Source: Sphingobacteriales bacterium (GTDB lineage: Bacteria > Bacteroidota > Bacteroidia > Chitinophagales > JADIYW01). From it: DNA of 62,427 nucleotides. Made by a program: the position numbers and the translations under genes. How positions within the stretch are numbered: the first letter of the stretch is position 1; every line of letters starts with the position of its first letter. Location of the stretch: the NCBI GenBank assembly GCA_947460245.1, contig CANHGL010000011.1:1-62427 (forward strand), given 5' to 3'. Shown in pieces: positions 1 to 62,427 of the stretch. The notes under the pieces were generated by a model. That model did no database searches. It was not told the DNA's origin and worked only from the letters and a program-made list of their open reading frames with translations.

Positions 1-68
1 AGTACTGCTGAACTTTCAGCCACCAACTGCAGCAACTCCTGTTCTCTATCCGTAAAATGTAAAGACAT
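1..68 (-). CDS. Probable CCA tRNA nucleotidyltransferase, 5' end only
   Basis: Only the first 22 codons are in the window, running off its left edge. The peptide begins MSLHFTDREQELLQLVAES. This resembles the short helical leader before the nucleotidyltransferase domain of Bacteroidota CCA-adding enzymes, which are often found beside the Sua5 gene. The ATG lies 4 bp downstream of a clean TATCTTTG box, which supports a real start here. A LuxR-type helix-turn-helix leader can also look like this, so the product name is an inference from a very short peptide. Confidence 0.45.
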   Translation of the reverse strand, partial: MSLHFTDREQELLQLVAESSAV

Positions 69-72
69 GACA

Positions 73-80
73 CAAAGATA
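73..80 (-). promoter_or_regulatory. -7 promoter box TATCTTTG upstream of the partial gene
   Basis: Exact match to the Bacteroidota -7 consensus TAnnTTTG on the minus strand. It ends 4 bp before the ATG at 68, so transcription would start at or very near the start codon. No convincing -33 TTG was found at the usual spacing. Confidence 0.5.
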
Positions 81-152
81 CATAAGTGCAACGTGTTGCT
101 GAACTTGTTTTAATACTTTTTCTGAGGGCAGACCGGCAGATATCAGGAAAGA

Positions 153-716
153 TCATCTTAAATACTCCAAAGAGCCATCAGGAAGTATTCTGATTAAACG
201 GGAAGCTTGTTTATATTCGGAGGTATCGTATTCCTTAGATACTATACAATCTACATTAGCTTTAATCTCTTCAGAGATATCTTCAAAAACAGCCGGAGAT
301 ATTTCGCCGGAGATATTTGCCGAAGTACTCACGATGGGTTTGCCAAAGGATTTAATTAATGACTTACAAAAATCATGGGATGGAATTCGAATAGCGACGG
401 TACCTGTGGAAGCAACTACACTGGGTGCAAGGTTCCTTGGATTAGAATAAATAATCGTAGTTGGAACTGTAAGATCAACAATTAATTGTTCTAGCGCTGC
501 ACTTACCTCCACGTATTGTTTTAGCATCTGTATAGAATCTACCAAAACAATCAGACTCTTTTCTTTGGAGCGCCTCTTTACATCAAAAATCTTTTCTATA
601 ACATCCTCCCGTGTAGCATCACCGCCAATACCCCAGATAGTATCTGTAGGATACAGAATAGTATCTCCCTTTCTTAAGTGGGCAACGCATTGTTCTATAT
701 AGCTGGTGGAATGCAT
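153..716 (-). CDS. L-threonylcarbamoyladenylate synthase (Sua5/YciO/YrdC family)
   Basis: A 187-residue protein that makes threonylcarbamoyl-AMP from threonine, bicarbonate and ATP, the first step of t6A37 modification of ANN-decoding tRNAs. The YrdC fold spans nearly the whole protein. The N-terminal GDTILYPTDTIWGIGGDA and KRRSKEKSLIVLV stretches form the nucleotide-binding pocket, and IVSTSANISGE is a typical late family motif. The length matches the short TsaC form without the Sua5 C-terminal domain. It is followed by a glycosyltransferase on the same strand after a 24-bp gap. No promoter box was recognised. Confidence 0.93.
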   Translation of the reverse strand: MHSTSYIEQCVAHLRKGDTILYPTDTIWGIGGDATREDVIEKIFDVKRRSKEKSLIVLVDSIQMLKQYVEVSAALEQLIVDLTVPTTIIYSNPRNLAPSVVASTGTVAIRIPSHDFCKSLIKSFGKPIVSTSANISGEISPAVFEDISEEIKANVDCIVSKEYDTSEYKQASRLIRILPDGSLEYLR

Positions 717-740
717 TATTAGTAAGCAGTGATTAGAGTG

Positions 741-1856
741 CTACACATTGCTGATTTGCCTGTATATATTCATCATCTTCTCCGTCATCTTCTCCGGATT
801 AAACTTCTGAATCTGTTCCTGTGCTTTTACCTTCACTTCTGCCGCAAGATCCAGGTTGTAGTAGATAAAATTAATAGCAGCAGAAATCTCCTCTACATTC
901 AGCGGGTCTATAAAAATACAGGCATCCCCACCTACTTCCGGCATAGAAGAAATTTTACTGGTAATTACCGGCTTGCCGCAACTTAATGCTTCGAGTATAG
1001 GTAATCCAAAACCTTCGTATAAACTTGGATACACTAAACCCTGTGACATGTGATAGATAATCGGAAGTTCATACCAGGGCAAGTCTTTTAAAAAGAAAAT
1101 CCTTCCCTCTAAATGATTTTCATAGATAAAGCTTTCTGCCACTTCATATTCATCACCGCCATTAGATACGACTACCAGATTCTTATCTATATTTTCTGTT
1201 AGCAACATTGCCTTCAAGAGGCTCAGGAAATTCTTTCTTTTACTTATCGCACCAACATAAAGTACAAAATCTCTAGGCAGGGCGTACCTGCTGAAATATT
1301 CATCCTTGAGAACATAATTACATTCATGTCCATACTCCTTATTCCAGGTTGGATAGACTACGTGAATCTTTTCTTCCGGAATTTCCAAAAACTCAATCAA
1401 ATCATTTTTAGTCTGCTCGCTCACCGCTATGACTGCATCTGCAGTATGACAAGCTTTTTTCGTTTTATAGGAATACATCTGCCGATCAATGAACGGAAAT
1501 GTCTTTGGCATCTTATGAAAAATTACATCATGAATAGTAACTACCTTTTTGATGTACGCCGGCAATTCGGGCACTTCATTACTTAATCCGTGATAGACAT
1601 TAATCCCATGTTTTGTGATATCATCCTCTACGCCTTTAAACCTCCAGAGGTCTGCACTAAAGGCATCTGAAACTACAGTGCGATCCAAGAAATCCTTATA
1701 CTTATACTGGCTCTCCTCAAAGTATTTCTGGTGTACAAAAATTTTATAGTCGTTATCAGGATAATACTGTAAAAGCCTGTTGAACAGGGTACGGCTATAG
1801 TTTCCTAATCCAGTTTTATTGTCATATAATCGTTTGCCATCAAAGCCTATAGTCAT
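741..1856 (-). CDS. Glycosyltransferase family 4 (GT-B fold)
   Basis: About 371 residues starting MTIGFDGKRLYDNKTGLGNY. An upstream TTG at 1904 would also extend the frame but would overlap dapD, so the ATG at 1856 is preferred. The GT4 layout is clear: an N-terminal acceptor half with the glycine-rich loop GLGNYSR, the FVLYVGAISKRKN strand opening the nucleotide-sugar half, and the EGFGLPILEALSCGKPVI donor-binding motif near residue 300. It probably transfers a sugar to a cell-surface polysaccharide or glycolipid. The acceptor cannot be read from sequence. It lies 31 bp downstream of dapD. Confidence 0.85.
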   Translation of the reverse strand: MTIGFDGKRLYDNKTGLGNYSRTLFNRLLQYYPDNDYKIFVHQKYFEESQYKYKDFLDRTVVSDAFSADLWRFKGVEDDITKHGINVYHGLSNEVPELPAYIKKVVTIHDVIFHKMPKTFPFIDRQMYSYKTKKACHTADAVIAVSEQTKNDLIEFLEIPEEKIHVVYPTWNKEYGHECNYVLKDEYFSRYALPRDFVLYVGAISKRKNFLSLLKAMLLTENIDKNLVVVSNGGDEYEVAESFIYENHLEGRIFFLKDLPWYELPIIYHMSQGLVYPSLYEGFGLPILEALSCGKPVITSKISSMPEVGGDACIFIDPLNVEEISAAINFIYYNLDLAAEVKVKAQEQIQKFNPEKMTEKMMNIYRQISNV

Positions 1857-1887
1857 AACTACTTCTAATTCATTTAAAAAAATATAA

Positions 1888-2709
1888 TTACACAGAAACT
1901 CCAAAATCTCTCAAAGCATCATTTAAAGAAGTTTTGGTATCCGTACTGGCTTTTCGTTTGCCAATAATCAGGGCACAGGGAACCTGATAAGTCCCGGAAG
2001 GAAATTCTTTAGGTATTGTACCGGGAATTACTACACTTCTGGCAGGAACCAATCCGCGATACTCTATCGGCTCACTTCCGGAAACATCTATAATTTTAGT
2101 AGACATAGTTAGCACTACATTAGCACCGAGCACTGCCTCTTCTTCTACTCGAACACCTTCTACTACTATACAACGCGAACCTATAAAACAGTTATCTTCG
2201 ATAATCACCGGAGCTGCCTGTATTGGTTCTAACACCCCCCCAATTCCCACACCTCCACTAAGGTGTACATTTTTTCCAATTTGCGCACAACTACCCACCG
2301 TTGCCCAGGTGTCCACCATAGTGCCGCTGTCTACATAAGCTCCTATATTGACATAGGAAGGCATCAGCACTACGCCTTTCTGTATAAATGCGCCACGGCG
2401 AGCAATGGCATGTGGCACTACACGCACCCCCAAAGCAGCATAGTTTCTTTTTAATGGAATCTTATCGTAGAACTCGAAAGGCCCCACCTCAATAGTTTCC
2501 ATTTTCTGTGTCGGGAAATATAAGATAACTGCTTTCTTTACCCATTCATTTACTTTCCAGCCACTCTTGCCCTCTATTGGCTCAGCTACTCTTAATTTTC
2601 CTTCATCCAGTAAGGTGATTACCTCATTAATGGCTTCTAAAGTAGACTGCTCTTGCAACAAAGTACGATTGTCCCAAGCATTTTCGATTAATTGTTGCAA
2701 AGCTTCCAT
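1888..2709 (-). CDS. dapD: 2,3,4,5-tetrahydropyridine-2,6-dicarboxylate N-succinyltransferase
   Basis: A protein of 273 residues that succinylates tetrahydrodipicolinate in the diaminopimelate/lysine pathway, supplying peptidoglycan and lysine. The left-handed beta-helix is visible as hexapeptide repeats from about residue 100 to 220 (VVLMPSYVNIGAYVDSGTMVDTWATVGSC, shown here in part: VNIGAYVDSGTMVDTWATVG). Length is typical of the family. A TTG one codon upstream (2712) is possible, but the ATG at 2709 is preferred. lysA, the last step of the same pathway, is in this window at 46.1 kb. The gene is divergent from the lipoprotein at 2751, and the two share a 41-bp gap. Confidence 0.95.
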   Translation of the reverse strand: MEALQQLIENAWDNRTLLQEQSTLEAINEVITLLDEGKLRVAEPIEGKSGWKVNEWVKKAVILYFPTQKMETIEVGPFEFYDKIPLKRNYAALGVRVVPHAIARRGAFIQKGVVLMPSYVNIGAYVDSGTMVDTWATVGSCAQIGKNVHLSGGVGIGGVLEPIQAAPVIIEDNCFIGSRCIVVEGVRVEEEAVLGANVVLTMSTKIIDVSGSEPIEYRGLVPARSVVIPGTIPKEFPSGTYQVPCALIIGKRKASTDTKTSLNDALRDFGVSV

Positions 2710-2750
2710 CAAATTGCGAAATTTGTTTTCAAAATTAAAAAATTAGAGAG

Positions 2751-3395
2751 ATGATTAAGAGAAAAGATAAATTAAATGTACGCACTATACTCTGCATGAT
2801 GATAGTCGTGTTAATAACTTTTACCGCATGTAGTAACAAAAAGAAAATAGAAATCAAAAACAATGCTGGTGTAGTTATAGAAAGTTATACTGTAGATAAA
2901 AATAATCCAGAGCTTAAGCTAGGCGCCTATTTCAAATATTATGACAACGGAAAAATCCTAGAGACCTCCTTCTTTAAAAATGGTAAATTAAATGGAGAAC
3001 GTAAATTATATTACGAGAGTGGCAAGATTATGCAAACGGAAAACTATGTCGATAATAAATTTGAGGGTGCATTTAAAGCCTTTTACGAAGATGGTAGCCT
3101 GCAACAGGAAGGAAGCTATAAAGACAATATGATGAACGGCCTATGGAAGAACTACTACAAAGAACCTAAAAATACTTTGAAGAATGAGATGACGCTGCTG
3201 GAAAATAAAATCAATGGTCCATCTAAAGAATACTATACCAATGGGAAATTGAATGCAACAGGCAATAAGCTAGAAATTGGCGACGGTATAGATGTTTATG
3301 ATGGAGCAGTAGAAGTTTATGACAGCTTAGGAATATTGGAAAGAATTATCACCTACGACAAAGGAAGACAAATCAGTAAGGAAGAAAAAAAATAA
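2751..3395 (+). CDS. YwqK-family MORN-like repeat lipoprotein
   Basis: A 214-residue lipoprotein. A signal peptide ends in the lipobox FTAC at about residue 27. The rest is a run of roughly 22-residue repeats built around YYDNGKILETSFFKNGKLNG and YYESGKI...EGAFKAFYEDGSL, the pattern of the YwqK/toxin-antitoxin-like MORN variant repeats. Such proteins are abundant in Bacteroidota. No biochemical role is established, and the antitoxin label attached to the family is weakly supported. It is the first of five consecutive lipoprotein genes and lies 6 bp upstream of the next, so the two are probably co-transcribed. Confidence 0.8.
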   Translation: MIKRKDKLNVRTILCMMIVVLITFTACSNKKKIEIKNNAGVVIESYTVDKNNPELKLGAYFKYYDNGKILETSFFKNGKLNGERKLYYESGKIMQTENYVDNKFEGAFKAFYEDGSLQQEGSYKDNMMNGLWKNYYKEPKNTLKNEMTLLENKINGPSKEYYTNGKLNATGNKLEIGDGIDVYDGAVEVYDSLGILERIITYDKGRQISKEEKK

Positions 3396-3401
3396 AAAAA
3401 T

Positions 3402-3776
3402 ATGCGCAACATCTATCTCATTTTAGCAATTGCAGTAATGTCTGCTTGCCAGAGTACTACCAGAAATCTAGGCACTCCATTTGTGGTGAAAGATCCACTT
3501 ACAGTGGATGCCGCCATAGAACAAATTAAAAGCCATCCTTCTTCGGAAAATATACAGATTGAAGGTAAGATAGCGAAAAGCTGCATGAGCGAGGGCTGCT
3601 GGTTTACGCTAAAAGAAGCTTCCGGACAAGAAGTATTATTGGAGGTGAAAGACAAAGCATTCCGGGTACCCATAAATAGTCCGGGAAGAACGGTCATCGT
3701 TTTGGCAGATGCTATCCAGGATACTTCTACAGAACAAAAAATTATTATTTCTGTAAAAGGAATGCGCTTAAAATGA
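3402..3776 (+). CDS. DUF4920 domain lipoprotein
   Basis: A 124-residue lipoprotein with the lipobox AVMSAC at residue 16. The mature part carries the DUF4920 signature, an OB-like beta barrel with IEGKIAKSCMSEGCWFTLKE followed by VLLEVKDKAFRVP. The paired cysteines in SCMSEGCW are characteristic and may bind metal or form a disulfide. The function of the family is unknown. It sits 6 bp after the YwqK-like gene and shares its operon. Confidence 0.75.
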   Translation: MRNIYLILAIAVMSACQSTTRNLGTPFVVKDPLTVDAAIEQIKSHPSSENIQIEGKIAKSCMSEGCWFTLKEASGQEVLLEVKDKAFRVPINSPGRTVIVLADAIQDTSTEQKIIISVKGMRLK

Positions 3777-3831
3777 ACATTTAGATTGAAAATCGCAATA
3801 CGCCTAATCCAATTTAATCAGAAATATTGTT

Positions 3832-3839
3832 TATTTTTG
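3832..3839 (+). promoter_or_regulatory. Possible -7 box TATTTTTG
   Basis: Matches TAnnTTTG in the 166-bp gap before the FISUMP lipoprotein, and would give a leader of about 100 nt. The surrounding A/T richness makes chance matches likely. Confidence 0.3.
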
Positions 3840-3942
3840 GAAACAGAAAAATTTATAGGTTCTTTCTGTAAACATTATTTTCGGAATTGACACCTTCGCT
3901 GAATTAAATACAACAAACTAATTATATTTAAATAAACAAAAA

Positions 3943-4635
3943 ATGAAAATGAAAAACTGGACTAAAACCATATTCTTATTAAGCATGACATTGATGATTT
4001 TAAATGGATGCAAAAAAGAAGAAACTACTACAGACAACAGACCCACTGTAACAGATATAGACGGTAATGTTTATCACACAGTAACTATCGGAACGCAGAC
4101 CTGGATGGCAGAAAATCTGAGAACTACAAAATACAGCGATGGCGTAAACATACCGAACGTAAGCGATGATACGCTGTGGAGCTATGCAACAGACGGTGGC
4201 TATTGCGACTATAACAATACCCCGGCTAATGCTGCCAAATATGGTCATTTATACAACTGGTTTGCGGCCAGCAGCTCACATAACCTGGCTCCTGCCGGAT
4301 GGCATATAGCTACGGATGACGACTGGGCAACTTTAGCTACTTATTTGGGAGGCGATAATGTAGCAGGCGGCAAATTAAAGGAAAGTGGCACTGGCAACTG
4401 GACCTCTCCAAACACAGGAGCTAGCAACGAAACCGGTTTCACTGCACTTCCAACCGGATACCGAAACTTCAATGGTGCCTTCGGCGGATTAGGAGAAGTT
4501 GCTCAGTGGTGGTCTTCTTCAGAATTCAGTCTTGGTCGTGGCTTATACAGAAGTGTATCTTACGATGCCGCCAACCTGACTGGTGGTAATTACATTAAAT
4601 CTTCAGGATTTTCTGTGCGTTGTGTGAAGGATTAA
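3943..4635 (+). CDS. FISUMP-domain lipoprotein (Fibrobacter succinogenes major paralogous domain)
   Basis: A 230-residue lipoprotein with the lipobox MILNGC at about residue 23. The mature protein is one FISUMP domain (TIGR02145). Diagnostic stretches are DIDGNVYHTVTIGTQTWMAE, the YGHLYNWFAA core, APAGWHIATDDDWATL, the ETGFTALPTGYRN segment and the terminal SVRCVKD. The fold is related to the C-type-lectin/formylglycine-generating-enzyme group. Family members are surface or secreted proteins of unknown ligand. A strong hairpin terminator lies 26 bp downstream, so the transcript probably ends here. Confidence 0.9.
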   Translation: MKMKNWTKTIFLLSMTLMILNGCKKEETTTDNRPTVTDIDGNVYHTVTIGTQTWMAENLRTTKYSDGVNIPNVSDDTLWSYATDGGYCDYNNTPANAAKYGHLYNWFAASSSHNLAPAGWHIATDDDWATLATYLGGDNVAGGKLKESGTGNWTSPNTGASNETGFTALPTGYRNFNGAFGGLGEVAQWWSSSEFSLGRGLYRSVSYDAANLTGGNYIKSSGFSVRCVKD

Positions 4636-4660
4636 TTCCTTTCAGAACAGACACTATATA

Positions 4661-4698
4661 AACATGAAAAGCCCCGAGTATTCGGGGCTTTTCATGTT
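4661..4698. terminator. Strong bidirectional Rho-independent terminator
   Basis: Near-perfect stem with core GCCCCGAGTATTCGGGGC, extended by AACATGAAAA on one side and TTTTCATGTT on the other. A and T runs on both sides allow termination in either direction. The core is the exact reverse complement of the hairpin at 6931. Confidence 0.85.
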
Positions 4699-4879
4699 TT
4701 ATCATCTTGATGTAACAACTAAGACTATCTCAGCTGTTCCATGCTTAAAGAAAGAGGCTGAATGTATTTGCCACATATTACTTAATTAATTATTTGTAAG
4801 AATTACATTATATTTGAATATACGTAATATTTAAATTGCAAATAAGACTATAAACATATTTTGTGCAGATCATGGCTGG

Positions 4880-4951
4880 GCGAATACCTCTGCCGCTACC
4901 AAAGATTCCATTCGTTCAAATATACTGGTATGGTTAAACGGACATAAATAA
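4880..4951 (+). repeat. 72-bp direct repeat, copy 1 (upstream of lipoprotein A)
   Basis: Nearly identical to 5817-5888: one difference, C versus T in the GATTCC/GATTCT codon. It ends five bases before the ATG of the lipoprotein at 4957. Read in one frame it is open and ends in TAA, with the peptide ANTSAATKDSIRSNILVW followed by LNGHK. It could be the orphan 3' end of a lost gene, or a leader/regulatory element. Upstream of it in frame this copy reads ADHGW, which is vaguely like the catalytic-histidine end of alpha/beta hydrolases, but this is weak. Confidence 0.9.
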
Positions 4952-4956
4952 TTTAC

Positions 4957-5787
4957 ATGAAAAAAAATATTTATCTTCTTTTTCAGTGTTGCATGTTCTT
5001 AATAGCCTGCAACAAACAGAATGCCGGCAGACAGTCTATATTTCAATGGAAGTTAAAATCTATGACAGAATATCGTAATGACACACTATATGGTAATTAT
5101 CTGTTTAAGTATGACTCTATATCATTACATCTGACAAAAGTTTTGAATTCCGACAGGGACTACATCCTTGTGAAGGAAATAAATAGTAATAAAATCGAGA
5201 TTACTTATTTCTTTAAAGATGCTTTTACAGGAGATTACTTTAAGAAAATAGTCTACTGTTATTTAGAAAACAATAAGATTAAACAAATTGCACAGCTTGA
5301 CACTGTTTCTCTGACAGAGAATAGCATCATGGATATTAAATATGACGCTGTTCATATTGACTCTTTGTATACCCCGGGCATATACCCTTTTGTAGCAGAT
5401 ATCAGCTATTCTGATTATAAATTTACGGATGAGAATTGCACACAGGTTGTTGTAAATTATACTGCCTATTCAGCAGGCGGGTCGGGAACTTCTCATATTG
5501 ATACTATACATTATACCTATACCACTATCCCTTATAATAAATACATTCCGTATCAAATGTCTCCATTCCATTTTCTTAATGGATTTGACGCGCTCGATCC
5601 GTCATTTATTCTCGGAATTAATGACAATAACAGTAACCAGCCTAATAAGAACTTACTCCAATCACTACAAAGCGTGTATTTCCTTTCAAAGGATATCTAC
5701 ACAATATCCTACCGGATGAATGCTCTAAATCAAATTGTCCGGATGGACATAGGAAATATATTTTATACGTTTGAGTATTTTGAATAG
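4957..5787 (+). CDS. Hypothetical lipoprotein A
   Basis: A 276-residue protein with a lipoprotein signal peptide (lipobox FLIAC, about residue 18). No known domain was recognised. The body is rich in Tyr, Asp, Asn and Ser with alternating beta-like segments, as in secreted Bacteroidota beta-sandwich proteins. It is a diverged paralogue of the next gene: IDTIHYTYTTIPYNKYIPYQ aligns with LDSVTYSYSDMPNNNFIPLQ, and NLLQSLQS with NLIKSLHS. It is preceded by the 72-bp repeat. Function unknown; an outer-surface location is inferred from the lipobox. Confidence 0.75.
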   Translation: MKKNIYLLFQCCMFLIACNKQNAGRQSIFQWKLKSMTEYRNDTLYGNYLFKYDSISLHLTKVLNSDRDYILVKEINSNKIEITYFFKDAFTGDYFKKIVYCYLENNKIKQIAQLDTVSLTENSIMDIKYDAVHIDSLYTPGIYPFVADISYSDYKFTDENCTQVVVNYTAYSAGGSGTSHIDTIHYTYTTIPYNKYIPYQMSPFHFLNGFDALDPSFILGINDNNSNQPNKNLLQSLQSVYFLSKDIYTISYRMNALNQIVRMDIGNIFYTFEYFE

Positions 5788-5816
5788 TAAAGTTTCCGGT
5801 GCTAACCTGTGACCGG

Positions 5817-5888
5817 GCGAATACCTCTGCCGCTACCAAAGATTCTATTCGTTCAAATATACTGGTATGGTTAAACGGACATAAATAA
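5817..5888 (+). repeat. 72-bp direct repeat, copy 2 (upstream of lipoprotein B)
   Basis: Second copy of the segment at 4880-4951, again ending just 6 bp before the ATG of a lipoprotein (5895). An in-frame TGA at 5781 closes the reading frame upstream. Identity to copy 1 stops abruptly at the 5' side, after GGGCGAAT. Confidence 0.9.
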
Positions 5889-5894
5889 AAAAGA

Positions 5895-6749
5895 ATGAAT
5901 AAGCTCTTAATTGTATTACTTGTTGCACTTACAACTATGATTAGTTGCAAAAAGCAAAACATAGACACCCCGCTTAAAGGCAAATTAAAAACAATAGAAA
6001 TAACAGATGATATAACCGGCACAAAGAGATTGTTTTACTATTACTACGACAGTAATAATAAATTAAAATCACTGGAAAGCGACAGCCTAAAGTTTATTAT
6101 GGATCGCATAGATGCAGGACTCATAAAGGCACAAGTTATCGTAACAGCCTCAGATCCTAACTTCGACAGTAGACAAGAATACCGGGTGCATATCAATACG
6201 TCCAATCAGATAGCATCCATTAACCTTTTAGATACTCTTTTAGCAGAAGAGTCGCCATTTATCAGGGTCACCTATAGTTCAACGCTGACCGTAGATTCAG
6301 TGATAGAGACAGGTCAACCGGTATTTGTACACGATATTGCTAACTTTAATTATTTGTTTGATGGTAATAACCATGTTAAACAGAACGTATCATGGTATAA
6401 ATTCTCGCCTTTTGGCGGGGAGACTTATTACCTGGATAGTGTAACATATTCCTATTCAGATATGCCTAACAACAATTTCATTCCTTTGCAACAGCCTTTC
6501 TTAGGGAGTGCTTATGCATTAACAGGCAATATAACTAATAATACGCTGCTCTTAAACCTATTGGAGATGAATGGCTATAGTGTGTATGAAAGAAATACCA
6601 ACCTCATAAAATCCTTGCATTCTGCAAATTATGGGTATATAGTAAACTATAACTACCTCACTAATTCTCTACATCAGGTAACAGAAATGAGTGTTTCCAA
6701 CTCAAATGGTACAGGCACTTATTTAACTTACAGAATGACTTATTATTAA
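5895..6749 (+). CDS. Hypothetical lipoprotein B, paralogue of lipoprotein A
   Basis: A 284-residue protein with a lipoprotein signal peptide and lipobox MISC at about residue 19. No domain was recognised beyond similarity to the preceding gene. By eye the two share a common order of motifs but low overall identity. The early part (KGKLKTIEITD then RLFYYYYDSNNKLKSLESDS) resembles the YD/strand-turn-strand pattern of secreted Bacteroidota proteins. Its start is fixed by the repeat-derived leader immediately upstream. Function unknown. Confidence 0.75.
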   Translation: MNKLLIVLLVALTTMISCKKQNIDTPLKGKLKTIEITDDITGTKRLFYYYYDSNNKLKSLESDSLKFIMDRIDAGLIKAQVIVTASDPNFDSRQEYRVHINTSNQIASINLLDTLLAEESPFIRVTYSSTLTVDSVIETGQPVFVHDIANFNYLFDGNNHVKQNVSWYKFSPFGGETYYLDSVTYSYSDMPNNNFIPLQQPFLGSAYALTGNITNNTLLLNLLEMNGYSVYERNTNLIKSLHSANYGYIVNYNYLTNSLHQVTEMSVSNSNGTGTYLTYRMTYY

Positions 6750-6777
6750 CAAATAGCCTTGCTGTAATGGATGATAT

Positions 6778-6802
6778 TTTCATTTGCAATCCCACCGGGA
6801 TT
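6778..6802. repeat. Degenerate copy of the tRNA-Lys 3' end and flank
   Basis: The 25 bases match 6950-6974, the 3' end of tRNA-Lys plus its flank, at 21 positions. All four differences are transitions. The copy lies 172 bp from the intact tRNA, in a 209-bp stretch that holds no gene. Confidence 0.5.
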
Positions 6803-6918
6803 ATTCCATGAGCCCAGTTAGCTCCATACTGAGAAAGCAAATATCCTTCCTGCGGAAGCCTATTTTTATTTGTTCGATTCGAATACCGAACTTCCGTTCG
6901 GCTTCTCTTCTCACCAAT

Positions 6919-6948
6919 AAAAAAAGCCCCGAATACTCGGGGCTTTTG
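6919..6948. terminator. Bidirectional Rho-independent terminator
   Basis: Hairpin with core GCCCCGAATACTCGGGGC flanked by A and T runs. The core is the exact reverse complement of the hairpin core at 4671. It can end both the lipoprotein transcript (plus) and the tRNA-Lys transcript (minus). Confidence 0.85.
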
Positions 6949-6958
6949 CTTTCATTTG

Positions 6959-7031
6959 TGATCCCGCTGGGATTCGAACCCAGGACCCATACATTAAAAG
7001 TGTATTGCTCTACCAGCTGAGCTACGAAATC
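6959..7031 (-). tRNA. tRNA-Lys (anticodon TTT)
   Basis: On the minus strand the 7-bp acceptor stem GATTTCG/CGGGATC, the D arm GCTCAGCTGGTAGAGC, the anticodon arm ATACA-CTTTTAA-TGTAT with anticodon TTT, and the T arm CTGGGTTCGAATCCCAG are all present. The discriminator base is A. CCA is not encoded. Confidence 0.95.
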
Positions 7032-7196
7032 ATAAAAAATAACAGTAGTTACCGTAATTTTTAAAAGCGATTGCAAAGATAGGTTTTTTTAAGGAAACGC
7101 CAAGAATTGAACAAAAAATTACTATTGCCTTAATATTCAATGTATTTATAATGTATCCAGGCTGCTTCCCAACCTCTATTTTTAGTATTTAAGGCG

Positions 7197-7634
7197 CTAC
7201 AACTCGCCGATATCCTCATTCCATAATGCCGGATGTTGCTCAATGAAATCCTCCATCATATGCACACACTCGTCTAAGTTTAAATCCACTACCTCCACAC
7301 CATGCGATTCCATAAACTCTTTTGCCCCCGGAAAAGTTTTGGACTCTCCAACAATCACCTTCTTTATTCCAAACTGAACAACAGCTCCTGCACACAAGTA
7401 GCAAGGCATCAACGTAGAATACAAGGTGGTTCCTTTATAGCTTCCAACACGACCAGCATTTCTAAGACAATCTATTTCTGCATGTGTGATAGGATCACCA
7501 TCCTGCACCCGCTTATTGTGGCCGCGGCCAACTATCTTTCCGTCTTTAATCAGCACACTGCCGATAGGAATGCCATTCTCCTGCAAACCCGTCTTGGCTT
7601 CCGCAATTGCCGCATTCATAAATTCATCCTTCAT
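7197..7634 (-). CDS. FCY1-type cytosine/nucleoside deaminase
   Basis: About 145 residues starting MKDEFMNAAIAEAK. An in-frame start 19 codons upstream (7691) would add an untypical tail. It has the zinc-dependent deaminase motifs: HAE (zinc His and catalytic Glu) in DPITHAEIDCLRNAGR, and PCYLC with two zinc cysteines in STLMPCYLCAGAVVQFGI. The overall match is closest to yeast cytosine deaminase, including GIPIGSVLIKDGKIVGRGHN and the C-terminal W.EDIGE end, where the yeast enzyme has a substrate-contacting Asp. The likely reaction is cytosine to uracil. A related nucleobase or guanine deaminase is possible. No partner genes are adjacent. Confidence 0.85.
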   Translation of the reverse strand: MKDEFMNAAIAEAKTGLQENGIPIGSVLIKDGKIVGRGHNKRVQDGDPITHAEIDCLRNAGRVGSYKGTTLYSTLMPCYLCAGAVVQFGIKKVIVGESKTFPGAKEFMESHGVEVVDLNLDECVHMMEDFIEQHPALWNEDIGEL

Positions 7635-7932
7635 ATAACTGTTGTTTTTATTGTTGACAGATAGTTTAAGAAATAACATCTCACTACCCAAACAAAAATA
7701 GGAAATCCTAACATGCCCAGTAGCACTGATACTGAAGTGTTAATTTTATAATAACGGAGGGTGAAGGCTACTGAAAAGATTAAGACTCGGAAAGGGAGTT
7801 AAAAAAGCTGATTTATAGGATTACAAACTAATTACTCCCTATTTAGGAATATCCGAGCATCACCTGGAATTACGTTAAATTATTAATAACCAGCTACAAC
7901 GCAAGCTAATTTTTGAAGAAGTCTAATTTGTC

Positions 7933-8316
7933 TTAAAAAGGTAAGTCGTCATCTACCTGCTGTGCAGGGCCATCTTCCGATGTTGGGGCTGGGGCATTAT
8001 ACTGAGCGGGCTTACTATAATTACTATTTGCTGCACTACCTTGACCGCCCTCAAATTTGTTGATGCGCCAAGCTTTCACATCAGTATACCATTTGCCATT
8101 ATATTCACGACTCTCTACATCGAATTCAACAGATATATCCTTTCCTTCTTCAAAAGCGTTATTAGAGATGAGATCTCCCCACATAGACACACATACCTTT
8201 TTTGGGAATTTGCCATTATCGACTTCAATCACGACATCCTGTTTCTGCCATTTTCCCCTTTGGCTCTCTCCTGTTTGCAATGGTAACACCTTGAATATCT
8301 TCCCACTAATTTCCAT
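7933..8316 (-). CDS. DUF3127 (OB-fold) protein
   Basis: A 127-residue protein typical of Bacteroidota. The DUF3127 domain covers residues 1 to about 95 (MEISGKIFKVLP at the start, then KWQKQDVVIEVDNGKFPKKV). A Gly/Ser/Pro-rich linker follows, ending in the acidic tip DDDLPF. That tip looks like the protein-interaction tail of single-stranded DNA-binding proteins, so a role in DNA transactions is plausible but unproven. A TATCTTCG box lies 16-23 bp upstream of the ATG. The 240-bp gap on its downstream side holds nothing recognisable. Confidence 0.85.
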   Translation of the reverse strand: MEISGKIFKVLPLQTGESQRGKWQKQDVVIEVDNGKFPKKVCVSMWGDLISNNAFEEGKDISVEFDVESREYNGKWYTDVKAWRINKFEGGQGSAANSNYSKPAQYNAPAPTSEDGPAQQVDDDLPF

Positions 8317-8470
8317 AAGATTTATTTTTTGCGAAGATAAAAAAATGAATGAAGATGTTTTGTTAAAAGCATAGGATTTCCTGCTTAATTATCAACAAAG
8401 GCAATCCATAAGTAGAAGAATTAAGCTGCAACAAGAGCTTAGTTGGCTATTCTGATTATCTTTAAGCCCC

Positions 8471-9505
8471 ATGACTGCCCGAACAAGGAATACATTAAAT
8501 TTTCTATCTAAACTACGGTTCAGCAGAGTATGGAATATGCTCCTCGTTTATCTATCTTTTTACCTTACTAAAACATTTAAGAAACCCATACAATTGGGAA
8601 TGCCCTTCTCTATTGCATTCGAACCCACCACCTCCTGCAACCTCCGGTGTCCAGAATGCCCAAGTGGATTGCGCTCCTTTACCAGAGCAACAGGTATGCT
8701 GGAAGAGCGCTTCTTTAAGAAGACCATCGATGAACTTCACAGAGAGCTCACCTATTTAACTTTCTATTTTCAGGGAGAGCCCTATTTACACAAGAACTTT
8801 CTGGATATGGTACAATATGCTGTTGGTAAAAATATCTACACTGCAACCTCCACAAATGGCCATTACCTGAATGATAGCATCTGCCAGAAAACAATAGCCT
8901 CGGGCTTAGACCGCTTAATTATTTCCATTGATGGCACCACACAGGAAACCTATCAGCAATACAGGGTTGGAGGGCAATTAGAAAAAGTGATAGAAGGTGC
9001 GAAAAACATAGTTAGCTGGAAGAAAAAATTAAATGCAAAGACACCCTATATTATCTTCCAATTTTTGGTGGTAAAACCAAATGAACATCAGATTGATGAA
9101 CTTAAATTACTCGCTAAAGAGATAGGGGTCGATGAAGTTATTCTAAAAACAGCACAGGTATATGACTATGTCTATGGGAATGAGCTTATCCCTACTAAAG
9201 AAAAATATTCACGGTACAAAATAAATACCGATGGCACATACAGCATCAAGAATACATTAGCCAATAATTGCTGGAAGCTATGGCATAGCTGCGTGATTAC
9301 CTGGGATGGAAAAGTAGTACCCTGCTGTTTTGATAAAGATGCGCAGCATCAGCTGGGCGACTTGCAAACGCATAACTTCACTGAAATATGGAACAATAAA
9401 TTATACAGAGACTTCCGCACCAAACTGGTAAAAGGCAGAAAAGAAATCGATATCTGTACCAACTGTTCTGAAGGATGCGAGGTGAACTTTAACTATGAAT
9501 TTTAG
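8471..9505 (+). CDS. Radical SAM/SPASM protein
   Basis: 344 residues. The radical SAM cluster motif CxxxCxxC appears as TSCNLRCPECPSG near residue 56, after a hydrophobic N-terminal stretch. A SAM-binding region with FQGEPYLHKNF and the ISIDGTTQETYQQYR strand follow. The C-terminal third is a SPASM domain with cysteines in WHSCVITWDGKVVPCCF and ICTNCSEGC, which would hold auxiliary Fe-S clusters. Such proteins modify peptides, proteins or small metabolites. No precursor peptide is visible next to it, so the substrate is unknown. It is convergent with the GH3 gene, 6 bp away. Confidence 0.88.
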   Translation: MTARTRNTLNFLSKLRFSRVWNMLLVYLSFYLTKTFKKPIQLGMPFSIAFEPTTSCNLRCPECPSGLRSFTRATGMLEERFFKKTIDELHRELTYLTFYFQGEPYLHKNFLDMVQYAVGKNIYTATSTNGHYLNDSICQKTIASGLDRLIISIDGTTQETYQQYRVGGQLEKVIEGAKNIVSWKKKLNAKTPYIIFQFLVVKPNEHQIDELKLLAKEIGVDEVILKTAQVYDYVYGNELIPTKEKYSRYKINTDGTYSIKNTLANNCWKLWHSCVITWDGKVVPCCFDKDAQHQLGDLQTHNFTEIWNNKLYRDFRTKLVKGRKEIDICTNCSEGCEVNFNYEF

Positions 9506-9511
9506 TAGCAG

Positions 9512-12427
9512 CTACTTAAGTATTGCATCATATATTGCTTGTTGAATCTTTGGACGAATCCCTTGTTTGGCAAGCATATTTACTTCCGAAGAAGGATATA
9601 CCCTATTGCATAAAAAAATATATACCAGATTGTATTTCGGATCTGCCCAGACTATAGTACCCGTAAATCCGGTGTGACCAAAAGACTCCGGAGAAGCAGC
9701 CGCACAAGTTGGACCATCCTGTCCAGAAGGAGTAGTCTTATCAAATCCTATGGCACGTCTGTTATTCAGATACTGTTTTGAAGTGAAACCCTTTACTGTA
9801 CCCGGCTCATAATATTTATATCCTCCATAAACACCGCCATTCAGTAAGAGTTGGAAATATTTAGCTAAATCATTGGCGTTGGAAAAGACACCCGCATGTC
9901 CTGCTATACCCCCCAGCAATGCTGCACCCTGGTCATGTACCGTACCCAGCAATAAGGATTGTCTGAAATTTATTTCCAGCTCTGTGGGTATAATCTTATT
10001 GATATCATACCCATTCCAACGCGGATTAAATTGGGTGTAATTCATACCAAGTGGTGCGTATAGATATTTATTTGTCAGATGTTGTAAAGAATCTTTGTAT
10101 ATGTTTTCAATAATTTCTTTCAATAAATAATAGCCTAAATCGCTATACTTATATTCTTTGGACGGATTCAGCGGACAGTTATAAATCATTTGGTAAATAG
10201 AATCCTTAAAAGAATTTTTCAGATACAAGCTATCCAGAATTTTTATAGAGAATATACTATCTGGAATCTTAGTATACCATAAAGAATCCGGAGCACCCAT
10301 ACTATCCAGCGTATTCTTATAAAATGGAATCCATGCGGGTAGTCCTGCCTGGTGACAAAGCATCTCCCGGATTACTATATCTTTCTTATTGGAATGGAGA
10401 GCAGCAGGTAGATAATCCCCCAGCCTTTTATTGATGTCTATTTTACCCAATTCCTGCAATTTCATAATCAAAGGCAGCGTAGCTGTTACCTTGGTTATTG
10501 AGGCAATATCAAAGAGATCTGATGTTTTGGTAGCAATAAAGTTGTCATATGTATGAAATCCAAATGCCTTCTCATAAATAACATTCCCATCTTTTGCAAC
10601 AAGCAACTGACAACCCGGATATACATGGTCATCTATCCCTTTTTGTGCTATAGTATCTATTGCCTTTAACCGGACAGCATCTATGCCTACCTCCAGCGGA
10701 CTACCATATTTTAAACGCATACCTGATATGGTACACACGCCCTCTCCAAACTGGAATTTACCAACACTAACAGGTAGCGTTCCTTCAGCGCCTCTTGCTC
10801 CAAAGATTATCTGAGCACTGACAGATTGAGCGTCTTCATCGTCACTATAACTCACCATGAGCGTAGTATAGTCCTGAAAATATTTCAGGCTATAGGGAGA
10901 GCCCATTACGTTAAGAATAATTGTATTCTGTTGATTAAGTTGCTTAAGAAATGAACGTGCACTCTCTGTCAGCCCAAAATCTTTCGCTGCAAAGCGACTC
11001 ATATTTTGTACACCTACAATTATAAGTTGATAATCCTTTAGGGCAGGTAGCATTGCATTTAAAGCATTTAAAGATGTTTCTTTGGGAATAAAGAAATGAT
11101 CTACTTGAGCATACTTATCGATGGTGTTCGAGAATATAGTGGGCTTACTACTTCCAATTCCAACATGTGCAATACGCTTTTGCAAATTCACGACAGGAAT
11201 ATGATATGCAGAATCTCTAACTACAGTAATAGCATTCTCTATCAACTTAAACTTTAGAAACTTTGAAGAATCACTATTGATATCCCCTGCGATAGCCTCT
11301 AGTTGTATTGGACTGTATCTGCTTAAGCCCAGCCAGTACTTTGCCAGTAATATCTTTCGAACATGACGATCAATCATCTCTTCTGTAATTACAGAATCCT
11401 GCACAGCGCAACGCATGCCTTCCAGCGCACTATCTACATTCTCCGGAAAAACCAAAACATCACATCCTGCATTAATCGCCATTACTTCAGCGATACCTGA
11501 TGGATAATACTTGGCAACTCCTTTCATATTTAAGGCATCCGTAAAAATCAATCCTTCAAATCCCATTGAATCCACCAGCTTCTCCTGGACTATCTTGTGT
11601 GATAAGGTAGCAGGAAAGTTAGGGGCAGGATCTAAGGCTAATACATTTAGGTGAGAAACCATCACACTGCCTACACCGTAACGAATTAACTGACGGAATG
11701 GATATAATTCCACAGTCTCCAATCTCTCCATACTATGTTTTACTACAGGAAGGTCTTTATGGGAATCGACATCTGTATCTCCATGACCAGGGAAATGTTT
11801 AGCGCTGGCAAGTATATTACCATCCTGTAATCCCATCATGTACATCAAACCCCTCCTTGTAACTGCAAATTTATTATCACCAAAGGCACGATCATTGATA
11901 ACTGGATTATTGGGATTACTATTTACATCTATATCCGGTGCAAAATTGATATGGATACCTATGCGGCGCATCTGCCGGGCAATCTCTTTACCCATGTCAT
12001 ATACCAAATGCACATTGTCTATTGCACCTAATGCCAACTGCCTTGGATAAGAGATTGTACTATCCAGTCGCATGCCCAGACCCCATTCACCATCAAAACC
12101 TATCCACAGTGGCAACTTGCTTAGCGCCTGATACCGATTAGTTAGTTCTGCCTGTTTCTGAGGGGTACCCTGAAAAAAAATCAGTCCTCCTATTTTATAG
12201 TCTAATATATATTTTTCAATTGACTGATAATGCGTCTCATCCTTATTGGAATAGGCTGCTACCATGAATAATTGTCCAATTTTTTCATCCAATGTCATCC
12301 CATTCAGGATGGAATCTACCCATGTATTATTGGTATCCTTCAGGTAGGGTGGCAAGGAGGCGTTAGACAGCAAGGGTGTCAGCAGACAAAAAATACAAAA
12401 AAACAAATGAAACCCAGTCCTTCTCAT
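9512..12427 (-). CDS. GH3 beta-N-acetylhexosaminidase-like / serine beta-lactamase-like fusion
   Basis: 971 residues with a Sec signal peptide. Residues about 30-370 are a GH3 catalytic domain of NagZ type: KHFPGHGDTDVDSH (general acid/base loop) near residue 216, and nucleophile Asp in IFTDALNMKG near 297. A GH3 C-terminal-like domain follows to about 560. Residues about 590-970 are a class C beta-lactamase/esterase-type serine hydrolase: SITK (SxxK) near 642, YSD (YxN position) near 760 and HTG near 917. The pairing suggests periplasmic processing of muropeptides or amino sugars. The architecture is known in Bacteroidota. It is divergent from mutL with a 171-bp promoter gap. Confidence 0.9.
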   Translation of the reverse strand: MRRTGFHLFFCIFCLLTPLLSNASLPPYLKDTNNTWVDSILNGMTLDEKIGQLFMVAAYSNKDETHYQSIEKYILDYKIGGLIFFQGTPQKQAELTNRYQALSKLPLWIGFDGEWGLGMRLDSTISYPRQLALGAIDNVHLVYDMGKEIARQMRRIGIHINFAPDIDVNSNPNNPVINDRAFGDNKFAVTRRGLMYMMGLQDGNILASAKHFPGHGDTDVDSHKDLPVVKHSMERLETVELYPFRQLIRYGVGSVMVSHLNVLALDPAPNFPATLSHKIVQEKLVDSMGFEGLIFTDALNMKGVAKYYPSGIAEVMAINAGCDVLVFPENVDSALEGMRCAVQDSVITEEMIDRHVRKILLAKYWLGLSRYSPIQLEAIAGDINSDSSKFLKFKLIENAITVVRDSAYHIPVVNLQKRIAHVGIGSSKPTIFSNTIDKYAQVDHFFIPKETSLNALNAMLPALKDYQLIIVGVQNMSRFAAKDFGLTESARSFLKQLNQQNTIILNVMGSPYSLKYFQDYTTLMVSYSDDEDAQSVSAQIIFGARGAEGTLPVSVGKFQFGEGVCTISGMRLKYGSPLEVGIDAVRLKAIDTIAQKGIDDHVYPGCQLLVAKDGNVIYEKAFGFHTYDNFIATKTSDLFDIASITKVTATLPLIMKLQELGKIDINKRLGDYLPAALHSNKKDIVIREMLCHQAGLPAWIPFYKNTLDSMGAPDSLWYTKIPDSIFSIKILDSLYLKNSFKDSIYQMIYNCPLNPSKEYKYSDLGYYLLKEIIENIYKDSLQHLTNKYLYAPLGMNYTQFNPRWNGYDINKIIPTELEINFRQSLLLGTVHDQGAALLGGIAGHAGVFSNANDLAKYFQLLLNGGVYGGYKYYEPGTVKGFTSKQYLNNRRAIGFDKTTPSGQDGPTCAAASPESFGHTGFTGTIVWADPKYNLVYIFLCNRVYPSSEVNMLAKQGIRPKIQQAIYDAILK

Positions 12428-12598
12428 AGTACTTTAACGCTATATAATAGCATATTGGTTCAAACATACTAAAATTCCACCCTGATTTGCACAAGAAAGT
12501 TTAAACGCTGTTGAAAAGGCCTTTTTTCTTGTTTATTTCACAGCTAATAACAGAAATTAATAAAGGGTAACGGGCAGTATTTCGTATTTTGTGCCTGT

Positions 12599-14464
12599 AT
12601 GTCTGACATTATCCGCTTATTGCCCGATGCTATTGCCAATCAGATTGCTGCAGGGGAAGTCATCCAGCGTCCTGCCTCAGTGGTAAAGGAATTACTGGAA
12701 AATAGTGTGGATTCCGGAGCAAAAAATATACAACTCATTTTAAAAGATGCAGGTAGAACGCTAATCCAGGTAGTAGATGATGGATGTGGTATGAGTGAGA
12801 CGGATGCACGTATGTGTTTTGAGCGACATGCCACCTCGAAAATAAAGAAGATAGAAGATCTCTTCTCTTTATACACTTTTGGGTTTCGCGGAGAAGCAAT
12901 GGCATCCATCGCAGCAGTGGCACAGGTGGAAATGAAAACAAGATTGCATGATCAAGAAGTTGGAAATATCTTGATTATTGAGGGCTCTAAAATAGTATTG
13001 CAAGAAGCGTGCTCTCATAATTCAGGTACATCTATAGCTGTCAAAAATTTATTCTTTAATGTTCCTGCGAGAAGAAACTTTCTCAAGTCGAATCAGATTG
13101 AAACCAAGCATGTTTTTGATGAGTTCATACATGTGGCTCTGTCAAATCCATCTGTCTTCTTCTCCCTGCATCACAACGGGCATGAAGTTTATCATTTGAA
13201 ACCAGGTAATATCCGCCAGCGGATTGTAAGTATTTTTGGAAAAAATTATAACGAGAAACTAGTGCCTATTGAAGAAATCACGGACTACGTAAGTGTTCGT
13301 GGATTTATCGGCAAGCCGGAAGTAAGTAAAAAAACACGCGGAGAGCAGTTTTTTTTCGTTAATAACCGTTTCATCAAAAATAATTTCCTAAATCATGCTA
13401 TATCTAAAGCATACGAGGGAATGATCAGCGAACGTAATTTTCCGTTTTATTGTCTATTCATTGATATACAGCCGGATGCTATAGATATCAATGTGCACCC
13501 TACAAAGCAGGAAATTAAATTTGAAGATGAGAAATCGATTTACCTGTTATTAAATGCCGCAGCAAAACACGGACTATCACAATATAGTGTAATGCCTACC
13601 ATAGACTTTGAGCATGAATCTACGTTTAATCAATTGGTAGACGAACGTGTGTATAATGAACAACCTTTTAAGGTGGTGCAATCCAAGATAAACAGCGAAC
13701 CTCATACCAAAGGATCTTATTTTTCTCCATTTGACAAAGATATACCTGCAACCCAGCGCAGCGACTTTGATGAATGGAAGAGCTTATATGAATTAGATTC
13801 CGAGACTGAAGAGAAGACACTAACCATCCGCAGTAAGATGGATCAGTTTGAAGCATTGGAACATGAGAATGAAATCTCGAATAATCCATTCAAAGATGAG
13901 CGCTTTGAGCCTATACAACTTCACGAGCGATATATCCTTACACAAATAAAGAGTGGGTATATCTTGGTGGATCAGCAAAAAGCACATCAGCGTATTCTTT
14001 TTGAACAATACCTAAGGAATCTTGCTCACCACCCGGCTTCGACGCAGAAAATATTATTTCCTAAATCGCTGGAACTCAACAACAGCGATACAGAACTACT
14101 AAAAGAGCTACTCCCTGAGCTGAAAGTACTGGGCTTTGATATTGAATTTTTTGGAAATACTACTTTTGTAATTCATGGGATGCCAACAGATCTTAAAGAT
14201 GAAAATGAAACTCAGTTAATCGAAAAAATGCTGGAGGACTTTAAGACCACAAGTAAGCTGGAAGGATTTGATAAAAGAAAAAATGTAGCCAGGACACTTG
14301 CTTACCAGACAGCCGTAAAATGCGGAAGAACACTCGATAAAAATAGAATGCAGCAAATTATAGATGAACTATTTGCCTGCGAGCAGCCTACTATAAATCC
14401 CGCAGGTCATGCAACATTTATACAGTATACCTTTGACGAAATTGAACGTAAGTTTAATAGTTAA
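12599..14464 (+). CDS. mutL: DNA mismatch repair protein MutL
   Basis: 621 residues. The GHKL ATPase domain is intact: IANQIAAGEVIQRPASVVKE (start of motif I), ELLENSVDSGA, DDGCGM, and the ATP lid GFRGEAMASIAAVA. The S5-like transducer domain holds FFFVNNRFIKN and NVHPTKQEIKF. A linker runs from about 335 to 440, then the C-terminal dimerisation domain. At the usual endonuclease motif (consensus DQHx3Ex4E) this protein reads DQQKAHQRILFE near residue 457, so the His and the first Glu are both Gln. The late CPHGRPT-like motif is also altered (NPAGHATF). It probably acts as a mismatch-repair matchmaker. Metal-dependent nicking is doubtful. Confidence 0.95.
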   Translation: MSDIIRLLPDAIANQIAAGEVIQRPASVVKELLENSVDSGAKNIQLILKDAGRTLIQVVDDGCGMSETDARMCFERHATSKIKKIEDLFSLYTFGFRGEAMASIAAVAQVEMKTRLHDQEVGNILIIEGSKIVLQEACSHNSGTSIAVKNLFFNVPARRNFLKSNQIETKHVFDEFIHVALSNPSVFFSLHHNGHEVYHLKPGNIRQRIVSIFGKNYNEKLVPIEEITDYVSVRGFIGKPEVSKKTRGEQFFFVNNRFIKNNFLNHAISKAYEGMISERNFPFYCLFIDIQPDAIDINVHPTKQEIKFEDEKSIYLLLNAAAKHGLSQYSVMPTIDFEHESTFNQLVDERVYNEQPFKVVQSKINSEPHTKGSYFSPFDKDIPATQRSDFDEWKSLYELDSETEEKTLTIRSKMDQFEALEHENEISNNPFKDERFEPIQLHERYILTQIKSGYILVDQQKAHQRILFEQYLRNLAHHPASTQKILFPKSLELNNSDTELLKELLPELKVLGFDIEFFGNTTFVIHGMPTDLKDENETQLIEKMLEDFKTTSKLEGFDKRKNVARTLAYQTAVKCGRTLDKNRMQQIIDELFACEQPTINPAGHATFIQYTFDEIERKFNS

Positions 14465-14488
14465 TTTAACTTTTTAAGAAAAATAGAA

Positions 14489-15184
14489 ATGCGATTCCTT
14501 TCCAATATAACCCCTGTAGTAAAGAACTTACTGATACTAAATGGCCTTGTATTTATTGCCTGTCTGATCTACCCAAATTTAACAGAGCTACTGGCTATGC
14601 ACTATCCCAGTAATCCGGATTTCAAGCCATGGCAATTGGTAACACACATGTTTACACATGGAGGCTTCATGCATATTCTATTTAATATGTATGCACTGTA
14701 TAATTTTGGCGCTATACTCGAAAATGATAGAGTACTTGGCAGTAACCGCTTTGCATTCTTATATTTATTCTCAGGGTTTGGTGCTATTTTTATACATCTC
14801 GCTGTTAATATATTTATGGTCTATCATTATACAGGTCAAATTTTTTTTGATAATGAAAGTATCGCAAATTTATCCTTGAGTAAAGATGCCTTAGGAAATC
14901 TTTCCAGTATCTACTACTCAGGTGTAGTGGGAGCATCTGGCGCTATATACGGTCTACTTGCTGCATTTGGTTATCTTTTCCCCAATGCACCTTTAATGTT
15001 TTTATTTATTCCGGTTCCTATAAAAGCAAAATACATGATCCCTTTAGTTATTATTGCCTATGATATTGCCTTTGCACAATATGGACTGGATAATGTAGCA
15101 CACTATGCGCATATTGGAGGAGCACTCTTTGGATTTTTGTTGGTACTATTCTGGAATAAAACTAACAAACAAACATTCTATTAA
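14489..15184 (+). CDS. Rhomboid intramembrane serine protease
   Basis: 231 residues, polytopic. The catalytic dyad is visible: Ser in GVVGASGAIYG near residue 150, and His in HYAHIGGALFGF near 206. The HGGFMHILFNMYALYNFG segment after the first helix is the family oxyanion-side motif. It would cleave transmembrane substrates within the inner membrane. It starts 24 bp after mutL, in tandem with a second rhomboid gene. The substrate is unknown. Confidence 0.92.
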   Translation: MRFLSNITPVVKNLLILNGLVFIACLIYPNLTELLAMHYPSNPDFKPWQLVTHMFTHGGFMHILFNMYALYNFGAILENDRVLGSNRFAFLYLFSGFGAIFIHLAVNIFMVYHYTGQIFFDNESIANLSLSKDALGNLSSIYYSGVVGASGAIYGLLAAFGYLFPNAPLMFLFIPVPIKAKYMIPLVIIAYDIAFAQYGLDNVAHYAHIGGALFGFLLVLFWNKTNKQTFY

Positions 15185-15226
15185 TTTTAAAGTAATCTCC
15201 TAAGTTTCATTCTGAATTTATACATT

Positions 15227-16138
15227 ATGCACGGCAACTCCATTTGGGATGATATTCGGTGGCAACTTCGATTTGGATCTTCGCTGATCAGGTTAATCAT
15301 CATTAATATTATTGTATTCATTGTTATTAACCTCTTGCATCTTTTTGCGTATATCTTTCAGAAAGAAATAGGATTTGACATAACGGAATTTCTTTCCTTA
15401 TACGCTGCACCCGAACGATTTGTTACACACCCGTGGGGTATACTTACATATATGTTCGTCCATGAGAGTTTTTGGCATATCCTATGGAATGTATTAGGGC
15501 TCTATTGGTTTGGACAGATTGTTCAGGATACGATTGGTAAATCTAAGATTATACCTATCTACCTGATGGGGGGCATTGCCGGTGGCTTACTTTACATGCT
15601 TGCATTTAATACTTTACCTGTTTTTAGCACGCTTACAAGTACCGCATTTTGTTTTGGTGCCTCTGCTGCCGTTATGGCTATTGTTTTGTCTGCTGCTACC
15701 ATTGCTCCAAATTATGAACTGCTCCTCTTTCTGATTGGCCCGGTAAAAATAAAATGGATAGCATTAGCCTATATTATCCTGGATCTAATCAATATACAGC
15801 ATGGTAATCCTGGCGGACATATCGCCCATCTTGGTGGCGCTTTATTTGGATTTATCTATATTCGACAACTGCAACGTGGAACTGATTTAGGAAAAATATA
15901 TTATCTGCTCTCTGATTTCTTTTCTTCCTTACTACAGAAAAAAGATAAATTACGGGTAGCCTACAAGAAAAAAACTGCTAGTGCTAATACAAAAAAGAGT
16001 ACTGAGGCATTAAAAAAAGGAGCCAATGAGCAACAACAGGAAAGACTGAATGCCATATTAGATAAGATCAATCGCTCTAGCTATGACAGCCTATCCAAAG
16101 AGGAAAAAGAATTTTTATTTAAGATGAGTCAGGAGTAA
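15227..16138 (+). CDS. Rhomboid family intramembrane protease, second copy with C-terminal tail
   Basis: 303 residues. The membrane core carries HESFWHILWNVLGLYWFG, the Ser motif as FGASAAVMAI near residue 144 (GASA rather than GASG), and His in GHIAHLGGALFGF near 203. The dyad is therefore present and activity is likely. From about residue 225 a basic cytoplasmic tail follows, ending in a helix-rich segment (ERLNAILDKINRSSYDSLSK) typical of Bacteroidota rhomboids. It lies 42 bp after the first rhomboid gene and 24 bp before the EEP gene, and probably forms one operon with them. Confidence 0.88.
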   Translation: MHGNSIWDDIRWQLRFGSSLIRLIIINIIVFIVINLLHLFAYIFQKEIGFDITEFLSLYAAPERFVTHPWGILTYMFVHESFWHILWNVLGLYWFGQIVQDTIGKSKIIPIYLMGGIAGGLLYMLAFNTLPVFSTLTSTAFCFGASAAVMAIVLSAATIAPNYELLLFLIGPVKIKWIALAYIILDLINIQHGNPGGHIAHLGGALFGFIYIRQLQRGTDLGKIYYLLSDFFSSLLQKKDKLRVAYKKKTASANTKKSTEALKKGANEQQQERLNAILDKINRSSYDSLSKEEKEFLFKMSQE

Positions 16139-16162
16139 CTCGAATTCAAAAAATTATCACTA

Positions 16163-17290
16163 ATGAAGTTTCTAAAGTGGCTATTATCTTTTACATCCCG
16201 CACCGTAAATATTATTTTTATTGTGCTCTTATTTGTTAGTCTCTCCGCATCTTATATCAGCCCACTTAAAATTTGGTTCCTTCCATTCTGGGGTCTTTTG
16301 CTGCCCTTATTTGTAGGCTTTAATCTTGTATTTGTAGTGGTTTGGATATTGCGCAGGCGTTATTTCGCGGTTGTATCCTTAATCGCTATAGGCTTCTGTC
16401 TTCCGCAGTTGTTCAAGCTATGTGCAACCAACTTAGGAAGACCAACAAAGCCTGATGAGCGAGTAAAAACATTGAAAGTCCTTTCTTATAATGTTCGTGA
16501 TTTCGATCTTTATAACTGGAGCGATAATGTAAATTCTAAAGAAAAAATATTTCAAACTATTCGCGATAAAAATCCTGATGTGATATGTTTTCAGGAATTC
16601 TATAACGATACGACGGTAGAGTTTAATACCGTAAAGCAATTGCAACAACTTGGATACAGCTATTATTTCTTTACTAAAGAACTAGTCTTAAGAGGAACCG
16701 ATGAATGGGGTATTGCTTTATTTTCCAAGACTCCTTTAAAAAGCTATGGGAATATTGTAAAACAAACTTTTAAAACTGGATATGGGAGGAAACCATTTAA
16801 AGGATTATATGCAGATATCCAGTTTGGCGATACAGAGGTTAGGATTATAAATGTACATCTACAATCTGTATATTTTGGAGAGAGAGAATATGAAACCATA
16901 GACGAATTCCGTTCCACCCAGAATCTCGATGAACACGGTGCGAGGAGTATTGCCAGGAAATTAAAACAAGCATTCCGGCGGCGGGCTCAACAAGCAGATG
17001 AGTTGAGTAGTTTTCTGAAAAAACAGGATAAACCCATTATACTTTGCGGAGATTTAAATGATTTACCAAACTCTTATGCTTCCAATGTAATATCGGAGAA
17101 CCTGAAAGATGCATTTCTTAACTATGGATTTGGCATTGGTCATACTTATAATGGAAAAATTCCATTCTTAAGAATAGACAGAATATTAACTTCTCCGGCT
17201 TTTATAATCCATGATTTCAAAGTCATACACAATAAGATTTCTGATCACTTTCCCATTTTTATGGAGTGCTCTTTTACTAAAGCTGAATAG
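16163..17290 (+). CDS. Membrane-anchored endonuclease/exonuclease/phosphatase family protein
   Basis: 375 residues. Three hydrophobic N-terminal segments (about 10-35, 38-60 and 65-85) anchor the protein. The EEP fold follows: VLSYNVRDFD with the metal-ligand Asn, PDVICFQEF with Glu, ILCGDLNDLP with Asp and Asn, and SDHFPIFME with the catalytic His at the end. The substrate may be a phospholipid, phosphoinositide-like molecule, or DNA; the sequence does not tell. It is last in the mutL-rhomboid-rhomboid run and convergent with the GT2 gene 1 bp away. Confidence 0.85.
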   Translation: MKFLKWLLSFTSRTVNIIFIVLLFVSLSASYISPLKIWFLPFWGLLLPLFVGFNLVFVVVWILRRRYFAVVSLIAIGFCLPQLFKLCATNLGRPTKPDERVKTLKVLSYNVRDFDLYNWSDNVNSKEKIFQTIRDKNPDVICFQEFYNDTTVEFNTVKQLQQLGYSYYFFTKELVLRGTDEWGIALFSKTPLKSYGNIVKQTFKTGYGRKPFKGLYADIQFGDTEVRIINVHLQSVYFGEREYETIDEFRSTQNLDEHGARSIARKLKQAFRRRAQQADELSSFLKKQDKPIILCGDLNDLPNSYASNVISENLKDAFLNYGFGIGHTYNGKIPFLRIDRILTSPAFIIHDFKVIHNKISDHFPIFMECSFTKAE

Positions 17291-17291
17291 G

Positions 17292-18233
17292 TTAAAGATT
17301 AACCTGCTCTCCTATATTATACTGATTTCTATCTGCCCCATTCCTGGCAATCAGCTCGCCAAGAAAACCAGCTACAAACAATTGTGTTCCCACAATAACT
17401 GTAAGTATACCCAGATAAAATACAGGCCTGCTGGCAATACCTACCTGACCAAAAATAGTTTTAGTAATCGTAAGATAGATAAGTGTTAAAACCCCGAAGA
17501 AGAAAGAAATAACTCCTAAGGTTCCAAATATATGCATTGGACGCTTGCCATAACGACTAACGAAGGTTATACTCATCAAATCCAGAAAACCATTCACAAA
17601 GCGCTCCAAGCCAAATTTAGTCTTACCATATTTTCTCTCCTGATGCTGTACTGCCTTCTCCCCAATTTTTTCAAATCCACTCCATTTAGCAATAACCGGT
17701 ATATACCGGTGCATCTCTCCATACACTTCAATAGATTTTACTACCGCAAGCTTGTATGCCTTTAGCCCACAGTTAAAATCGTGTAGGTTGTGTATATTGG
17801 AAACATAACGCGTTGCTGCATTGAATAACCTGGTAGGAATAGTTTTTGTAATCGGATCATAACGTTTCTTTTTCCAACCCGAAACCAAATCAAAACCATC
17901 CTCAGTAATCATCTTATACAATGCTGGAATTTCCTCAGGAGAATCCTGCAGGTCTGCATCCATGGTAACCACAACAGTGCCCTTTGCCTGCTGGAAACCT
18001 ACCTGCAAAGCGGCAGATTTCCCATAATTACGCTGAAACCTTATCCCTTTAATAGAAGAATTACTCGCCGCTGCAGTCTTAATTACATCCCAAGAATTAT
18101 CTCTACTGCCATCATCTACCGCTAGTACCTCATAGGAAAAATTATGCTCCAGCATGACTTTTGCTATCCAGGAAAATAGCTCCGGCAGTGATTCTTCTTC
18201 GTTAAAAAGCGGTATGACAATACTGATATCCAA
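17292..18233 (-). CDS. GT2 glycosyltransferase, GtrB/DPM1-like with two C-terminal TM helices
   Basis: 313 residues starting MDISIVIPLFNEEESLPEL from a TTG codon. No upstream ATG exists, and the start falls 2 bp after the preceding gene, consistent with coupling. The GT-A domain has EVLAVDDGSRDNSW and VVTMDADLQDSPEEIP, which is the DxD metal site. The EVYGEMHRYIPVIA and QHQERKYGKTKF motifs are typical of polyprenyl-phosphate glycosyltransferases. Two membrane helices lie at about 235-260 and 270-295. It probably loads a sugar onto undecaprenyl phosphate. Confidence 0.9.
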   Translation of the reverse strand: MDISIVIPLFNEEESLPELFSWIAKVMLEHNFSYEVLAVDDGSRDNSWDVIKTAAASNSSIKGIRFQRNYGKSAALQVGFQQAKGTVVVTMDADLQDSPEEIPALYKMITEDGFDLVSGWKKKRYDPITKTIPTRLFNAATRYVSNIHNLHDFNCGLKAYKLAVVKSIEVYGEMHRYIPVIAKWSGFEKIGEKAVQHQERKYGKTKFGLERFVNGFLDLMSITFVSRYGKRPMHIFGTLGVISFFFGVLTLIYLTITKTIFGQVGIASRPVFYLGILTVIVGTQLFVAGFLGELIARNGADRNQYNIGEQVNL

Positions 18234-18235
18234 TC

Positions 18236-18664
18236 TTATTCTTTTTTCAATATTACGGCTAAAATTAAAGAAATAATAATTCCAATTCCACTATACAGCA
18301 TTAATACTTTTGCAAAAGCTCCTTTGGGGAGCAGCTGCATACCTGTAATACTTGAAAAAATCGTATAAAAGGAACAAATAAAAATAGCCAGCACCAGACT
18401 TGCCATCCATCCGCCCAGAAATCCCTGCATTATAGACAACTTGTTACCCTGTATCTTTCTGGACAAAAATTGAGTCATTCCTATGGCAATAACTATAGAG
18501 GTGAACTGAAAAATCAGCGCTTGTGACCTACCATAAGGCATCTTTTTTAGATACGCAGTTGTAAAAAACAATGCAAATAGTACTGTCGATATAAGCACAG
18601 AAAAGAGCGTAATCATGATACCCGTTACGACTCCTCTTGGGTTATTATCCTGTTGTTCTACCAT
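18236..18664 (-). CDS. DUF4199-like small membrane protein
   Basis: 142 residues with four predicted membrane helices (about 10-33, 48-66, 78-103 and 116-138). The spacing and the position between a dihydroorotase homologue and a GtrB-like GT2 are what is commonly seen for DUF4199 proteins in Bacteroidota. It lies 2 bp upstream of the GT2 start and 30 bp after the dihydroorotase homologue. Function unknown; the family assignment is moderate. Confidence 0.65.
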   Translation of the reverse strand: MVEQQDNNPRGVVTGIMITLFSVLISTVLFALFFTTAYLKKMPYGRSQALIFQFTSIVIAIGMTQFLSRKIQGNKLSIMQGFLGGWMASLVLAIFICSFYTIFSSITGMQLLPKGAFAKVLMLYSGIGIIISLILAVILKKE

Positions 18665-18694
18665 GGTCTATTTGTTCGCTCCTTAGAAAGTTAT

Positions 18695-19954
18695 TTAGCT
18701 GACTTTAATGAATTTCCCTTTACTGAAAACTGCCTTAACTCTTCCTTTCAATGGCGTATTCAAATAAGGCGTATTCTTCGATTTGGAACGGATAGCATTT
18801 TCTTTCAACTCCCACTCTTCTTCAAAGTTGATTATAACCCAATCACTATTCTGCTCCTCTAACCGAATAATCTTTCTAGGTTTATATGCCATCACGGACA
18901 TAAGTTGCTCTTTCGATAACTCCTTCTCCAATCTTTTATATAACAAGCCGAATGCCGTCTCCAATCCCGTTATACCGAAGTCTGCATATTCAAATTCTAC
19001 ATTTTTACTATCTATGTTCAATGGTGTATGCTGGGTGGAAATACAATCTATCGTACCATCTTTTAATCCATCAATCAGAGACGCCTGATCATTGGATGAT
19101 CTTAGCGGTGGAAATACTTTAAGATTAGAGTCAAATGCCAACACAGCCTGTTCATCGCTAATTAAGTGGTGTACGAATACGGAGCATGTAATATTCTGCT
19201 TTTCTTTTTTTGCTGCACGAACCAACTCTACGCCTTCACTCGTAGAAACACCTGCAATATGCAACCTGCCGCCTGTATATTTCAATAGGGCTATATCTCT
19301 TTGTATGATAACATATTCTGATAAATTGGTAATTCCCTTCATTCCCATACGCACGGAGACTTCGCTCTCATTTACCTGTCCATCTGCCACCAATGACTTG
19401 TCATACGGCAAAGTAATCACTAAACCATTGAATGGTTGCACATACTGTAGGGCTCTTAGCATCACCCCGCTGTCTTTAATACTATGGGGCATATCAGAAA
19501 AAGCAACAGCCCCTGCTTGATACATATCTTGCATCTCGGAAGGTGTTTTACCATCAAAGTTTTCTGTAACAGTACCTATCGGTAAGATATTTACGGATGT
19601 ATACTTTGCCTTGTTGATGATATACTCTACCTGAGCTTTGCTCTGTGTGGCAGGATGATTATCCGGCGATGCACAGAGATAGGTATAACCTCCTGCAATA
19701 GCAGCATCTGCCACAGAAAGAATGTCTTCTCGATGTTCAAACCCTGGATCACCTATTGTTGTATACAAATCACAAAATCCTGCACTGGCATAACATCCCT
19801 TATAATCATATTGATCTACTGAAGGATCTGCAGAAGAACCTCCGGAATCTGACATACTTTCAAGCACTCCATTATTAATCAGGATATCTACCAGCCTTCC
19901 ATTGTTAGAAGAATCAGGATGGATAATTTTTATATTTTTAAGGAGGATCTTCAT
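18695..19954 (-). CDS. Dihydroorotase homologue, probably catalytically dead
   Basis: 419 residues of the amidohydrolase fold, colinear with PyrC: GFCDLYTTIGDPGFEHRED, GGYTYLCASPDN, KVFPPLRSSNDQASLIDGLK and the terminal QNSDWVIINFEEEW. However, the metal and catalytic residues are missing. The HxH site reads LYTTIGDPG. The usual HxxHVS site reads LHIAGVST. The usual TDHAP site reads STQHTP, with the catalytic Asp replaced by Gln. It is probably a structural or regulatory pseudo-dihydroorotase such as those that partner aspartate transcarbamoylase, or a protein with a new role. The ATG overlaps the stop of the BatA-type gene by 4 bp, implying translational coupling. Confidence 0.85.
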   Translation of the reverse strand: MKILLKNIKIIHPDSSNNGRLVDILINNGVLESMSDSGGSSADPSVDQYDYKGCYASAGFCDLYTTIGDPGFEHREDILSVADAAIAGGYTYLCASPDNHPATQSKAQVEYIINKAKYTSVNILPIGTVTENFDGKTPSEMQDMYQAGAVAFSDMPHSIKDSGVMLRALQYVQPFNGLVITLPYDKSLVADGQVNESEVSVRMGMKGITNLSEYVIIQRDIALLKYTGGRLHIAGVSTSEGVELVRAAKKEKQNITCSVFVHHLISDEQAVLAFDSNLKVFPPLRSSNDQASLIDGLKDGTIDCISTQHTPLNIDSKNVEFEYADFGITGLETAFGLLYKRLEKELSKEQLMSVMAYKPRKIIRLEEQNSDWVIINFEEEWELKENAIRSKSKNTPYLNTPLKGRVKAVFSKGKFIKVS

Positions 19955-21966
19955 TTATTAAAATATCGAATAAGCAATATCTCTATCAGCAAAAATACCA
20001 AAGCTAAAATTACGCAAAGTTTCCATAATAAAACACCATCCTTTATCTTCTTTACTGCTGCAGTTAATCCTGTATTAGAAGGGTCGAGAACAAATTGGGT
20101 AGGTTTTTTGAATAGTTTTTTAAGTTCTTCTCGAGTGGCAAAACTAAGAACGGACTCTGACCTATCGAAATTGAATGCAACAACAGCAACTGACTTATTA
20201 GCAGATGAAACCGTATAATAACCATCCACAGGCAAAGCCCAACTGACCCTAAGTAGAACTGAATTTCCTATAGAACGATTCTCTGGTATGAACTCATGCT
20301 GCCCATTAGACATAGTAAATACCTGATCACCAGAAGACTTCTCCTGCTTTAGCTCAATAATATTATCCTTTCCTATAATGCAATACAATGTCTGAATATT
20401 ACGCTTAAGTAATGCAGCATTATAAATCATTGGTGGGAAGAGTGGCATAGACTGCAAATTAGAAAATGCAGCCTCTAGCGGAACTGACTGAAGGTATATC
20501 AATCCATTCTCTGAATTAAATGCGGCAGCCATAGGGGTACCCACACTAGTACTCAGTAGCTCTCGCATATTATTAAAAGGTGCACTTATAGGATAGTACT
20601 TTTTCAGCAAAGGAGTTTCCAGATTCTTGGGTAGCCGCGTAAATACATTTTTAAAAATATCTTCTTGCACATTAATTTGCGTTACACGCCCTTGCTGCTC
20701 TATAGCCTCTGAAAAAGCACCTGCTTTCTGTGCAGAGAGAAATGCATTATAAGAAGACAGACTAGCATTCACAGCAGGTATAATATAAATACTACCTCCA
20801 CTCTGTAAATATTCTTTCAGTGAAGCAGCAAGTCCTGAACTGATTTCAGACAATTGATTCAATACGATAAAAGAATATTCCTTCAGGGTCGAGTAATTTA
20901 CCTGTCCGCTATTTACACGCCCGAAGACAAAATGATTATCATTCTTAAAAATGGAAGCAATATTATTGGGCGTTCCTGCATCCTCGATAGATAAGACCTT
21001 TTCATTGAGATCTACATTGAATGCAAAATAAAAATGATCATCAAAAGTAATGGGATAATCATTAAAGGAAACCTCTCCTCTTTGCCATCCCTCCCGGGTG
21101 ATAGAAAAATTAAAAGAATCAATCACTGTGCCTCCGGCAGGGATAATTATATCATCTATCGCTTTTACTGCTTCATTTATTTTTAAGGTTATGCGCATCT
21201 TTTCAGAAGAAGAACTACCTGAGTTTCTCAAACGAACCATCAGCCTATTGGTGGCATTAATATTAAATACAGGCTGCTCAAACCAACAAGTATCCACATA
21301 AATATTTTTTTCTAAGCTTGCTGAAATAGGCAGAAAATATGAGGTGCAAGCGTTATCACTAATAGGTGTAAGTGTGCTCTTTTGAAAATCAGATATAAAA
21401 AAATTTACTTTATTGGCAGCTCCTATAGTCTGAAAAAGTGCAATTTGTTTCTTAGAGATTTCATCTAGCTTCTTAACGTATGGTGATAGCTCTACCTTAT
21501 TCACAGCATCTATAAAATCCTGTTGTAGCATCCAGCGCTGATGAGTACCATCCATATCATTCGTCAGCAATGCAAACTTATCTCCGGATTGGAATGCTTT
21601 TGCTAACTCAATAGCCTTGCTCTTGGCTATTGATAAAGCCTCCTCACCTCCTGACTTTAATCCCATAGAATAGGAGTTATCTATATACACACAAGCAGCA
21701 GAATCTCCAGCATATATTTTTTGTTTAGTCCCTAGAAAAGGCTGCGAAAAAGCTAAAACCAGAAAGAACAAAGCCAACAATCTGGAAGCAAGTATTAATC
21801 GCTTCTTTAATTTTTCGATTGTTGATTTTTCCTCTTGTACCTCCTTAAGAAAACGAATATCTGAGAAATAAACTTTCTTAAATCTTCTGAAATAAAAGAG
21901 ATGAATAAGAATAGGTACTAGTAAACACAGTAAACTTATCAGAAAGAAAGGAAATACGAATTGCAT
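19951..21966 (-). CDS. BatA-domain, vWA-like membrane protein
   Basis: 671 residues. The BatA N-terminal module (TIGR02226-like) holds two membrane helices and the FYFRRFKKVYFSDIRFLKEV linker, then LLALFFLVLAFSQPFL. A von Willebrand A-like domain follows with the metal-site DxSxS-type sequence VYIDNSYSMG near residue 95. The middle is a long periplasmic region of beta-rich and glutamine-amidotransferase-like character, and a last membrane helix ends the protein. Location: inner membrane with a large exposed part. It is first in a minus-strand operon with the dihydroorotase homologue, DUF4199-like and GT2 genes. Confidence 0.85.
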   Translation of the reverse strand: MQFVFPFFLISLLCLLVPILIHLFYFRRFKKVYFSDIRFLKEVQEEKSTIEKLKKRLILASRLLALFFLVLAFSQPFLGTKQKIYAGDSAACVYIDNSYSMGLKSGGEEALSIAKSKAIELAKAFQSGDKFALLTNDMDGTHQRWMLQQDFIDAVNKVELSPYVKKLDEISKKQIALFQTIGAANKVNFFISDFQKSTLTPISDNACTSYFLPISASLEKNIYVDTCWFEQPVFNINATNRLMVRLRNSGSSSSEKMRITLKINEAVKAIDDIIIPAGGTVIDSFNFSITREGWQRGEVSFNDYPITFDDHFYFAFNVDLNEKVLSIEDAGTPNNIASIFKNDNHFVFGRVNSGQVNYSTLKEYSFIVLNQLSEISSGLAASLKEYLQSGGSIYIIPAVNASLSSYNAFLSAQKAGAFSEAIEQQGRVTQINVQEDIFKNVFTRLPKNLETPLLKKYYPISAPFNNMRELLSTSVGTPMAAAFNSENGLIYLQSVPLEAAFSNLQSMPLFPPMIYNAALLKRNIQTLYCIIGKDNIIELKQEKSSGDQVFTMSNGQHEFIPENRSIGNSVLLRVSWALPVDGYYTVSSANKSVAVVAFNFDRSESVLSFATREELKKLFKKPTQFVLDPSNTGLTAAVKKIKDGVLLWKLCVILALVFLLIEILLIRYFNK

Positions 21967-21973
21967 CTTACCT

Positions 21974-21981
21974 CAAAGATA
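21974..21981 (-). promoter_or_regulatory. -7 promoter box TATCTTTG for the BatA operon
   Basis: Exact TAnnTTTG match on the minus strand, ending 7 bp before the ATG at 21966. It would give a leader of only a few nucleotides. Confidence 0.5.
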
Positions 21982-22030
21982 AGAATTGTTAGTTGTTATG
22001 ACGGACGTTTAACAGATTTTATACTCTCAA

Positions 22031-23566
22031 TCAATGGACCTCCGGACGCATCTGCGGGAAGAATAGGACCTCTTGTATAGATGACTGATTAGTTAGCAAC
22101 ATAGCCAATCTATCAATTCCAAATCCAATACCCGAGGTTGGAGGCATTCCATACTCCAATGCACGCAGGAAGTCCTGATCTATAAACATGGCTTCATCAT
22201 CGCCACGCTCCATAAGGGCAAGTTGCTCTTCAAAACGCTCGCGCTGATCAATCGGATCGTTAAGTTCTGAATAGGCGTTCGCCACCTCTTTACCGTTAAT
22301 AATTAATTCAAAGCGCTCTACCAGACCTTCCTTCTCCCGATGTTTCTTCGTAAGTGGCGACATCTCTATTGGGTAATCTATGATAAAAGTAGGTTGAATG
22401 TAATTATGCTCGCAACGGTTACCAAATAGTTCATCTATCAATTTCCCTTTTCCCATAGATGGAGTTACCTCGATTTTAAGTTGTTGACAAACTGATCTTA
22501 ACTCAGCCTCATTCATGTTACTTACATCGAAACCAGTATAGGTCTTTATTGCATCATATATAGAAATCCTCTTGTAAGGCGCCTTAAAATTAATAGTATG
22601 ATCTCCGACCTGAACCATAGAACTTCCATTCGTATCTATACAAGCCTTTTCCAGTAACTGTTCTGTGGTTTCCATCATCCAGTAATAGTCTTTATAAGCC
22701 ACATAGAATTCTAGAACTGTAAACTCCGGATTATGTGTTTTATCCATTCCTTCGTTCCTGAAATTCCTGCTAAACTCATAGACCCAATCAAAACCGCCAA
22801 CAATTAATCGTTTCAGATATAATTCATTGGCAATTCTTAAATACAACGGAATATCTAATGCATTATGGTGCGTAGCAAATGGCCTCGCAGCAGCACCTCC
22901 CGGTATGCTTTGAAGGACCGGGGTATCTACCTCCAATGCATTCTGTGCATTCAAAAACTCCCGAATGGAATTCACCATCTTAGTGCGCTTAATGAAAGTC
23001 TCCCGTACTTTTGGATTAACTACTAAGTCGACATAACGCTGTCTGTATCTCATCTCTGGGTCACTTAACGCATCGTGTACATTTCCGTCTTCATCGGTCT
23101 TCACACTAGGAAGCGGACGTAAAGATTTTGCCAACAAGACAAATTCTTGAGCATGTATTGTAATCTCACCCATTTTAGTGATAAAAGCATATCCCTTTAC
23201 ACCGATAAAATCGCCCAAGTCTAGTAATTTCAAAAATAAGGTGTCGTAAAGGGTCTTATCTTCTGAAGGACATATGTCATCCCGACGAATATAAATCTGG
23301 ATTCTGCCAAAACTATCTTGTAGCTCAATAAAGGTAGCCTTACCTGCGGAGCGTGTTGCCATTAAGCGACCGGCTATACAGACTTCCTGATAATTTAATC
23401 TATTCTTAGTACCATCCTCTAATACTTCCTCTTTATAATGCTGTTTAATATCCTGGGAGGCTGCATTTACAGGATATGATTCAGCAGGATAAGGGTTGAT
23501 ACCCATAGCCTTTATCTTCTCCAGCTTTTCTCTTCGTACTTGTTCCTGTTCACTCAAATGTTGCAT
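22031..23566 (-). CDS. lysS: Lysyl-tRNA synthetase, class II
   Basis: 511 residues, usual length. The N-terminal OB-fold anticodon-binding domain spans about 60-170 (VCIAGRLMATRSAGKATFIE). The class II core carries motif 2 as FRNEGMDKTHNPEFTVLEFY and motif 3 as GIGFGIDRLAMLL near the C-terminus. It charges tRNA-Lys; the tRNA-Lys gene itself lies at 6959-7031. A TATTTTTG box is 20 bp upstream of the ATG. The gene stands alone, 64 bp upstream of the BatA operon. Confidence 0.97.
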   Translation of the reverse strand: MQHLSEQEQVRREKLEKIKAMGINPYPAESYPVNAASQDIKQHYKEEVLEDGTKNRLNYQEVCIAGRLMATRSAGKATFIELQDSFGRIQIYIRRDDICPSEDKTLYDTLFLKLLDLGDFIGVKGYAFITKMGEITIHAQEFVLLAKSLRPLPSVKTDEDGNVHDALSDPEMRYRQRYVDLVVNPKVRETFIKRTKMVNSIREFLNAQNALEVDTPVLQSIPGGAAARPFATHHNALDIPLYLRIANELYLKRLIVGGFDWVYEFSRNFRNEGMDKTHNPEFTVLEFYVAYKDYYWMMETTEQLLEKACIDTNGSSMVQVGDHTINFKAPYKRISIYDAIKTYTGFDVSNMNEAELRSVCQQLKIEVTPSMGKGKLIDELFGNRCEHNYIQPTFIIDYPIEMSPLTKKHREKEGLVERFELIINGKEVANAYSELNDPIDQRERFEEQLALMERGDDEAMFIDQDFLRALEYGMPPTSGIGFGIDRLAMLLTNQSSIQEVLFFPQMRPEVH

Positions 23567-23585
23567 ACCGTCTATTAATTGTATG

Positions 23586-23593
23586 CAAAAATA
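23586..23593 (-). promoter_or_regulatory. -7 promoter box TATTTTTG for lysS
   Basis: Matches TAnnTTTG on the minus strand, 20 bp upstream of the lysS ATG. Confidence 0.4.
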
Positions 23594-23660
23594 CTTTTTT
23601 TAGCTGAAAACATATGACGTAAAGCGTAATAATGAGAAAAGAAAAAGATAACTACCACTC

Positions 23661-24275
23661 TCAGTAATCTTCCAATAATTGTACAACCTCTCTGTCTACC
23701 CAAAGTGTAGGCATACCTAACTTACTAGGCTCTACGAGATTTGCTGATTTATCGTCGAGATAAAGACAACTGCTAACCTGAAGTTGTTCTTTCTGTATAA
23801 CCCATTCATAGATTTCTTTATGTGGTTTCCTCAGTCCAATCTTAAATGAATAATAACAATGGTGGAAATAATCTTCCAAGGTCTCTTTTCCGAATTTTTC
23901 AGATATATACTTTCTTACCGCTTGTAAGTGCAACTCATCCGTATTGCTAATCAATAAAAGTTTATACTTTTCCTTTAATCTCTTTAGTAAATCAATCCGC
24001 TCTTTTGGAATCTCTTTTAGTAGCCCATTCCAATGCATAAGTATAGTTTCTGAAGTGCAATTTCTATCTAAAGCTATACTTTTCAATTTTTGAATAAAAT
24101 CCTGAGCGGATACCTTACCTGTCTCAAAGTGCTTAAAAAAATTATTTGTAAATAAATGTTCAAACTTATCATGATGAAAGATAGGCAGCAAATCTTCTTC
24201 CAACCATTCTTTATCTGATTTTACATCTATAAGCACACCCCCTAAATCAAAAATTATAGTATCTATTTTTCTCAT
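23661..24275 (-). CDS. HAD-superfamily hydrolase, subfamily IA
   Basis: 204 residues. Motif I is IIFDLGGVLIDVK, with the nucleophile Asp at residue 9 but Gly-Gly following, as in the YihX/epoxide-hydrolase-N-like branch. Motif II is LLISNTDE, motif III is the Lys in FKIGLRKPHKEIY, and motif IV is CLYLDDKSANL. The four-helix cap lies between motifs I and II. It probably dephosphorylates a small sugar phosphate or nucleotide. It is monocistronic, on the opposite strand to the BON gene. Confidence 0.88.
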   Translation of the reverse strand: MRKIDTIIFDLGGVLIDVKSDKEWLEEDLLPIFHHDKFEHLFTNNFFKHFETGKVSAQDFIQKLKSIALDRNCTSETILMHWNGLLKEIPKERIDLLKRLKEKYKLLLISNTDELHLQAVRKYISEKFGKETLEDYFHHCYYSFKIGLRKPHKEIYEWVIQKEQLQVSSCLYLDDKSANLVEPSKLGMPTLWVDREVVQLLEDY

Positions 24276-24416
24276 GTTATGTTATTATTTAAAAGTACAG
24301 ATTGCACAACATTAATACTGATAATCAATATCAATATCTGTTATGATAGCAATCATTGATATAACTTAGGCTTCAGTTTAAGTTTGATTATTATTCACCT
24401 TAAATAATCAATTACA

Positions 24417-25070
24417 ATGAAAACAGATGAAAAGTTACAGCAGGACGTAATGGACGAATTAAAATGGGATCCGATGTTAACCGCCAATGAGATTGGGGTT
24501 GCTGTAAAGAGCGGAGTAGTAACTTTAAGTGGCTACGTAAATAGTTATGCTAAAAAGATTGCAGCAGAAAATGCAGCGAAACGTGTGAAAGGGGTGAGTG
24601 CACTTGCCGAACAAATCGAAGTACGTTTGGGTACGGAGGGACAGCGCACCGATACTCAGATTGCTGAAGCAGCGCTTAATGCTTTAAAGTGGAATACAAA
24701 TGTTGCTGATGAGCATGTGAAGCTTAAAGTGGAAAATGGCAGAATGACACTTGAGGGTTCTGTAGATTGGCAGTTTCAGAAAGATGCGGTTGTTAATGCT
24801 GTGAAAGATATTACGGGCGTAAAGAGTATCAATAACTTTATCACCATAAAACCGCGGGTTAGCATTACTGAGGTAGAAAAAAATATCAGAAGGGCATTAC
24901 AACGAAGTGCGGAGGTGGAAGCTGATAATATTGACATTCGAGCAAGCGGGAGCAAGGTTATCTTAAAAGGTAAGGCTAGATCCTGGGCAGAGCGACAAGA
25001 AATTGAAAGAGCAGCATGGTCTTCGCCAGGCGTTGCTGAAGTGGAAGACGATGTGCAGATTACTTATTAA
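24417..25070 (+). CDS. Triple-BON-domain protein (OsmY-like)
   Basis: 217 residues made of three tandem BON domains of about 65-70 residues each: 1-70 (VKSGVVTLSGYVNSYAKKIA), 78-145 (VENGRMTLEGSVDWQFQKDA) and 149-217 (ASGSKVILKGKARSWAERQE). BON domains bind phospholipid membranes and are typical of osmotic or stress proteins. No signal peptide is visible, so this copy is probably cytoplasmic, unlike E. coli OsmY. A good terminator follows. It sits beside the glycogen operon, which fits a stationary-phase or stress theme but is not proof. Confidence 0.88.
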   Translation: MKTDEKLQQDVMDELKWDPMLTANEIGVAVKSGVVTLSGYVNSYAKKIAAENAAKRVKGVSALAEQIEVRLGTEGQRTDTQIAEAALNALKWNTNVADEHVKLKVENGRMTLEGSVDWQFQKDAVVNAVKDITGVKSINNFITIKPRVSITEVEKNIRRALQRSAEVEADNIDIRASGSKVILKGKARSWAERQEIERAAWSSPGVAEVEDDVQITY

Positions 25071-25098
25071 TAAAGTGTAAATGCATATTTCCACAAGG

Positions 25099-25130
25099 GA
25101 CCGTCTTTTAAAGGCGGTCTTTTTTATTTA
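25099..25130 (+). terminator. Rho-independent terminator after the BON gene
   Basis: GC-rich stem (GACCGTCT pairing with AGGCGGTC) with a short A/T loop, followed by TTTTTTATTTA. It is oriented for plus-strand transcription only. Confidence 0.8.
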
Positions 25131-25137
25131 TATAAAA

Positions 25138-28100
25138 CTAAATCCATTTTACAAGTGAAAAATCCTGCCGATGCGTCAGCATGGAATGCTTTGGAAATAT
25201 GCGAAAACAATATTCATAGGCTCCTGCAGGAAATGGAGGGATCTTACATTCAAAAGTAATCATTTCTTTTTTTACCTCTGTGATGTTGAATGCTCTAACA
25301 AAATTAAGTGACTCATCTTGTTTTGAATTCTTGTGCAAGAATACTATCTCTATACCAATATCATCCGCAGAAAGTTGACCAATATCCAATACTATCTTTA
25401 TAGATATTTCAGCACCTTTAGCACGATCTAGATCTGATTCTATAGCAAAAACATCTAATTCATTCCAGCCGGAAACTATTCTCTTCTTCCATGCTGCAAG
25501 CTGTTTAGCTAAAGTAAAATTATTTTCTTTCAACTTGACCCCATGTTCATATAGTTTAGCATAATATTTATGCTGATAATCAGATAATGCACGCGACATA
25601 GTATAATTGGAAGCTACTGCAAGGGCAGACTTTATTCTCTGAATCCATAGAACAGGTATATCTTTGTCATTCCGTTTAAAATAAAGCGGAATGATTTCAT
25701 TCTGTAGTGCTTTATAAATATTTTCTGCGTCGAGTTCATTTTGAAAATCAGATCTATCATATGTCCGCTCTCCTTCAAGTGACCAGCCAATATTTTCCTG
25801 GTAAGCCTCCGCCCACCATCCATCTAATACACTGAAGTTTAACACCCCATTCATCATCGCTTTCATTCCGCTCGTGCCAGAAGCTTCCATGTGCCTCTCG
25901 GGGGTATTCAACCATAAATCTGCTCCCTGAACAAGCAACTTTGCAAGATTCATGTCGTAATCTTCGAGAAAAAAGATGCGATTTTTAAACGCTGGCTGCT
26001 CGCTTAACGCGACTATAGCTCTCACAAATTCCGCACTTTCACTATCATTTGGATGTGCTTTACCGGAAAAGAAGATCAATACCGGCATATTGTTACTATT
26101 AAGAACTGCCGACAGCCTGTTTATGTCTGACAGCAGTAAATTCGGTCGTTTGTAAGTCACAAATCGACGTGCAAATCCTATAATAAAAGCCCGTTCATCG
26201 AGATGCTCCATCGCCTCAGCTATTTTCTTAGGTCCTTCATGTCGAGCAGATAGCGTGTCAAATAAACGCTCCCTCACTGCATCCAATAATGAACGCTTTA
26301 ACAACCTCCGGGTATCCCAAATTAAATCATCCGATACTTCATTAAAACTATTAGTGCCTTGAGCTGGTAATGACGACAAAGCACTCAGGTATATTTTCTT
26401 CCATTCCTTGGCTACCCAAGTTGGATAATGAACTCCGTTAGTAACATATCCTATATGTAATTCTTCAGATCTATAGTCAGGCCAAAGAATATTGAATAAA
26501 TCTGCACTTACACTTCTGTGTATTTTACTTACTGCATTAATCTCTTTTGACAGCCTCGATGCCAGGTACGCCATAGAGAATTTTTCCTCACTACGATGTG
26601 CTACTGCTCTTCCCAGATCCATCAGCGTCTCCCAGCTGACATTAAACTGTTGTGCGGTATGGGAGAAATAGGGCCTTAGTAACTCCTCACTAAACGTATC
26701 AATAGCCGCAGGTAATGATGTATGTGTAGTAAAGAGTTGAGTCGCCCGCGTTACCTCTACTGCTTCTTCGAAAGAAAGATTATCATGGTGTATCAAATTG
26801 TACAGCCTTCCAAAACCCAAGAACGCCGCATGCCCTTCATTGCAGTGATATATATCCGGGTCTACATTCAATACATTCAATAGCTGTATGCCCCCCATGC
26901 CTAATAGTATCTCTTGCTTTAGGCGATGTTCTACTGATGAAGGATATAAGTGTGCAGTAATTTGTCTGTCTTCCAAAGTATTCTCCTCTACATAAGTATC
27001 CAGAAGATACAAAGAAACCCTGCCCACAGCAAGCTTCCATACCTGAGCCATCAATGTTCTGCCTGGAAATGCGAGTGCAATTTTTACAGGCTTACCCAAC
27101 GCATCTGCCACAATATCCAAAGGAAGAGTCGCAATATCAAGATGCTCCGCATTGGCTAGTTGTGCGCCATGTACCGAGAGGCTCTGCCTAAAATATCCAT
27201 GCTTATAAAGCAGACCTATGCCTGTGACATGCATACCTCTATCACTGGCTTCTTTCAAGTAATCCCCTGCAAGCACACCTAAACCACCCGAATATAATTT
27301 AAGGCAATTTTGTAACCCATATTCCATACTAAAATAAGCAATACTAGGTTTTAATACTTCCAGAGGGGTATTCATATATTGATCAAATCTTTGAAAAACA
27401 ATATTCATACGATTCAAGAAATCTTTATCCCCTGCCAGTTTTTTGATTACTGCATAATTTAGTGATTGCAAAAAGACAATAGGATTCCTATGGCATTTTT
27501 TCCATAGCTTAAGATCAATATATTCAAACAAATCAATAGCATCATCATTCCATGACCACCAAAGATTTCTACTTAATTTTTGCAAGGGCAATAGTGCTTC
27601 CGGAAATACAGATTGAATGATAATATCTCGCCACATAGGTTTTGTAGGAAGCATTTCTTTCACTACTATGGGCGTTGCCTGAGGTTTATTTCGATAAAGA
27701 ATTTCTCGTTCGCTACTCTTCTGCAAGGCAAGATGATATGCTTTCTTATACTGTTCAATTTGCTTGTCCCATAAAAACTCCAAACTAATACTATAGGCCT
27801 CCTCTCTTAACTGCTGGATCTCCTCTAACTGTTTATCGGCGAATGCGTAAATGATTCGGGCAACTTCTTTTACAACCTCTTTCTCATTCTCATCATTTCT
27901 GTTTACGATATATATCCCTTTTTGCTTCTCCTGAAAAAAATTATGAATAGCCGCTCCAAATCCGGAAATATTTGTAGTGATTGCAGGTATATGAAATGCA
28001 ATACTCTCCAAAGGAGTATAACCCCAAGGCTCGTAATAGGACGGAAATACAGCAATATCAAAACCTATAAGCAAATCATAATAGGAAAGATTAAATATCC

Positions 28101-29358
28101 CATCTTCTCCATTCATATAAGTAGGAACAAAAATAATTTTTACCTTGTCTGATGAAGAATTATTTAACTGTTGCTCGCGTATACGTTGAAGTATAGGATC
28201 TGAATCAGCGCCTTGCAGATTATGCGTTAACACCTCCCCTGAATTCGGATGAGTATATTGCGGATGTTGCAATCTATCTAATAACTCTTTCCTTGGTCCG
28301 GTTTGATGTCCAGGCACAAATATTACCGCAATTATATTTTTTGAGGGAGAGAGATGATTATTTAACTCTCCAAGACTATCTATAAATATATCTATACCTT
28401 TATTCTTAAACTCATATCTGCCACTTTTAATGACCAATAGGCTATCTTCTGGCATTTGTTGATTAAATAATGCCGATGCCACCCGGATTACTTTTTCTCT
28501 TGCAAAAGATCTTTTCTTCGCAAACTCCTGGGCATTAGGCACAATCGAAATATCAAATCCATTTGGAGTTACTATATCCGGTGATTTTTCTAAGAACTTC
28601 TTACACTCATCTCCTGTAATATTGCTCACTGTGGTAAAGCAATCTGCATTTTTTGCAGCTACTTTTTCTAAAGAATGCTTGGAGATAACATTAAATGACT
28701 TGGCAGTATCCTCCGGAATATAGGTATTAAAGTCTTTATAAAAAGGCAATCCATTACCTGCTATGGATCTTCCTAATACAGTAGCATGCGTTGTAAATAC
28801 TGTAGCTATCTGAGGTGCATAAGTTTGGAGGTATAATATCCCCGCACCCGTCATCCATTCATGAAACTGCGCAACAACTTTATCCGTAAAATTAATATGA
28901 CAACGGTAGAAACAGTCTATCACTCTTCCGGCTGCATAACCAAATATAGCAGGCTCTATATAATCCCACTGACCGGTAAGAGAATCCAATTGATAGTTAA
29001 TCCAGAGGTCTTTAAAAATTTCATTTTTATCCAGAAAAAAGGGTGTAAAATCTACTAATACAGCAATTGGCTTTCCGGGAATATTCCATCTGCCTATTTT
29101 AATTTTCAAGCCCTCCTGTTCTGCATACTGACGCCATAATTTAAAAAGTGTCTTATCTTCTAAAAACTCCGGATGCTCACCTGTTCCCTTCCACACATCC
29201 GGACCTATCATGATTAAACGTTCATGCCATCCCTTCTCCAATGTCTGGGCCTTTGTGGCTAAAACAGTATAGATCCCTCCTACTTTGTTACACACCTCCC
29301 AACTTACTTCAAAAATATAGTCGGGCTCTAAAATTATTCCTGCTGACATACGTTCCAT
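25138..29358 (-). CDS. Glycogen synthase (GT3) - alpha-glucan phosphorylase (GT35) fusion
   Basis: 1406 residues. Residues 1 to about 550 are a GT3-type (animal/fungal-like) glycogen synthase: SWEVCNKVGGIYTVLATKA at the start, FTTHATVLGRSIAG, and YYEPWGYTPLESIAFHIPA near 443. Residues about 575-1290 are a short-type glucan phosphorylase preceded by a DUF3417-like segment (LSRNLWWSWNDDAIDLFEYI): YFSMEYGLQNCLKLYSGGLG, then RHMEASGTSGMKAMMNG near 1162 with the pyridoxal-phosphate Lys. The C-terminal 110 residues form a beta-rich tail. The two halves make opposite reactions: glucan elongation from nucleotide sugar, and phosphorolysis to glucose-1-phosphate. It is last in the glycogen operon, 6 bp after GH57. 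Confidence 0.93.
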   Translation of the reverse strand: MERMSAGIILEPDYIFEVSWEVCNKVGGIYTVLATKAQTLEKGWHERLIMIGPDVWKGTGEHPEFLEDKTLFKLWRQYAEQEGLKIKIGRWNIPGKPIAVLVDFTPFFLDKNEIFKDLWINYQLDSLTGQWDYIEPAIFGYAAGRVIDCFYRCHINFTDKVVAQFHEWMTGAGILYLQTYAPQIATVFTTHATVLGRSIAGNGLPFYKDFNTYIPEDTAKSFNVISKHSLEKVAAKNADCFTTVSNITGDECKKFLEKSPDIVTPNGFDISIVPNAQEFAKKRSFAREKVIRVASALFNQQMPEDSLLVIKSGRYEFKNKGIDIFIDSLGELNNHLSPSKNIIAVIFVPGHQTGPRKELLDRLQHPQYTHPNSGEVLTHNLQGADSDPILQRIREQQLNNSSSDKVKIIFVPTYMNGEDGIFNLSYYDLLIGFDIAVFPSYYEPWGYTPLESIAFHIPAITTNISGFGAAIHNFFQEKQKGIYIVNRNDENEKEVVKEVARIIYAFADKQLEEIQQLREEAYSISLEFLWDKQIEQYKKAYHLALQKSSEREILYRNKPQATPIVVKEMLPTKPMWRDIIIQSVFPEALLPLQKLSRNLWWSWNDDAIDLFEYIDLKLWKKCHRNPIVFLQSLNYAVIKKLAGDKDFLNRMNIVFQRFDQYMNTPLEVLKPSIAYFSMEYGLQNCLKLYSGGLGVLAGDYLKEASDRGMHVTGIGLLYKHGYFRQSLSVHGAQLANAEHLDIATLPLDIVADALGKPVKIALAFPGRTLMAQVWKLAVGRVSLYLLDTYVEENTLEDRQITAHLYPSSVEHRLKQEILLGMGGIQLLNVLNVDPDIYHCNEGHAAFLGFGRLYNLIHHDNLSFEEAVEVTRATQLFTTHTSLPAAIDTFSEELLRPYFSHTAQQFNVSWETLMDLGRAVAHRSEEKFSMAYLASRLSKEINAVSKIHRSVSADLFNILWPDYRSEELHIGYVTNGVHYPTWVAKEWKKIYLSALSSLPAQGTNSFNEVSDDLIWDTRRLLKRSLLDAVRERLFDTLSARHEGPKKIAEAMEHLDERAFIIGFARRFVTYKRPNLLLSDINRLSAVLNSNNMPVLIFFSGKAHPNDSESAEFVRAIVALSEQPAFKNRIFFLEDYDMNLAKLLVQGADLWLNTPERHMEASGTSGMKAMMNGVLNFSVLDGWWAEAYQENIGWSLEGERTYDRSDFQNELDAENIYKALQNEIIPLYFKRNDKDIPVLWIQRIKSALAVASNYTMSRALSDYQHKYYAKLYEHGVKLKENNFTLAKQLAAWKKRIVSGWNELDVFAIESDLDRAKGAEISIKIVLDIGQLSADDIGIEIVFLHKNSKQDESLNFVRAFNITEVKKEMITFECKIPPFPAGAYEYCFRIFPKHSMLTHRQDFSLVKWI

Positions 29359-29364
29359 TTTAGC

Positions 29365-30651
29365 TTAACTTCTCAGAGGATAGCTCTTCCCTGCTGTAAC
29401 GTCCTTTACAGATACAATTACATCCCGGTCTATCCGAATAAGTTTTTTGGTATTGTTTTTCTCTTTCAGCATTCTATCCAGTTTTATGGTGAAATCGGAC
29501 AATACATTCATATAATTAATAAAGGCATCGAATGGAGAGCCGTATGGGTTAAAATATTTATGCACATCACCATCTGCAAAAAATTTGGTGCACATATAAT
29601 AGAAATGATCACTCGTTTGCAAATACAGCCACTCCATATTGACTTGCGGATGATTCAATAGTTTCACTTTATCTTCCAGGTTATATAAATTTTCAAAGGC
29701 ATCATCCTGTAAATCATTACCGAGCCATGCAGTAAGATCACGCTCTTCATCAGCCCAGGAAACAGGAGCAGGCATTGCAATCGATGCAACAGGTGTAAGA
29801 AGTTCAATAGCCTCAGACGGAGTAACAAAACAATAATCTGAATCCTTTAACAGAGCACCTGGAAAATCTCTCAGGAAATCAAAAATTCCTGTTGACTTCC
29901 ACTGATGCTCACCGAAAGTTTCATAGTCCATAAACAGATTCACTATCTGTTCCTCTTCACTAATTTCATTTAGCCAATGGATATATTTATCGGTAGTGAG
30001 CGGATGTTCTGCCCAATTACCATCCGAAAAACGAAAGGCGATATCATCACTTAATCTGAAATTCTTCAGTAACAACTTAAGGTGCGGTGCGGTGGCACTG
30101 GTATACAAATAATTAGGACTCTTCCAGCCTAATACCTGCAAAGCGCCTTCTGCCAGCATCCCTTTAAATCCCATATCTGCTATAACATCACCAATAAAAT
30201 CTGCATAAATCAATTCTGTATTTCTGAATACTTCAGGACGTTTACCAAATAGTGCTTCTATTCTGTCCGAATGAGCTTGCACCTGTTGCTCAAACTCCGC
30301 TTTACTTTTTATTGCAGCTAAAGAATGGGCATAGGTTTCTCCTAAGAATTCTACACAACCTGTTGCAGCCAGCGTTTTAAAACTATCAATAAGCTCTGGC
30401 ATATATTTCTCAAACTGATCGAGTGCAGTACCTGATATAGAAAAACTGACTTTAAATCTTTTTCCATGTTCGCGAATTAACTGAAGCAAGGCCTCATTGG
30501 CTGGAAAGTAACAGTTATAGGCTACTTTCTTCAAGATGGCCATATTAGCTTGCTCGTCAAAATAGTTGCTATTGCTACCAATCTCAAAAAAATGAAAATT
30601 TCTTAACCGGAAAGGCTGATGTACCTGAAAGTAGAAACAAATATTCTTCAT
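29365..30651 (-). CDS. Glycoside hydrolase family 57 (alpha-amylase/4-alpha-glucanotransferase-like)
   Basis: 428 residues, cytoplasmic, no signal peptide. GH57 motifs in order: CFYFQVHQPFRL (motif 1 with HQP), LGETYAHSLAAI, the catalytic Glu in VFRNTELIYADF near residue 155, and the catalytic Asp in LFMDYETFGEHQW near 240. It probably cuts or rearranges alpha-1,4-glucan. Whether it is an amylase or a transferase cannot be told from the motifs. It lies 9 bp after the GT4 gene and 6 bp before the synthase-phosphorylase fusion. Confidence 0.9.
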   Translation of the reverse strand: MKNICFYFQVHQPFRLRNFHFFEIGSNSNYFDEQANMAILKKVAYNCYFPANEALLQLIREHGKRFKVSFSISGTALDQFEKYMPELIDSFKTLAATGCVEFLGETYAHSLAAIKSKAEFEQQVQAHSDRIEALFGKRPEVFRNTELIYADFIGDVIADMGFKGMLAEGALQVLGWKSPNYLYTSATAPHLKLLLKNFRLSDDIAFRFSDGNWAEHPLTTDKYIHWLNEISEEEQIVNLFMDYETFGEHQWKSTGIFDFLRDFPGALLKDSDYCFVTPSEAIELLTPVASIAMPAPVSWADEERDLTAWLGNDLQDDAFENLYNLEDKVKLLNHPQVNMEWLYLQTSDHFYYMCTKFFADGDVHKYFNPYGSPFDAFINYMNVLSDFTIKLDRMLKEKNNTKKLIRIDRDVIVSVKDVTAGKSYPLRS

Positions 30652-30660
30652 AAATAATAA

Positions 30661-31938
30661 TTAAGCAAAGTGATATACTTCTTTTATTTTTTTAGCCTGC
30701 AACTCCCATCTTAATTTTTTCATCTCTCTTTTACTGTTGCGAACAAACATATTGGAAAGTCCTTTGTATTGCGTAAGCGCATATATCGCATTAGACATGG
30801 CATCTGTATCCCAGAAGTCGAGGGTAACAGCATTTTTTAATACTTCACTCACTCCAGACTGGCGGGATATGATTACCGGAACACTTGACCGTACTGCCTC
30901 AAGTGGTGAAATCCCGAATGGCTCAGAAACAGAAGGCATTACATATACATCGCTCATCTGCAGCATGCGGGTAACTTCCTCGCCCTTCAGAAATCCTGTA
31001 AAATGAAAATGAGAAGAGATCCGCAATGCTGCTACTTTCTTAATCATCTTGTGCAACATATCACCACTGCCTGCCATCACAAATCTGAAATGTTTATGCT
31101 CTTTAAGTACTTTAGCAGCAGCCTCTACAAAATAATCAGGACCCTTCTGATGCGTAACTCTGCCGAGATAAGAGACAATCTTTTCATCTAATATTTTAGG
31201 AAAAACTTGCCTGGTTATTTCCGGCAATTCATCTATTGCATTATGAACGACAATAACTTTATCCGGACATATCTTATATCTGTTGATAATGATTTGCCGA
31301 GTATACTCACTTACCGCAATGACCCTATCTGCCAATTCCATTCCTTTCTGTTCAATATCAAAAACAGCTGCGTTAACCTGCTCTCCACTGCGATCCAGTT
31401 CTGTGGCATGTACGTGAACTATTAAAGGCTTCCCGGATATTTGCTTTGCCAAAATACCTGCCGGGAAAGAAAGCCAATCGTGCGCATGTATAACATCAAA
31501 ACTATTCGTTGCCGCTATCTCTGCTGCTACTGATGCATAGCGCCATACTTCTGTCAATAAATCTTTACCGTACTGTCCAGTAAATTCATACTTTGAAGGA
31601 GAAAACACATCCTCTCTATGCGCCATTAAGTTATTTTTTTCTTCAGTGTAACGAGAAAAATCATTAGCGTTGAGATATGGAACAATCAGAGAATTTACGC
31701 CAAAGGCAGTGAACTTATCCGATAGCATACGCGCATATCCAGAAGCATCTCTAACCGGTATATCTCCCGCACCCATCAATCGAAAGCGTCCGGTTTCTTC
31801 ATCTCCAAAAGTTTTAGGCACTACAAATAATACATCCACATCATTCTGCAACAAGCCCTTTGTGAGTCCATAACAAGCAGTACCTAAACCGCCTGAGATA
31901 TGCGGTGGAAACTCCCATCCGAACATTAATACTTTCAT
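30661..31938 (-). CDS. GT4 glycosyltransferase of the glycogen operon
   Basis: 425 residues, starting MKVLMFGWEFPPHISGGLGTAC, the glycine-rich donor loop of GT4/GT5 enzymes. VIHAHDWLSFPAG, VSYLGRVTHQKGPDYFVEAA and SEPFGISPLEAVRSSVPVI (donor-binding EX7E) follow. Enzymes of this type use ADP- or UDP-glucose, so a glucan-building role (short primer or maltose-1-phosphate-type synthesis) is likely from context. Its ATG overlaps the debranching-enzyme stop by 4 bp, which indicates coupled translation. The operon contains two different putative glucan synthases, this one and the GT3 half of the fusion. Confidence 0.9.
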   Translation of the reverse strand: MKVLMFGWEFPPHISGGLGTACYGLTKGLLQNDVDVLFVVPKTFGDEETGRFRLMGAGDIPVRDASGYARMLSDKFTAFGVNSLIVPYLNANDFSRYTEEKNNLMAHREDVFSPSKYEFTGQYGKDLLTEVWRYASVAAEIAATNSFDVIHAHDWLSFPAGILAKQISGKPLIVHVHATELDRSGEQVNAAVFDIEQKGMELADRVIAVSEYTRQIIINRYKICPDKVIVVHNAIDELPEITRQVFPKILDEKIVSYLGRVTHQKGPDYFVEAAAKVLKEHKHFRFVMAGSGDMLHKMIKKVAALRISSHFHFTGFLKGEEVTRMLQMSDVYVMPSVSEPFGISPLEAVRSSVPVIISRQSGVSEVLKNAVTLDFWDTDAMSNAIYALTQYKGLSNMFVRNSKREMKKLRWELQAKKIKEVYHFA

Positions 31939-33956
31939 AACTCACTATTTATCAACTCCACTTCGGGAGCATTCTTTTTGTATCGCTCTATTACAGACTT
32001 CATACGTATAAGCTCTCCTACACTCCAAGCCTGCGCTACTGCACCGACTGCTCTATGCGGAGCATCTCCATTGTATATCTCTGCAATGGAAAACAAACAT
32101 TTTTCACTTAATGCTTCTTCAAATCCATTGTATATCTCTTCGATAAATGGTATTGCAGTATGACCATAGATCTTAAGATATGCTTCCGCAAAATGAGCCA
32201 GCAACCACGGCCATACTGTACCCTGATGATATGCTGAGTCTCTTGATGAAACCCCTCCGCTATAACTACCTTTATAGGCACTATCTTTAGCGGACAAGGT
32301 TCTCAATCCACGTGGAGTAAGCAACTCCTCTTTTACTTTACAGATAATTTGATCTGCCTGCTTCATAGAAACAGGTGAATAGGGAAGCGATACTGCAAAT
32401 AATTGATTTGGCCGTACAGACCAATCTCTGTATTCCTGATCTGCATAGTCTGCGAGATATTGCTTCTCCTCACTCCAAAATACAGCAATGAAAGACTTGG
32501 AAATTTTCTCTGGATATGTTTCCCACTCTTTTACAAAGACATCATCACCCGCAACGCGTGCCAACTGTAAACTAAAACATACTGCGTTATACCATAATGC
32601 ATTTACTTCTACTTGCTTGCCATTCCTTGGAGTAACAGGCTTACCCTCCACAACACTATCCATCCATGTAAGTACCTTATTGGGTGCACTGGCATTCATC
32701 AATCCATCGTTATCCATTTTTATATATTGCCCTGCACCATTTTTATAGTGATTCAGTATAGATTCTACAACGCTTTTGTAATCTGTCCATAACGAATCTT
32801 TTACAGGTGCATAAATTGCAAGCTGTTGTAACGACCAAATAAACCAGAGTGATGCATCCACTGAATTATAAGCAGCATGCTCTCCCGTCCCTACATTTGG
32901 AAATAATCCATCCTTAAAATCTGATAGCATAGTATTTACTGCAGACTTATACGTCTTAAAATATCCATGTACTAGCGTAAGCCCGGGTAATGCAATGAAG
33001 GTATCTCTACCCCAACTTCCGAACCAATAATAACCCGCTTTTATACTTACCTCCTCATTGCGCTCTATAATAAATTGTCGCGCTGCAAGCTGCAGAAAAT
33101 CATCCATCTTAACCGGAGTAATATGCTGTCGAAAAGAGGTGACGAAATGATTCTTAAATAATTTAGGCGAGAGCTCCCTGTGTCCAATATAAAGAATCAG
33201 CTGTTGTCCTTTACTCATCTCTACCGAGAAGTTACCAGGAGAAAATAAATCCTCTTTGAAGTCATATCCTCTATCTTGCTCCACAGGATAAGATATTTGA
33301 TAATACCAATCTGGGTTTTCTACAAAAGCTATCGGTTCAGAAAACTGAAGATATATATTGGAATAACCACGATATAAGTTTGCGCGAATGCCATTCTTAA
33401 CTTTTGCAAGGCGCTTATTGACAGCCATATTCATCTTGCTTAATTGATGAACGCTTCGAAAAGCTAAAAGAGGTACAACTTGAAGTACAATAGGTTCGTT
33501 GGCTTCTTCGAGTGTATACCTAATCAATAAACCATCATCCACTTCTGTGAATAATATTTGTTTGAAGAGAACTATATCCTTAATACCATATACCCATTTG
33601 GGAATAGGCGTTCCATAGAACTCCTGTATAAATTGGTCACCTTCTGGATAATAAAGTTCCTGGTAACTATGGATAGACAGTGCATGGGATTCTTTTCCAG
33701 AGATGATAGTTTCATTTATACAGGAAACTAGAACATGACCTTCTTCTTGCTTTGCAGATTGTGGAGCTACAAATACTCCATGATATTTTCTTTGATTACA
33801 TCCGGAAAGTGTAGATGCCGAGTAATATCCTTTATCAGAAGTAATCAAATACTCCTTACTTAGAGCATAGTCTCTGTTGCTAAAAAAGGCTGCATCAAAA
33901 TAGGTCTGCACCATGTTGCTCAAAAATTTATTCTTTATTACTGAAGACGACTTCAT
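31935..33956 (-). CDS. Glycogen debranching enzyme (amylo-alpha-1,6-glucosidase, GH133)
   Basis: 673 residues. The N-terminal beta-sandwich (about 15-290) has the GGL-type YYSASTLSGCNQRKYHG motif. The C-terminal (alpha/alpha)6 barrel has GSWGRDTFIALPGLTLVHG near 325 with the catalytic acid Asp, NSVDASLWFIWSLQQL and YHQGTVWPWLLAHFAEAY. It removes alpha-1,6-linked glucose stubs left by phosphorylase, so it complements the GT35 half of the fusion downstream. First gene of the four-gene operon. Confidence 0.93.
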   Translation of the reverse strand: MKSSSVIKNKFLSNMVQTYFDAAFFSNRDYALSKEYLITSDKGYYSASTLSGCNQRKYHGVFVAPQSAKQEEGHVLVSCINETIISGKESHALSIHSYQELYYPEGDQFIQEFYGTPIPKWVYGIKDIVLFKQILFTEVDDGLLIRYTLEEANEPIVLQVVPLLAFRSVHQLSKMNMAVNKRLAKVKNGIRANLYRGYSNIYLQFSEPIAFVENPDWYYQISYPVEQDRGYDFKEDLFSPGNFSVEMSKGQQLILYIGHRELSPKLFKNHFVTSFRQHITPVKMDDFLQLAARQFIIERNEEVSIKAGYYWFGSWGRDTFIALPGLTLVHGYFKTYKSAVNTMLSDFKDGLFPNVGTGEHAAYNSVDASLWFIWSLQQLAIYAPVKDSLWTDYKSVVESILNHYKNGAGQYIKMDNDGLMNASAPNKVLTWMDSVVEGKPVTPRNGKQVEVNALWYNAVCFSLQLARVAGDDVFVKEWETYPEKISKSFIAVFWSEEKQYLADYADQEYRDWSVRPNQLFAVSLPYSPVSMKQADQIICKVKEELLTPRGLRTLSAKDSAYKGSYSGGVSSRDSAYHQGTVWPWLLAHFAEAYLKIYGHTAIPFIEEIYNGFEEALSEKCLFSIAEIYNGDAPHRAVGAVAQAWSVGELIRMKSVIERYKKNAPEVELINSEL

Positions 33957-34070
33957 CAGAAAGCAAAAACTATCTAACGCATCCCTTTAAACATATATCA
34001 GTATATGACAACTAGAAATGATGCATATCAATAACATCTGTGATTCGCATCACATACAAAGAGGATAAGA

Positions 34071-34250
34071 TTAACGTATACCTTTAAATCTATCTCCCCG
34101 ACGATGTGGTATTTCTGTCGGCGACTCTTTTGGCTTAGGGTCTGTCTTGGGGATAATCTCCGGCTTTACCGGAGGTTTAGGAATAGGGGGTACCGAAGGA
34201 ATCACCTCCGGGGAATTAGGTTTATCGGGTATCTCTGTCTTCTTAGCCAT
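34071..34250 (-). CDS. Small proline-rich hypothetical protein
   Basis: 59 residues from the ATG at 34250 (MAKKTEIPDKPNSPEVIP). An ATG 3 codons upstream is also possible. Nearly a quarter of the residues are Pro, alternating with Lys, Glu and Ile, and the end is basic (HRRGDRFKGIR). No fold can be assigned. It is the only open frame in the 377-bp gap between the debranching enzyme and the P-type ATPase. Similar short K/P/E-rich proteins occur in Bacteroidota. Coding status is moderately likely. Confidence 0.45.
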   Translation of the reverse strand: MAKKTEIPDKPNSPEVIPSVPPIPKPPVKPEIIPKTDPKPKESPTEIPHRRGDRFKGIR

Positions 34251-34333
34251 ATTACACAACCGCTATGTAGCAAATGTAATAGATTCATCCTCTGAAAAAG
34301 ACTAACCTTCATCATAGCGATAAATGATATTAA

Positions 34334-36838
34334 TCAGTAATTGTTACGAATTCTAAAAATCCATTTTACCCCTTCAAACCAGATTACAGAACAGCAGCCT
34401 ACAAGAATACAAATAGCAAGTTGTATAAATCGCAAGGACTCGAAGTGAAAAAAATCAGCAAGAGGCGCTGCATAAATTAGCATCAAAGTAATAGCAATTG
34501 TTATGACTATAATTAGTGGCACCATATTATTCTTATACCACAATGTGGTATAAAGTGAATAATAAAAAGAACGATTAACTAAAGTGAGTATTATATTTGC
34601 TACGATAAGTACGGTAAATATCATAGTTCTGGTTACAGATTCATTGAAGCCCATATAGACTGCATACTGATATACAAAGAGCGTTCCTATAGTAATTATC
34701 AAGCCCTGAATAATACTTATTGTCAACTCCCTCCTGTTAAAAAAGGTGGCTGTAAAAGCCCTAGGTGGCTTCAACATGGTGTTTGCTTCTATAGGTTCAT
34801 TTTCATAGATAATAGAACATGTTGGACCCATAATTAATTCTAGAAAGATGATATGAATAGGTGAAAAAATATTCGGATAAGACCATCCCAATGCCAGTGG
34901 CAGAAATACGGTCAGGATAATAGGTATATGAATAGAGATAATATATTGTATGGCTTTTTTCAGATTAGCATAAATTTTCCTGCCCATCGCAACAGCCTCT
35001 AACATCTTAGACAAATCATCTTCCATCAAAATCAGCGATGCAGCCTGCTTAGCAATCTCAGTTCCTTTTCTTCCCATAGCAATGCCAATATGTGCCGCTT
35101 TCAATGCAGGCCCATCATTTACACCGTCACCCGTCATTGCTACAATTTGTCCATTAGCTTTTAAGGCATTGATAATTCTTAGTTTTGCCTCAGGAAACAT
35201 ACGCGTAAATAAGTAAGTATCTGCAACCCGTTTTTGTAACGCTGTCTCTTCTAACGCCATTAACGCATCTCCGCTTAAGCTTTTTTCATAACCCAAAAAT
35301 CCTATCTGCTTAGCTATAGCAGCAGTTGTAGCAGCGTTATCTCCAGTAACAATTTGTACCTTAATTCCTGCTTTATAAAAACCTTCCAATACTGACTTTA
35401 TATTTTCTTTTGGAGGATCATAGAAGGCAACTAAGCCATTGAATGAAAAAGTAAACTCTTGTTGTGTTTTCGGAAAAGGAGCTCCTGTAAATCCAGCAAC
35501 ACCTACGGCTAAGACTCTAAAGCCATCTGCAGCCAATATGCTAATTGCCTCCTCTATATTTTTTTTCTGTGCAGCAGATAAATTGGATATCTGCATCAGT
35601 GCCTCAGGCGCACCTTTTGCAGCTATAATACGATGGCCTGTTATATCTTCAAAGATATGTGTCATCATAGGAGGCTTACCTCCCAGGGGATATTCCTGAA
35701 TAATTTTATATTGCTTACGAACGTCCTCCTCTACTAAATTCTCGTACGCCTCATGCAATGCTACCTCCATAGGATCAAAAGGCAGAGGCTCACTGGCCCA
35801 CATAGCATAACTAAGTAAGATCTGCGCCTCTTCCTCCAACGAATGATCAGGTGTGATGATAGTATTAGAAGACAAAACATACAGTCTTGCCAGACTCATT
35901 CTATTCTCTGTTAAAGTACCCGTCTTATCGGTGCAAATAACTGTAGCGCTCCCTAAAGTTTCCACTGTCTTCATTTGCTTAACGATAATACCTGTTTTCA
36001 TAAGGCGCCATGCACCCAGCGCCATAAAGGTTGTAAATGCCACTGGAATTTCTTCCGGCAGGATACTCATTGCTAGCGTCAGCGCTTCCAGTAAACTCGC
36101 CAATATATCGTGCGTACGGAAAAAATTAATCCCCCAGACAATAAAAAAAACAAGCGCACCGACAATAGCCATTTTTTTTATAAAATCATTAATCTGTAAT
36201 TCCAGCGGAGTCTTTTCTTCGCTTATATTCTCCAGACTCTTTCCAATTTTTCCGAGCTTTGTATCCAAACCTACGGCTATGACAGTAGCTACCGCTAACC
36301 CACTAACTACATTAGTACCTCGATAAATAGTATTATCTGCAGTAGTGCTATCTTTAGGCACAGACAATGACTCACCGGTTAGTATCGATTCATTGACAGA
36401 AAAATCATTGGAATGCACAATGGTACCATCTGCAGGAATGGCGACTCCCTCTTCCACTAGCAAGCTATCGCCCACCACTAAATCTACACTTTTAATCTCC
36501 TGAATCTTCTGCTCCCTGATTACCTTACAATTTGATTCTGTATAGGCTTTGAGTTGTTCTAATGCATTACGGCTTCTCGAATCCTGATACAAAGAAATAG
36601 CGATCTCCAACACAATAGCAGTAGCCAAAAAAATTCCTTCCTGAATAGCTCCACTGATAAAATAAATACTGGATGCAACAAATAATAATAGAATCATAGG
36701 CTCTTTCAACAAACCCTTAAGAGCATTCAGAAAGTGCCGTTCTTTTTTGTATGCAAGGGTATTTGCTCCATACTTTCTTCTCGAATCTATCACCTGTTGT
36801 TGGTTAAGTCCTTCTATATGGAAATGATTGTCGGGCAT
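34334..36838 (-). CDS. P-type cation-transporting ATPase
   Basis: 834 residues with the full P-type ATPase plan. The actuator domain has LTGES near residue 155. The phosphorylation site CTDKTGTLTENRM has the phospho-Asp near 304. Hinge sequence TGDGVNDGPALKAAHIGIAMG follows. About 10 membrane helices are predicted. In M4 the ion-site motif reads LPEEIP (PEEIP) rather than the CPC or SPC of heavy-metal pumps, pointing to a P2-type Ca2+/Mn2+ or similar pump. The ion specificity is not determined by sequence alone. It is monocistronic. Confidence 0.92.
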   Translation of the reverse strand: MPDNHFHIEGLNQQQVIDSRRKYGANTLAYKKERHFLNALKGLLKEPMILLLFVASSIYFISGAIQEGIFLATAIVLEIAISLYQDSRSRNALEQLKAYTESNCKVIREQKIQEIKSVDLVVGDSLLVEEGVAIPADGTIVHSNDFSVNESILTGESLSVPKDSTTADNTIYRGTNVVSGLAVATVIAVGLDTKLGKIGKSLENISEEKTPLELQINDFIKKMAIVGALVFFIVWGINFFRTHDILASLLEALTLAMSILPEEIPVAFTTFMALGAWRLMKTGIIVKQMKTVETLGSATVICTDKTGTLTENRMSLARLYVLSSNTIITPDHSLEEEAQILLSYAMWASEPLPFDPMEVALHEAYENLVEEDVRKQYKIIQEYPLGGKPPMMTHIFEDITGHRIIAAKGAPEALMQISNLSAAQKKNIEEAISILAADGFRVLAVGVAGFTGAPFPKTQQEFTFSFNGLVAFYDPPKENIKSVLEGFYKAGIKVQIVTGDNAATTAAIAKQIGFLGYEKSLSGDALMALEETALQKRVADTYLFTRMFPEAKLRIINALKANGQIVAMTGDGVNDGPALKAAHIGIAMGRKGTEIAKQAASLILMEDDLSKMLEAVAMGRKIYANLKKAIQYIISIHIPIILTVFLPLALGWSYPNIFSPIHIIFLELIMGPTCSIIYENEPIEANTMLKPPRAFTATFFNRRELTISIIQGLIITIGTLFVYQYAVYMGFNESVTRTMIFTVLIVANIILTLVNRSFYYSLYTTLWYKNNMVPLIIVITIAITLMLIYAAPLADFFHFESLRFIQLAICILVGCCSVIWFEGVKWIFRIRNNY

Positions 36839-36942
36839 ACAAAAAATTATTCACGGAGGCTGATGAACCATTAAAATTACAATTTTTCACCGGGCTATGC
36901 TACCAAAACATTTCTGCCTATTTCTGTGTTAATTATGAACTT

Positions 36943-37401
36943 ATGTTACATTCTATACGTACTACTCAACTCATAAAGGCAGATTTAGACACAGTTTGGG
37001 ATTTTATGAGCTCTCCCAGAAATCTTTCTAATATTACTCCCGATTACATGGGCTTTCAGGTTTTGACTGAGCTCCCCGATAAGATGTACCAGGGACAAAT
37101 CATCGAATATTATGTAAGTCCGGTATTAAATATTCCATTACATTGGGTTACAGAAATCACTCATGTTAAAGACAAAGAATACTTTGTAGATGAGCAGCGC
37201 TTTGGCCCCTATGCATTCTGGCACCATCAGCATTTTTTGAAATCAACTCCGGAAGGCGTAGAGATGAATGATATTGTACATTATAAGTTATCACTTGGCC
37301 CACTGGGGAAAATAGCCAATGCGCTATTTGTAAAAGGACAACTAAAAGAGGTTTTTGATTACCGCTACAAGAAAGTAGAAGAGCTATTTAATCAAAAATA
37401 A
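36943..37401 (+). CDS. SRPBCC-family ligand-binding protein
   Basis: 152 residues covering one START/Bet v1-like helix-grip domain, starting LHSIRTTQLIKADLDTVWDFMSSPRNLSNI and continuing through FVDEQRFGPYAFWHHQHFLK to the C-terminal helix FDYRYKKVEELF. It binds a hydrophobic ligand of unknown nature. It resembles the cyclase/dehydrase-like subgroup. It is convergent with the flavin reductase gene and separated from it by 9 bp. Confidence 0.85.
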   Translation: MLHSIRTTQLIKADLDTVWDFMSSPRNLSNITPDYMGFQVLTELPDKMYQGQIIEYYVSPVLNIPLHWVTEITHVKDKEYFVDEQRFGPYAFWHHQHFLKSTPEGVEMNDIVHYKLSLGPLGKIANALFVKGQLKEVFDYRYKKVEELFNQK

Positions 37402-37410
37402 GAGCGTTCG

Positions 37411-37932
37411 TTAAGACCTTATGATCTTATGCTCCCGCAGAATATCTAGCGTTAGTGGACTTCCATCATTCAGATTCTTGTAAGCCAATACATCGCAGAG
37501 AAAAATTTTATGATCTCCGCCCTCCAGGCTATTTATGACCTTCAGGTGCAATACAGATAAACAATTTTTTAAAATTGGATATCCGCTCCATTCTGTCAAT
37601 TCCTTTCTTTTTTCCAGTCTTGCTATTTTATCTATGGTATTACCTGATTTCTTTCCTAATAGATCTACGAGCCTATACTGATTTCCTGCAAGCAACTGCA
37701 ACACAAACTCTCCGCTTGCTTCTATGTTGGTGAGTGTTCTGGTGCCGTGGTATATACCGCAAATAAACTGCTTAGGCTGCATACTAATTGGCGATACATA
37801 AGTGATAATATGCATATTCTGGCTGTTGCCAAACTTACTGCTGCAACTATAAACCGGCTGATTGGTTCGGTTCCATGGTTTCTTTTTTATCATACCTGCT
37901 GTGTGTTGTTTAAATATAGACAAATAATCCAT
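37411..37932 (-). CDS. Flavin reductase-like domain protein
   Basis: 173 residues of the FMN-binding split-barrel (flavin reductase) fold: VYSCSSKFGNSQNMHIITYV at the flavin-binding strand, QFICGIYHGTRTLTNIEASGEFVLQLL in the middle, and LHLKVINSLEGGDHKIFLCDVLAY near the end. It would bind FMN; a partner oxygenase is not adjacent. A second member of the superfamily lies at the window end (61883). Confidence 0.8.
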   Translation of the reverse strand: MDYLSIFKQHTAGMIKKKPWNRTNQPVYSCSSKFGNSQNMHIITYVSPISMQPKQFICGIYHGTRTLTNIEASGEFVLQLLAGNQYRLVDLLGKKSGNTIDKIARLEKRKELTEWSGYPILKNCLSVLHLKVINSLEGGDHKIFLCDVLAYKNLNDGSPLTLDILREHKIIRS

Positions 37933-38108
37933 TCACACAACCATGATCTCACAGCAAAGAAGCTCGGAGAGGATGATGCCAAAAAAAAGTCTTTATAAGC
38001 ATGGCTACCTTGCTGACCTAAATACAAATGGGACAATTAGCAAGGGAATTATTTTATGTAAATGAGACTGTACACCTTTAGAAGGAAAAACTTTTCAAAA
38101 AAAACCCA

Positions 38109-38116
38109 TACCTTTG
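38109..38116 (+). promoter_or_regulatory. -7 promoter box TACCTTTG for panD
   Basis: Exact TAnnTTTG match about 80 bp upstream of panD. No clear -33 TTG. The rest of the 263-bp gap (37933-38195) holds nothing recognisable. Confidence 0.4.
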
Positions 38117-38195
38117 TAGCTACTTATTTTTTGCATAAATGGATAGTTCAACGAAACAAAAAAGAGCATAAGTAGTAGAAAAAATAATTAGTAAA

Positions 38196-38546
38196 ATGGA
38201 AATACAAATTTTAAAATCAAAAATTCACAGAGCAGTAGTAACTGAAGCAAATATAGACTACATAGGTTCTATAACCATTGACGAAGATTTAATGGATGCT
38301 GCCAACTTAATAGTGAATGAACAGGTGCACGTATTGAATTACCGTAATGGAGCAAGGATAGTAACCTATGTAATTAAAGGAGAAAGAGGCAGTGGAATTA
38401 TATGTTTAAATGGTCCAGCAGCATTACAATTTAGCAAAGATGATCTAGCTGTTATTATTTCTTATGCAAATATGGATTTTGAAGCAGCAAAATCATTTAA
38501 GCCGACAGTTATTTTCCCTGTTTCCGGCAATAAACTCGCCCTATAG
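38196..38546 (+). CDS. panD: Aspartate 1-decarboxylase
   Basis: 116 residues, usual length. The Gly-Ser self-cleavage site is YIGSITID (residues about 23-30), which yields the pyruvoyl group. NEQVHVLNYRNGARIVTYVI and ERGSGIICLNGPAA are family motifs. It makes beta-alanine for pantothenate and coenzyme A. It stands alone; panB and panC are not in the window. Confidence 0.95.
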   Translation: MEIQILKSKIHRAVVTEANIDYIGSITIDEDLMDAANLIVNEQVHVLNYRNGARIVTYVIKGERGSGIICLNGPAALQFSKDDLAVIISYANMDFEAAKSFKPTVIFPVSGNKLAL

Positions 38547-38569
38547 TGCAAACTATTTAATAGCCGTAA

Positions 38570-38695
38570 TTGCTAAAAGATGTTTGGGGTAATGGCGTGT
38601 TTCGTGTAAACATTGATGGTAAGAATCAGACCATTGTAAATTGGCAATGCTTTATATTCAAACATATAAAACAGAATGTACAACTACAGATTTAA
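38570..38695 (+). pseudogene. Possible decayed gene fragment
   Basis: A 41-codon open frame with only a TTG start, reading LLKDVWGNGVFRVNIDGK and onward to VQLQI before a stop. Composition looks protein-like, and there is no match I can name. It lies in the 174-bp gap before the HNH protein and could be the 3' remnant of a lost gene. Low confidence. Confidence 0.2.
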
Positions 38696-38720
38696 ACTAA
38701 TCTTGAAGCCAAGTAGCACA

Positions 38721-39134
38721 ATGAAAAAAATATATTTAATAGTGTCACTACTTTTATTTAGTGTTTGTTGTTTTTCTCAGAGTCGGTATATCTCAGCAAC
38801 AATTAAAAAAATCGTATACACAAGAGATGGTGGCGTTTGCCAATGTTGTGGAAGTTCTTTAAACTTAGAATATGATCACATCACCCCATATTCCTGTGGT
38901 GGCAGTAGTGTTGTATCAAATATTCAGTTACTTTGCCAAAGATGCAATCGAAGTAAATCAAATAGCTGCTACTGCAAAGTACATGACAGAAGAGTAGGCA
39001 CTAACTGTTGTCAAAATAAGATAACCATAGAACCTACAACAACTTCAAGTCAATGCACTGGAACAACAAAGAAAGGGGCGAGGTGCAGAAACAAGACAAC
39101 CAATTCTAATAGCAGGTGTTATTTACATCAATAA
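38721..39134 (+). CDS. Exported HNH-nuclease-like protein with C-terminal Cys/His cluster
   Basis: 137 residues from the ATG at 38721. An ATG 15 codons upstream would hide the signal peptide. The N-terminal MKKIYLIVSLLLFSVCCFSQ is a Sec signal with a Bacteroidota-style CFSQ end. An HNH core follows: VCQCCGSS, LEYDHITPYSCGGSSVVSNI (the DH pair and N), and LLCQRCNRSKSN. The C-terminal 25 residues carry a separate Cys/His cluster, QCTGTTKKGARCRNK ending in CYLH, as in DUF5763-type tails. HNH nucleases are normally cytoplasmic; export suggests action on extracellular DNA or a toxin-like role. Confidence 0.75.
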   Translation: MKKIYLIVSLLLFSVCCFSQSRYISATIKKIVYTRDGGVCQCCGSSLNLEYDHITPYSCGGSSVVSNIQLLCQRCNRSKSNSCYCKVHDRRVGTNCCQNKITIEPTTTSSQCTGTTKKGARCRNKTTNSNSRCYLHQ

Positions 39135-39155
39135 TTTTAAACCAATCTAGAAGGT

Positions 39156-39401
39156 ATGAATAATAATTTATTATTTGCAATAGATCTTAATACGGAAGAG
39201 ATTATTGTTTCAGATTCTCCAAAAGGAAGTACTAAAATAAATTTTATAGAACGTCTCAGCCGCCAAGACAATGATATACTATATAATGCTGTTGTTACTT
39301 TAACATGCATTACAAATACTCCCAACTTTGACATTACAATCTTTAAAGCAATGGATAAAGTTTGCCAAATGATCTACAACAAACATAAAGGAACCATATA
39401 G
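39156..39401 (+). CDS. Small hypothetical protein following the exported HNH gene
   Basis: 81 residues with no signal peptide and no recognised domain, predicted mixed alpha/beta (NNNLLFAIDLNTEEIIVSDS, then a helix around NFIERLSRQDNDILYNAV). It starts 21 bp after the HNH stop, so it is probably co-transcribed. An immunity-like role can be imagined from this position, but nothing in the sequence proves it. Low GC like its neighbours. Confidence 0.5.
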   Translation: MNNNLLFAIDLNTEEIIVSDSPKGSTKINFIERLSRQDNDILYNAVVTLTCITNTPNFDITIFKAMDKVCQMIYNKHKGTI

Positions 39402-39545
39402 TCTTTTAAAAAAAATCTACGAAATAAGAGGAGCTACGAAACGAATAAGCAAACTATAGCAAGCAGCAACAGGACATTGCAGAAATGGCTGTTCAATTCA
39501 CCGCTTCAATATATTTATTCCTCACCATCCCCAAGAAATAGACAA

Positions 39546-39576
39546 AGGGTCTACAAGCTGTTAACTTATAAACCCT
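39546..39576 (-). terminator. Hairpin downstream of the tRNA (minus strand)
   Basis: A 12-bp stem (AGGGTTTATAAG with CTTGTAGACCCT, two G-U pairs) with a 7-nt loop, followed by TTTGTCTATTT. It lies 12 bp past the tRNA 3' end. The T run is weak. Upstream of it 39402-39545 shows nothing recognisable. Confidence 0.5.
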
Positions 39577-39587
39577 CTGTTGTGTTG

Positions 39588-39661
39588 TGGTCCCGCATGG
39601 GCTCGAACCATGGACCCCCTGATTATGAGTCAGGTGCTCTAACCAGCTGAGCTACAAGACC
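39588..39661 (-). tRNA. tRNA with CAT anticodon (Met elongator or Ile2)
   Basis: Complete cloverleaf on the minus strand: acceptor GGTCTTG/CGGGACC, D arm GCTCAGCTGGTTAGAGC, anticodon arm CTGA-CTCATAA-TCAG, T arm CATGGTTCGAGCCCATG, discriminator A. The CAT anticodon alone cannot separate elongator Met from lysidine-modified Ile2. It is not an initiator type by its acceptor pairing. Confidence 0.92.
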
Positions 39662-39692
39662 AATTACTATTCACTTAGTAATTTTCATTTTC

Positions 39693-39748
39693 GGTGCTCT
39701 AACCTCCCTCCCGATAGCTATCGGGATCTTCGGGAGAGCTACAGGACC
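39693..39748 (-). pseudogene. Broken 5' tRNA fragment with palindromic insert
   Basis: The bases GGTGCTCTAACC (39693) and GAGCTACAGGACC (39736) repeat the 5' half of the adjacent CAT-anticodon tRNA (acceptor 5' strand and D arm). Four bases between them are replaced by 31 bp containing the perfect 16-bp palindrome CCCGATAGCTATCGGG. The anticodon and T arms are absent. Confidence 0.65.
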
Positions 39749-39824
39749 GATGAATCATAGATTCATTAAACGAACGACAAATTTACACATTTACGGCAAA
39801 TATTAAAATGATATTTAAGATATC

Positions 39825-40850
39825 TTAGAAATTGTATACTGTTGCAAGTACGGTTTCGCCTACCGCCTTTAAGGTAAGCTTGTCTATAATATCCATATCA
39901 TCTCTATGGGTGTGCCAATGTGCCGGAAAACCACTGCGGGTACTATAGGTTCTATGGATAATATCTATAGTAGGTATCCTCGCCATTTCATTGATATAGT
40001 AATGATCATCTATAATCTGCGCGGTTATCTCTTTCTGAAAGAAATTACTATATCCCAAAACATCAGCCGTTTTCCATACCTGTTTCATAAAATCTGGGGC
40101 ATACTGCATAGATACTCCCTCATAAGTGAAGGTAGCTCCCTTCGCTCCCACCATATCCAGTAAAATACCATTCTCTGCCGTGTAATTAGGCAAATGTGGG
40201 TTTTTAGACCAGTACTGCGTTCCTAAACAGTAAAAGTCGCCCTGCTTTTGATTGGTCTCATATTCCGGCTGTCCGTAATCCTCCACATCCAGGAATAATA
40301 GATCTACTCCTATCTCTGCATGCTTTTGCTTTAGCTGCCTTGCCATCTCCAGCAATACCGCCACACCACTACCTGCATCATCAGCAGCTAGTATAGGCTT
40401 ATCTCTGTCCTTGTCATCCTGATCGGCAAATGGCCTGGAATCCCAGTGCGTGCAAATTAACAACCGTCTCTTGGCGGATGGATTATAAGATCCAACAATA
40501 TTTATACAGGGTACCGTTTCCCCATTATACACCACCACCTCGGTTTGCTGTGTGACCACCGAAGCATCGTATTGTTTTAATTTTTGTTGAATATACTCTG
40601 CACATCTTTGCTGTGCCTTACTACCCGGAACGCGAGGACCAAATGCAACCTGTTCCTGTACAAAGATATAAGCCGTGTCAGCAGAAAAAGCAGGCCGTAC
40701 GACTTGTTTCTCTATAGTTGCTTCCGCTGAAGAAGAAGATTCATTCTGCTTACAAGAAGTTACTAATAAAAGGATTATCAATACCAGTGAAATAATTCTG
40801 ATTCCCCGCAATTGACCAACCACTACCAACCACTGATTAGCTAATCTCAT
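39825..40850 (-). CDS. M28-family metallopeptidase / glutaminyl cyclase-like lipoprotein
   Basis: 341 residues with a lipoprotein signal (lipobox LLVTSC near residue 33). The zinc peptidase fold shows the first His-Asp in CTHWDSRPFAD, bridging Asp in ILAADDAGSGVAVLLEMARQ, Glu in LLFLDVEDYGQPE, Asp in ILLDMVGAKGATF, and the last His near IIHRTYSTRSGFPAHWHTHRDD. The WHTHRDD end is typical of the glutaminyl-peptide cyclotransferase-like branch. It probably trims or cyclises peptides in the periplasm. The ATG overlaps the cysS stop by 14 bp. Confidence 0.87.
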   Translation of the reverse strand: MRLANQWLVVVGQLRGIRIISLVLIILLLVTSCKQNESSSSAEATIEKQVVRPAFSADTAYIFVQEQVAFGPRVPGSKAQQRCAEYIQQKLKQYDASVVTQQTEVVVYNGETVPCINIVGSYNPSAKRRLLICTHWDSRPFADQDDKDRDKPILAADDAGSGVAVLLEMARQLKQKHAEIGVDLLFLDVEDYGQPEYETNQKQGDFYCLGTQYWSKNPHLPNYTAENGILLDMVGAKGATFTYEGVSMQYAPDFMKQVWKTADVLGYSNFFQKEITAQIIDDHYYINEMARIPTIDIIHRTYSTRSGFPAHWHTHRDDMDIIDKLTLKAVGETVLATVYNF

Positions 40851-42324
40851 AAGAAGTTTCGTCTTTACTGTCTTTAATCACTATACCGGCATCCTTAAGG
40901 GTATCTCTGATCTTATCGGAAGTAGCCCAATCTTTATTCTCGCGCGATTGTTTGCGGATGTCTATCACCAATTGCATTACCTTATCCAATACAGTATTAT
41001 CTGCTGCTGCTGATTCCTCTTTCAATCCAAGTACATCAAATACATACGTAGCAAAAGTTTGCTGTAACAACGTCCGTGTCGCTTCTGAAATCTTATTGGC
41101 TTGTTTGCCTTCGTTATAAAACACATTGATGTGCGTAGCAAGTTCATAAAGCGCAGCTATCAATTTTGCTGTATTGAAATCATCGTCCATGCTTTCCTTG
41201 CAAGCACTACATAATTCAATAATATCTTTTTCCGTTTTCTCATCTATAGCAATAGTATCTTGATTTAATGCTGTCAGGTATTTTACCGCATTCAACAATT
41301 TCCTCAAGCCCTTCTCTGCATCTTGCAACCCTTTTATATTGATATCTAATTCTGATGAATAGTGAGATTGCATAAATAAAAAACGAACAGTCATTGGAGA
41401 GTATGCCTTATCTAACAAAGGATGATTGCCTGTCACCAACTCAATAGGTAAAATAGAATTACCCAAGGATTTACTCATCTTCTGTCCATTAAAATTCAAC
41501 ATATTGCCATGCATCCAGTAACGTACAGGCTGATGATTACATACGCCTACATTCTGTGCAATCTCGCACTCATGATGCGGAAATTTAAGATCCATCCCTC
41601 CACCATGAATATCGAATTGTTGTCCGAGGTATTTAGTGCTCATCGCAGAGCACTCCAGGTGCCATCCTGGAAAACCCTCTCCCCATGGCGACTTCCACTT
41701 CATGATATGTGCCGGACTGGCCTTTTTCCAAAGTGCAAAATCAATAGCATTTCGTTTTTCTTCCTGACCATCCAGATCACGGTAACCTTCCATCAACTCA
41801 TCTATATTCCTTCCGGAGAGTATACCGTATTTATGCTGCTCATTATATGCTCTTACGTCGAAATAGACAGAGCCATTTATCGCATACGCAAACCCATTTT
41901 CTATAAGCTTCTGTGCCATATCTATCTGCTCAATAATATGTCCGGTAGCCGTTGGCTCTATGGTAGGTGGCAACATATTGAACAGTTTACATACGTCGTG
42001 AAAGCCTACCGTATATTTCTGTACTACTTCCATGGGTTCCAGGCTTTCCAGTTTCGCCTGCGATTCCATGCGATTCACGCCTTCTCCGCGCTCATTGGTA
42101 AGGTGTCCGGCATCCGTGATATTTCTTACATAACGCACCTGGTATCCACAATAAACGAGATATCTGTAAATCATATCAAAGGAAGTGAACGTTCTCACAT
42201 TACCAAGATGTACATCATTGTATACGGTAGGGCCGCAAACATACAACCCCAAAAAGGGTGGATGCAGCGGTTCGAATTTTTCTTTCTTGCGAGACAAGGA
42301 ATTATAAATATGTAAATCAGACAT
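40837..42324 (-). CDS. cysS: Cysteinyl-tRNA synthetase
   Basis: 495 residues. The class I signatures are clear: YVCGPTVYNDVHLGNVRTFT (HIGH equivalent HLGN), the zinc site with WHLECSAM, the MHGNMLNFNGQKMSKSLGN segment with KMSKS, and the anticodon-binding domain after about 340. Length is typical. The start lies 4 bp after a TATCTTTG box, so the mRNA is probably leaderless or nearly so. A 268-codon open frame on the opposite strand is antisense only. Confidence 0.97.
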   Translation of the reverse strand: MSDLHIYNSLSRKKEKFEPLHPPFLGLYVCGPTVYNDVHLGNVRTFTSFDMIYRYLVYCGYQVRYVRNITDAGHLTNERGEGVNRMESQAKLESLEPMEVVQKYTVGFHDVCKLFNMLPPTIEPTATGHIIEQIDMAQKLIENGFAYAINGSVYFDVRAYNEQHKYGILSGRNIDELMEGYRDLDGQEEKRNAIDFALWKKASPAHIMKWKSPWGEGFPGWHLECSAMSTKYLGQQFDIHGGGMDLKFPHHECEIAQNVGVCNHQPVRYWMHGNMLNFNGQKMSKSLGNSILPIELVTGNHPLLDKAYSPMTVRFLFMQSHYSSELDINIKGLQDAEKGLRKLLNAVKYLTALNQDTIAIDEKTEKDIIELCSACKESMDDDFNTAKLIAALYELATHINVFYNEGKQANKISEATRTLLQQTFATYVFDVLGLKEESAAADNTVLDKVMQLVIDIRKQSRENKDWATSDKIRDTLKDAGIVIKDSKDETSYEIS

Positions 42325-42328
42325 ATCA

Positions 42329-42336
42329 CAAAGATA
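42329..42336 (-). promoter_or_regulatory. -7 promoter box TATCTTTG for cysS
   Basis: Exact TAnnTTTG match on the minus strand, ending 4 bp before the cysS ATG. Confidence 0.5.
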
Positions 42337-42403
42337 GGGATTAGTCGATAGTCAGTAGTGTATGGTGGATAGTTTTTTGAAAGAAGAAATAGTTAAGATG
42401 TAG

Positions 42404-42958
42404 CTATTTTACGCGTTTAGGGTTTTGCTTTACGAAGGCTTCCCATCCTGAGTAAGATTTACCTGCAGCAGGAATTCCTTTTAAAGAAAAATGATGACAG
42501 ACCGCAGCAGCCAATCCATCCGTTGCATCTAACTGTTTAGGCAATGTGTCTGTTTTAAAAATATGTCCCAGCATAGCAGCCACTTGTTCTTTAGCCGCAT
42601 TTCCATTACCAGTTACGCTCTGCTTAATTTTTTTCGGAGAATATTCCTGAATGGGTATTTTCTGCGACAAGGCCGCTGCTATAGCCATCCCCTGGGCTCT
42701 CCCGAGCTTTAACATAGATTGTACATTCTTCCCAAAAAAAGGAGCTTCGATGGCCAGCACCTGTGGCTTATAGGCTAACACAATTTCTAACACGCGATCA
42801 TAAATGCAACTCAATCTATCATAGTGATCATCAAACTTCTCTGTATGTATACTACCTACAGCAACGAGTTCTATGGAGTTGCCATCAGATATAATAATAC
42901 CATAGCCCGTTACCTGCGTACCAGGGTCTACGCCTAGAATGGTTATCTTAGATGGCAT
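42404..42958 (-). CDS. ruvC: Holliday junction endodeoxyribonuclease RuvC
   Basis: 184 residues. The RNase H-like fold shows its catalytic acidic residues: Asp in ILGVDPGTQVTGYG near residue 10, Glu in VLAIEAPFFGKN near 70, and Asp in KQLDATDGLAAAVCHH near 145-148. QSVTGNGNAAKEQVAAML is the typical DNA-binding/dimer segment. It cuts Holliday junctions during recombination repair. RuvA and RuvB are not in the window. It is divergent from the flippase-like gene. Confidence 0.95.
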   Translation of the reverse strand: MPSKITILGVDPGTQVTGYGIIISDGNSIELVAVGSIHTEKFDDHYDRLSCIYDRVLEIVLAYKPQVLAIEAPFFGKNVQSMLKLGRAQGMAIAAALSQKIPIQEYSPKKIKQSVTGNGNAAKEQVAAMLGHIFKTDTLPKQLDATDGLAAAVCHHFSLKGIPAAGKSYSGWEAFVKQNPKRVK

Positions 42959-43030
42959 GATTTCGTAAAAATAGTATTTACTATGCAGTAAGAAGCAGGC
43001 TAAGTAAAGTTTTTATTATAAAAATCACCT

Positions 43031-43038
43031 TATCTTTG
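43031..43038 (+). promoter_or_regulatory. -7 promoter box TATCTTTG
   Basis: Exact TAnnTTTG match 13 bp upstream of the ATG at 43052. Confidence 0.45.
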
Positions 43039-43051
43039 ACCTCCCCTGAAT

Positions 43052-44020
43052 ATGAAGAAGTTGCTACAAAATAAACGCTCCAACAGGATTCTAAAGGTAC
43101 TACTGTTTTGTGGTTTACTTTATGTGCTATATCAACAGCTTTTTTCCAATGAGAAAATAGACATTGCATATGAGCACTTCTTAATCAATTTTCATGGTAA
43201 TTATCTTTTGCTATTGATGGTATTGCTACTGATGCTATTCAACTGGGGTATTGAAGCTATTAAATGGAAACTACTGATTGATAAGCTGCACCAAATTTCC
43301 TGGGCGGAAGCCATAGAAGGAATTCTCTTCGGGGTTACTTTTTCTTTATTTACCCCAAGCCGAATTGGTGAATTTGGAGGCAGGATTTTTGCCTTGAATA
43401 CAGACCGAAAAGAATCTATCGTATCCACCGCATTGGGCAGTCTGGCGCAAATCGTAGCCAATCTCACACTTGGCGCTCTTGGATTATTACTTTATGTAGC
43501 ATCCTTCAAAAAAACTGACTCCTATGTATTATTTGCATTCGTATTTATTTATCTGTTAATGATTACGGTAATTCACTTCTGCTATTACAACCTGGATGTA
43601 TTCAGTAATAAATTTTCAAAATTACCCTTACTCAAAAATTTGCGTAAGTATATTCATATTATAGACCTCTACCCTAATAGCGATTTCTTAAAACTGGAAT
43701 TTTTTTCAATTATACGTTACTGTATTTACTGTATCCAGTTTGTGATCTTGTTAAAATTCTTCAGTATTCAAATTCCGCTGCATACCTCTATGATGTTGGT
43801 GGCAGCAATATTTTTTGTGCAGACCATTAACCCATTTAATATTGCATTGATTGATTTTGGATTTCGAGGAAATGTGGCCGCCTATTTCCTTGCTCCATTT
43901 ACAGATAATCATATCGCCATTATTGCCACTACCATTAGCTTGTGGTTTATAAACCTCATTCTTCCGGCAATTATTGGAGGGCTATCTGCACTTCGATTTA
44001 AGTTCTTTAAAGAGGAATAA
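43052..44020 (+). CDS. Flippase-like membrane protein (LPG synthase TM family, UPF0104)
   Basis: 322 residues with about eight membrane helices. The family motif region LFGVTFSLFTPSRIGEFGGRI lies near residues 90-110, and NPFNIALIDFGFRGNVAAYF is another conserved stretch near 255-275. This is the transmembrane part of the MprF/AglD family without the lysyl-transferase domain. Members move lipids or lipid-linked sugars across the membrane; the cargo here is unknown. It is followed 39 bp later by the peptide transporter. Confidence 0.8.
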   Translation: MKKLLQNKRSNRILKVLLFCGLLYVLYQQLFSNEKIDIAYEHFLINFHGNYLLLLMVLLLMLFNWGIEAIKWKLLIDKLHQISWAEAIEGILFGVTFSLFTPSRIGEFGGRIFALNTDRKESIVSTALGSLAQIVANLTLGALGLLLYVASFKKTDSYVLFAFVFIYLLMITVIHFCYYNLDVFSNKFSKLPLLKNLRKYIHIIDLYPNSDFLKLEFFSIIRYCIYCIQFVILLKFFSIQIPLHTSMMLVAAIFFVQTINPFNIALIDFGFRGNVAAYFLAPFTDNHIAIIATTISLWFINLILPAIIGGLSALRFKFFKEE

Positions 44021-44059
44021 TCCAATCTTTTTTATATCTTTCGATTGTAAATCAACACT

Positions 44060-45547
44060 ATGTCTCAAAACACTGCAACTACAGAAACGTATATCGCTGA
44101 TGGCGTACAAGGCCATCCCAAACAACTTGCCTTATTATTCTTTACAGAAATGTGGGAACGATTCTCTTTTTACGGAATGCGCGCCCTACTGGTATTATTT
44201 ATGGTACATCAGTTAAAATATGCAGATGTAAAAGCTAATTTAATTTACGGAACATATACCGCTTTGGTTTACCTGATGCCCTTGTTTGGGGGTATCGCTG
44301 CAGACAAGTTATTAGGCTATCGAAAAGCTATTATTCTTGGTGCTATTTTGATGGCTGCAGGGCATTTAATTCTTGCTATCCCAACAGAATGGTCATTCTT
44401 TGCAGGTATGGCATTTCTGATATCTGGAAATGGATTCTTTAAACCAAATATTTCCACTATGGTGGGTAGACTATACCGCCCAGGAGATGCAAGACGCGAT
44501 GGCGCTTTCTCTATTTTTTACATGGGCGTGAACTTAGGTGCTGCGATAGGTGGTTTGATATGCGGTTACGTAGGTCAGGAAATTAACTGGCACTATGGAT
44601 TCGGATTAGCCGGAATTTTTATGGTATTAGGTTTGATTACTTTCATCTTTGGACAAAAATCTCTGGGAGAAATAGGACTTACCCCAAAAGATGAAAGCGG
44701 CACCACTATTCCTATGTCAAAGCAATCTATCGTATACATTGCTTCTTTAATTATCATCCCAATCTTTATTTTCCTATTCAACAACTATACTTTGATGGGA
44801 AAGATTATGTTCCCTGTATGTATCGTTGCTACATTGGGTATGATCTTTATTGCCTTCCAGCAGGATAAAGTAGCTAGAAATAAGATGCTGACCGCCATTG
44901 TTTTGGTGGCATTCTCTGTACTGTTCTGGGCATTCTACGAACAAGGTGGTGGCTCTCTTAACTTGTACACAGAGAGAAACGTGAATACTTTTGGGTTACC
45001 TGCAGCAGCGGTCAATAACTTCATCAATCCATTTTACATTATTCTCTTAAGCTTCCCATTTGCCTGGATGTGGTTAGCACTTTCTAAAAGAGGTAAAGAG
45101 CCTTCCGATCCCTTAAAATTTGCCTTTGCCTTCTTACAACTCGGCATAGGATTCTTATTATTTGTGACTGGTGCGAAACTAGCATTAAATGGTCAGGTAG
45201 GATTTTTCTGGTATGCCATGGGCTACCTTCTGTTGACAACCGGCGAGCTATGCCTATCTCCGATAGGTTTATCTATGATAACTAAATTATCTCCTACTAA
45301 ATATACAGGAATGATGATGGGATTCTGGTTCCTGGCATCCGCTTTAGGGCAACACCTGGCAGGATGGATTGGGACACTCATGGCGATACCTTCAGAAGGT
45401 GGCGCTACGACTGTATCTGCAATAGAATCCTTGGGAATATACAGCGGTGTATTTATGAAAATATTTTATGTCTCTATTACTGGAGGTTTGGTACTATTAT
45501 TGCTGGTTCCTATACTCAAGCGCTGGGCTCGTGGAACAAATGCTTAA
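44060..45547 (+). CDS. Proton-coupled peptide transporter (POT/PTR2 family)
   Basis: 495 residues and about 14 membrane helices. The first helix has the proton-coupling ExxERF motif in FFTEMWERFSFYGMRALLVLF. Helix 5 and its preceding loop match the PTR signatures (GNGFFKPNISTMVGRLY and AFSIFYMGVNLGAAIGGLICG). It imports di- and tripeptides using the proton gradient. The next gene begins 3 bp after its stop and is probably co-translated. Confidence 0.92.
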   Translation: MSQNTATTETYIADGVQGHPKQLALLFFTEMWERFSFYGMRALLVLFMVHQLKYADVKANLIYGTYTALVYLMPLFGGIAADKLLGYRKAIILGAILMAAGHLILAIPTEWSFFAGMAFLISGNGFFKPNISTMVGRLYRPGDARRDGAFSIFYMGVNLGAAIGGLICGYVGQEINWHYGFGLAGIFMVLGLITFIFGQKSLGEIGLTPKDESGTTIPMSKQSIVYIASLIIIPIFIFLFNNYTLMGKIMFPVCIVATLGMIFIAFQQDKVARNKMLTAIVLVAFSVLFWAFYEQGGGSLNLYTERNVNTFGLPAAAVNNFINPFYIILLSFPFAWMWLALSKRGKEPSDPLKFAFAFLQLGIGFLLFVTGAKLALNGQVGFFWYAMGYLLLTTGELCLSPIGLSMITKLSPTKYTGMMMGFWFLASALGQHLAGWIGTLMAIPSEGGATTVSAIESLGIYSGVFMKIFYVSITGGLVLLLLVPILKRWARGTNA

Positions 45548-45550
45548 TCG

Positions 45551-46030
45551 GTGAAGGGGAAAATTATAACAATAGCAGTCGTCGTTTTATTCTTCGGATA
45601 CTTTATAATGGAATCCTTAAGAGATAATGCTATGAATCAAGACCCCAATGGTTTTGTGATGGTTGGTAATGACACCTTAGGTAGAGACTGGGGAGCAATG
45701 GCTGCTGAAAGAGAAAGGATGGCTGCTGCTAATGCCGTAAATAGCAATGAGATTGCCCCCGTATTGGACTATGCTAATCTCAATGCAAAGACAGCCCCTG
45801 AGAATACAAATTACTATAGTGGCTCTTTGCTGCAAAATAGCAATCCTTATGCCGAAGAAAAATTAGATCAGAATAATTACACCAGTATAGAGGCAGGTGA
45901 TGGCAGAGAAATCATCACCGGGTATGAAAGAGAAGAGGAAAAAGAACCGATCTACCGATTCCAGACCCGACATCAAAAAGAAACCGGAAAGAGTGTTGTA
46001 TCCGAACCACAAATTAAGTTTAAAGAATAG
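45551..46030 (+). CDS. Hypothetical single-pass membrane protein
   Basis: 159 residues from a GTG start, 3 bp after the POT transporter stop. One N-terminal membrane helix (KIITIAVVVLFFGYFIME) is followed by a hydrophilic, low-complexity region rich in Asn, Glu and Ala (WGAMAAERERMAAANAVNSN). No domain recognised. Tight spacing suggests that it is co-expressed with the transporter and may be associated with it; this is inference. Confidence 0.6.
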   Translation: MKGKIITIAVVVLFFGYFIMESLRDNAMNQDPNGFVMVGNDTLGRDWGAMAAERERMAAANAVNSNEIAPVLDYANLNAKTAPENTNYYSGSLLQNSNPYAEEKLDQNNYTSIEAGDGREIITGYEREEEKEPIYRFQTRHQKETGKSVVSEPQIKFKE

Positions 46031-46145
46031 TGATTGGCACATTATAAGCCTCTGTTTTTTATCTGCATTATCTAACTGTTATAATGAATACCCCCGCTTT
46101 TTAAGTTGCTGTGTATCCCCTTATATTTGATTATAAATCTACAAG

Positions 46146-47378
46146 ATGGAATTAGTTAACGGACAATATCAATTGGGTGGCGTTGCTGTGCTCGATATAT
46201 GCAATGAATTTGGAACACCTCTATATGTCTATGATGGAGCAGTAATAGAGCAGCAATATAACAAGCTCATGAATGCCTTCCCAAATAAAAACATGAAGAT
46301 TAGTTATGCCTGTAAAGCACTTACTAATATTAGCATATTAAAGTTTATAAAAAATCTCGGTGCACACCTGGATACAGTTTCTATACAAGAAGTACAATTG
46401 GGATTAAAGGCAGGATTTGAGCCGCAACATATTATGTATACTCCCAATTGTGTAGGATTTGATGAAATACAGAAAGCAGTAAACCTAGGCGTACAGGTTA
46501 ATATCGATAATATTTCCATCCTCGAGCAGTTTGGGCATTTTTACAGAGATACCTATCCTATATGTATCCGAATTAATCCTCATATTATGGCGGGTGGTAA
46601 TAAGAAGATATCTACCGGACATATCGATTCCAAATTTGGTATTTCCATTTATCAACTTCGGCATCTGGAGCGAGTAGTAGCTTCAAACAATATTAAGGTC
46701 AATGGCCTGCACATGCATACTGGTTCTGATATCCTGGATGCGGATGTTTTCCTACGTGGGGCAGAAATTCTTTTTGAGGCTGCAAAATCTTTCAAGGATT
46801 TGGAGTTCATTGATTTTGGAAGTGGTTTTAAAGTAAAATACAGTGCTGATGACAACACCACAGATATTGAAGAACTGGGTGAAAAACTGGGTGCACGCTT
46901 TGATGAATTTTGCAAAGAGTATGGCCGCGATCTCACTATAGTATTTGAGCCGGGAAAATATCTGGTAAGTGAAAGCGGTTACTTATTTGTGAGCACTAAT
47001 GTAATCAAGCAAACTACTTCTACCGTCTTTGCCGGCGTTGACTCCGGACAGAATCACCTTATCCGCCCGATGATGTATGATGCCTATCATCACATCACCA
47101 ATGTTTCAAACCCAAATGGCACACAACGCATCTACACCGTAGTGGGATATATTTGTGAAACAGACACCTTTGGTTGGGATAGAAAATTAAATGAAGTTCG
47201 GGAAGGCGACATCCTCGCTCTACATAATGCAGGTGCCTATGGCTACTCTATGGCGTCCAATTACAACTCCCGCTACCGACCGGCAGAAGTATTGGTATAT
47301 CATGGAAAAGCCCATTTGATTAGACGCAGGGAGACATTTGACGACTTACTCTCTACTCAAATGGAAGTAGATGTCTAG
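46146..47378 (+). CDS. lysA: Diaminopimelate decarboxylase
   Basis: 410 residues of the PLP-dependent fold III. The Schiff-base Lys is in ISYACKALTNISILKF near residue 55. The GLHMHTGSDI motif, the glycine loop FGSGFKVKY and the C-terminal catalytic Cys in VVGYICETDTFGWDR near 340 are present. It makes lysine from meso-diaminopimelate. It belongs to the same pathway as dapD at 1888. No promoter box or lysine riboswitch was recognised in the 115-bp upstream gap. Confidence 0.95.
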   Translation: MELVNGQYQLGGVAVLDICNEFGTPLYVYDGAVIEQQYNKLMNAFPNKNMKISYACKALTNISILKFIKNLGAHLDTVSIQEVQLGLKAGFEPQHIMYTPNCVGFDEIQKAVNLGVQVNIDNISILEQFGHFYRDTYPICIRINPHIMAGGNKKISTGHIDSKFGISIYQLRHLERVVASNNIKVNGLHMHTGSDILDADVFLRGAEILFEAAKSFKDLEFIDFGSGFKVKYSADDNTTDIEELGEKLGARFDEFCKEYGRDLTIVFEPGKYLVSESGYLFVSTNVIKQTTSTVFAGVDSGQNHLIRPMMYDAYHHITNVSNPNGTQRIYTVVGYICETDTFGWDRKLNEVREGDILALHNAGAYGYSMASNYNSRYRPAEVLVYHGKAHLIRRRETFDDLLSTQMEVDV

Positions 47379-47454
47379 ATATAACAGGCTTGCTTATAGA
47401 CACCTATTACTCTACTAAGCCGATATACTATAAGAATTTATTGGCATTTTAGAT

Positions 47455-47462
47455 TATCTTTA
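47455..47462 (+). promoter_or_regulatory. Possible -7 box TATCTTTA for cysC
   Basis: One mismatch to TAnnTTTG, ending 7 bp before the cysC ATG. No SAM or other riboswitch was seen upstream. Confidence 0.35.
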
Positions 47463-47469
47463 CAGCTAA

Positions 47470-48081
47470 ATGTCAGATAAGACAGCTCATATCCATCCAG
47501 TTTTTCATCAGTTGCTACAGCGTAGCGATAAGGAGTCACTTTTACATCAAAAAGCATTGTGTATTTGGATGACAGGATTATCAGGATCAGGTAAAACTAC
47601 GATTGCCAAGGGATTAGAAAAAAAACTTCAGGAACATGGTATTCTAAGTGTAGTATTAGATGGAGACAATATCAGATCGGGAATAAATAGCAACCTGGGA
47701 TTTAATGAAGTAGACAGAATAGAAAACATTCGTCGCATTGCAGAAGTAACGAAATTATTCTTAAACTGTGGCATTGTTGCTATCAACTGCTTTGTGAGCC
47801 CTACCCAAGAAATCAGAATGCTTGCAAAAAATATTATAGGAGAGCAAGACTTTAAGGAGGTTTATATTAATGCCAGTTTTGATGAATGTGCCCGAAGAGA
47901 TGTGAAAGGATTGTATGAAAAAGCATTGAAAGGGGAAATCAAAGACTTTACAGGTTTAGATGCTCCATTTGAAGCTCCTGAACATCCAGTACTCAAGATT
48001 ATAACAGAAGAACAAACGATTGAAGAAAGTATCGAGACTGTTTTCAATTTCTTTATCGACAAAATAAAAACTAGTAAATAG
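47470..48081 (+). CDS. cysC: Adenylyl-sulfate kinase
   Basis: 203 residues. The P-loop is LSGSGKTTIA, within WMTGLSGSGKTTIAKGLEKK near residue 38. LDGDNIRSGINSNLGF binds APS, and the lid segment FIDKIKT lies at the end. It phosphorylates adenosine phosphosulfate to PAPS. It is first of the cysC-cysD-cysN set and 60 bp upstream of cysD. Confidence 0.95.
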   Translation: MSDKTAHIHPVFHQLLQRSDKESLLHQKALCIWMTGLSGSGKTTIAKGLEKKLQEHGILSVVLDGDNIRSGINSNLGFNEVDRIENIRRIAEVTKLFLNCGIVAINCFVSPTQEIRMLAKNIIGEQDFKEVYINASFDECARRDVKGLYEKALKGEIKDFTGLDAPFEAPEHPVLKIITEEQTIEESIETVFNFFIDKIKTSK

Positions 48082-48141
48082 CAACCAGATAGTCTTGGGA
48101 TACATCTAACTACCCTATACTAATTACTCAATACTAAAATT

Positions 48142-49047
48142 ATGAATGACTATCATTTAAATCACTTAAAAGAACTCGAAGCAGAGTCAATTTATATATT
48201 AAGAGAAGTGGCAGCACAGTTTGAAAATCCATGTTTACTTTTCTCTGGCGGCAAAGACTCCATTACCGTTCTCTACCTCGCATTAAAGGCATTTTATCCG
48301 GCGAATGTGCCATTTACCTTACTGCATGTAGATACCGGACATAATTTTCGGGAAGCATTGGATTACAGAGATGAACTTGTAAAAAAATTTGGATTACGCT
48401 TAATGATAGCCTCTGTTCAGGATGCCATTGATAAAGGATTAGTGCGAGAGGAGAGAGGATTTAATGCAAGCAGAAATGCATTGCAAACAGTACCATTATT
48501 AGAGGCTATTGAAAAAAATAAATTTGATTGCGCGATTGGTGGAGCACGAAGAGATGAAGAGAAGGCACGCGCCAAAGAGCGTTTTTTCTCTCATAGAGAT
48601 GAATTTGGACAATGGGATCCTAAGAATCAACGTCCTGAACTCTGGAATATCTTTAACGGAAGAAAAAATATAGGCGAACACTTCCGCGTTTTTCCAATTA
48701 GCAACTGGACAGAGATGGATGTTTGGCAATACATCTACCAGGAAAATATTCCTATGCCAAACCTTTACTTCTCACATAAAAGAAACGTATTTCTTCGGGA
48801 TGGAGTATGGTATGCCGATTCTGAGTTTATGCAAAAGAAACCGGATGAAGTAGTAGAAGAAAGAGTAGTACGCTTCAGAACAGTAGGAGATATCACCTGC
48901 ACGGGCGCTGTCTTTTCTGAAGCCTCCACATTGGAAGATATTATACAAGAAGTAGCAGCGTCGAGAACAACAGAGAGAGGAACACGTGCCGATGATAAAC
49001 GCAGCGAAGCGGCGATGGAGGACAGAAAAAAAGCCGGATATTTTTAG
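48142..49047 (+). CDS. cysD: Sulfate adenylyltransferase subunit 2
   Basis: 301 residues. The PP-loop SGGKDSITVLYLALKAF near residue 36 is intact. GARRDEEKARAKERFFSHRDEFGQWDPKNQ, here cited by its start GARRDEEKAR, and the MDVWQYIYQENIPMP and DDKRSEAAMEDRKKAGYF ends are standard. It activates sulfate to APS together with CysN. Its stop lies 2 bp from the left inverted repeat of the GxxExxY cassette, which separates it from cysN. Confidence 0.96.
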   Translation: MNDYHLNHLKELEAESIYILREVAAQFENPCLLFSGGKDSITVLYLALKAFYPANVPFTLLHVDTGHNFREALDYRDELVKKFGLRLMIASVQDAIDKGLVREERGFNASRNALQTVPLLEAIEKNKFDCAIGGARRDEEKARAKERFFSHRDEFGQWDPKNQRPELWNIFNGRKNIGEHFRVFPISNWTEMDVWQYIYQENIPMPNLYFSHKRNVFLRDGVWYADSEFMQKKPDEVVEERVVRFRTVGDITCTGAVFSEASTLEDIIQEVAASRTTERGTRADDKRSEAAMEDRKKAGYF

Positions 49048-49049
49048 TC

Positions 49050-49070
49050 TATAACCACATAGATATATAG
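49050..49070 (+). repeat. Left terminal inverted repeat of the GxxExxY cassette
   Basis: TATAACCACATAGA followed by TATATAG. It matches the reverse complement of 49499-49519 at 19 of 21 positions, including a perfect 14-base block. It begins 2 bp after the cysD stop. Confidence 0.9.
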
Positions 49071-49074
49071 AAAA

Positions 49075-49497
49075 TTGGACGCAATATTAACTCAAAAATA
49101 TTTAGATGAACTTACTTATGAAGTAATTGGGGCTGCCATTGAAGTGCACAAAACTATGGGAAGAGGTTTGCTGGAAAGTGTTTACCAGGAATGCATGAAA
49201 GAAGAGTTAACACATAGAAAAATAAATTTTTCATCAGAGTTTAAGATACCGGTCAGCTATAAAACAAAACTACTAAATATTGACTTCAGATGTGATTTAT
49301 TTATAGAGAATTGTTTGGTGATAGAACTTAAAACTGTTACTGAACTAAATTCCATTTTCGAAGCGCAGCTTATGAACTATATGAATCTATTGAAAGCCCC
49401 GAAGGGAATTCTGATAAACTTTAATTGCTATAACCTTTTTAAAGAAGGACAAAAGACATTTGTGAATGAATATTTTAAACAACTACAGAAGAATTAA
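49075..49497 (+). CDS. GxxExxY protein (PD-(D/E)XK nuclease-like)
   Basis: 140 residues from a TTG start; the frame must begin here because the conserved N-terminal helix (LTYEVIGAAIEVHKTMGRGL) lies before any ATG. The name motif GxxExxY is visible as GLLESVYQ. A nuclease-like core has Asp in DFRCDLFIE and ExK in VIELKTV, as in the PDDEXK_3 family. The gene starts 4 bp after the left inverted repeat and ends 1 bp before the right one. Its position inside the cysD-cysN operon has no metabolic logic, which supports insertion. The biological role of the family is not established. Confidence 0.85.
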   Translation: MDAILTQKYLDELTYEVIGAAIEVHKTMGRGLLESVYQECMKEELTHRKINFSSEFKIPVSYKTKLLNIDFRCDLFIENCLVIELKTVTELNSIFEAQLMNYMNLLKAPKGILINFNCYNLFKEGQKTFVNEYFKQLQKN

Positions 49498-49498
49498 C

Positions 49499-49519
49499 CT
49501 ATAATTCTATGTGGTTATA
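49499..49519 (-). repeat. Right terminal inverted repeat of the GxxExxY cassette
   Basis: CTATAATTCTATGTGGTTATA; reverse complement of the left repeat with two differences. Three tandem AATGACT-like units (49523-49540) lie between it and the cysN start region. Confidence 0.9.
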
Positions 49520-49530
49520 ACCAATGACTA

Positions 49531-50811
49531 ATGACTAATGACCAATTCGACTCGAGAGCCTATTTAGACATGGAGTTGCTACGCTTCTCCACAGCGGGAA
49601 GTGTAGACGATGGAAAGTCTACCCTAATAGGAAGATTGCTGTATGACAGTAAATCTATTTTCGAGGATCAGTATGATGCTATAGAAGCTGCCAGTCAGAA
49701 AAGAGGAGAAGAGTATGTAAATCTTGCCTTACTCACGGATGGATTACGCGCAGAACGCGAACAAGGAATTACGATAGATGTGGCTTACCGCTATTTTTCT
49801 ACCCCAAAAAGAAAATTTATTATTGGTGACACACCAGGGCATATTCAATATACCCGCAATATGGTAACAGGAGCATCGACGGCTAATCTGTCTATTATCT
49901 TAGTGGATGCAAGAAAGGGGATTATCGAACAAACCTATCGCCACTCTTATATTGCATCGCTGTTACAAATACCACATATTATTGTCTGTGTAAATAAAAT
50001 GGACCTCGTTAACTGGGATGAAAAAACATTTACCCAAATTGTAAACGATTATAAAGCATTCGCCTCCAAACTCGATGTTAAGGATGTACACTTCATTCCT
50101 ATCTCCGCACTCGAAGGTGATAATGTAGTGAAGAGATCAGAACATATGGATTGGTATGATGGTCCAACTTTATTATACCTTTTGGAAAACATTCATATTG
50201 GCTCTGATCTCAACCATATAGATGCCCGCTTTCCTGTACAATATGTAATCCGTCCGATGAAAAATGAATACCACGACTATCGTGGTTATGCCGGAAGAAT
50301 TGCTGGAGGCGTTTTCAGAGTTGGTGATAAAATAAAGGCATTACCCTCAGGATTCACTTCCAAAATAAAATCCATCAGCACTATGGATGGCGATTTACAG
50401 GAGGCATTTGCTCCTCAGAGTGTAACTATACTGCTCGAGGATGAGATTGACATTTCCCGTGGTGATATGATAGTGCGCGAGAATAATGTTCCCCAGGTAG
50501 AGCAGGAATTTGATGTGATGCTGTGCTGGATGAACGAGAAGAAAATGCAAACCAAAGGAAAGTATATCCTTCGACACACCACGAAAGAATCCAAATGCCT
50601 CATTAAAGAAATTAAATACAAGTTAGACATCAATAACCTGCAACGTGTAGAAAATTGTACAGAACTAGAACTCAATGATATTGCGCGCGTTTCCATACGC
50701 ACTACTGCCCCTCTATTCTTTGATTCTTATAGAAAGAATAGAATTACCGGTAGCCTTATTCTTGTAGATGAAACTACCAATGAAACCGTGGCTGCAGGTA
50801 TGATTGTATAG
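49531..50811 (+). CDS. cysN: Sulfate adenylyltransferase subunit 1 (GTPase)
   Basis: 426 residues of the translation-factor GTPase family. The P-loop reads STAGSVDDGKSTLIGRLLYD, switch II DTPGHIQYTRNM, and the base-binding NKMD and SALEGDN motifs are present. The C-terminal EF-Tu-like barrels follow. There is no fused CysC domain; the kinase is a separate gene here. GTP hydrolysis drives APS synthesis with CysD. It lies 11 bp after the GxxExxY cassette, so its expression must pass through the cassette. Confidence 0.95.
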   Translation: MTNDQFDSRAYLDMELLRFSTAGSVDDGKSTLIGRLLYDSKSIFEDQYDAIEAASQKRGEEYVNLALLTDGLRAEREQGITIDVAYRYFSTPKRKFIIGDTPGHIQYTRNMVTGASTANLSIILVDARKGIIEQTYRHSYIASLLQIPHIIVCVNKMDLVNWDEKTFTQIVNDYKAFASKLDVKDVHFIPISALEGDNVVKRSEHMDWYDGPTLLYLLENIHIGSDLNHIDARFPVQYVIRPMKNEYHDYRGYAGRIAGGVFRVGDKIKALPSGFTSKIKSISTMDGDLQEAFAPQSVTILLEDEIDISRGDMIVRENNVPQVEQEFDVMLCWMNEKKMQTKGKYILRHTTKESKCLIKEIKYKLDINNLQRVENCTELELNDIARVSIRTTAPLFFDSYRKNRITGSLILVDETTNETVAAGMIV

Positions 50812-50950
50812 TAGAGATTAGTGATAGGATATGGAAGAATGGTATATATTTTTGCATTCTCTGCAATATGTCCGGCATTGGATATGAAACTAATTAAGTA
50901 TAGCACATCCGATAAAAGAATCAACTGATAAAAGCATTTTTATCATGGTA

Positions 50951-50970
50951 TAAAGCCTGATCTGGCTTTA
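50951..50970. terminator. Weak terminator-like hairpin after cysN
   Basis: 7-bp stem TAAAGCC/GGCTTTA with a TGATCT loop, followed by TTTAC. It is preceded at 50926-50945 by an 8-bp palindrome TGATAAAA/TTTTATCA. Either could end the cysN transcript. Confidence 0.45.
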
Positions 50971-51007
50971 TTTACACAATGGTATTCCTGAACTCCCAAT
51001 GATTACC

Positions 51008-51015
51008 TATCTTTG
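51008..51015 (+). promoter_or_regulatory. -7 promoter box TATCTTTG for purK
   Basis: Exact TAnnTTTG match ending 6 bp before the purK ATG. The rest of the 210-bp gap after cysN holds only the two hairpins. Confidence 0.5.
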
Positions 51016-51021
51016 TATTAG

Positions 51022-52188
51022 ATGGAGACATCACAAAAAAAATTCCCTGTAATAGGTATTATTGGCGGTGGGCAATTAGGTAAAATGTTCATTCAAAAAG
51101 CCTCGCAGTGGTCTGTTGCAGTAAACATTCTCGATAGAGATAAGGATTGTCCGGCTTCTATCCTATCTAACCAACATCTTATTGGTAGCATAACTGATGG
51201 CAATGAGATTGCTAAACTAGCTGATATCTCAGATATACTCACCTGGGAGATTGAACACATTGATGTAGATAAACTCATTGAACTAAAGCAAGAAGGTAAA
51301 GCTATAATCCCTAATCCGGAGATGCTGAAGATTATCCAGGATAAAGGAAAACAGAAGTTATTTTATCAGGAACATCAGATTCCTACTTCGCCTTTTTTTA
51401 TTTCTAAAAACAAAGAAGCTGTAGCTCAACAAATTGCGGAGAGTGGTTTTAAAAAGGTAGCTGTAAAAGTGCGTACCGGCGGCTATGACGGAAAAGGTGT
51501 CTTCATTTCCGATAGCGCCAGCATTGTGAAAGACCCCTCTGTTATTCCTTTTGATGGTGAATTGATGGTAGAACAATTTATCCCCTGTAAAACGGAGATC
51601 TCTGTTTTAGTAGCCAGAAGTACTAGAGGGGAAATGGCTGCCTATCCCCCTATTGAAATGGAATTTAATCCTGATAGCAATCTGGTCGATTTCCTGATTT
51701 CACCTACCAGCATCCCTTTACATTTGGAACAACGCGCTGAGCAGATTGCATTGCAATGTGCTGAAGCCTTTGGCAGTGCAGGGCTCTTTGCAGTGGAATT
51801 ATTCTTATCTGAAGAAGATGAACTGCTGGTCAATGAAATTGCACCACGGCCGCATAATTCCGCGCACCATACCATAGAGGGGTTTTATACTTCTCAATAT
51901 GAACAGCTATTGCGCATATTATTAGATATCCCACTGGGGAGCACCCATCTTAAGATGCCATGCGCTATGGTTAATATCGTCGGACCTGAAAAAGGTAGTG
52001 GAGCTTATCGTTTAAAATATTTCAAAGAATTAAGCGGGATGAATGGTGTCTATATTCATTTATATGGGAAACATGAAAGCAAACCGAATCGAAAATTGGG
52101 TCATATTACTATCTTACATCACGATAGAAATGAAGTAGTAAGATTGGCAGAGCAAATACGAACTTTGACAGAAATTGAAATCATTTAA
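51022..52188 (+). CDS. purK: 5-(carboxyamino)imidazole ribonucleotide synthase
   Basis: 388 residues of the ATP-grasp superfamily. IGIIGGGQLGKMFIQKAS is the N-terminal nucleotide-fold start. KVAVKVRTGGYDGKGVFI lies in the ATP-grasp core near residue 150. VNEIAPRPHNSAHHTIEG near 270 is a conserved family block. It converts AIR, bicarbonate and ATP to N5-CAIR. It is paired with purE downstream, and the gap between them carries the solo inverted-repeat element. Confidence 0.95.
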   Translation: METSQKKFPVIGIIGGGQLGKMFIQKASQWSVAVNILDRDKDCPASILSNQHLIGSITDGNEIAKLADISDILTWEIEHIDVDKLIELKQEGKAIIPNPEMLKIIQDKGKQKLFYQEHQIPTSPFFISKNKEAVAQQIAESGFKKVAVKVRTGGYDGKGVFISDSASIVKDPSVIPFDGELMVEQFIPCKTEISVLVARSTRGEMAAYPPIEMEFNPDSNLVDFLISPTSIPLHLEQRAEQIALQCAEAFGSAGLFAVELFLSEEDELLVNEIAPRPHNSAHHTIEGFYTSQYEQLLRILLDIPLGSTHLKMPCAMVNIVGPEKGSGAYRLKYFKELSGMNGVYIHLYGKHESKPNRKLGHITILHHDRNEVVRLAEQIRTLTEIEII

Positions 52189-52190
52189 AA

Positions 52191-52248
52191 CTAAACCACT
52201 TAGATACATCGAAAAGAATGGTGAAAAACTATATTTCTATGTGGTTAG
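52191..52248. repeat. Solo inverted-repeat element related to the GxxExxY cassette ends
   Basis: Left arm CTAAACCACTTAGATACATC and right arm CTATATTTCTATGTGGTTAG (52229-52248) form an imperfect hairpin with an 18-nt centre. Both arms resemble the ends of the cassette at 49050-49519. There is no gene inside. It begins 2 bp after the purK stop and ends 13 bp before purE, and would fold in the purKE mRNA. Confidence 0.75.
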
Positions 52249-52261
52249 AAACAAGTAAGAC

Positions 52262-52744
52262 ATGAAACAAGTAGCCATCATCATGGGGTCTGATAGCGAC
52301 TCTCCCGTTATGCAGGAAGCTGCAACTATTCTAGAAACATTAGGTGTAACATATGAATACACAATTATTTCTGCACATCGTACGCCTGAGCGTATGTTCG
52401 AGTTTGCCAAGACTGCACATGAAAAAGGTATAAAAGTAATCATTGCCGGCGCCGGTGGTGCCGCTCATCTTCCAGGCATGGTGGCCGCAATATCTCCATT
52501 GCCAGTGATTGGCGTTCCTATACAAAGCAAGAGCCTCGACGGCATGGATTCCTTATTATCCATTGTACAAATGCCGGGTGGTGTTCCGGTTGCTACGGTT
52601 GCTATCAATGGCGCAAAGAATGCCGGCATTTTAGCCGCACAAATACTTGCCACCAATGACAGCATATTACTGGAGAAAGTAATCTCTTATAAAAAATCCC
52701 TGGAGCAACAGGTGCTGGATAAACTACCTGGCTTTAAGCCTTAA
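52262..52744 (+). CDS. purE: N5-CAIR mutase, class I
   Basis: 160 residues. Hallmarks are [17 protein letters not shown] at the N-terminus, [14 protein letters not shown] near 38, and [14 protein letters not shown] with [20 protein letters not shown] further on. The class I pattern fits a pairing with PurK. It converts N5-CAIR to CAIR in purine synthesis. Its 3' end overlaps the convergent tcdA gene by 11 bp. Confidence 0.96.
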
Positions 52745-53459
52745 TCAATTCAGTAATTACTTTGCTGGCACAAACACCCCCAAAAGCGGCGGGCATATAC
52801 GATAAGGTGCCATATGCAGAATGCTTATAATTATTTCCATCAGTCATTATTAATGCATGCTTCGGCGGAGGCTCAGGAGAAAAGACAACATCAAAGCCTG
52901 AATAAATTTTTTCTTTCTTTAATCGTTTACGTATCTCTTGAACAAATACACAATTATGTGTTTTAGAAATATCTGCTATCTCTATTTGCATAGGATCTGT
53001 TTTACCCCCTGCCCCACCACTGCTTATAATTCGCTTTTGCAAGCGGAATGCTGCTATTAATAAATTTAGTTTGGGTGTTAAACTATCAATAGCATCAATA
53101 ATATAATCGTAGTGTGCTGCCTCTATGATTTCATATGCCTTCTCGGGAGAAAGAAATTCTTTTATCACCTCAAGTTGCACTTCAGGATTTATATCTTGGA
53201 TTCGCTGAGCCATCAAATCTGCCTTGGATAATCCATGCGTAGAAGACAGCGCCTGCAATTGTCTGTTTCGGTTGGTTGGATCAACTACATCACCATCCAC
53301 AATAGTCATTTTGCCCACTCCTGCCCTAGCTATAAATTCTGCAGCAAAAGAACCCACTCCTCCCAGCCCAACAATCAGCACATGGGCCTGAGCAAGTTTT
53401 TCTACATTTTGTTCTCCGATAAGTAGTTCCGTACGCGACAGCCAGGCTCTGTTTTTCAT
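52734..53459 (-). CDS. tcdA: tRNA threonylcarbamoyladenosine dehydratase
   Basis: 241 residues of the E1-like ThiF/HesA fold. The ATP-binding loop is [21 protein letters not shown] near residue 30. The [20 protein letters not shown] segment and [20 protein letters not shown] are TcdA family markers. It cyclises t6A to ct6A in tRNA, downstream of the TsaC-type gene at 153. The adenylating site lacks the CxxC zinc ligands of MoeB, as expected. Confidence 0.92.
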
Positions 53460-53570
53460 GTATAAACCTTTTTGTAAATATCTTCAATTCATTAACAGCT
53501 TACAAATTCTTTGTTAGCAAAATGTAGATAAGTTTAGCTAAACATCGAATTGATTTGCAACACGCTAAAT

Positions 53571-53578
53571 TATCTTTA
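53571..53578 (+). promoter_or_regulatory. Possible -7 box TATCTTTA for rnhB
   Basis: One mismatch to TAnnTTTG; it ends 4 bp before the rnhB ATG. A TTG at 53550-53552 lies 18 bp upstream, which fits the -33 element. Confidence 0.5.
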
Positions 53579-53582
53579 GATA

Positions 53583-54176
53583 ATGCTAGCGCGATATCCT
53601 TCAAACAAAACCGTATGCGGAGTTGATGAAGCCGGACGGGGTTGTCTTGCTGGTCCTGTAGTGGCTGCTGCAGTAATTCTTCCTAAAGATTTTTCTCACA
53701 ATTGGCTGAACGACTCCAAACAACTTAGTCAGGAACAACGGGAAATCTTACGTCCAATTATTGAAGAACATGCTATAAGTTACGGTGTAGGTATTATAGA
53801 CAATACCATTATAGATGAGGTAAATATCCTGCAGGCAACTTTTCTTGCTATGCATCAGGCAATTGCATTCTTAAAGAAAAAACCTACACTGTTGTTGATT
53901 GATGGCAATCGTTTCAAACCTTATGAGAATATCAAACATGAAACGGTAATCCAGGGAGATGGAATATTTATGGAAATTGCCGCAGCTTCTATATTGGCAA
54001 AGACCTACAGAGATGAGCTGATGCTACAACTGCACAACGAATTTCCTCATTATGAATGGCAAAATAATAAAGGATATCCTACTTTAAAACACAGGAAGGC
54101 TATACAAGACTTTGGAGATTGTAAATATCACAGAAAATCCTTCACGCTACTAAAAGCAGAAACGCAAGAAGATTAA
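53583..54176 (+). CDS. rnhB: Ribonuclease HII
   Basis: 197 residues. The DEAGRG site with catalytic Asp and Glu is CGVDEAGRGCLAGPVVAAAV near residue 14, and the third acid lies in LLLIDGNRFKP near 101. It removes RNA from RNA-DNA hybrids and single ribonucleotides from DNA. It is convergent with the acyltransferase gene, overlapping by 4 bp. Confidence 0.95.
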   Translation: MLARYPSNKTVCGVDEAGRGCLAGPVVAAAVILPKDFSHNWLNDSKQLSQEQREILRPIIEEHAISYGVGIIDNTIIDEVNILQATFLAMHQAIAFLKKKPTLLLIDGNRFKPYENIKHETVIQGDGIFMEIAAASILAKTYRDELMLQLHNEFPHYEWQNNKGYPTLKHRKAIQDFGDCKYHRKSFTLLKAETQED

Positions 54177-54757
54177 CTCCAGCGCTCATCCGTTACACAA
54201 CGGTTTGGGTATTTACCCAAATGAGTCTTGTCTTTATAGTAATCCATAATTTCCCGCATGTCCTTATCCATGTCCCCACTTGGGTAGAATATTTTGTCTA
54301 CTATACCTTCTTTTACGTCAAAATCCAGATAACCCAGTGCAATTGGCACATTGGCATTCACCGCAACATGATAGAAACCCGTTTTCCATTGCTTACGTTT
54401 ACCACGTGAACCCTCCGGTGTGATAACCATACAAATCTTTTTCTCTCTTTTTATAGCCTGCACCATAGCATCCACCAAACTTAATCTTCGTCTACTTCCA
54501 TCTTTAGGCATTCTGTCGATGGGAATACAACCTAAATAGCGCAATAGCCAATTTAAGGGCCAGAAGAAAGCTTCTTTTTTTACGGCAATCTTTGCCGGAA
54601 TTTTTGCCATCACAAATATTGCTTTACCTAATGCCATATCCCAGGCGGATGTGTGCGGTGCCACGATGAGGACACACTTATCTATGGGCTTCAGCACGTC
54701 GACGTTATACGTCCAGCCCTTCAGTATTAAAATCAATTTAGAGATAATCTTCAGCAT
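54173..54757 (-). CDS. 1-acyl-glycerol-3-phosphate acyltransferase-like protein, copy 1
   Basis: 194 residues of the PlsC superfamily. Motif I is APHTSAWDMALGKAIF (HxxxxD), motif II region GCIPIDRMPKDGSRRR, and motif III TPEGSRGKRKQWKTGFYHVA. One short hydrophobic segment suggests inner-membrane association. It is a paralogue of the next gene. The exact acyl donor and acceptor are not known; this short branch differs from classical PlsC. Confidence 0.85.
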   Translation of the reverse strand: MLKIISKLILILKGWTYNVDVLKPIDKCVLIVAPHTSAWDMALGKAIFVMAKIPAKIAVKKEAFFWPLNWLLRYLGCIPIDRMPKDGSRRRLSLVDAMVQAIKREKKICMVITPEGSRGKRKQWKTGFYHVAVNANVPIALGYLDFDVKEGIVDKIFYPSGDMDKDMREIMDYYKDKTHLGKYPNRCVTDERWS

Positions 54758-54774
54758 AGGCTAAATTCAGAAGA

Positions 54775-54782
54775 CAAAGGTA
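54775..54782 (-). promoter_or_regulatory. -7 promoter box TACCTTTG for the first acyltransferase
   Basis: Exact TAnnTTTG match on the minus strand, 17 bp upstream of the ATG. Confidence 0.45.
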
Positions 54783-54837
54783 AGCGTAAGATGTGTTAAT
54801 TTACTCCTTACAAGCGACTAACTGGTTGCAGTTATCT

Positions 54838-55413
54838 TTAGATATAGCGCTGATCCAGGCTAAATTTCTGCGGAAACTTGCCTTTGATGTCTTTATAATA
54901 TTGCATGATTTCCCGCATATCTGATTCCAGATCAGTAGGGTAGATAATTTTTCCAATACCTGCAATTTTCTTACTATAATCCAGATAGCCACATAAGATA
55001 GGCACCCCTGCCATCTTCGCAGTATACCAAAAACCCGTCTTCCATTCTGTACGCAGACTTCTGGTTCCCTCCGGAGTTACCATAACATGCAAAACGTCCC
55101 TTCCCTTAAAGAGATTTGCCATTGCTTCTACAGTGCTGGTTCTCGGCTGTCCGGGCTCCTTAGGGCTTCTATCGATAGGAATTCCTCCAAGGTTACGCAT
55201 TATCCTTTTAAAAGGAAATCTAAACCACTCCTGTTTTACGGTAAATTTCAACGGGAGGCCCATCAAGTCAAAAGCAGCCTTAGCTAAAGGAAGATCCCAG
55301 TTGCTGGTATGCGGAGCAGCTATCGTAATAGATTTATTAATCCCTTTAATGGAATCTGTTTTGAGCTTCCACCCTTTTAGTTTAAATATAAATCTGAAAA
55401 ACCAACTGACCAT
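54838..55413 (-). CDS. 1-acyl-glycerol-3-phosphate acyltransferase-like protein, copy 2
   Basis: 191 residues, paralogous to the gene at 54173. It carries the same motifs: AAPHTSNWDLPLAKAAFD, GGIPIDRSPKEP, and VTPEGTRSLRTEWKTGFWYT. The region between the two genes contains a promoter box, so the copies may be expressed separately. A tandem duplication of this enzyme implies either a change of chain-length preference or dosage. Confidence 0.85.
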   Translation of the reverse strand: MVSWFFRFIFKLKGWKLKTDSIKGINKSITIAAPHTSNWDLPLAKAAFDLMGLPLKFTVKQEWFRFPFKRIMRNLGGIPIDRSPKEPGQPRTSTVEAMANLFKGRDVLHVMVTPEGTRSLRTEWKTGFWYTAKMAGVPILCGYLDYSKKIAGIGKIIYPTDLESDMREIMQYYKDIKGKFPQKFSLDQRYI

Positions 55414-55592
55414 ACGAATGCTTTACCTACAAATATGCTTATTTTATTTGGAATTAAAAATAAGGTATAGAAATAGAAGACACTTATCTATTTCTGTAAA
55501 AAAAGACTTTGAAGTGTTAAAATAGAAACTGGCTATTTTTTATTACTACAGAAATTGCATATCTTTAATTAGTTACATTAGCAACTATTAGT

Positions 55593-56849
55593 ATGACAAC
55601 TATAACTAACTTTATTGAACCTTTTGAAGCGAAAGCACCCGAAATTATATTTGAATGGAATGATGCTCCAACGGGGGCTCAAGGATTTCTTGTTATAAAC
55701 TCTCTTAGAGGTGGTGCCGCAGGGGGTGGTACCCGTATGCGAAAAGGCCTAACCAAAGAAGAAGTTATTTCTTTAGCAAAAACAATGGAAATCAAATTCT
55801 CTGTTTCGGGCCCTCCAATTGGCGGTGCAAAATCAGGCATTAATTTTGATCCTACTGATCCCAGAAAGAGAGCAGTATTGGAGCGATGGTACAAAGCAGT
55901 TTCACCTATACTAAAAAGTTATTATGGCACAGGCGGAGATATGAATGTAGACGAGATTGAAGAAGTTATTCCCATCACCGAAGAGTATGGAATTTGGCAT
56001 CCCCAACAAGGCATAGTAATTGGTCACTATCAGCCGGGAGAGAAAGATAAAATCAATAAAATCGGTCAACTGCGCGTAGGAGTCTCCAAAACAATAGAAG
56101 ATGATACTTTTACACCTTCCAAAAAAGAAGGTTATGTAATTGCAGATATGATTACAGGCTATGGGGTAGCAGAATCCGTAAAACACTACTATAAGATATG
56201 GAAAAATGAAACTTTAGAAGGCAAGAAAGTAGCACTACAAGGATTCGGAAATGTAGGAGCTGCGGCTGCATTTTTTCTAGCACAGCAAGGTGCCAAAGTT
56301 ACTGGCATCATAGATACTACAGGAGTACTTATAAAAAAAGATGGAATGGGCTTTGAGGCTATCAGAGATTTATTCATGAACAGAAAAAATCGTAAACTCT
56401 TCCATCCGGATGCTATTTCTTTTGACCAAGGCAAAGATATTTTCTGGGATACTCCTGCTGATATATTTATTCCGGCAGCTGGCTCCCGATTAATCGGAGC
56501 TTCTGAATTACAGAGGATGATAGCGGCAGGTGTAAAAGTAATTTCATCAGGTGCGAATGTTCCATTTAATGATAAAGAAATTTTTTACGGTAAAATATTA
56601 AATCAGGCCGATGAAGCCATAGCCGTAATTCCGGATTTTATCGCCAACTGCGGAATGGCACGCGTTTTTGCTTATCTGATGCAGAAAGATATTACTATTT
56701 CAGACAGCGCTATCTTTTCTGATGTTTCCCATATCATCTCTAATGCCCTGGAAAAAGTATATCAAAAAGATGCACACCCGCTTTACATCACAAGAAATGC
56801 ATTACAAATTGCAATCGATGAGATTAATGCACATATTTCAAAAAAATAA
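55593..56849 (+). CDS. Glu/Leu/Phe/Val-type amino acid dehydrogenase
   Basis: 418 residues of the amino-acid dehydrogenase fold. The dimerisation/substrate domain has PPIGGAKSGINFDPTDPRKR with the catalytic Lys. The NAD(P)-binding domain begins GKKVALQGFGNVGAAAAFFL near residue 210. The usual GPDVGT-type motif is replaced by YGTGGDMNVDEIEEVI, which retains an Asp. The position next to an aromatic amino-acid catabolic operon makes phenylalanine or a broad-range dehydrogenase worth considering, but glutamate cannot be excluded. Confidence 0.85.
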   Translation: MTTITNFIEPFEAKAPEIIFEWNDAPTGAQGFLVINSLRGGAAGGGTRMRKGLTKEEVISLAKTMEIKFSVSGPPIGGAKSGINFDPTDPRKRAVLERWYKAVSPILKSYYGTGGDMNVDEIEEVIPITEEYGIWHPQQGIVIGHYQPGEKDKINKIGQLRVGVSKTIEDDTFTPSKKEGYVIADMITGYGVAESVKHYYKIWKNETLEGKKVALQGFGNVGAAAAFFLAQQGAKVTGIIDTTGVLIKKDGMGFEAIRDLFMNRKNRKLFHPDAISFDQGKDIFWDTPADIFIPAAGSRLIGASELQRMIAAGVKVISSGANVPFNDKEIFYGKILNQADEAIAVIPDFIANCGMARVFAYLMQKDITISDSAIFSDVSHIISNALEKVYQKDAHPLYITRNALQIAIDEINAHISKK

Positions 56850-56875
56850 GAGACATCACGCTAAATAATTATTTT

Positions 56876-58033
56876 ATGGCCTTTTATCATACCCTCGGAA
56901 AAATACCTCACAAAAGACATACCGTCTTTAAAAGTGAATCCGGAAGTTTATATTATGAGCAGCTTTTTGGTACAGAAGGATTTACTGGAAAATCTTCTTT
57001 GCTCTATCATATTCATCGACCCACACAAATCAGTAAGTTTTTAGACACTAAAGATCTTACTCCAGAAATTGCAGTCGATAAAAATATACATCCAGTAAAA
57101 CTAAAAGGCTTTAATCTCCCGGAAAAAGAGGATTTCCTCGAAAGCAAAACAACGCTCTTTGTAAATAGCGGTACTGAAATCGGAATGACGCTTCCTAAGC
57201 AATCCATGGAGCATTACTTCTATAAAAATGCTGATGCTGATGAAATATACTTTATTCATTATGGTGAAGGCCATTTGGATACTCTATTCGGCAGACTAGA
57301 TTTTAAAAAGGGTGACTACATTGTGATTCCACGCGGCACTATATATCAATTTCATTTCCTTACAGAAAAAAATAAAATCCTCTTTATAGAATCCACTTCT
57401 CCTGTAGAATTCCCAAGAAGATATGTCAATGAGTTTGGGCAACTATTAGAGAATGCACCGTTCTGTGAACGCGATCTGAGAGTGCCTACTTACATGGCAC
57501 CTATCAATCAGAAAGGAGAATTTGTGATCAAAATTAAGAAAGAGAAGATGCTTCACAGCGTAGTATACCAATACCATCCATTTGATGTAGTAGGATGGGA
57601 CGGATACCATTTCCCTTATATCTTTTCTATCTATGACTTTGAGCCAATTACCGGAAGAGTGCATCAGCCACCTCCCGTTCATCAGACGTTTCAGACTAAA
57701 GATTTTGTAGTGTGCTCGTTCGTTCCAAGAATGTATGATTATCACCCGGATGCGATACCAGCTCCTTATAATCATAGCAACATTGATAGTGAAGAATTAT
57801 TGTATTATGTGGATGGCGACTTTATGAGTCGTAACGATATTGGCGAAGGGCAAATGACCTTACACCCGGGAGGTATTCCGCATGGACCTCACCCAGGAGC
57901 CATGGAACGAAGCATCGGTAAAAAAGAGACCAATGAATTAGCAGTGATGATAGACACATTTAAACCTTTGAAGATCACCAAAGCAGCTGTAAGTATTGAA
58001 GATAAAAGTTATGTTACCAGTTGGTTGGAATAA
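56876..58033 (+). CDS. hmgA: Homogentisate 1,2-dioxygenase
   Basis: 385 residues. The iron site region is visible late in the protein: HQPPPVHQTFQTKDFVVCSF, then YNHSNIDSEELLYYVDGDF and LHPGGIPHGPHPGAMERSIG near residue 340, which hold the His and Glu ligands expected for the cupin-fold enzyme. It opens the ring of homogentisate to maleylacetoacetate. It lies 26 bp after the dehydrogenase and 32 bp before hppD. Confidence 0.94.
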   Translation: MAFYHTLGKIPHKRHTVFKSESGSLYYEQLFGTEGFTGKSSLLYHIHRPTQISKFLDTKDLTPEIAVDKNIHPVKLKGFNLPEKEDFLESKTTLFVNSGTEIGMTLPKQSMEHYFYKNADADEIYFIHYGEGHLDTLFGRLDFKKGDYIVIPRGTIYQFHFLTEKNKILFIESTSPVEFPRRYVNEFGQLLENAPFCERDLRVPTYMAPINQKGEFVIKIKKEKMLHSVVYQYHPFDVVGWDGYHFPYIFSIYDFEPITGRVHQPPPVHQTFQTKDFVVCSFVPRMYDYHPDAIPAPYNHSNIDSEELLYYVDGDFMSRNDIGEGQMTLHPGGIPHGPHPGAMERSIGKKETNELAVMIDTFKPLKITKAAVSIEDKSYVTSWLE

Positions 58034-58065
58034 TTTAGATTATAGATAAAGCTAAATCAAAGAAT

Positions 58066-59223
58066 ATGTCAGCAATAAAAAATGTAGAATACGGATTAGA
58101 GAAAATATTTTACGGCGCACAAGATTTTCTGCCACTACTCGGAACAGACTATGTGGAATTATATGTAGGCAATGCCAAGCAGGCTGCACACTTCTATAAA
58201 ACTGCATTTGGATTCCAGTCATTAGCCTATGCAGGACTCGAGACAGGCGTGAGAGACAAAGCATCTTATGTATTATCTCAGGATAAAATACGTCTAGTAT
58301 TAACAACACCATTAACCTCTTCCTCTGCTATCAATCAACACCTTGCAAAGCATGGAGATGGTGTTAAAGTAATTGCACTTTGGGTAGAAGATGCCACTAA
58401 ATCTTTTGAGGAAACTACTAAGAGAGGTGCAAGGCCATTTATGGAGCCGACGAAAGAAGCAGATGAGTTTGGGGAAGTTATAAGGTCAGGAATATATACC
58501 TATGGAGAAACAGTGCATGTTTTCGTAGAACGTAAGAACTACAAAGGCACCTTTTTACCGGGCTACAAACCTTGGAAATCTGATTATAATCCTACCGATG
58601 TAGGCTTAAAGTTTATTGATCATATGGTAGGCAATGTTGGGTGGGGTGAAATGAACCAATGGGTGAAGTGGTATGAAGATGTGATGGGCTTTGTTAATTT
58701 CTTATCCTTTGACGACAAACAAATCCATACAGAATATTCTGCATTAATGAGCAAGGTAATGTCTAATGGAAATGGTCGTATTAAGTTTCCTATTAACGAA
58801 CCAGCGGAAGGAAAGAAGAAATCACAAATAGAAGAATATTTAGATTTTTATGAAGGTGCAGGCGTACAGCATATTGCAGTAGCCACAGACGATATTATTA
58901 AAACAGTGACTACATTGAGAGCAAGAGGAATAGAGTTTCTGGGTGCACCTCCAAGAACGTATTACGAAGAAATTCCTGCCCGATTAGGAGAACACATGAA
59001 GATGATGCATGAAGACATCTCTGTTTTGGAAGCTCTTGGTATTCTGGTAGATGCCGATGAAGATGGCTATCTGCTTCAAATATTTACCCGACCTGTGGAA
59101 GACAGACCCACCTTATTCTTCGAGATTATCCAACGCATGGGTGCAAAGGGATTCGGTGCTGGGAACTTCAAAGCATTGTTTGAATCGATAGAGCGAGAGC
59201 AGGAAAGAAGAGGCACGCTGTAA
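58066..59223 (+). CDS. hppD: 4-hydroxyphenylpyruvate dioxygenase
   Basis: 385 residues with two VOC-fold halves. The iron ligands in the C-terminal half are His in GLKFIDHMVGNV near 187, His in AGVQHIAVATDD near 267, and Glu in LFFEIIQRMGAKGFGAGNF near 348. It converts 4-hydroxyphenylpyruvate to homogentisate, feeding HmgA. The C-terminal LFESIEREQERRGTL is the usual family end. Confidence 0.95.
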   Translation: MSAIKNVEYGLEKIFYGAQDFLPLLGTDYVELYVGNAKQAAHFYKTAFGFQSLAYAGLETGVRDKASYVLSQDKIRLVLTTPLTSSSAINQHLAKHGDGVKVIALWVEDATKSFEETTKRGARPFMEPTKEADEFGEVIRSGIYTYGETVHVFVERKNYKGTFLPGYKPWKSDYNPTDVGLKFIDHMVGNVGWGEMNQWVKWYEDVMGFVNFLSFDDKQIHTEYSALMSKVMSNGNGRIKFPINEPAEGKKKSQIEEYLDFYEGAGVQHIAVATDDIIKTVTTLRARGIEFLGAPPRTYYEEIPARLGEHMKMMHEDISVLEALGILVDADEDGYLLQIFTRPVEDRPTLFFEIIQRMGAKGFGAGNFKALFESIEREQERRGTL

Positions 59224-59232
59224 AAGAGAATC

Positions 59233-59664
59233 ATGGAGACGAACTACGGATTTATAATTGAAAAGACAGGTAAGAAAATAAAACTTGAGCTGCAGCGTAA
59301 GTTTAACGAAAGCAATTTCGATATTACGGTAGACCAATGGGTAGTGCTATTGGAGCTTTATTCTCATGGAACTCAAAACCAGGTTGAGCTTTGCGAACGC
59401 TGTTTTAAAGATGCTCCAACAATGACACGGATTGTTGAGTTGCTTGTAAAAAAAGAATTCGTAGAAAGATCGCCTTGCATAACTGATAGAAGAAAATATG
59501 ATATTTCACTGAATAAAAAAGGAAAGCAACTCATCCAAAAATTACTGCCCACTGTTATTGCTTTTAGAAAAGAAGGATGGAAAGACCTTACAGAGAAAGA
59601 TATTCAGCATCTTATACGTATAACTAATAAAATCTCGATTAACCTAGATAACTATGTCCGATAA
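59233..59664 (+). CDS. MarR-family transcriptional regulator
   Basis: 143 residues. A winged helix-turn-helix at about 30-95: ITVDQWVVLLELYSHGTQNQ, then APTMTRIVELLVKKEFVERS, and the wing DRRKYDISLNKKGKQLI. Long dimer helices flank it. It sits inside the aromatic amino-acid operon, 9 bp after hppD, and its stop overlaps the fahA start by 11 bp. It probably senses an intermediate such as homogentisate or fumarylacetoacetate and controls the operon; the ligand is inference. No operator was identified. Confidence 0.88.
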   Translation: METNYGFIIEKTGKKIKLELQRKFNESNFDITVDQWVVLLELYSHGTQNQVELCERCFKDAPTMTRIVELLVKKEFVERSPCITDRRKYDISLNKKGKQLIQKLLPTVIAFRKEGWKDLTEKDIQHLIRITNKISINLDNYVR

Positions 59665-60889
59665 AACATTACATCAAAGATGTATTCTGGAAGTAGATAG
59701 CAATAGCGATTTCTCCATCTACAACTTACCTTATGGTATTTACGCTACAGCACATAAATCAAAACGTGCAGGCATTGCAATTGGCAACTATATCATTGAC
59801 TTATCTGAACTCTACGATACGGGGTACTTCAAGGAAAAAATCAAGCAAAATGTATTTACAGGAGAATTTCTCAATGATTTTATCGCACTTGGAAAAGACG
59901 TTTGGTCCTATGTCCGACAAAGTATCCAAATTTTACTAACAGATGAATCTCTATTTCTTCCTCTTAAAGAAAAGATTATTGACATACAGCGTGATGCAAC
60001 CATGTATCTTCCTATACAGATTGGTGATTACACAGATTTCTATTCCAGTGAGGAGCATGCTTCTAACGTTGGGAAGATGTTTCGGCCAAATGGAGATCCG
60101 CTTATGCCAAACTGGAAACACATGCCCATTGCTTACCATGGAAGGAGTTCATCGATTATCACTACCGGACAATCCGTAAAACGACCACATGGTCAATATC
60201 TAAAAGGAGAAGAAATTGTCTTTGGAGCATCACAAACATTAGATATTGAATTAGAACTTGGCTACATCATAGGAAAAGAAAATAAATTGGGCGAGCCTGT
60301 CCCTGTTAACCACGCTAGTGCATTTGTTTTTGGATGTGTTCTGCTAAATGACTTTTCTGCGAGGGATATACAACGTTGGGAATATCAACCCTTAGGCCCT
60401 TTTTTAGGAAAGAATTTTGGTACAGCTATATCACCATGGGTGATAACTTATGAGGCGCTTCAAACATTCAGCGTAGCAGCTCCTGAGCAGACACCAAGTG
60501 TATTACCTTATCTGGCTCAAACAGACAGAAATAATTTTGATATCGAATTACATTTTGATATCGAGACAAAGAATAAGCAAGCTGCCAATGTAGCCATCAG
60601 TAATTCAAAATACTTATACTGGACGATAGAGCAGCAAATTGCGCATCATACTGTTAATGGCTGTAATCTTAGAGTTGGAGATTTGTTTGGAACAGGCACC
60701 ATCAGTGGAAAGGAAAAAAATAGCTTTGGCAGTTTATTGGAATTAACCTGGAATGGAAAAGAAAAAATCAAGATTGGAGATGAGGAACGCACCTTCCTTC
60801 AGGATGGGGATACTACTATACTAAAAGGATACTGTAGAAAAGGAGATATTAGAATTGGTTTCGGAGAATTGCGGAATACCATCATTTAA
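59654..60889 (+). CDS. fahA: Fumarylacetoacetase
   Basis: 411 residues. The N-terminal SH3-like part begins VDSNSDFSIYNLPYGIYATA after a short leader. The FAH catalytic core has DYTDFYSSEEHASNVGKMFR (metal Asp and catalytic His), IAYHGRSSSI, the metal Glu sites in IELELGYIIGKEN, and FGCVLLNDFSARDIQRWEYQ. It hydrolyses fumarylacetoacetate to fumarate and acetoacetate. The start ATG lies inside the marR 3' end, so translation is coupled. Confidence 0.94.
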   Translation: MSDKTLHQRCILEVDSNSDFSIYNLPYGIYATAHKSKRAGIAIGNYIIDLSELYDTGYFKEKIKQNVFTGEFLNDFIALGKDVWSYVRQSIQILLTDESLFLPLKEKIIDIQRDATMYLPIQIGDYTDFYSSEEHASNVGKMFRPNGDPLMPNWKHMPIAYHGRSSSIITTGQSVKRPHGQYLKGEEIVFGASQTLDIELELGYIIGKENKLGEPVPVNHASAFVFGCVLLNDFSARDIQRWEYQPLGPFLGKNFGTAISPWVITYEALQTFSVAAPEQTPSVLPYLAQTDRNNFDIELHFDIETKNKQAANVAISNSKYLYWTIEQQIAHHTVNGCNLRVGDLFGTGTISGKEKNSFGSLLELTWNGKEKIKIGDEERTFLQDGDTTILKGYCRKGDIRIGFGELRNTII

Positions 60890-60914
60890 TTGATTAAACT
60901 CAATAATAGAATAT

Positions 60915-61694
60915 ATGTTTGGGATGAAACAAGAATACGATAAATACACAGAAGCGGACTTCCTCGTTTGGAAATTATTGTATGAAAAACAGATGGAAGT
61001 ATTACCTCATAGAGCTGCTCAGACTTACCTTGATGGACTAAAGGATATGAATTTCAAAGCTGAAGAAATTCCAAACTTTGATTATATAAATGGGGTACTG
61101 TCTAATACAACAGGTTGGCAGATTGAAGTTGTACCCGGTCTGATTCCGGACAAAGAATTCTTTGAGCTACTCGCTAATAAAAAATTTCCATCTTCTACCT
61201 GGCTGCGTAAACTGGAAGAAATAGATTATCTGGAAGAACCAGACATGTTTCACGATTGCTTTGCGCACATGCCACTCCTGATCAATCAGTTCTTTGTAGA
61301 TTATCTTCAGGAGCTTTCCAAGATTGCATTGAAACATATCGACGATGCGCTCGCAGTAGAGCTCATTGGTAGAATATACTGGTTCACCGTAGAATTTGGT
61401 CTCATCCAAGAACCCCAAGGACTGCGTATCTACGGAGCAGGAATCCTGTCTTCCTCAGGAGAAAGTATATACTGCCTTGGAAATGACGCCAATCGGCTAA
61501 AATTTAATGCGAAGGAGATTCTGGAAAAACATTACTATAAAGACCACTTTCAAGATAGGTATTATGTGATTGAGTCTTACAAAGAATTATTTGATGAGAT
61601 TCCAAATTTTAGTAGTGCAATCGAATATGCATTACATAAGATTCCTCATCAGCGTGATATCTATGCTACAACATTAGATATTAATCTGGATTAA
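60915..61694 (+). CDS. phhA: Phenylalanine 4-monooxygenase
   Basis: 259 residues, the size of bacterial catalytic-only enzymes. The iron ligands are the two His in EPDMFHDCFAHMPLL near 113-118 and Glu in YWFTVEFGLI near 160. WQIEVVPGLIPDKEFFELLA is the pterin-side region. It hydroxylates phenylalanine to tyrosine using a tetrahydropterin. A second in-frame ATG 3 codons in is possible. It links phenylalanine to the downstream HppD-HmgA-FahA steps. Confidence 0.94.
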   Translation: MFGMKQEYDKYTEADFLVWKLLYEKQMEVLPHRAAQTYLDGLKDMNFKAEEIPNFDYINGVLSNTTGWQIEVVPGLIPDKEFFELLANKKFPSSTWLRKLEEIDYLEEPDMFHDCFAHMPLLINQFFVDYLQELSKIALKHIDDALAVELIGRIYWFTVEFGLIQEPQGLRIYGAGILSSSGESIYCLGNDANRLKFNAKEILEKHYYKDHFQDRYYVIESYKELFDEIPNFSSAIEYALHKIPHQRDIYATTLDINLD

Positions 61695-61855
61695 TGAAAA
61701 AACAGACACTTAAACAAATCAAAGCCAGCGTACGTAAGAAGCAACTCAAAGACGGATTTTTTGATGGAAGATTTTTAGAGAAAATAGTCCCTAATAAAAA
61801 GCTTACAAAGAATAAGAAACAATGCCGACTTCGAATTGATTTGGAAAAAGATTAA
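61694..61855 (+). CDS. Short basic protein coupled to phhA
   Basis: 53 residues reading MKKQTLKQIKASVRKKQLKD and onward to RLRIDLEKD, about one quarter Lys. The ATG overlaps the phhA stop as TAATG, which is a classic re-initiation arrangement and supports real coding. Strongly basic with no membrane segment; a nucleic-acid or pathway-partner role can only be guessed. It is not homologous to any family I recognise. Confidence 0.6.
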   Translation: MKKQTLKQIKASVRKKQLKDGFFDGRFLEKIVPNKKLTKNKKQCRLRIDLEKD

Positions 61856-61882
61856 CTTGACACTAAAACCAACTGCAGAAAG

Positions 61883-62427
61883 ATGAAAACTATAGACCCA
61901 AAAGAAACCGGTATAAAAGAAATTTCTAATTTCCTTACCTCTGCAGTCGTTCCTAGACCTATTGCATTTGTGAGTACCGTAGACCAGGAGGGCACGCCTA
62001 ATCTAAGCCCTTTCTCCTTCTTTAATGTATTCAGTTCAGTCCCTCCTATTCTTATTTTCTCACCTGCAAAGAGCGCTCTTACAGGCAAACAAAAAGATAC
62101 TTATCACAATGTAATGGCCACTAAGGAATGTGTTGTTCATATTGCAAACTATAGCATGGTAGAACAACTCTCTGTAACCAGTGGCGCTTATCCTCAAGAC
62201 GTTAATGAATTTGTTAAAGGTGGATTTACAGAAGTACCCTCTATGCTGGTAAAGCCTCCCCGCGTTAAAGAGGCACCTGTCGCATTTGAGTGCAAAGTAA
62301 GAGATATTATCTCTATGGGAGATCAGGGGGGCGCCGGAAATCTCGTCATCTGTGAAGTAGTATTAATTCATTTTGATGAATCGTTGGCGGATGAAAAAGG
62401 AAATATGATTCCGGAAAAATTAGATGC
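61883..62427 (+). CDS. Flavin reductase family protein, 3' end cut by window
   Basis: The first 181 codons are in the window, with no stop before the right edge. It begins MKTIDPKETGIKEISNFLTS and has the FMN-binding split-barrel pattern: VVPRPIAFVSTVDQEGTPNL, SPFSFFNVFSSVPPILIFSP and DTYHNVMATKECVVHIANYS. It is the second member of this superfamily in the window. It lies 27 bp after the coupled small gene, so it is probably in the same transcript. A reduced-flavin supply or an independent ring-cleavage role is possible. Confidence 0.85.
   Translation, partial: MKTIDPKETGIKEISNFLTSAVVPRPIAFVSTVDQEGTPNLSPFSFFNVFSSVPPILIFSPAKSALTGKQKDTYHNVMATKECVVHIANYSMVEQLSVTSGAYPQDVNEFVKGGFTEVPSMLVKPPRVKEAPVAFECKVRDIISMGDQGGAGNLVICEVVLIHFDESLADEKGNMIPEKLD

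Follow-up and report, generated by a model that had tools for sequence, protein, structure and literature searches.

TnpA-REP/RAYT proteins are thought to act on REP sequences and REPINs (PMC3116915, PMC8266576), and the intervening sequence (IVS) of Coxiella 23S rRNA is a 428-nt insert with one open reading frame (ORF) and complementary ends (PMC4990558). These are among the closest described systems to the locus of this study. GxxExxY is named in only two papers of the literature searched, in one as a domain beside a reverse-transcriptase gene and in the other in the context of an algal virus genome. No description of an association of repeats with GxxExxY or with S23p was found in the literature searched, which largely excludes subscription journals and preprints.

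The window, which is the whole stretch of 62,427 nucleotides analyzed, contained a GxxExxY gene packaged in a 470-bp cassette between cysD and cysN (Table 1). The first-pass annotation had placed one gene exactly between 21-bp inverted repeats and between the two subunits of ATP sulfurylase, and the coordinates confirmed both. The two arms were 21 nt long, matched at 19 of 21 positions (90% complementary) and were 428 nt apart, while the ORF started 4 bp past the left arm and ended 1 bp ahead of the right arm. None of 2000 dinucleotide shuffles reached the cassette's flank-pair score of 32 (their maximum was 28), and of 3097 frames slid along the window only the cassette itself did. Thus, the arrangement is far beyond chance, and a coincidental inverted repeat was ruled out. 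The name cysD rests on what is established for this family.

Table 1. Features of the cassette, its host genes and a nearby gene-less element in the window.
Feature	Position	Strand	Basis
cysD, host gene upstream of the cassette (sulfate adenylyltransferase subunit 2)	48142..49047	+	ORF list, tblastn to relatives
Left arm TATAACCACATAGATATATAG, outer ACC and CATAG-type word	49050..49070	+	Repeat search, word family
GxxExxY gene (TIGR04256/PF13366), 140 aa, TTG start	49075..49497	+	ORF list, profiles
Right arm CTATAATTCTATGTGGTTATA	49499..49519	-	Repeat search
Heptamer-type words ACCAATGACTAATGACTAATGACC, overlapping the cysN start	49520..49543	+	Match to right arm of the G007 cassette
cysN, host gene downstream of the cassette (sulfate adenylyltransferase subunit 1)	49531..50811	+	ORF list
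Gene-less mini-element with ends TAAACCACTTAGATACAT...ATATTTCTATGTGGTTA, between purK and purE	52192..52247	.	

The word in the cassette arms was ACCACATAGnnACATAG. The 14-mer TATAACCACATAGA occurred only in the two cassette arms in the 2.2-Mb genome. Exact matches to the shorter core AACCACATAGA numbered four in this genome, each of them part of an inverted pair. They were found in the two cassette arms, in the 56-bp mini-element between purK and purE, which contained no gene and had CATAG ends as in the cassette, and on contig C21 in an element of 166 bp that likewise lacked a gene. This genome has a second GxxExxY gene (C17, L004), whose own arms were of the GGATT type.

The ORF scored 131.8 bits with TIGR04256 (GxxExxY, cut-off 35 bits) and 129.9 bits with PF13366 (PDDEXK_3, cut-off 22 bits), both above cut-off, which bears out its earlier identification as GxxExxY. 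PDDEXK_3/GxxExxY was the only family matched in the cassette. The residues G31xxE34xxY37, D74, E84-x-K86 and Y102 were conserved. With G31, E34, Y37, K86 and Y102 invariant and D74 and E84 present in at least 90% of 53 sequences, the catalytic activity is probably intact. The AlphaFold2 model was confident (pLDDT 94.8), and its best structural match was SSO0001 (4IC1_G; Z 9.1, rmsd 4.0, 100 residues; Foldseek E 0.0026–0.0096), a Cas4 nuclease. Further structural matches were RecB-family nucleases, Hjc resolvases, restriction enzymes and, weakly, I-Bth0305I. No sequence relative of GxxExxY with a solved structure was found in the PDB. The predicted fold is Cas4/RecB-like PD-(D/E)XK.

The packaging was then scored by how well the 5' and 3' flanks of a gene match as inverted repeats, in a sample of 149 GxxExxY loci at 78 distinct sites, with 374 other ORFs from the same DNA as controls. 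The median score was 35 for 145 GxxExxY genes and 19 for the controls, and 64% of the GxxExxY genes had a score of at least 30 vs. 2.4% of the control ORFs. Paired repeats thus do bracket GxxExxY genes elsewhere, contrary to the first outcome by which the first-pass annotation would have been refuted, and a site-specific accident of one genome was ruled out. The arms consisted of short words in tandem behind an outer ACC, GCC or TTGTCTGAA. Their words included ACCACATAGAAACATAG, ACCATATAAGTTATATAAGTTCATTTAAG, ACCACAAAAGGCACAAAAG, ACCGCAAAGTGCGCTAAG, TTGTCTGAATCACGGATT and GCCACGAATTCACGAATT as well as ACCGCTGATGGGCGCTGAT in a Verrucomicrobiales MAG, and those of other clades were ACCATATAAG..., ACCACAAAAG... 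and TTGTCTGAAT...GATT. The GxxExxY genes were mostly in sense orientation relative to their neighbors (32:5 upstream and 30:11 downstream), and their distribution among the relatives was patchy (40 of 61 genomes). Two loci with nearly identical flanks (L119 and L135) had different numbers of tandem word blocks upstream of the GxxExxY gene, so the word array can also change by tandem duplication. Two further loci, L088 and L142, were Flavobacterium-like and come from a MAG titled Rhizobium sp. Q54 (CALQAH02), which is probably mis-binned or misnamed.

The words were similar where the proteins were similar (Mantel test, Spearman 0.416, 51 independent sites, p<0.0005), and the maximum of 2000 permutations was 0.14. 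Moreover, in 50 of 58 decided comparisons within genomes (50:8), which are not fully independent, the word resembled that of the closest foreign protein more than it resembled the word of the same-genome paralogue. These comparisons ruled out that the word is set by the host genome. The word clearly goes with the protein rather than with the genome, and this co-divergence is the strongest sign that the word is read by the GxxExxY protein or by something linked to this protein. Because the repeats change their spelling with the protein, the GxxExxY gene and the repeats appear to form a single unnamed system of repeat plus nuclease.

Similar to the genome of the window, other genomes also contained gene-less copies of the repeats. 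The CATAG word pattern ACCACATAGN1-4ACATAG was counted in 61 relatives, with the reversed pattern as control. Most of its occurrences were in genomes whose GxxExxY gene belongs to the window's clade (26, 13, 10, 5, and 4 copies), vs. 0–2 for the control. The exception was genome G039, in which 11 copies, including several 55-bp palindromic pairs, occurred without a cognate gene. Two of the G039 palindromes (L277 and L279) were at contig ends, suggesting that they are part of a larger multi-copy repeat. Many CATAG copies were inverted pairs of 34–60 or 150–177 bp without a gene. In Flavobacterium, the related CATAGNNACATAG had up to about 116 copies per genome vs. 0–3 for the control, and these copies were mostly paired, about 112–130 bp apart. 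The layout of the Flavobacterium element was TTTAAACACATAGAAACATAG ... a palindrome such as AGAAACTAGTTTCT ... ACACATAGCTATGTGT ... GTGAAACGCC ... CTATGTTTCTATGTGTTTAAA. All five pairs within the internal palindrome had changes on both sides and none had a change on one side only; thus, the hairpin covaries and is preserved despite sequence changes.

When the flanks of the Flavobacterium cassettes L100, L101, and L102 were aligned with the 143-bp element consensus, the upstream flanks covered columns 0 to about 75–83, one half, and the downstream flanks the rest, which places the GxxExxY gene at the center of the element. The Flavobacterium cassette is therefore the gene-less element opened at its center. 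The joined flanks of the elements of one Flavobacterium genome (G077) were also traced in five further genomes of Flavobacterium. Some orthologous sites were empty (L353, L352, L359, L355, L356, L358, and L360) and others filled (L363, L364, L367, and L368), and some of the "empty" sites carried words of another type (L352 and L357). At these sites, where the intergenic DNA has diverged, neither base-exact junctions nor a target duplication was found.

A gene at the element center with arms on either side would also fit homing, in which the gene-less palindromes would be targets, GxxExxY would cut their center as a PD-(D/E)XK homing endonuclease and the cassette would be copied in by arm-guided repair. 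The weak structural match to I-Bth0305I and the word that follows the protein are in line with such homing. However, dozens of gene-less elements accompany usually one cognate gene per genome, so that the targets are not being converted, and the spread of the gene-less elements is left unexplained. We therefore regard homing as quite unlikely.

The cysD-cysN site was compared in seven genomes of the same genus, whose CysN was 87–91% identical. In six of the seven, the cysD-cysN gap was roughly 65–150 bp and contained no GxxExxY gene, and it was 17–69 bp in six more distant relatives. Thus, most relatives have an empty site, and the second outcome by which the first-pass annotation would have been refuted was not seen either. 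The seventh genome (G007, L066) had a 481-bp gap with a four-helix-bundle gene (PF05635, 105 bits), which was bracketed by inverted heptamer arrays GTCAATAGTCATTGGTCAATAGTATTT. The heptamer array that follows the right arm in the window matched the right arm of this cassette, and PF05635 had no match in the window's own genome. Judged by this match, the array in the window is probably a remnant of the four-helix-bundle cassette type. A four-helix-bundle cassette or its remnant likely came first, and the GxxExxY cassette then would have entered into or beside it. On this likely history, unrelated inserts framed by repeats have used the gap repeatedly. No target duplication was evident at cysD-cysN or in the empty-site alignments, whose intergenic DNA has diverged too far for junctions to be placed to the base. 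Separately, orthologous intergenic sites in relatives (L357, L352, L071, L068, and L064) held differing repeat types (GATT words, GCGCAAAG words, GTCATTCCGAG repeats and CTCTCC/GGAGAG repeats), which looks as though a small number of spacers had served as landing sites more than once.

The occupation of the same gap by an S23p/four-helix-bundle cassette with its own repeats, together with a size and layout like those of the Coxiella IVS (PMC4990558), brings an RNA-level explanation into consideration. The arms would pair in the transcript, RNase III would excise the insert and the insert would spread via an RNA or reverse-transcription step. The arm mismatches, however, showed no excess of G-U over A-C (85 vs. 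76) and thus no signal of RNA-stem selection, no Rfam RNA matched at the gathering threshold, and GxxExxY has a DNA-nuclease fold and is not S23p. The lack of a G-U excess disfavors this explanation and the site shared with the S23p cassette keeps it alive; we consider it very improbable.

The four-helix-bundle (S23p/IVP, PF05635) genes themselves (L192–L221 and L066) also had inverted flanks, with a score of at least 30 in 41% vs. 2.4% of the controls, and their arms were heptamers (period-7 autocorrelation 0.69). For this family, the relation between word and protein was not significant at 22 loci (p = 0.17), and the arms were clearly heptameric. Arms of four-helix-bundle cassettes may account for heptamer repeats that are dispersed in Bacteroidota, and perhaps also for the ones reported in Beggiatoaceae and cyanobacteria.

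The inheritance of GxxExxY argued against fast transposition. In Flavobacterium, two old operon sites accounted for 28 and 22 loci, which were vertically inherited and under purifying selection (median dN/dS 0.055 and 0.123, respectively). By reading of translations, the neighbor at one site was a SufS-like gene, and the neighbors at the other were genes of an ABC transporter of the iron/cobalamin type. The surroundings of L113 and L098 have the appearance of an operon with sufS and of an operon for such a transporter; with cysD-cysN, all three sites read were operons and two of them are in sulfur metabolism. The interiors of the elements within one genome were about 80% and at most 92% identical, and no near-identical copies were found at this limit. 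In addition, GxxExxY was rare to nearly absent on plasmids and phages, and almost no plasmid or phage vehicles were found. These results modify the earlier proposal of a minimal selfish cassette whose nuclease-fold protein may drive its own spread. The idea of a cassette with a nuclease-fold protein as its sole gene product holds, and the co-divergence of word and protein supports a functional link. The vertical old sites under purifying selection in Flavobacterium, the lack of near-identical copies and the rarity on plasmids and phages give no sign of self-driven spread. Because its multi-copy form is gene-less, the cassette is better described as belonging to a REPIN/RAYT-like pair of repeat family and nuclease.

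Three further ideas were not borne out. Within Flavobacterium, a dependence of element number on the cognate gene was unsupported, as genomes without a clade member still had 50–100 copies. Loss of the gene was not associated with older, more diverged elements (no difference, small samples). Finally, recent homing that would make cassettes more alike than their flanks was rejected, as the identity profiles fit purifying selection and had no sharp homing boundary.

The strong purifying selection (dN/dS 0.05–0.12), the retention at the same operon sites, the scarcity on plasmids and the sense orientation in operons would also fit a host-serving role, in which the repeats would be regulatory or mRNA-processing sites, GxxExxY would have a cellular job in replication/repair or RNA processing at these sites, and mobility would be incidental via repeat recombination. 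We consider such a role unlikely, given the patchy distribution, the many different sites of the 149 loci and the orthologous sites that are both empty and occupied. The dN/dS values at the vertical sites nevertheless count against the explanation that we prefer, as do the element numbers in Flavobacterium that do not follow the cognate gene, the equal divergence of elements in genomes without it, the lack of near-identical copies, of base-exact junctions and of a target duplication, and the rarity on plasmids and phages.

The preferred explanation is that the system is most likely REPIN/RAYT-like and built on a Cas4/RecB-like PD-(D/E)XK nuclease. More specifically, we lean modestly toward a palindromic repeat family of which the cassette is the form with a gene, and whose cognate words are read by GxxExxY, which rarely copies or moves the element in cis and in trans. 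Recognition of the cognate words by the nuclease would probably take place on hairpins that extrude from single-stranded DNA, and the nuclease would cleave or process the words or hairpins. On rare occasions, this processing would copy or move the element, the cassette in cis and the gene-less elements in trans, a relation like the one proposed for TnpA-REP/RAYT and REP/REPINs (PMC3116915, PMC8266576). The cassette would arrive between the genes of an operon and in their sense orientation, would be harmless there and could use host transcription, and the gene would afterwards persist vertically over long periods. The packaging and the link between word and protein are shown, as are the gene-less derivatives with conserved ends and a maintained hairpin, the polymorphic sites and, in Flavobacterium, the central position of the gene; movement of the element by the nuclease is our inference. 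A more far-reaching version, which we regard as possible but rather doubtful, is that GxxExxY proteins are the recombinases of a separate class of mobile elements, which move themselves and gene-less hairpin elements by a Cas4-like PD-(D/E)XK nuclease alone. The many lineage-specific tandem-word repeats of Bacteroidota and other phyla (CATAG, TAAG, AAAG, and GATT types) would then be their non-autonomous copies, and parallel elements with heptamer arms would belong to the S23p/IVS proteins.

GxxExxY is a common protein family without an assigned job, for which the co-diverging DNA repeat supplies a testable substrate. The tie between GxxExxY and the repeats may also explain a large share of the unexplained intergenic repeats in Bacteroidota. 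If the nuclease does move the elements, they would be mobile elements driven by a lone PD-(D/E)XK enzyme. Moreover, the site and layout that the cassette has in common with S23p cassettes offer a new angle on the spread of 23S rRNA intervening sequences.

GxxExxY is predicted to share the fold and active-site layout of Cas4/RecB-family nucleases (SSO0001, PDB 4IC1). Different from them, it is smaller, stands alone within its own repeats and has no adjoining cas genes at cysD-cysN. Similar to insertion sequences with MITEs, the gene-bearing and gene-less forms share terminal inverted repeats. The GxxExxY cassette, however, with PDDEXK_3 as its single ORF, contains no DDE, HUH, tyrosine or serine recombinase, and its elements had neither a visible target duplication nor recent bursts. 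Like the 23S rRNA IVS with S23p of Coxiella and Leptospira (PMC4990558), the cassette is about 0.45 kb long, has a single small ORF and complementary ends and occurs sporadically, and the S23p-type cassette of G007 occupies the very cysD-cysN gap of GxxExxY. In contrast to the IVS, it lies outside rRNA, carries a nuclease-fold gene (PF13366) and has arms that are not heptamer arrays. Compared with REPIN/RAYT ("REPtron") of gammaproteobacteria and others (PMC3116915, PMC8266576), GxxExxY is a Cas4/RecB-like PD-(D/E)XK protein, whereas RAYT is an HUH Y1 transposase (IS200-like); because the enzyme class differs, the GxxExxY system is not a REPtron by definition. Its words are tandem 8–10-nt units of the CATAG, TAAG, AAAG, and GATT types, its elements are 130–170 bp long and, in the arms listed, no REP GTAG/CTAC foot was found beside the palindrome. 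Similar to REPIN/RAYT, however, the GxxExxY system combines a long-lived nuclease gene with inverted lineage-specific repeat copies, many gene-less palindromic hairpin doublets in intergenic DNA, a link between repeat and protein, and slow spread.
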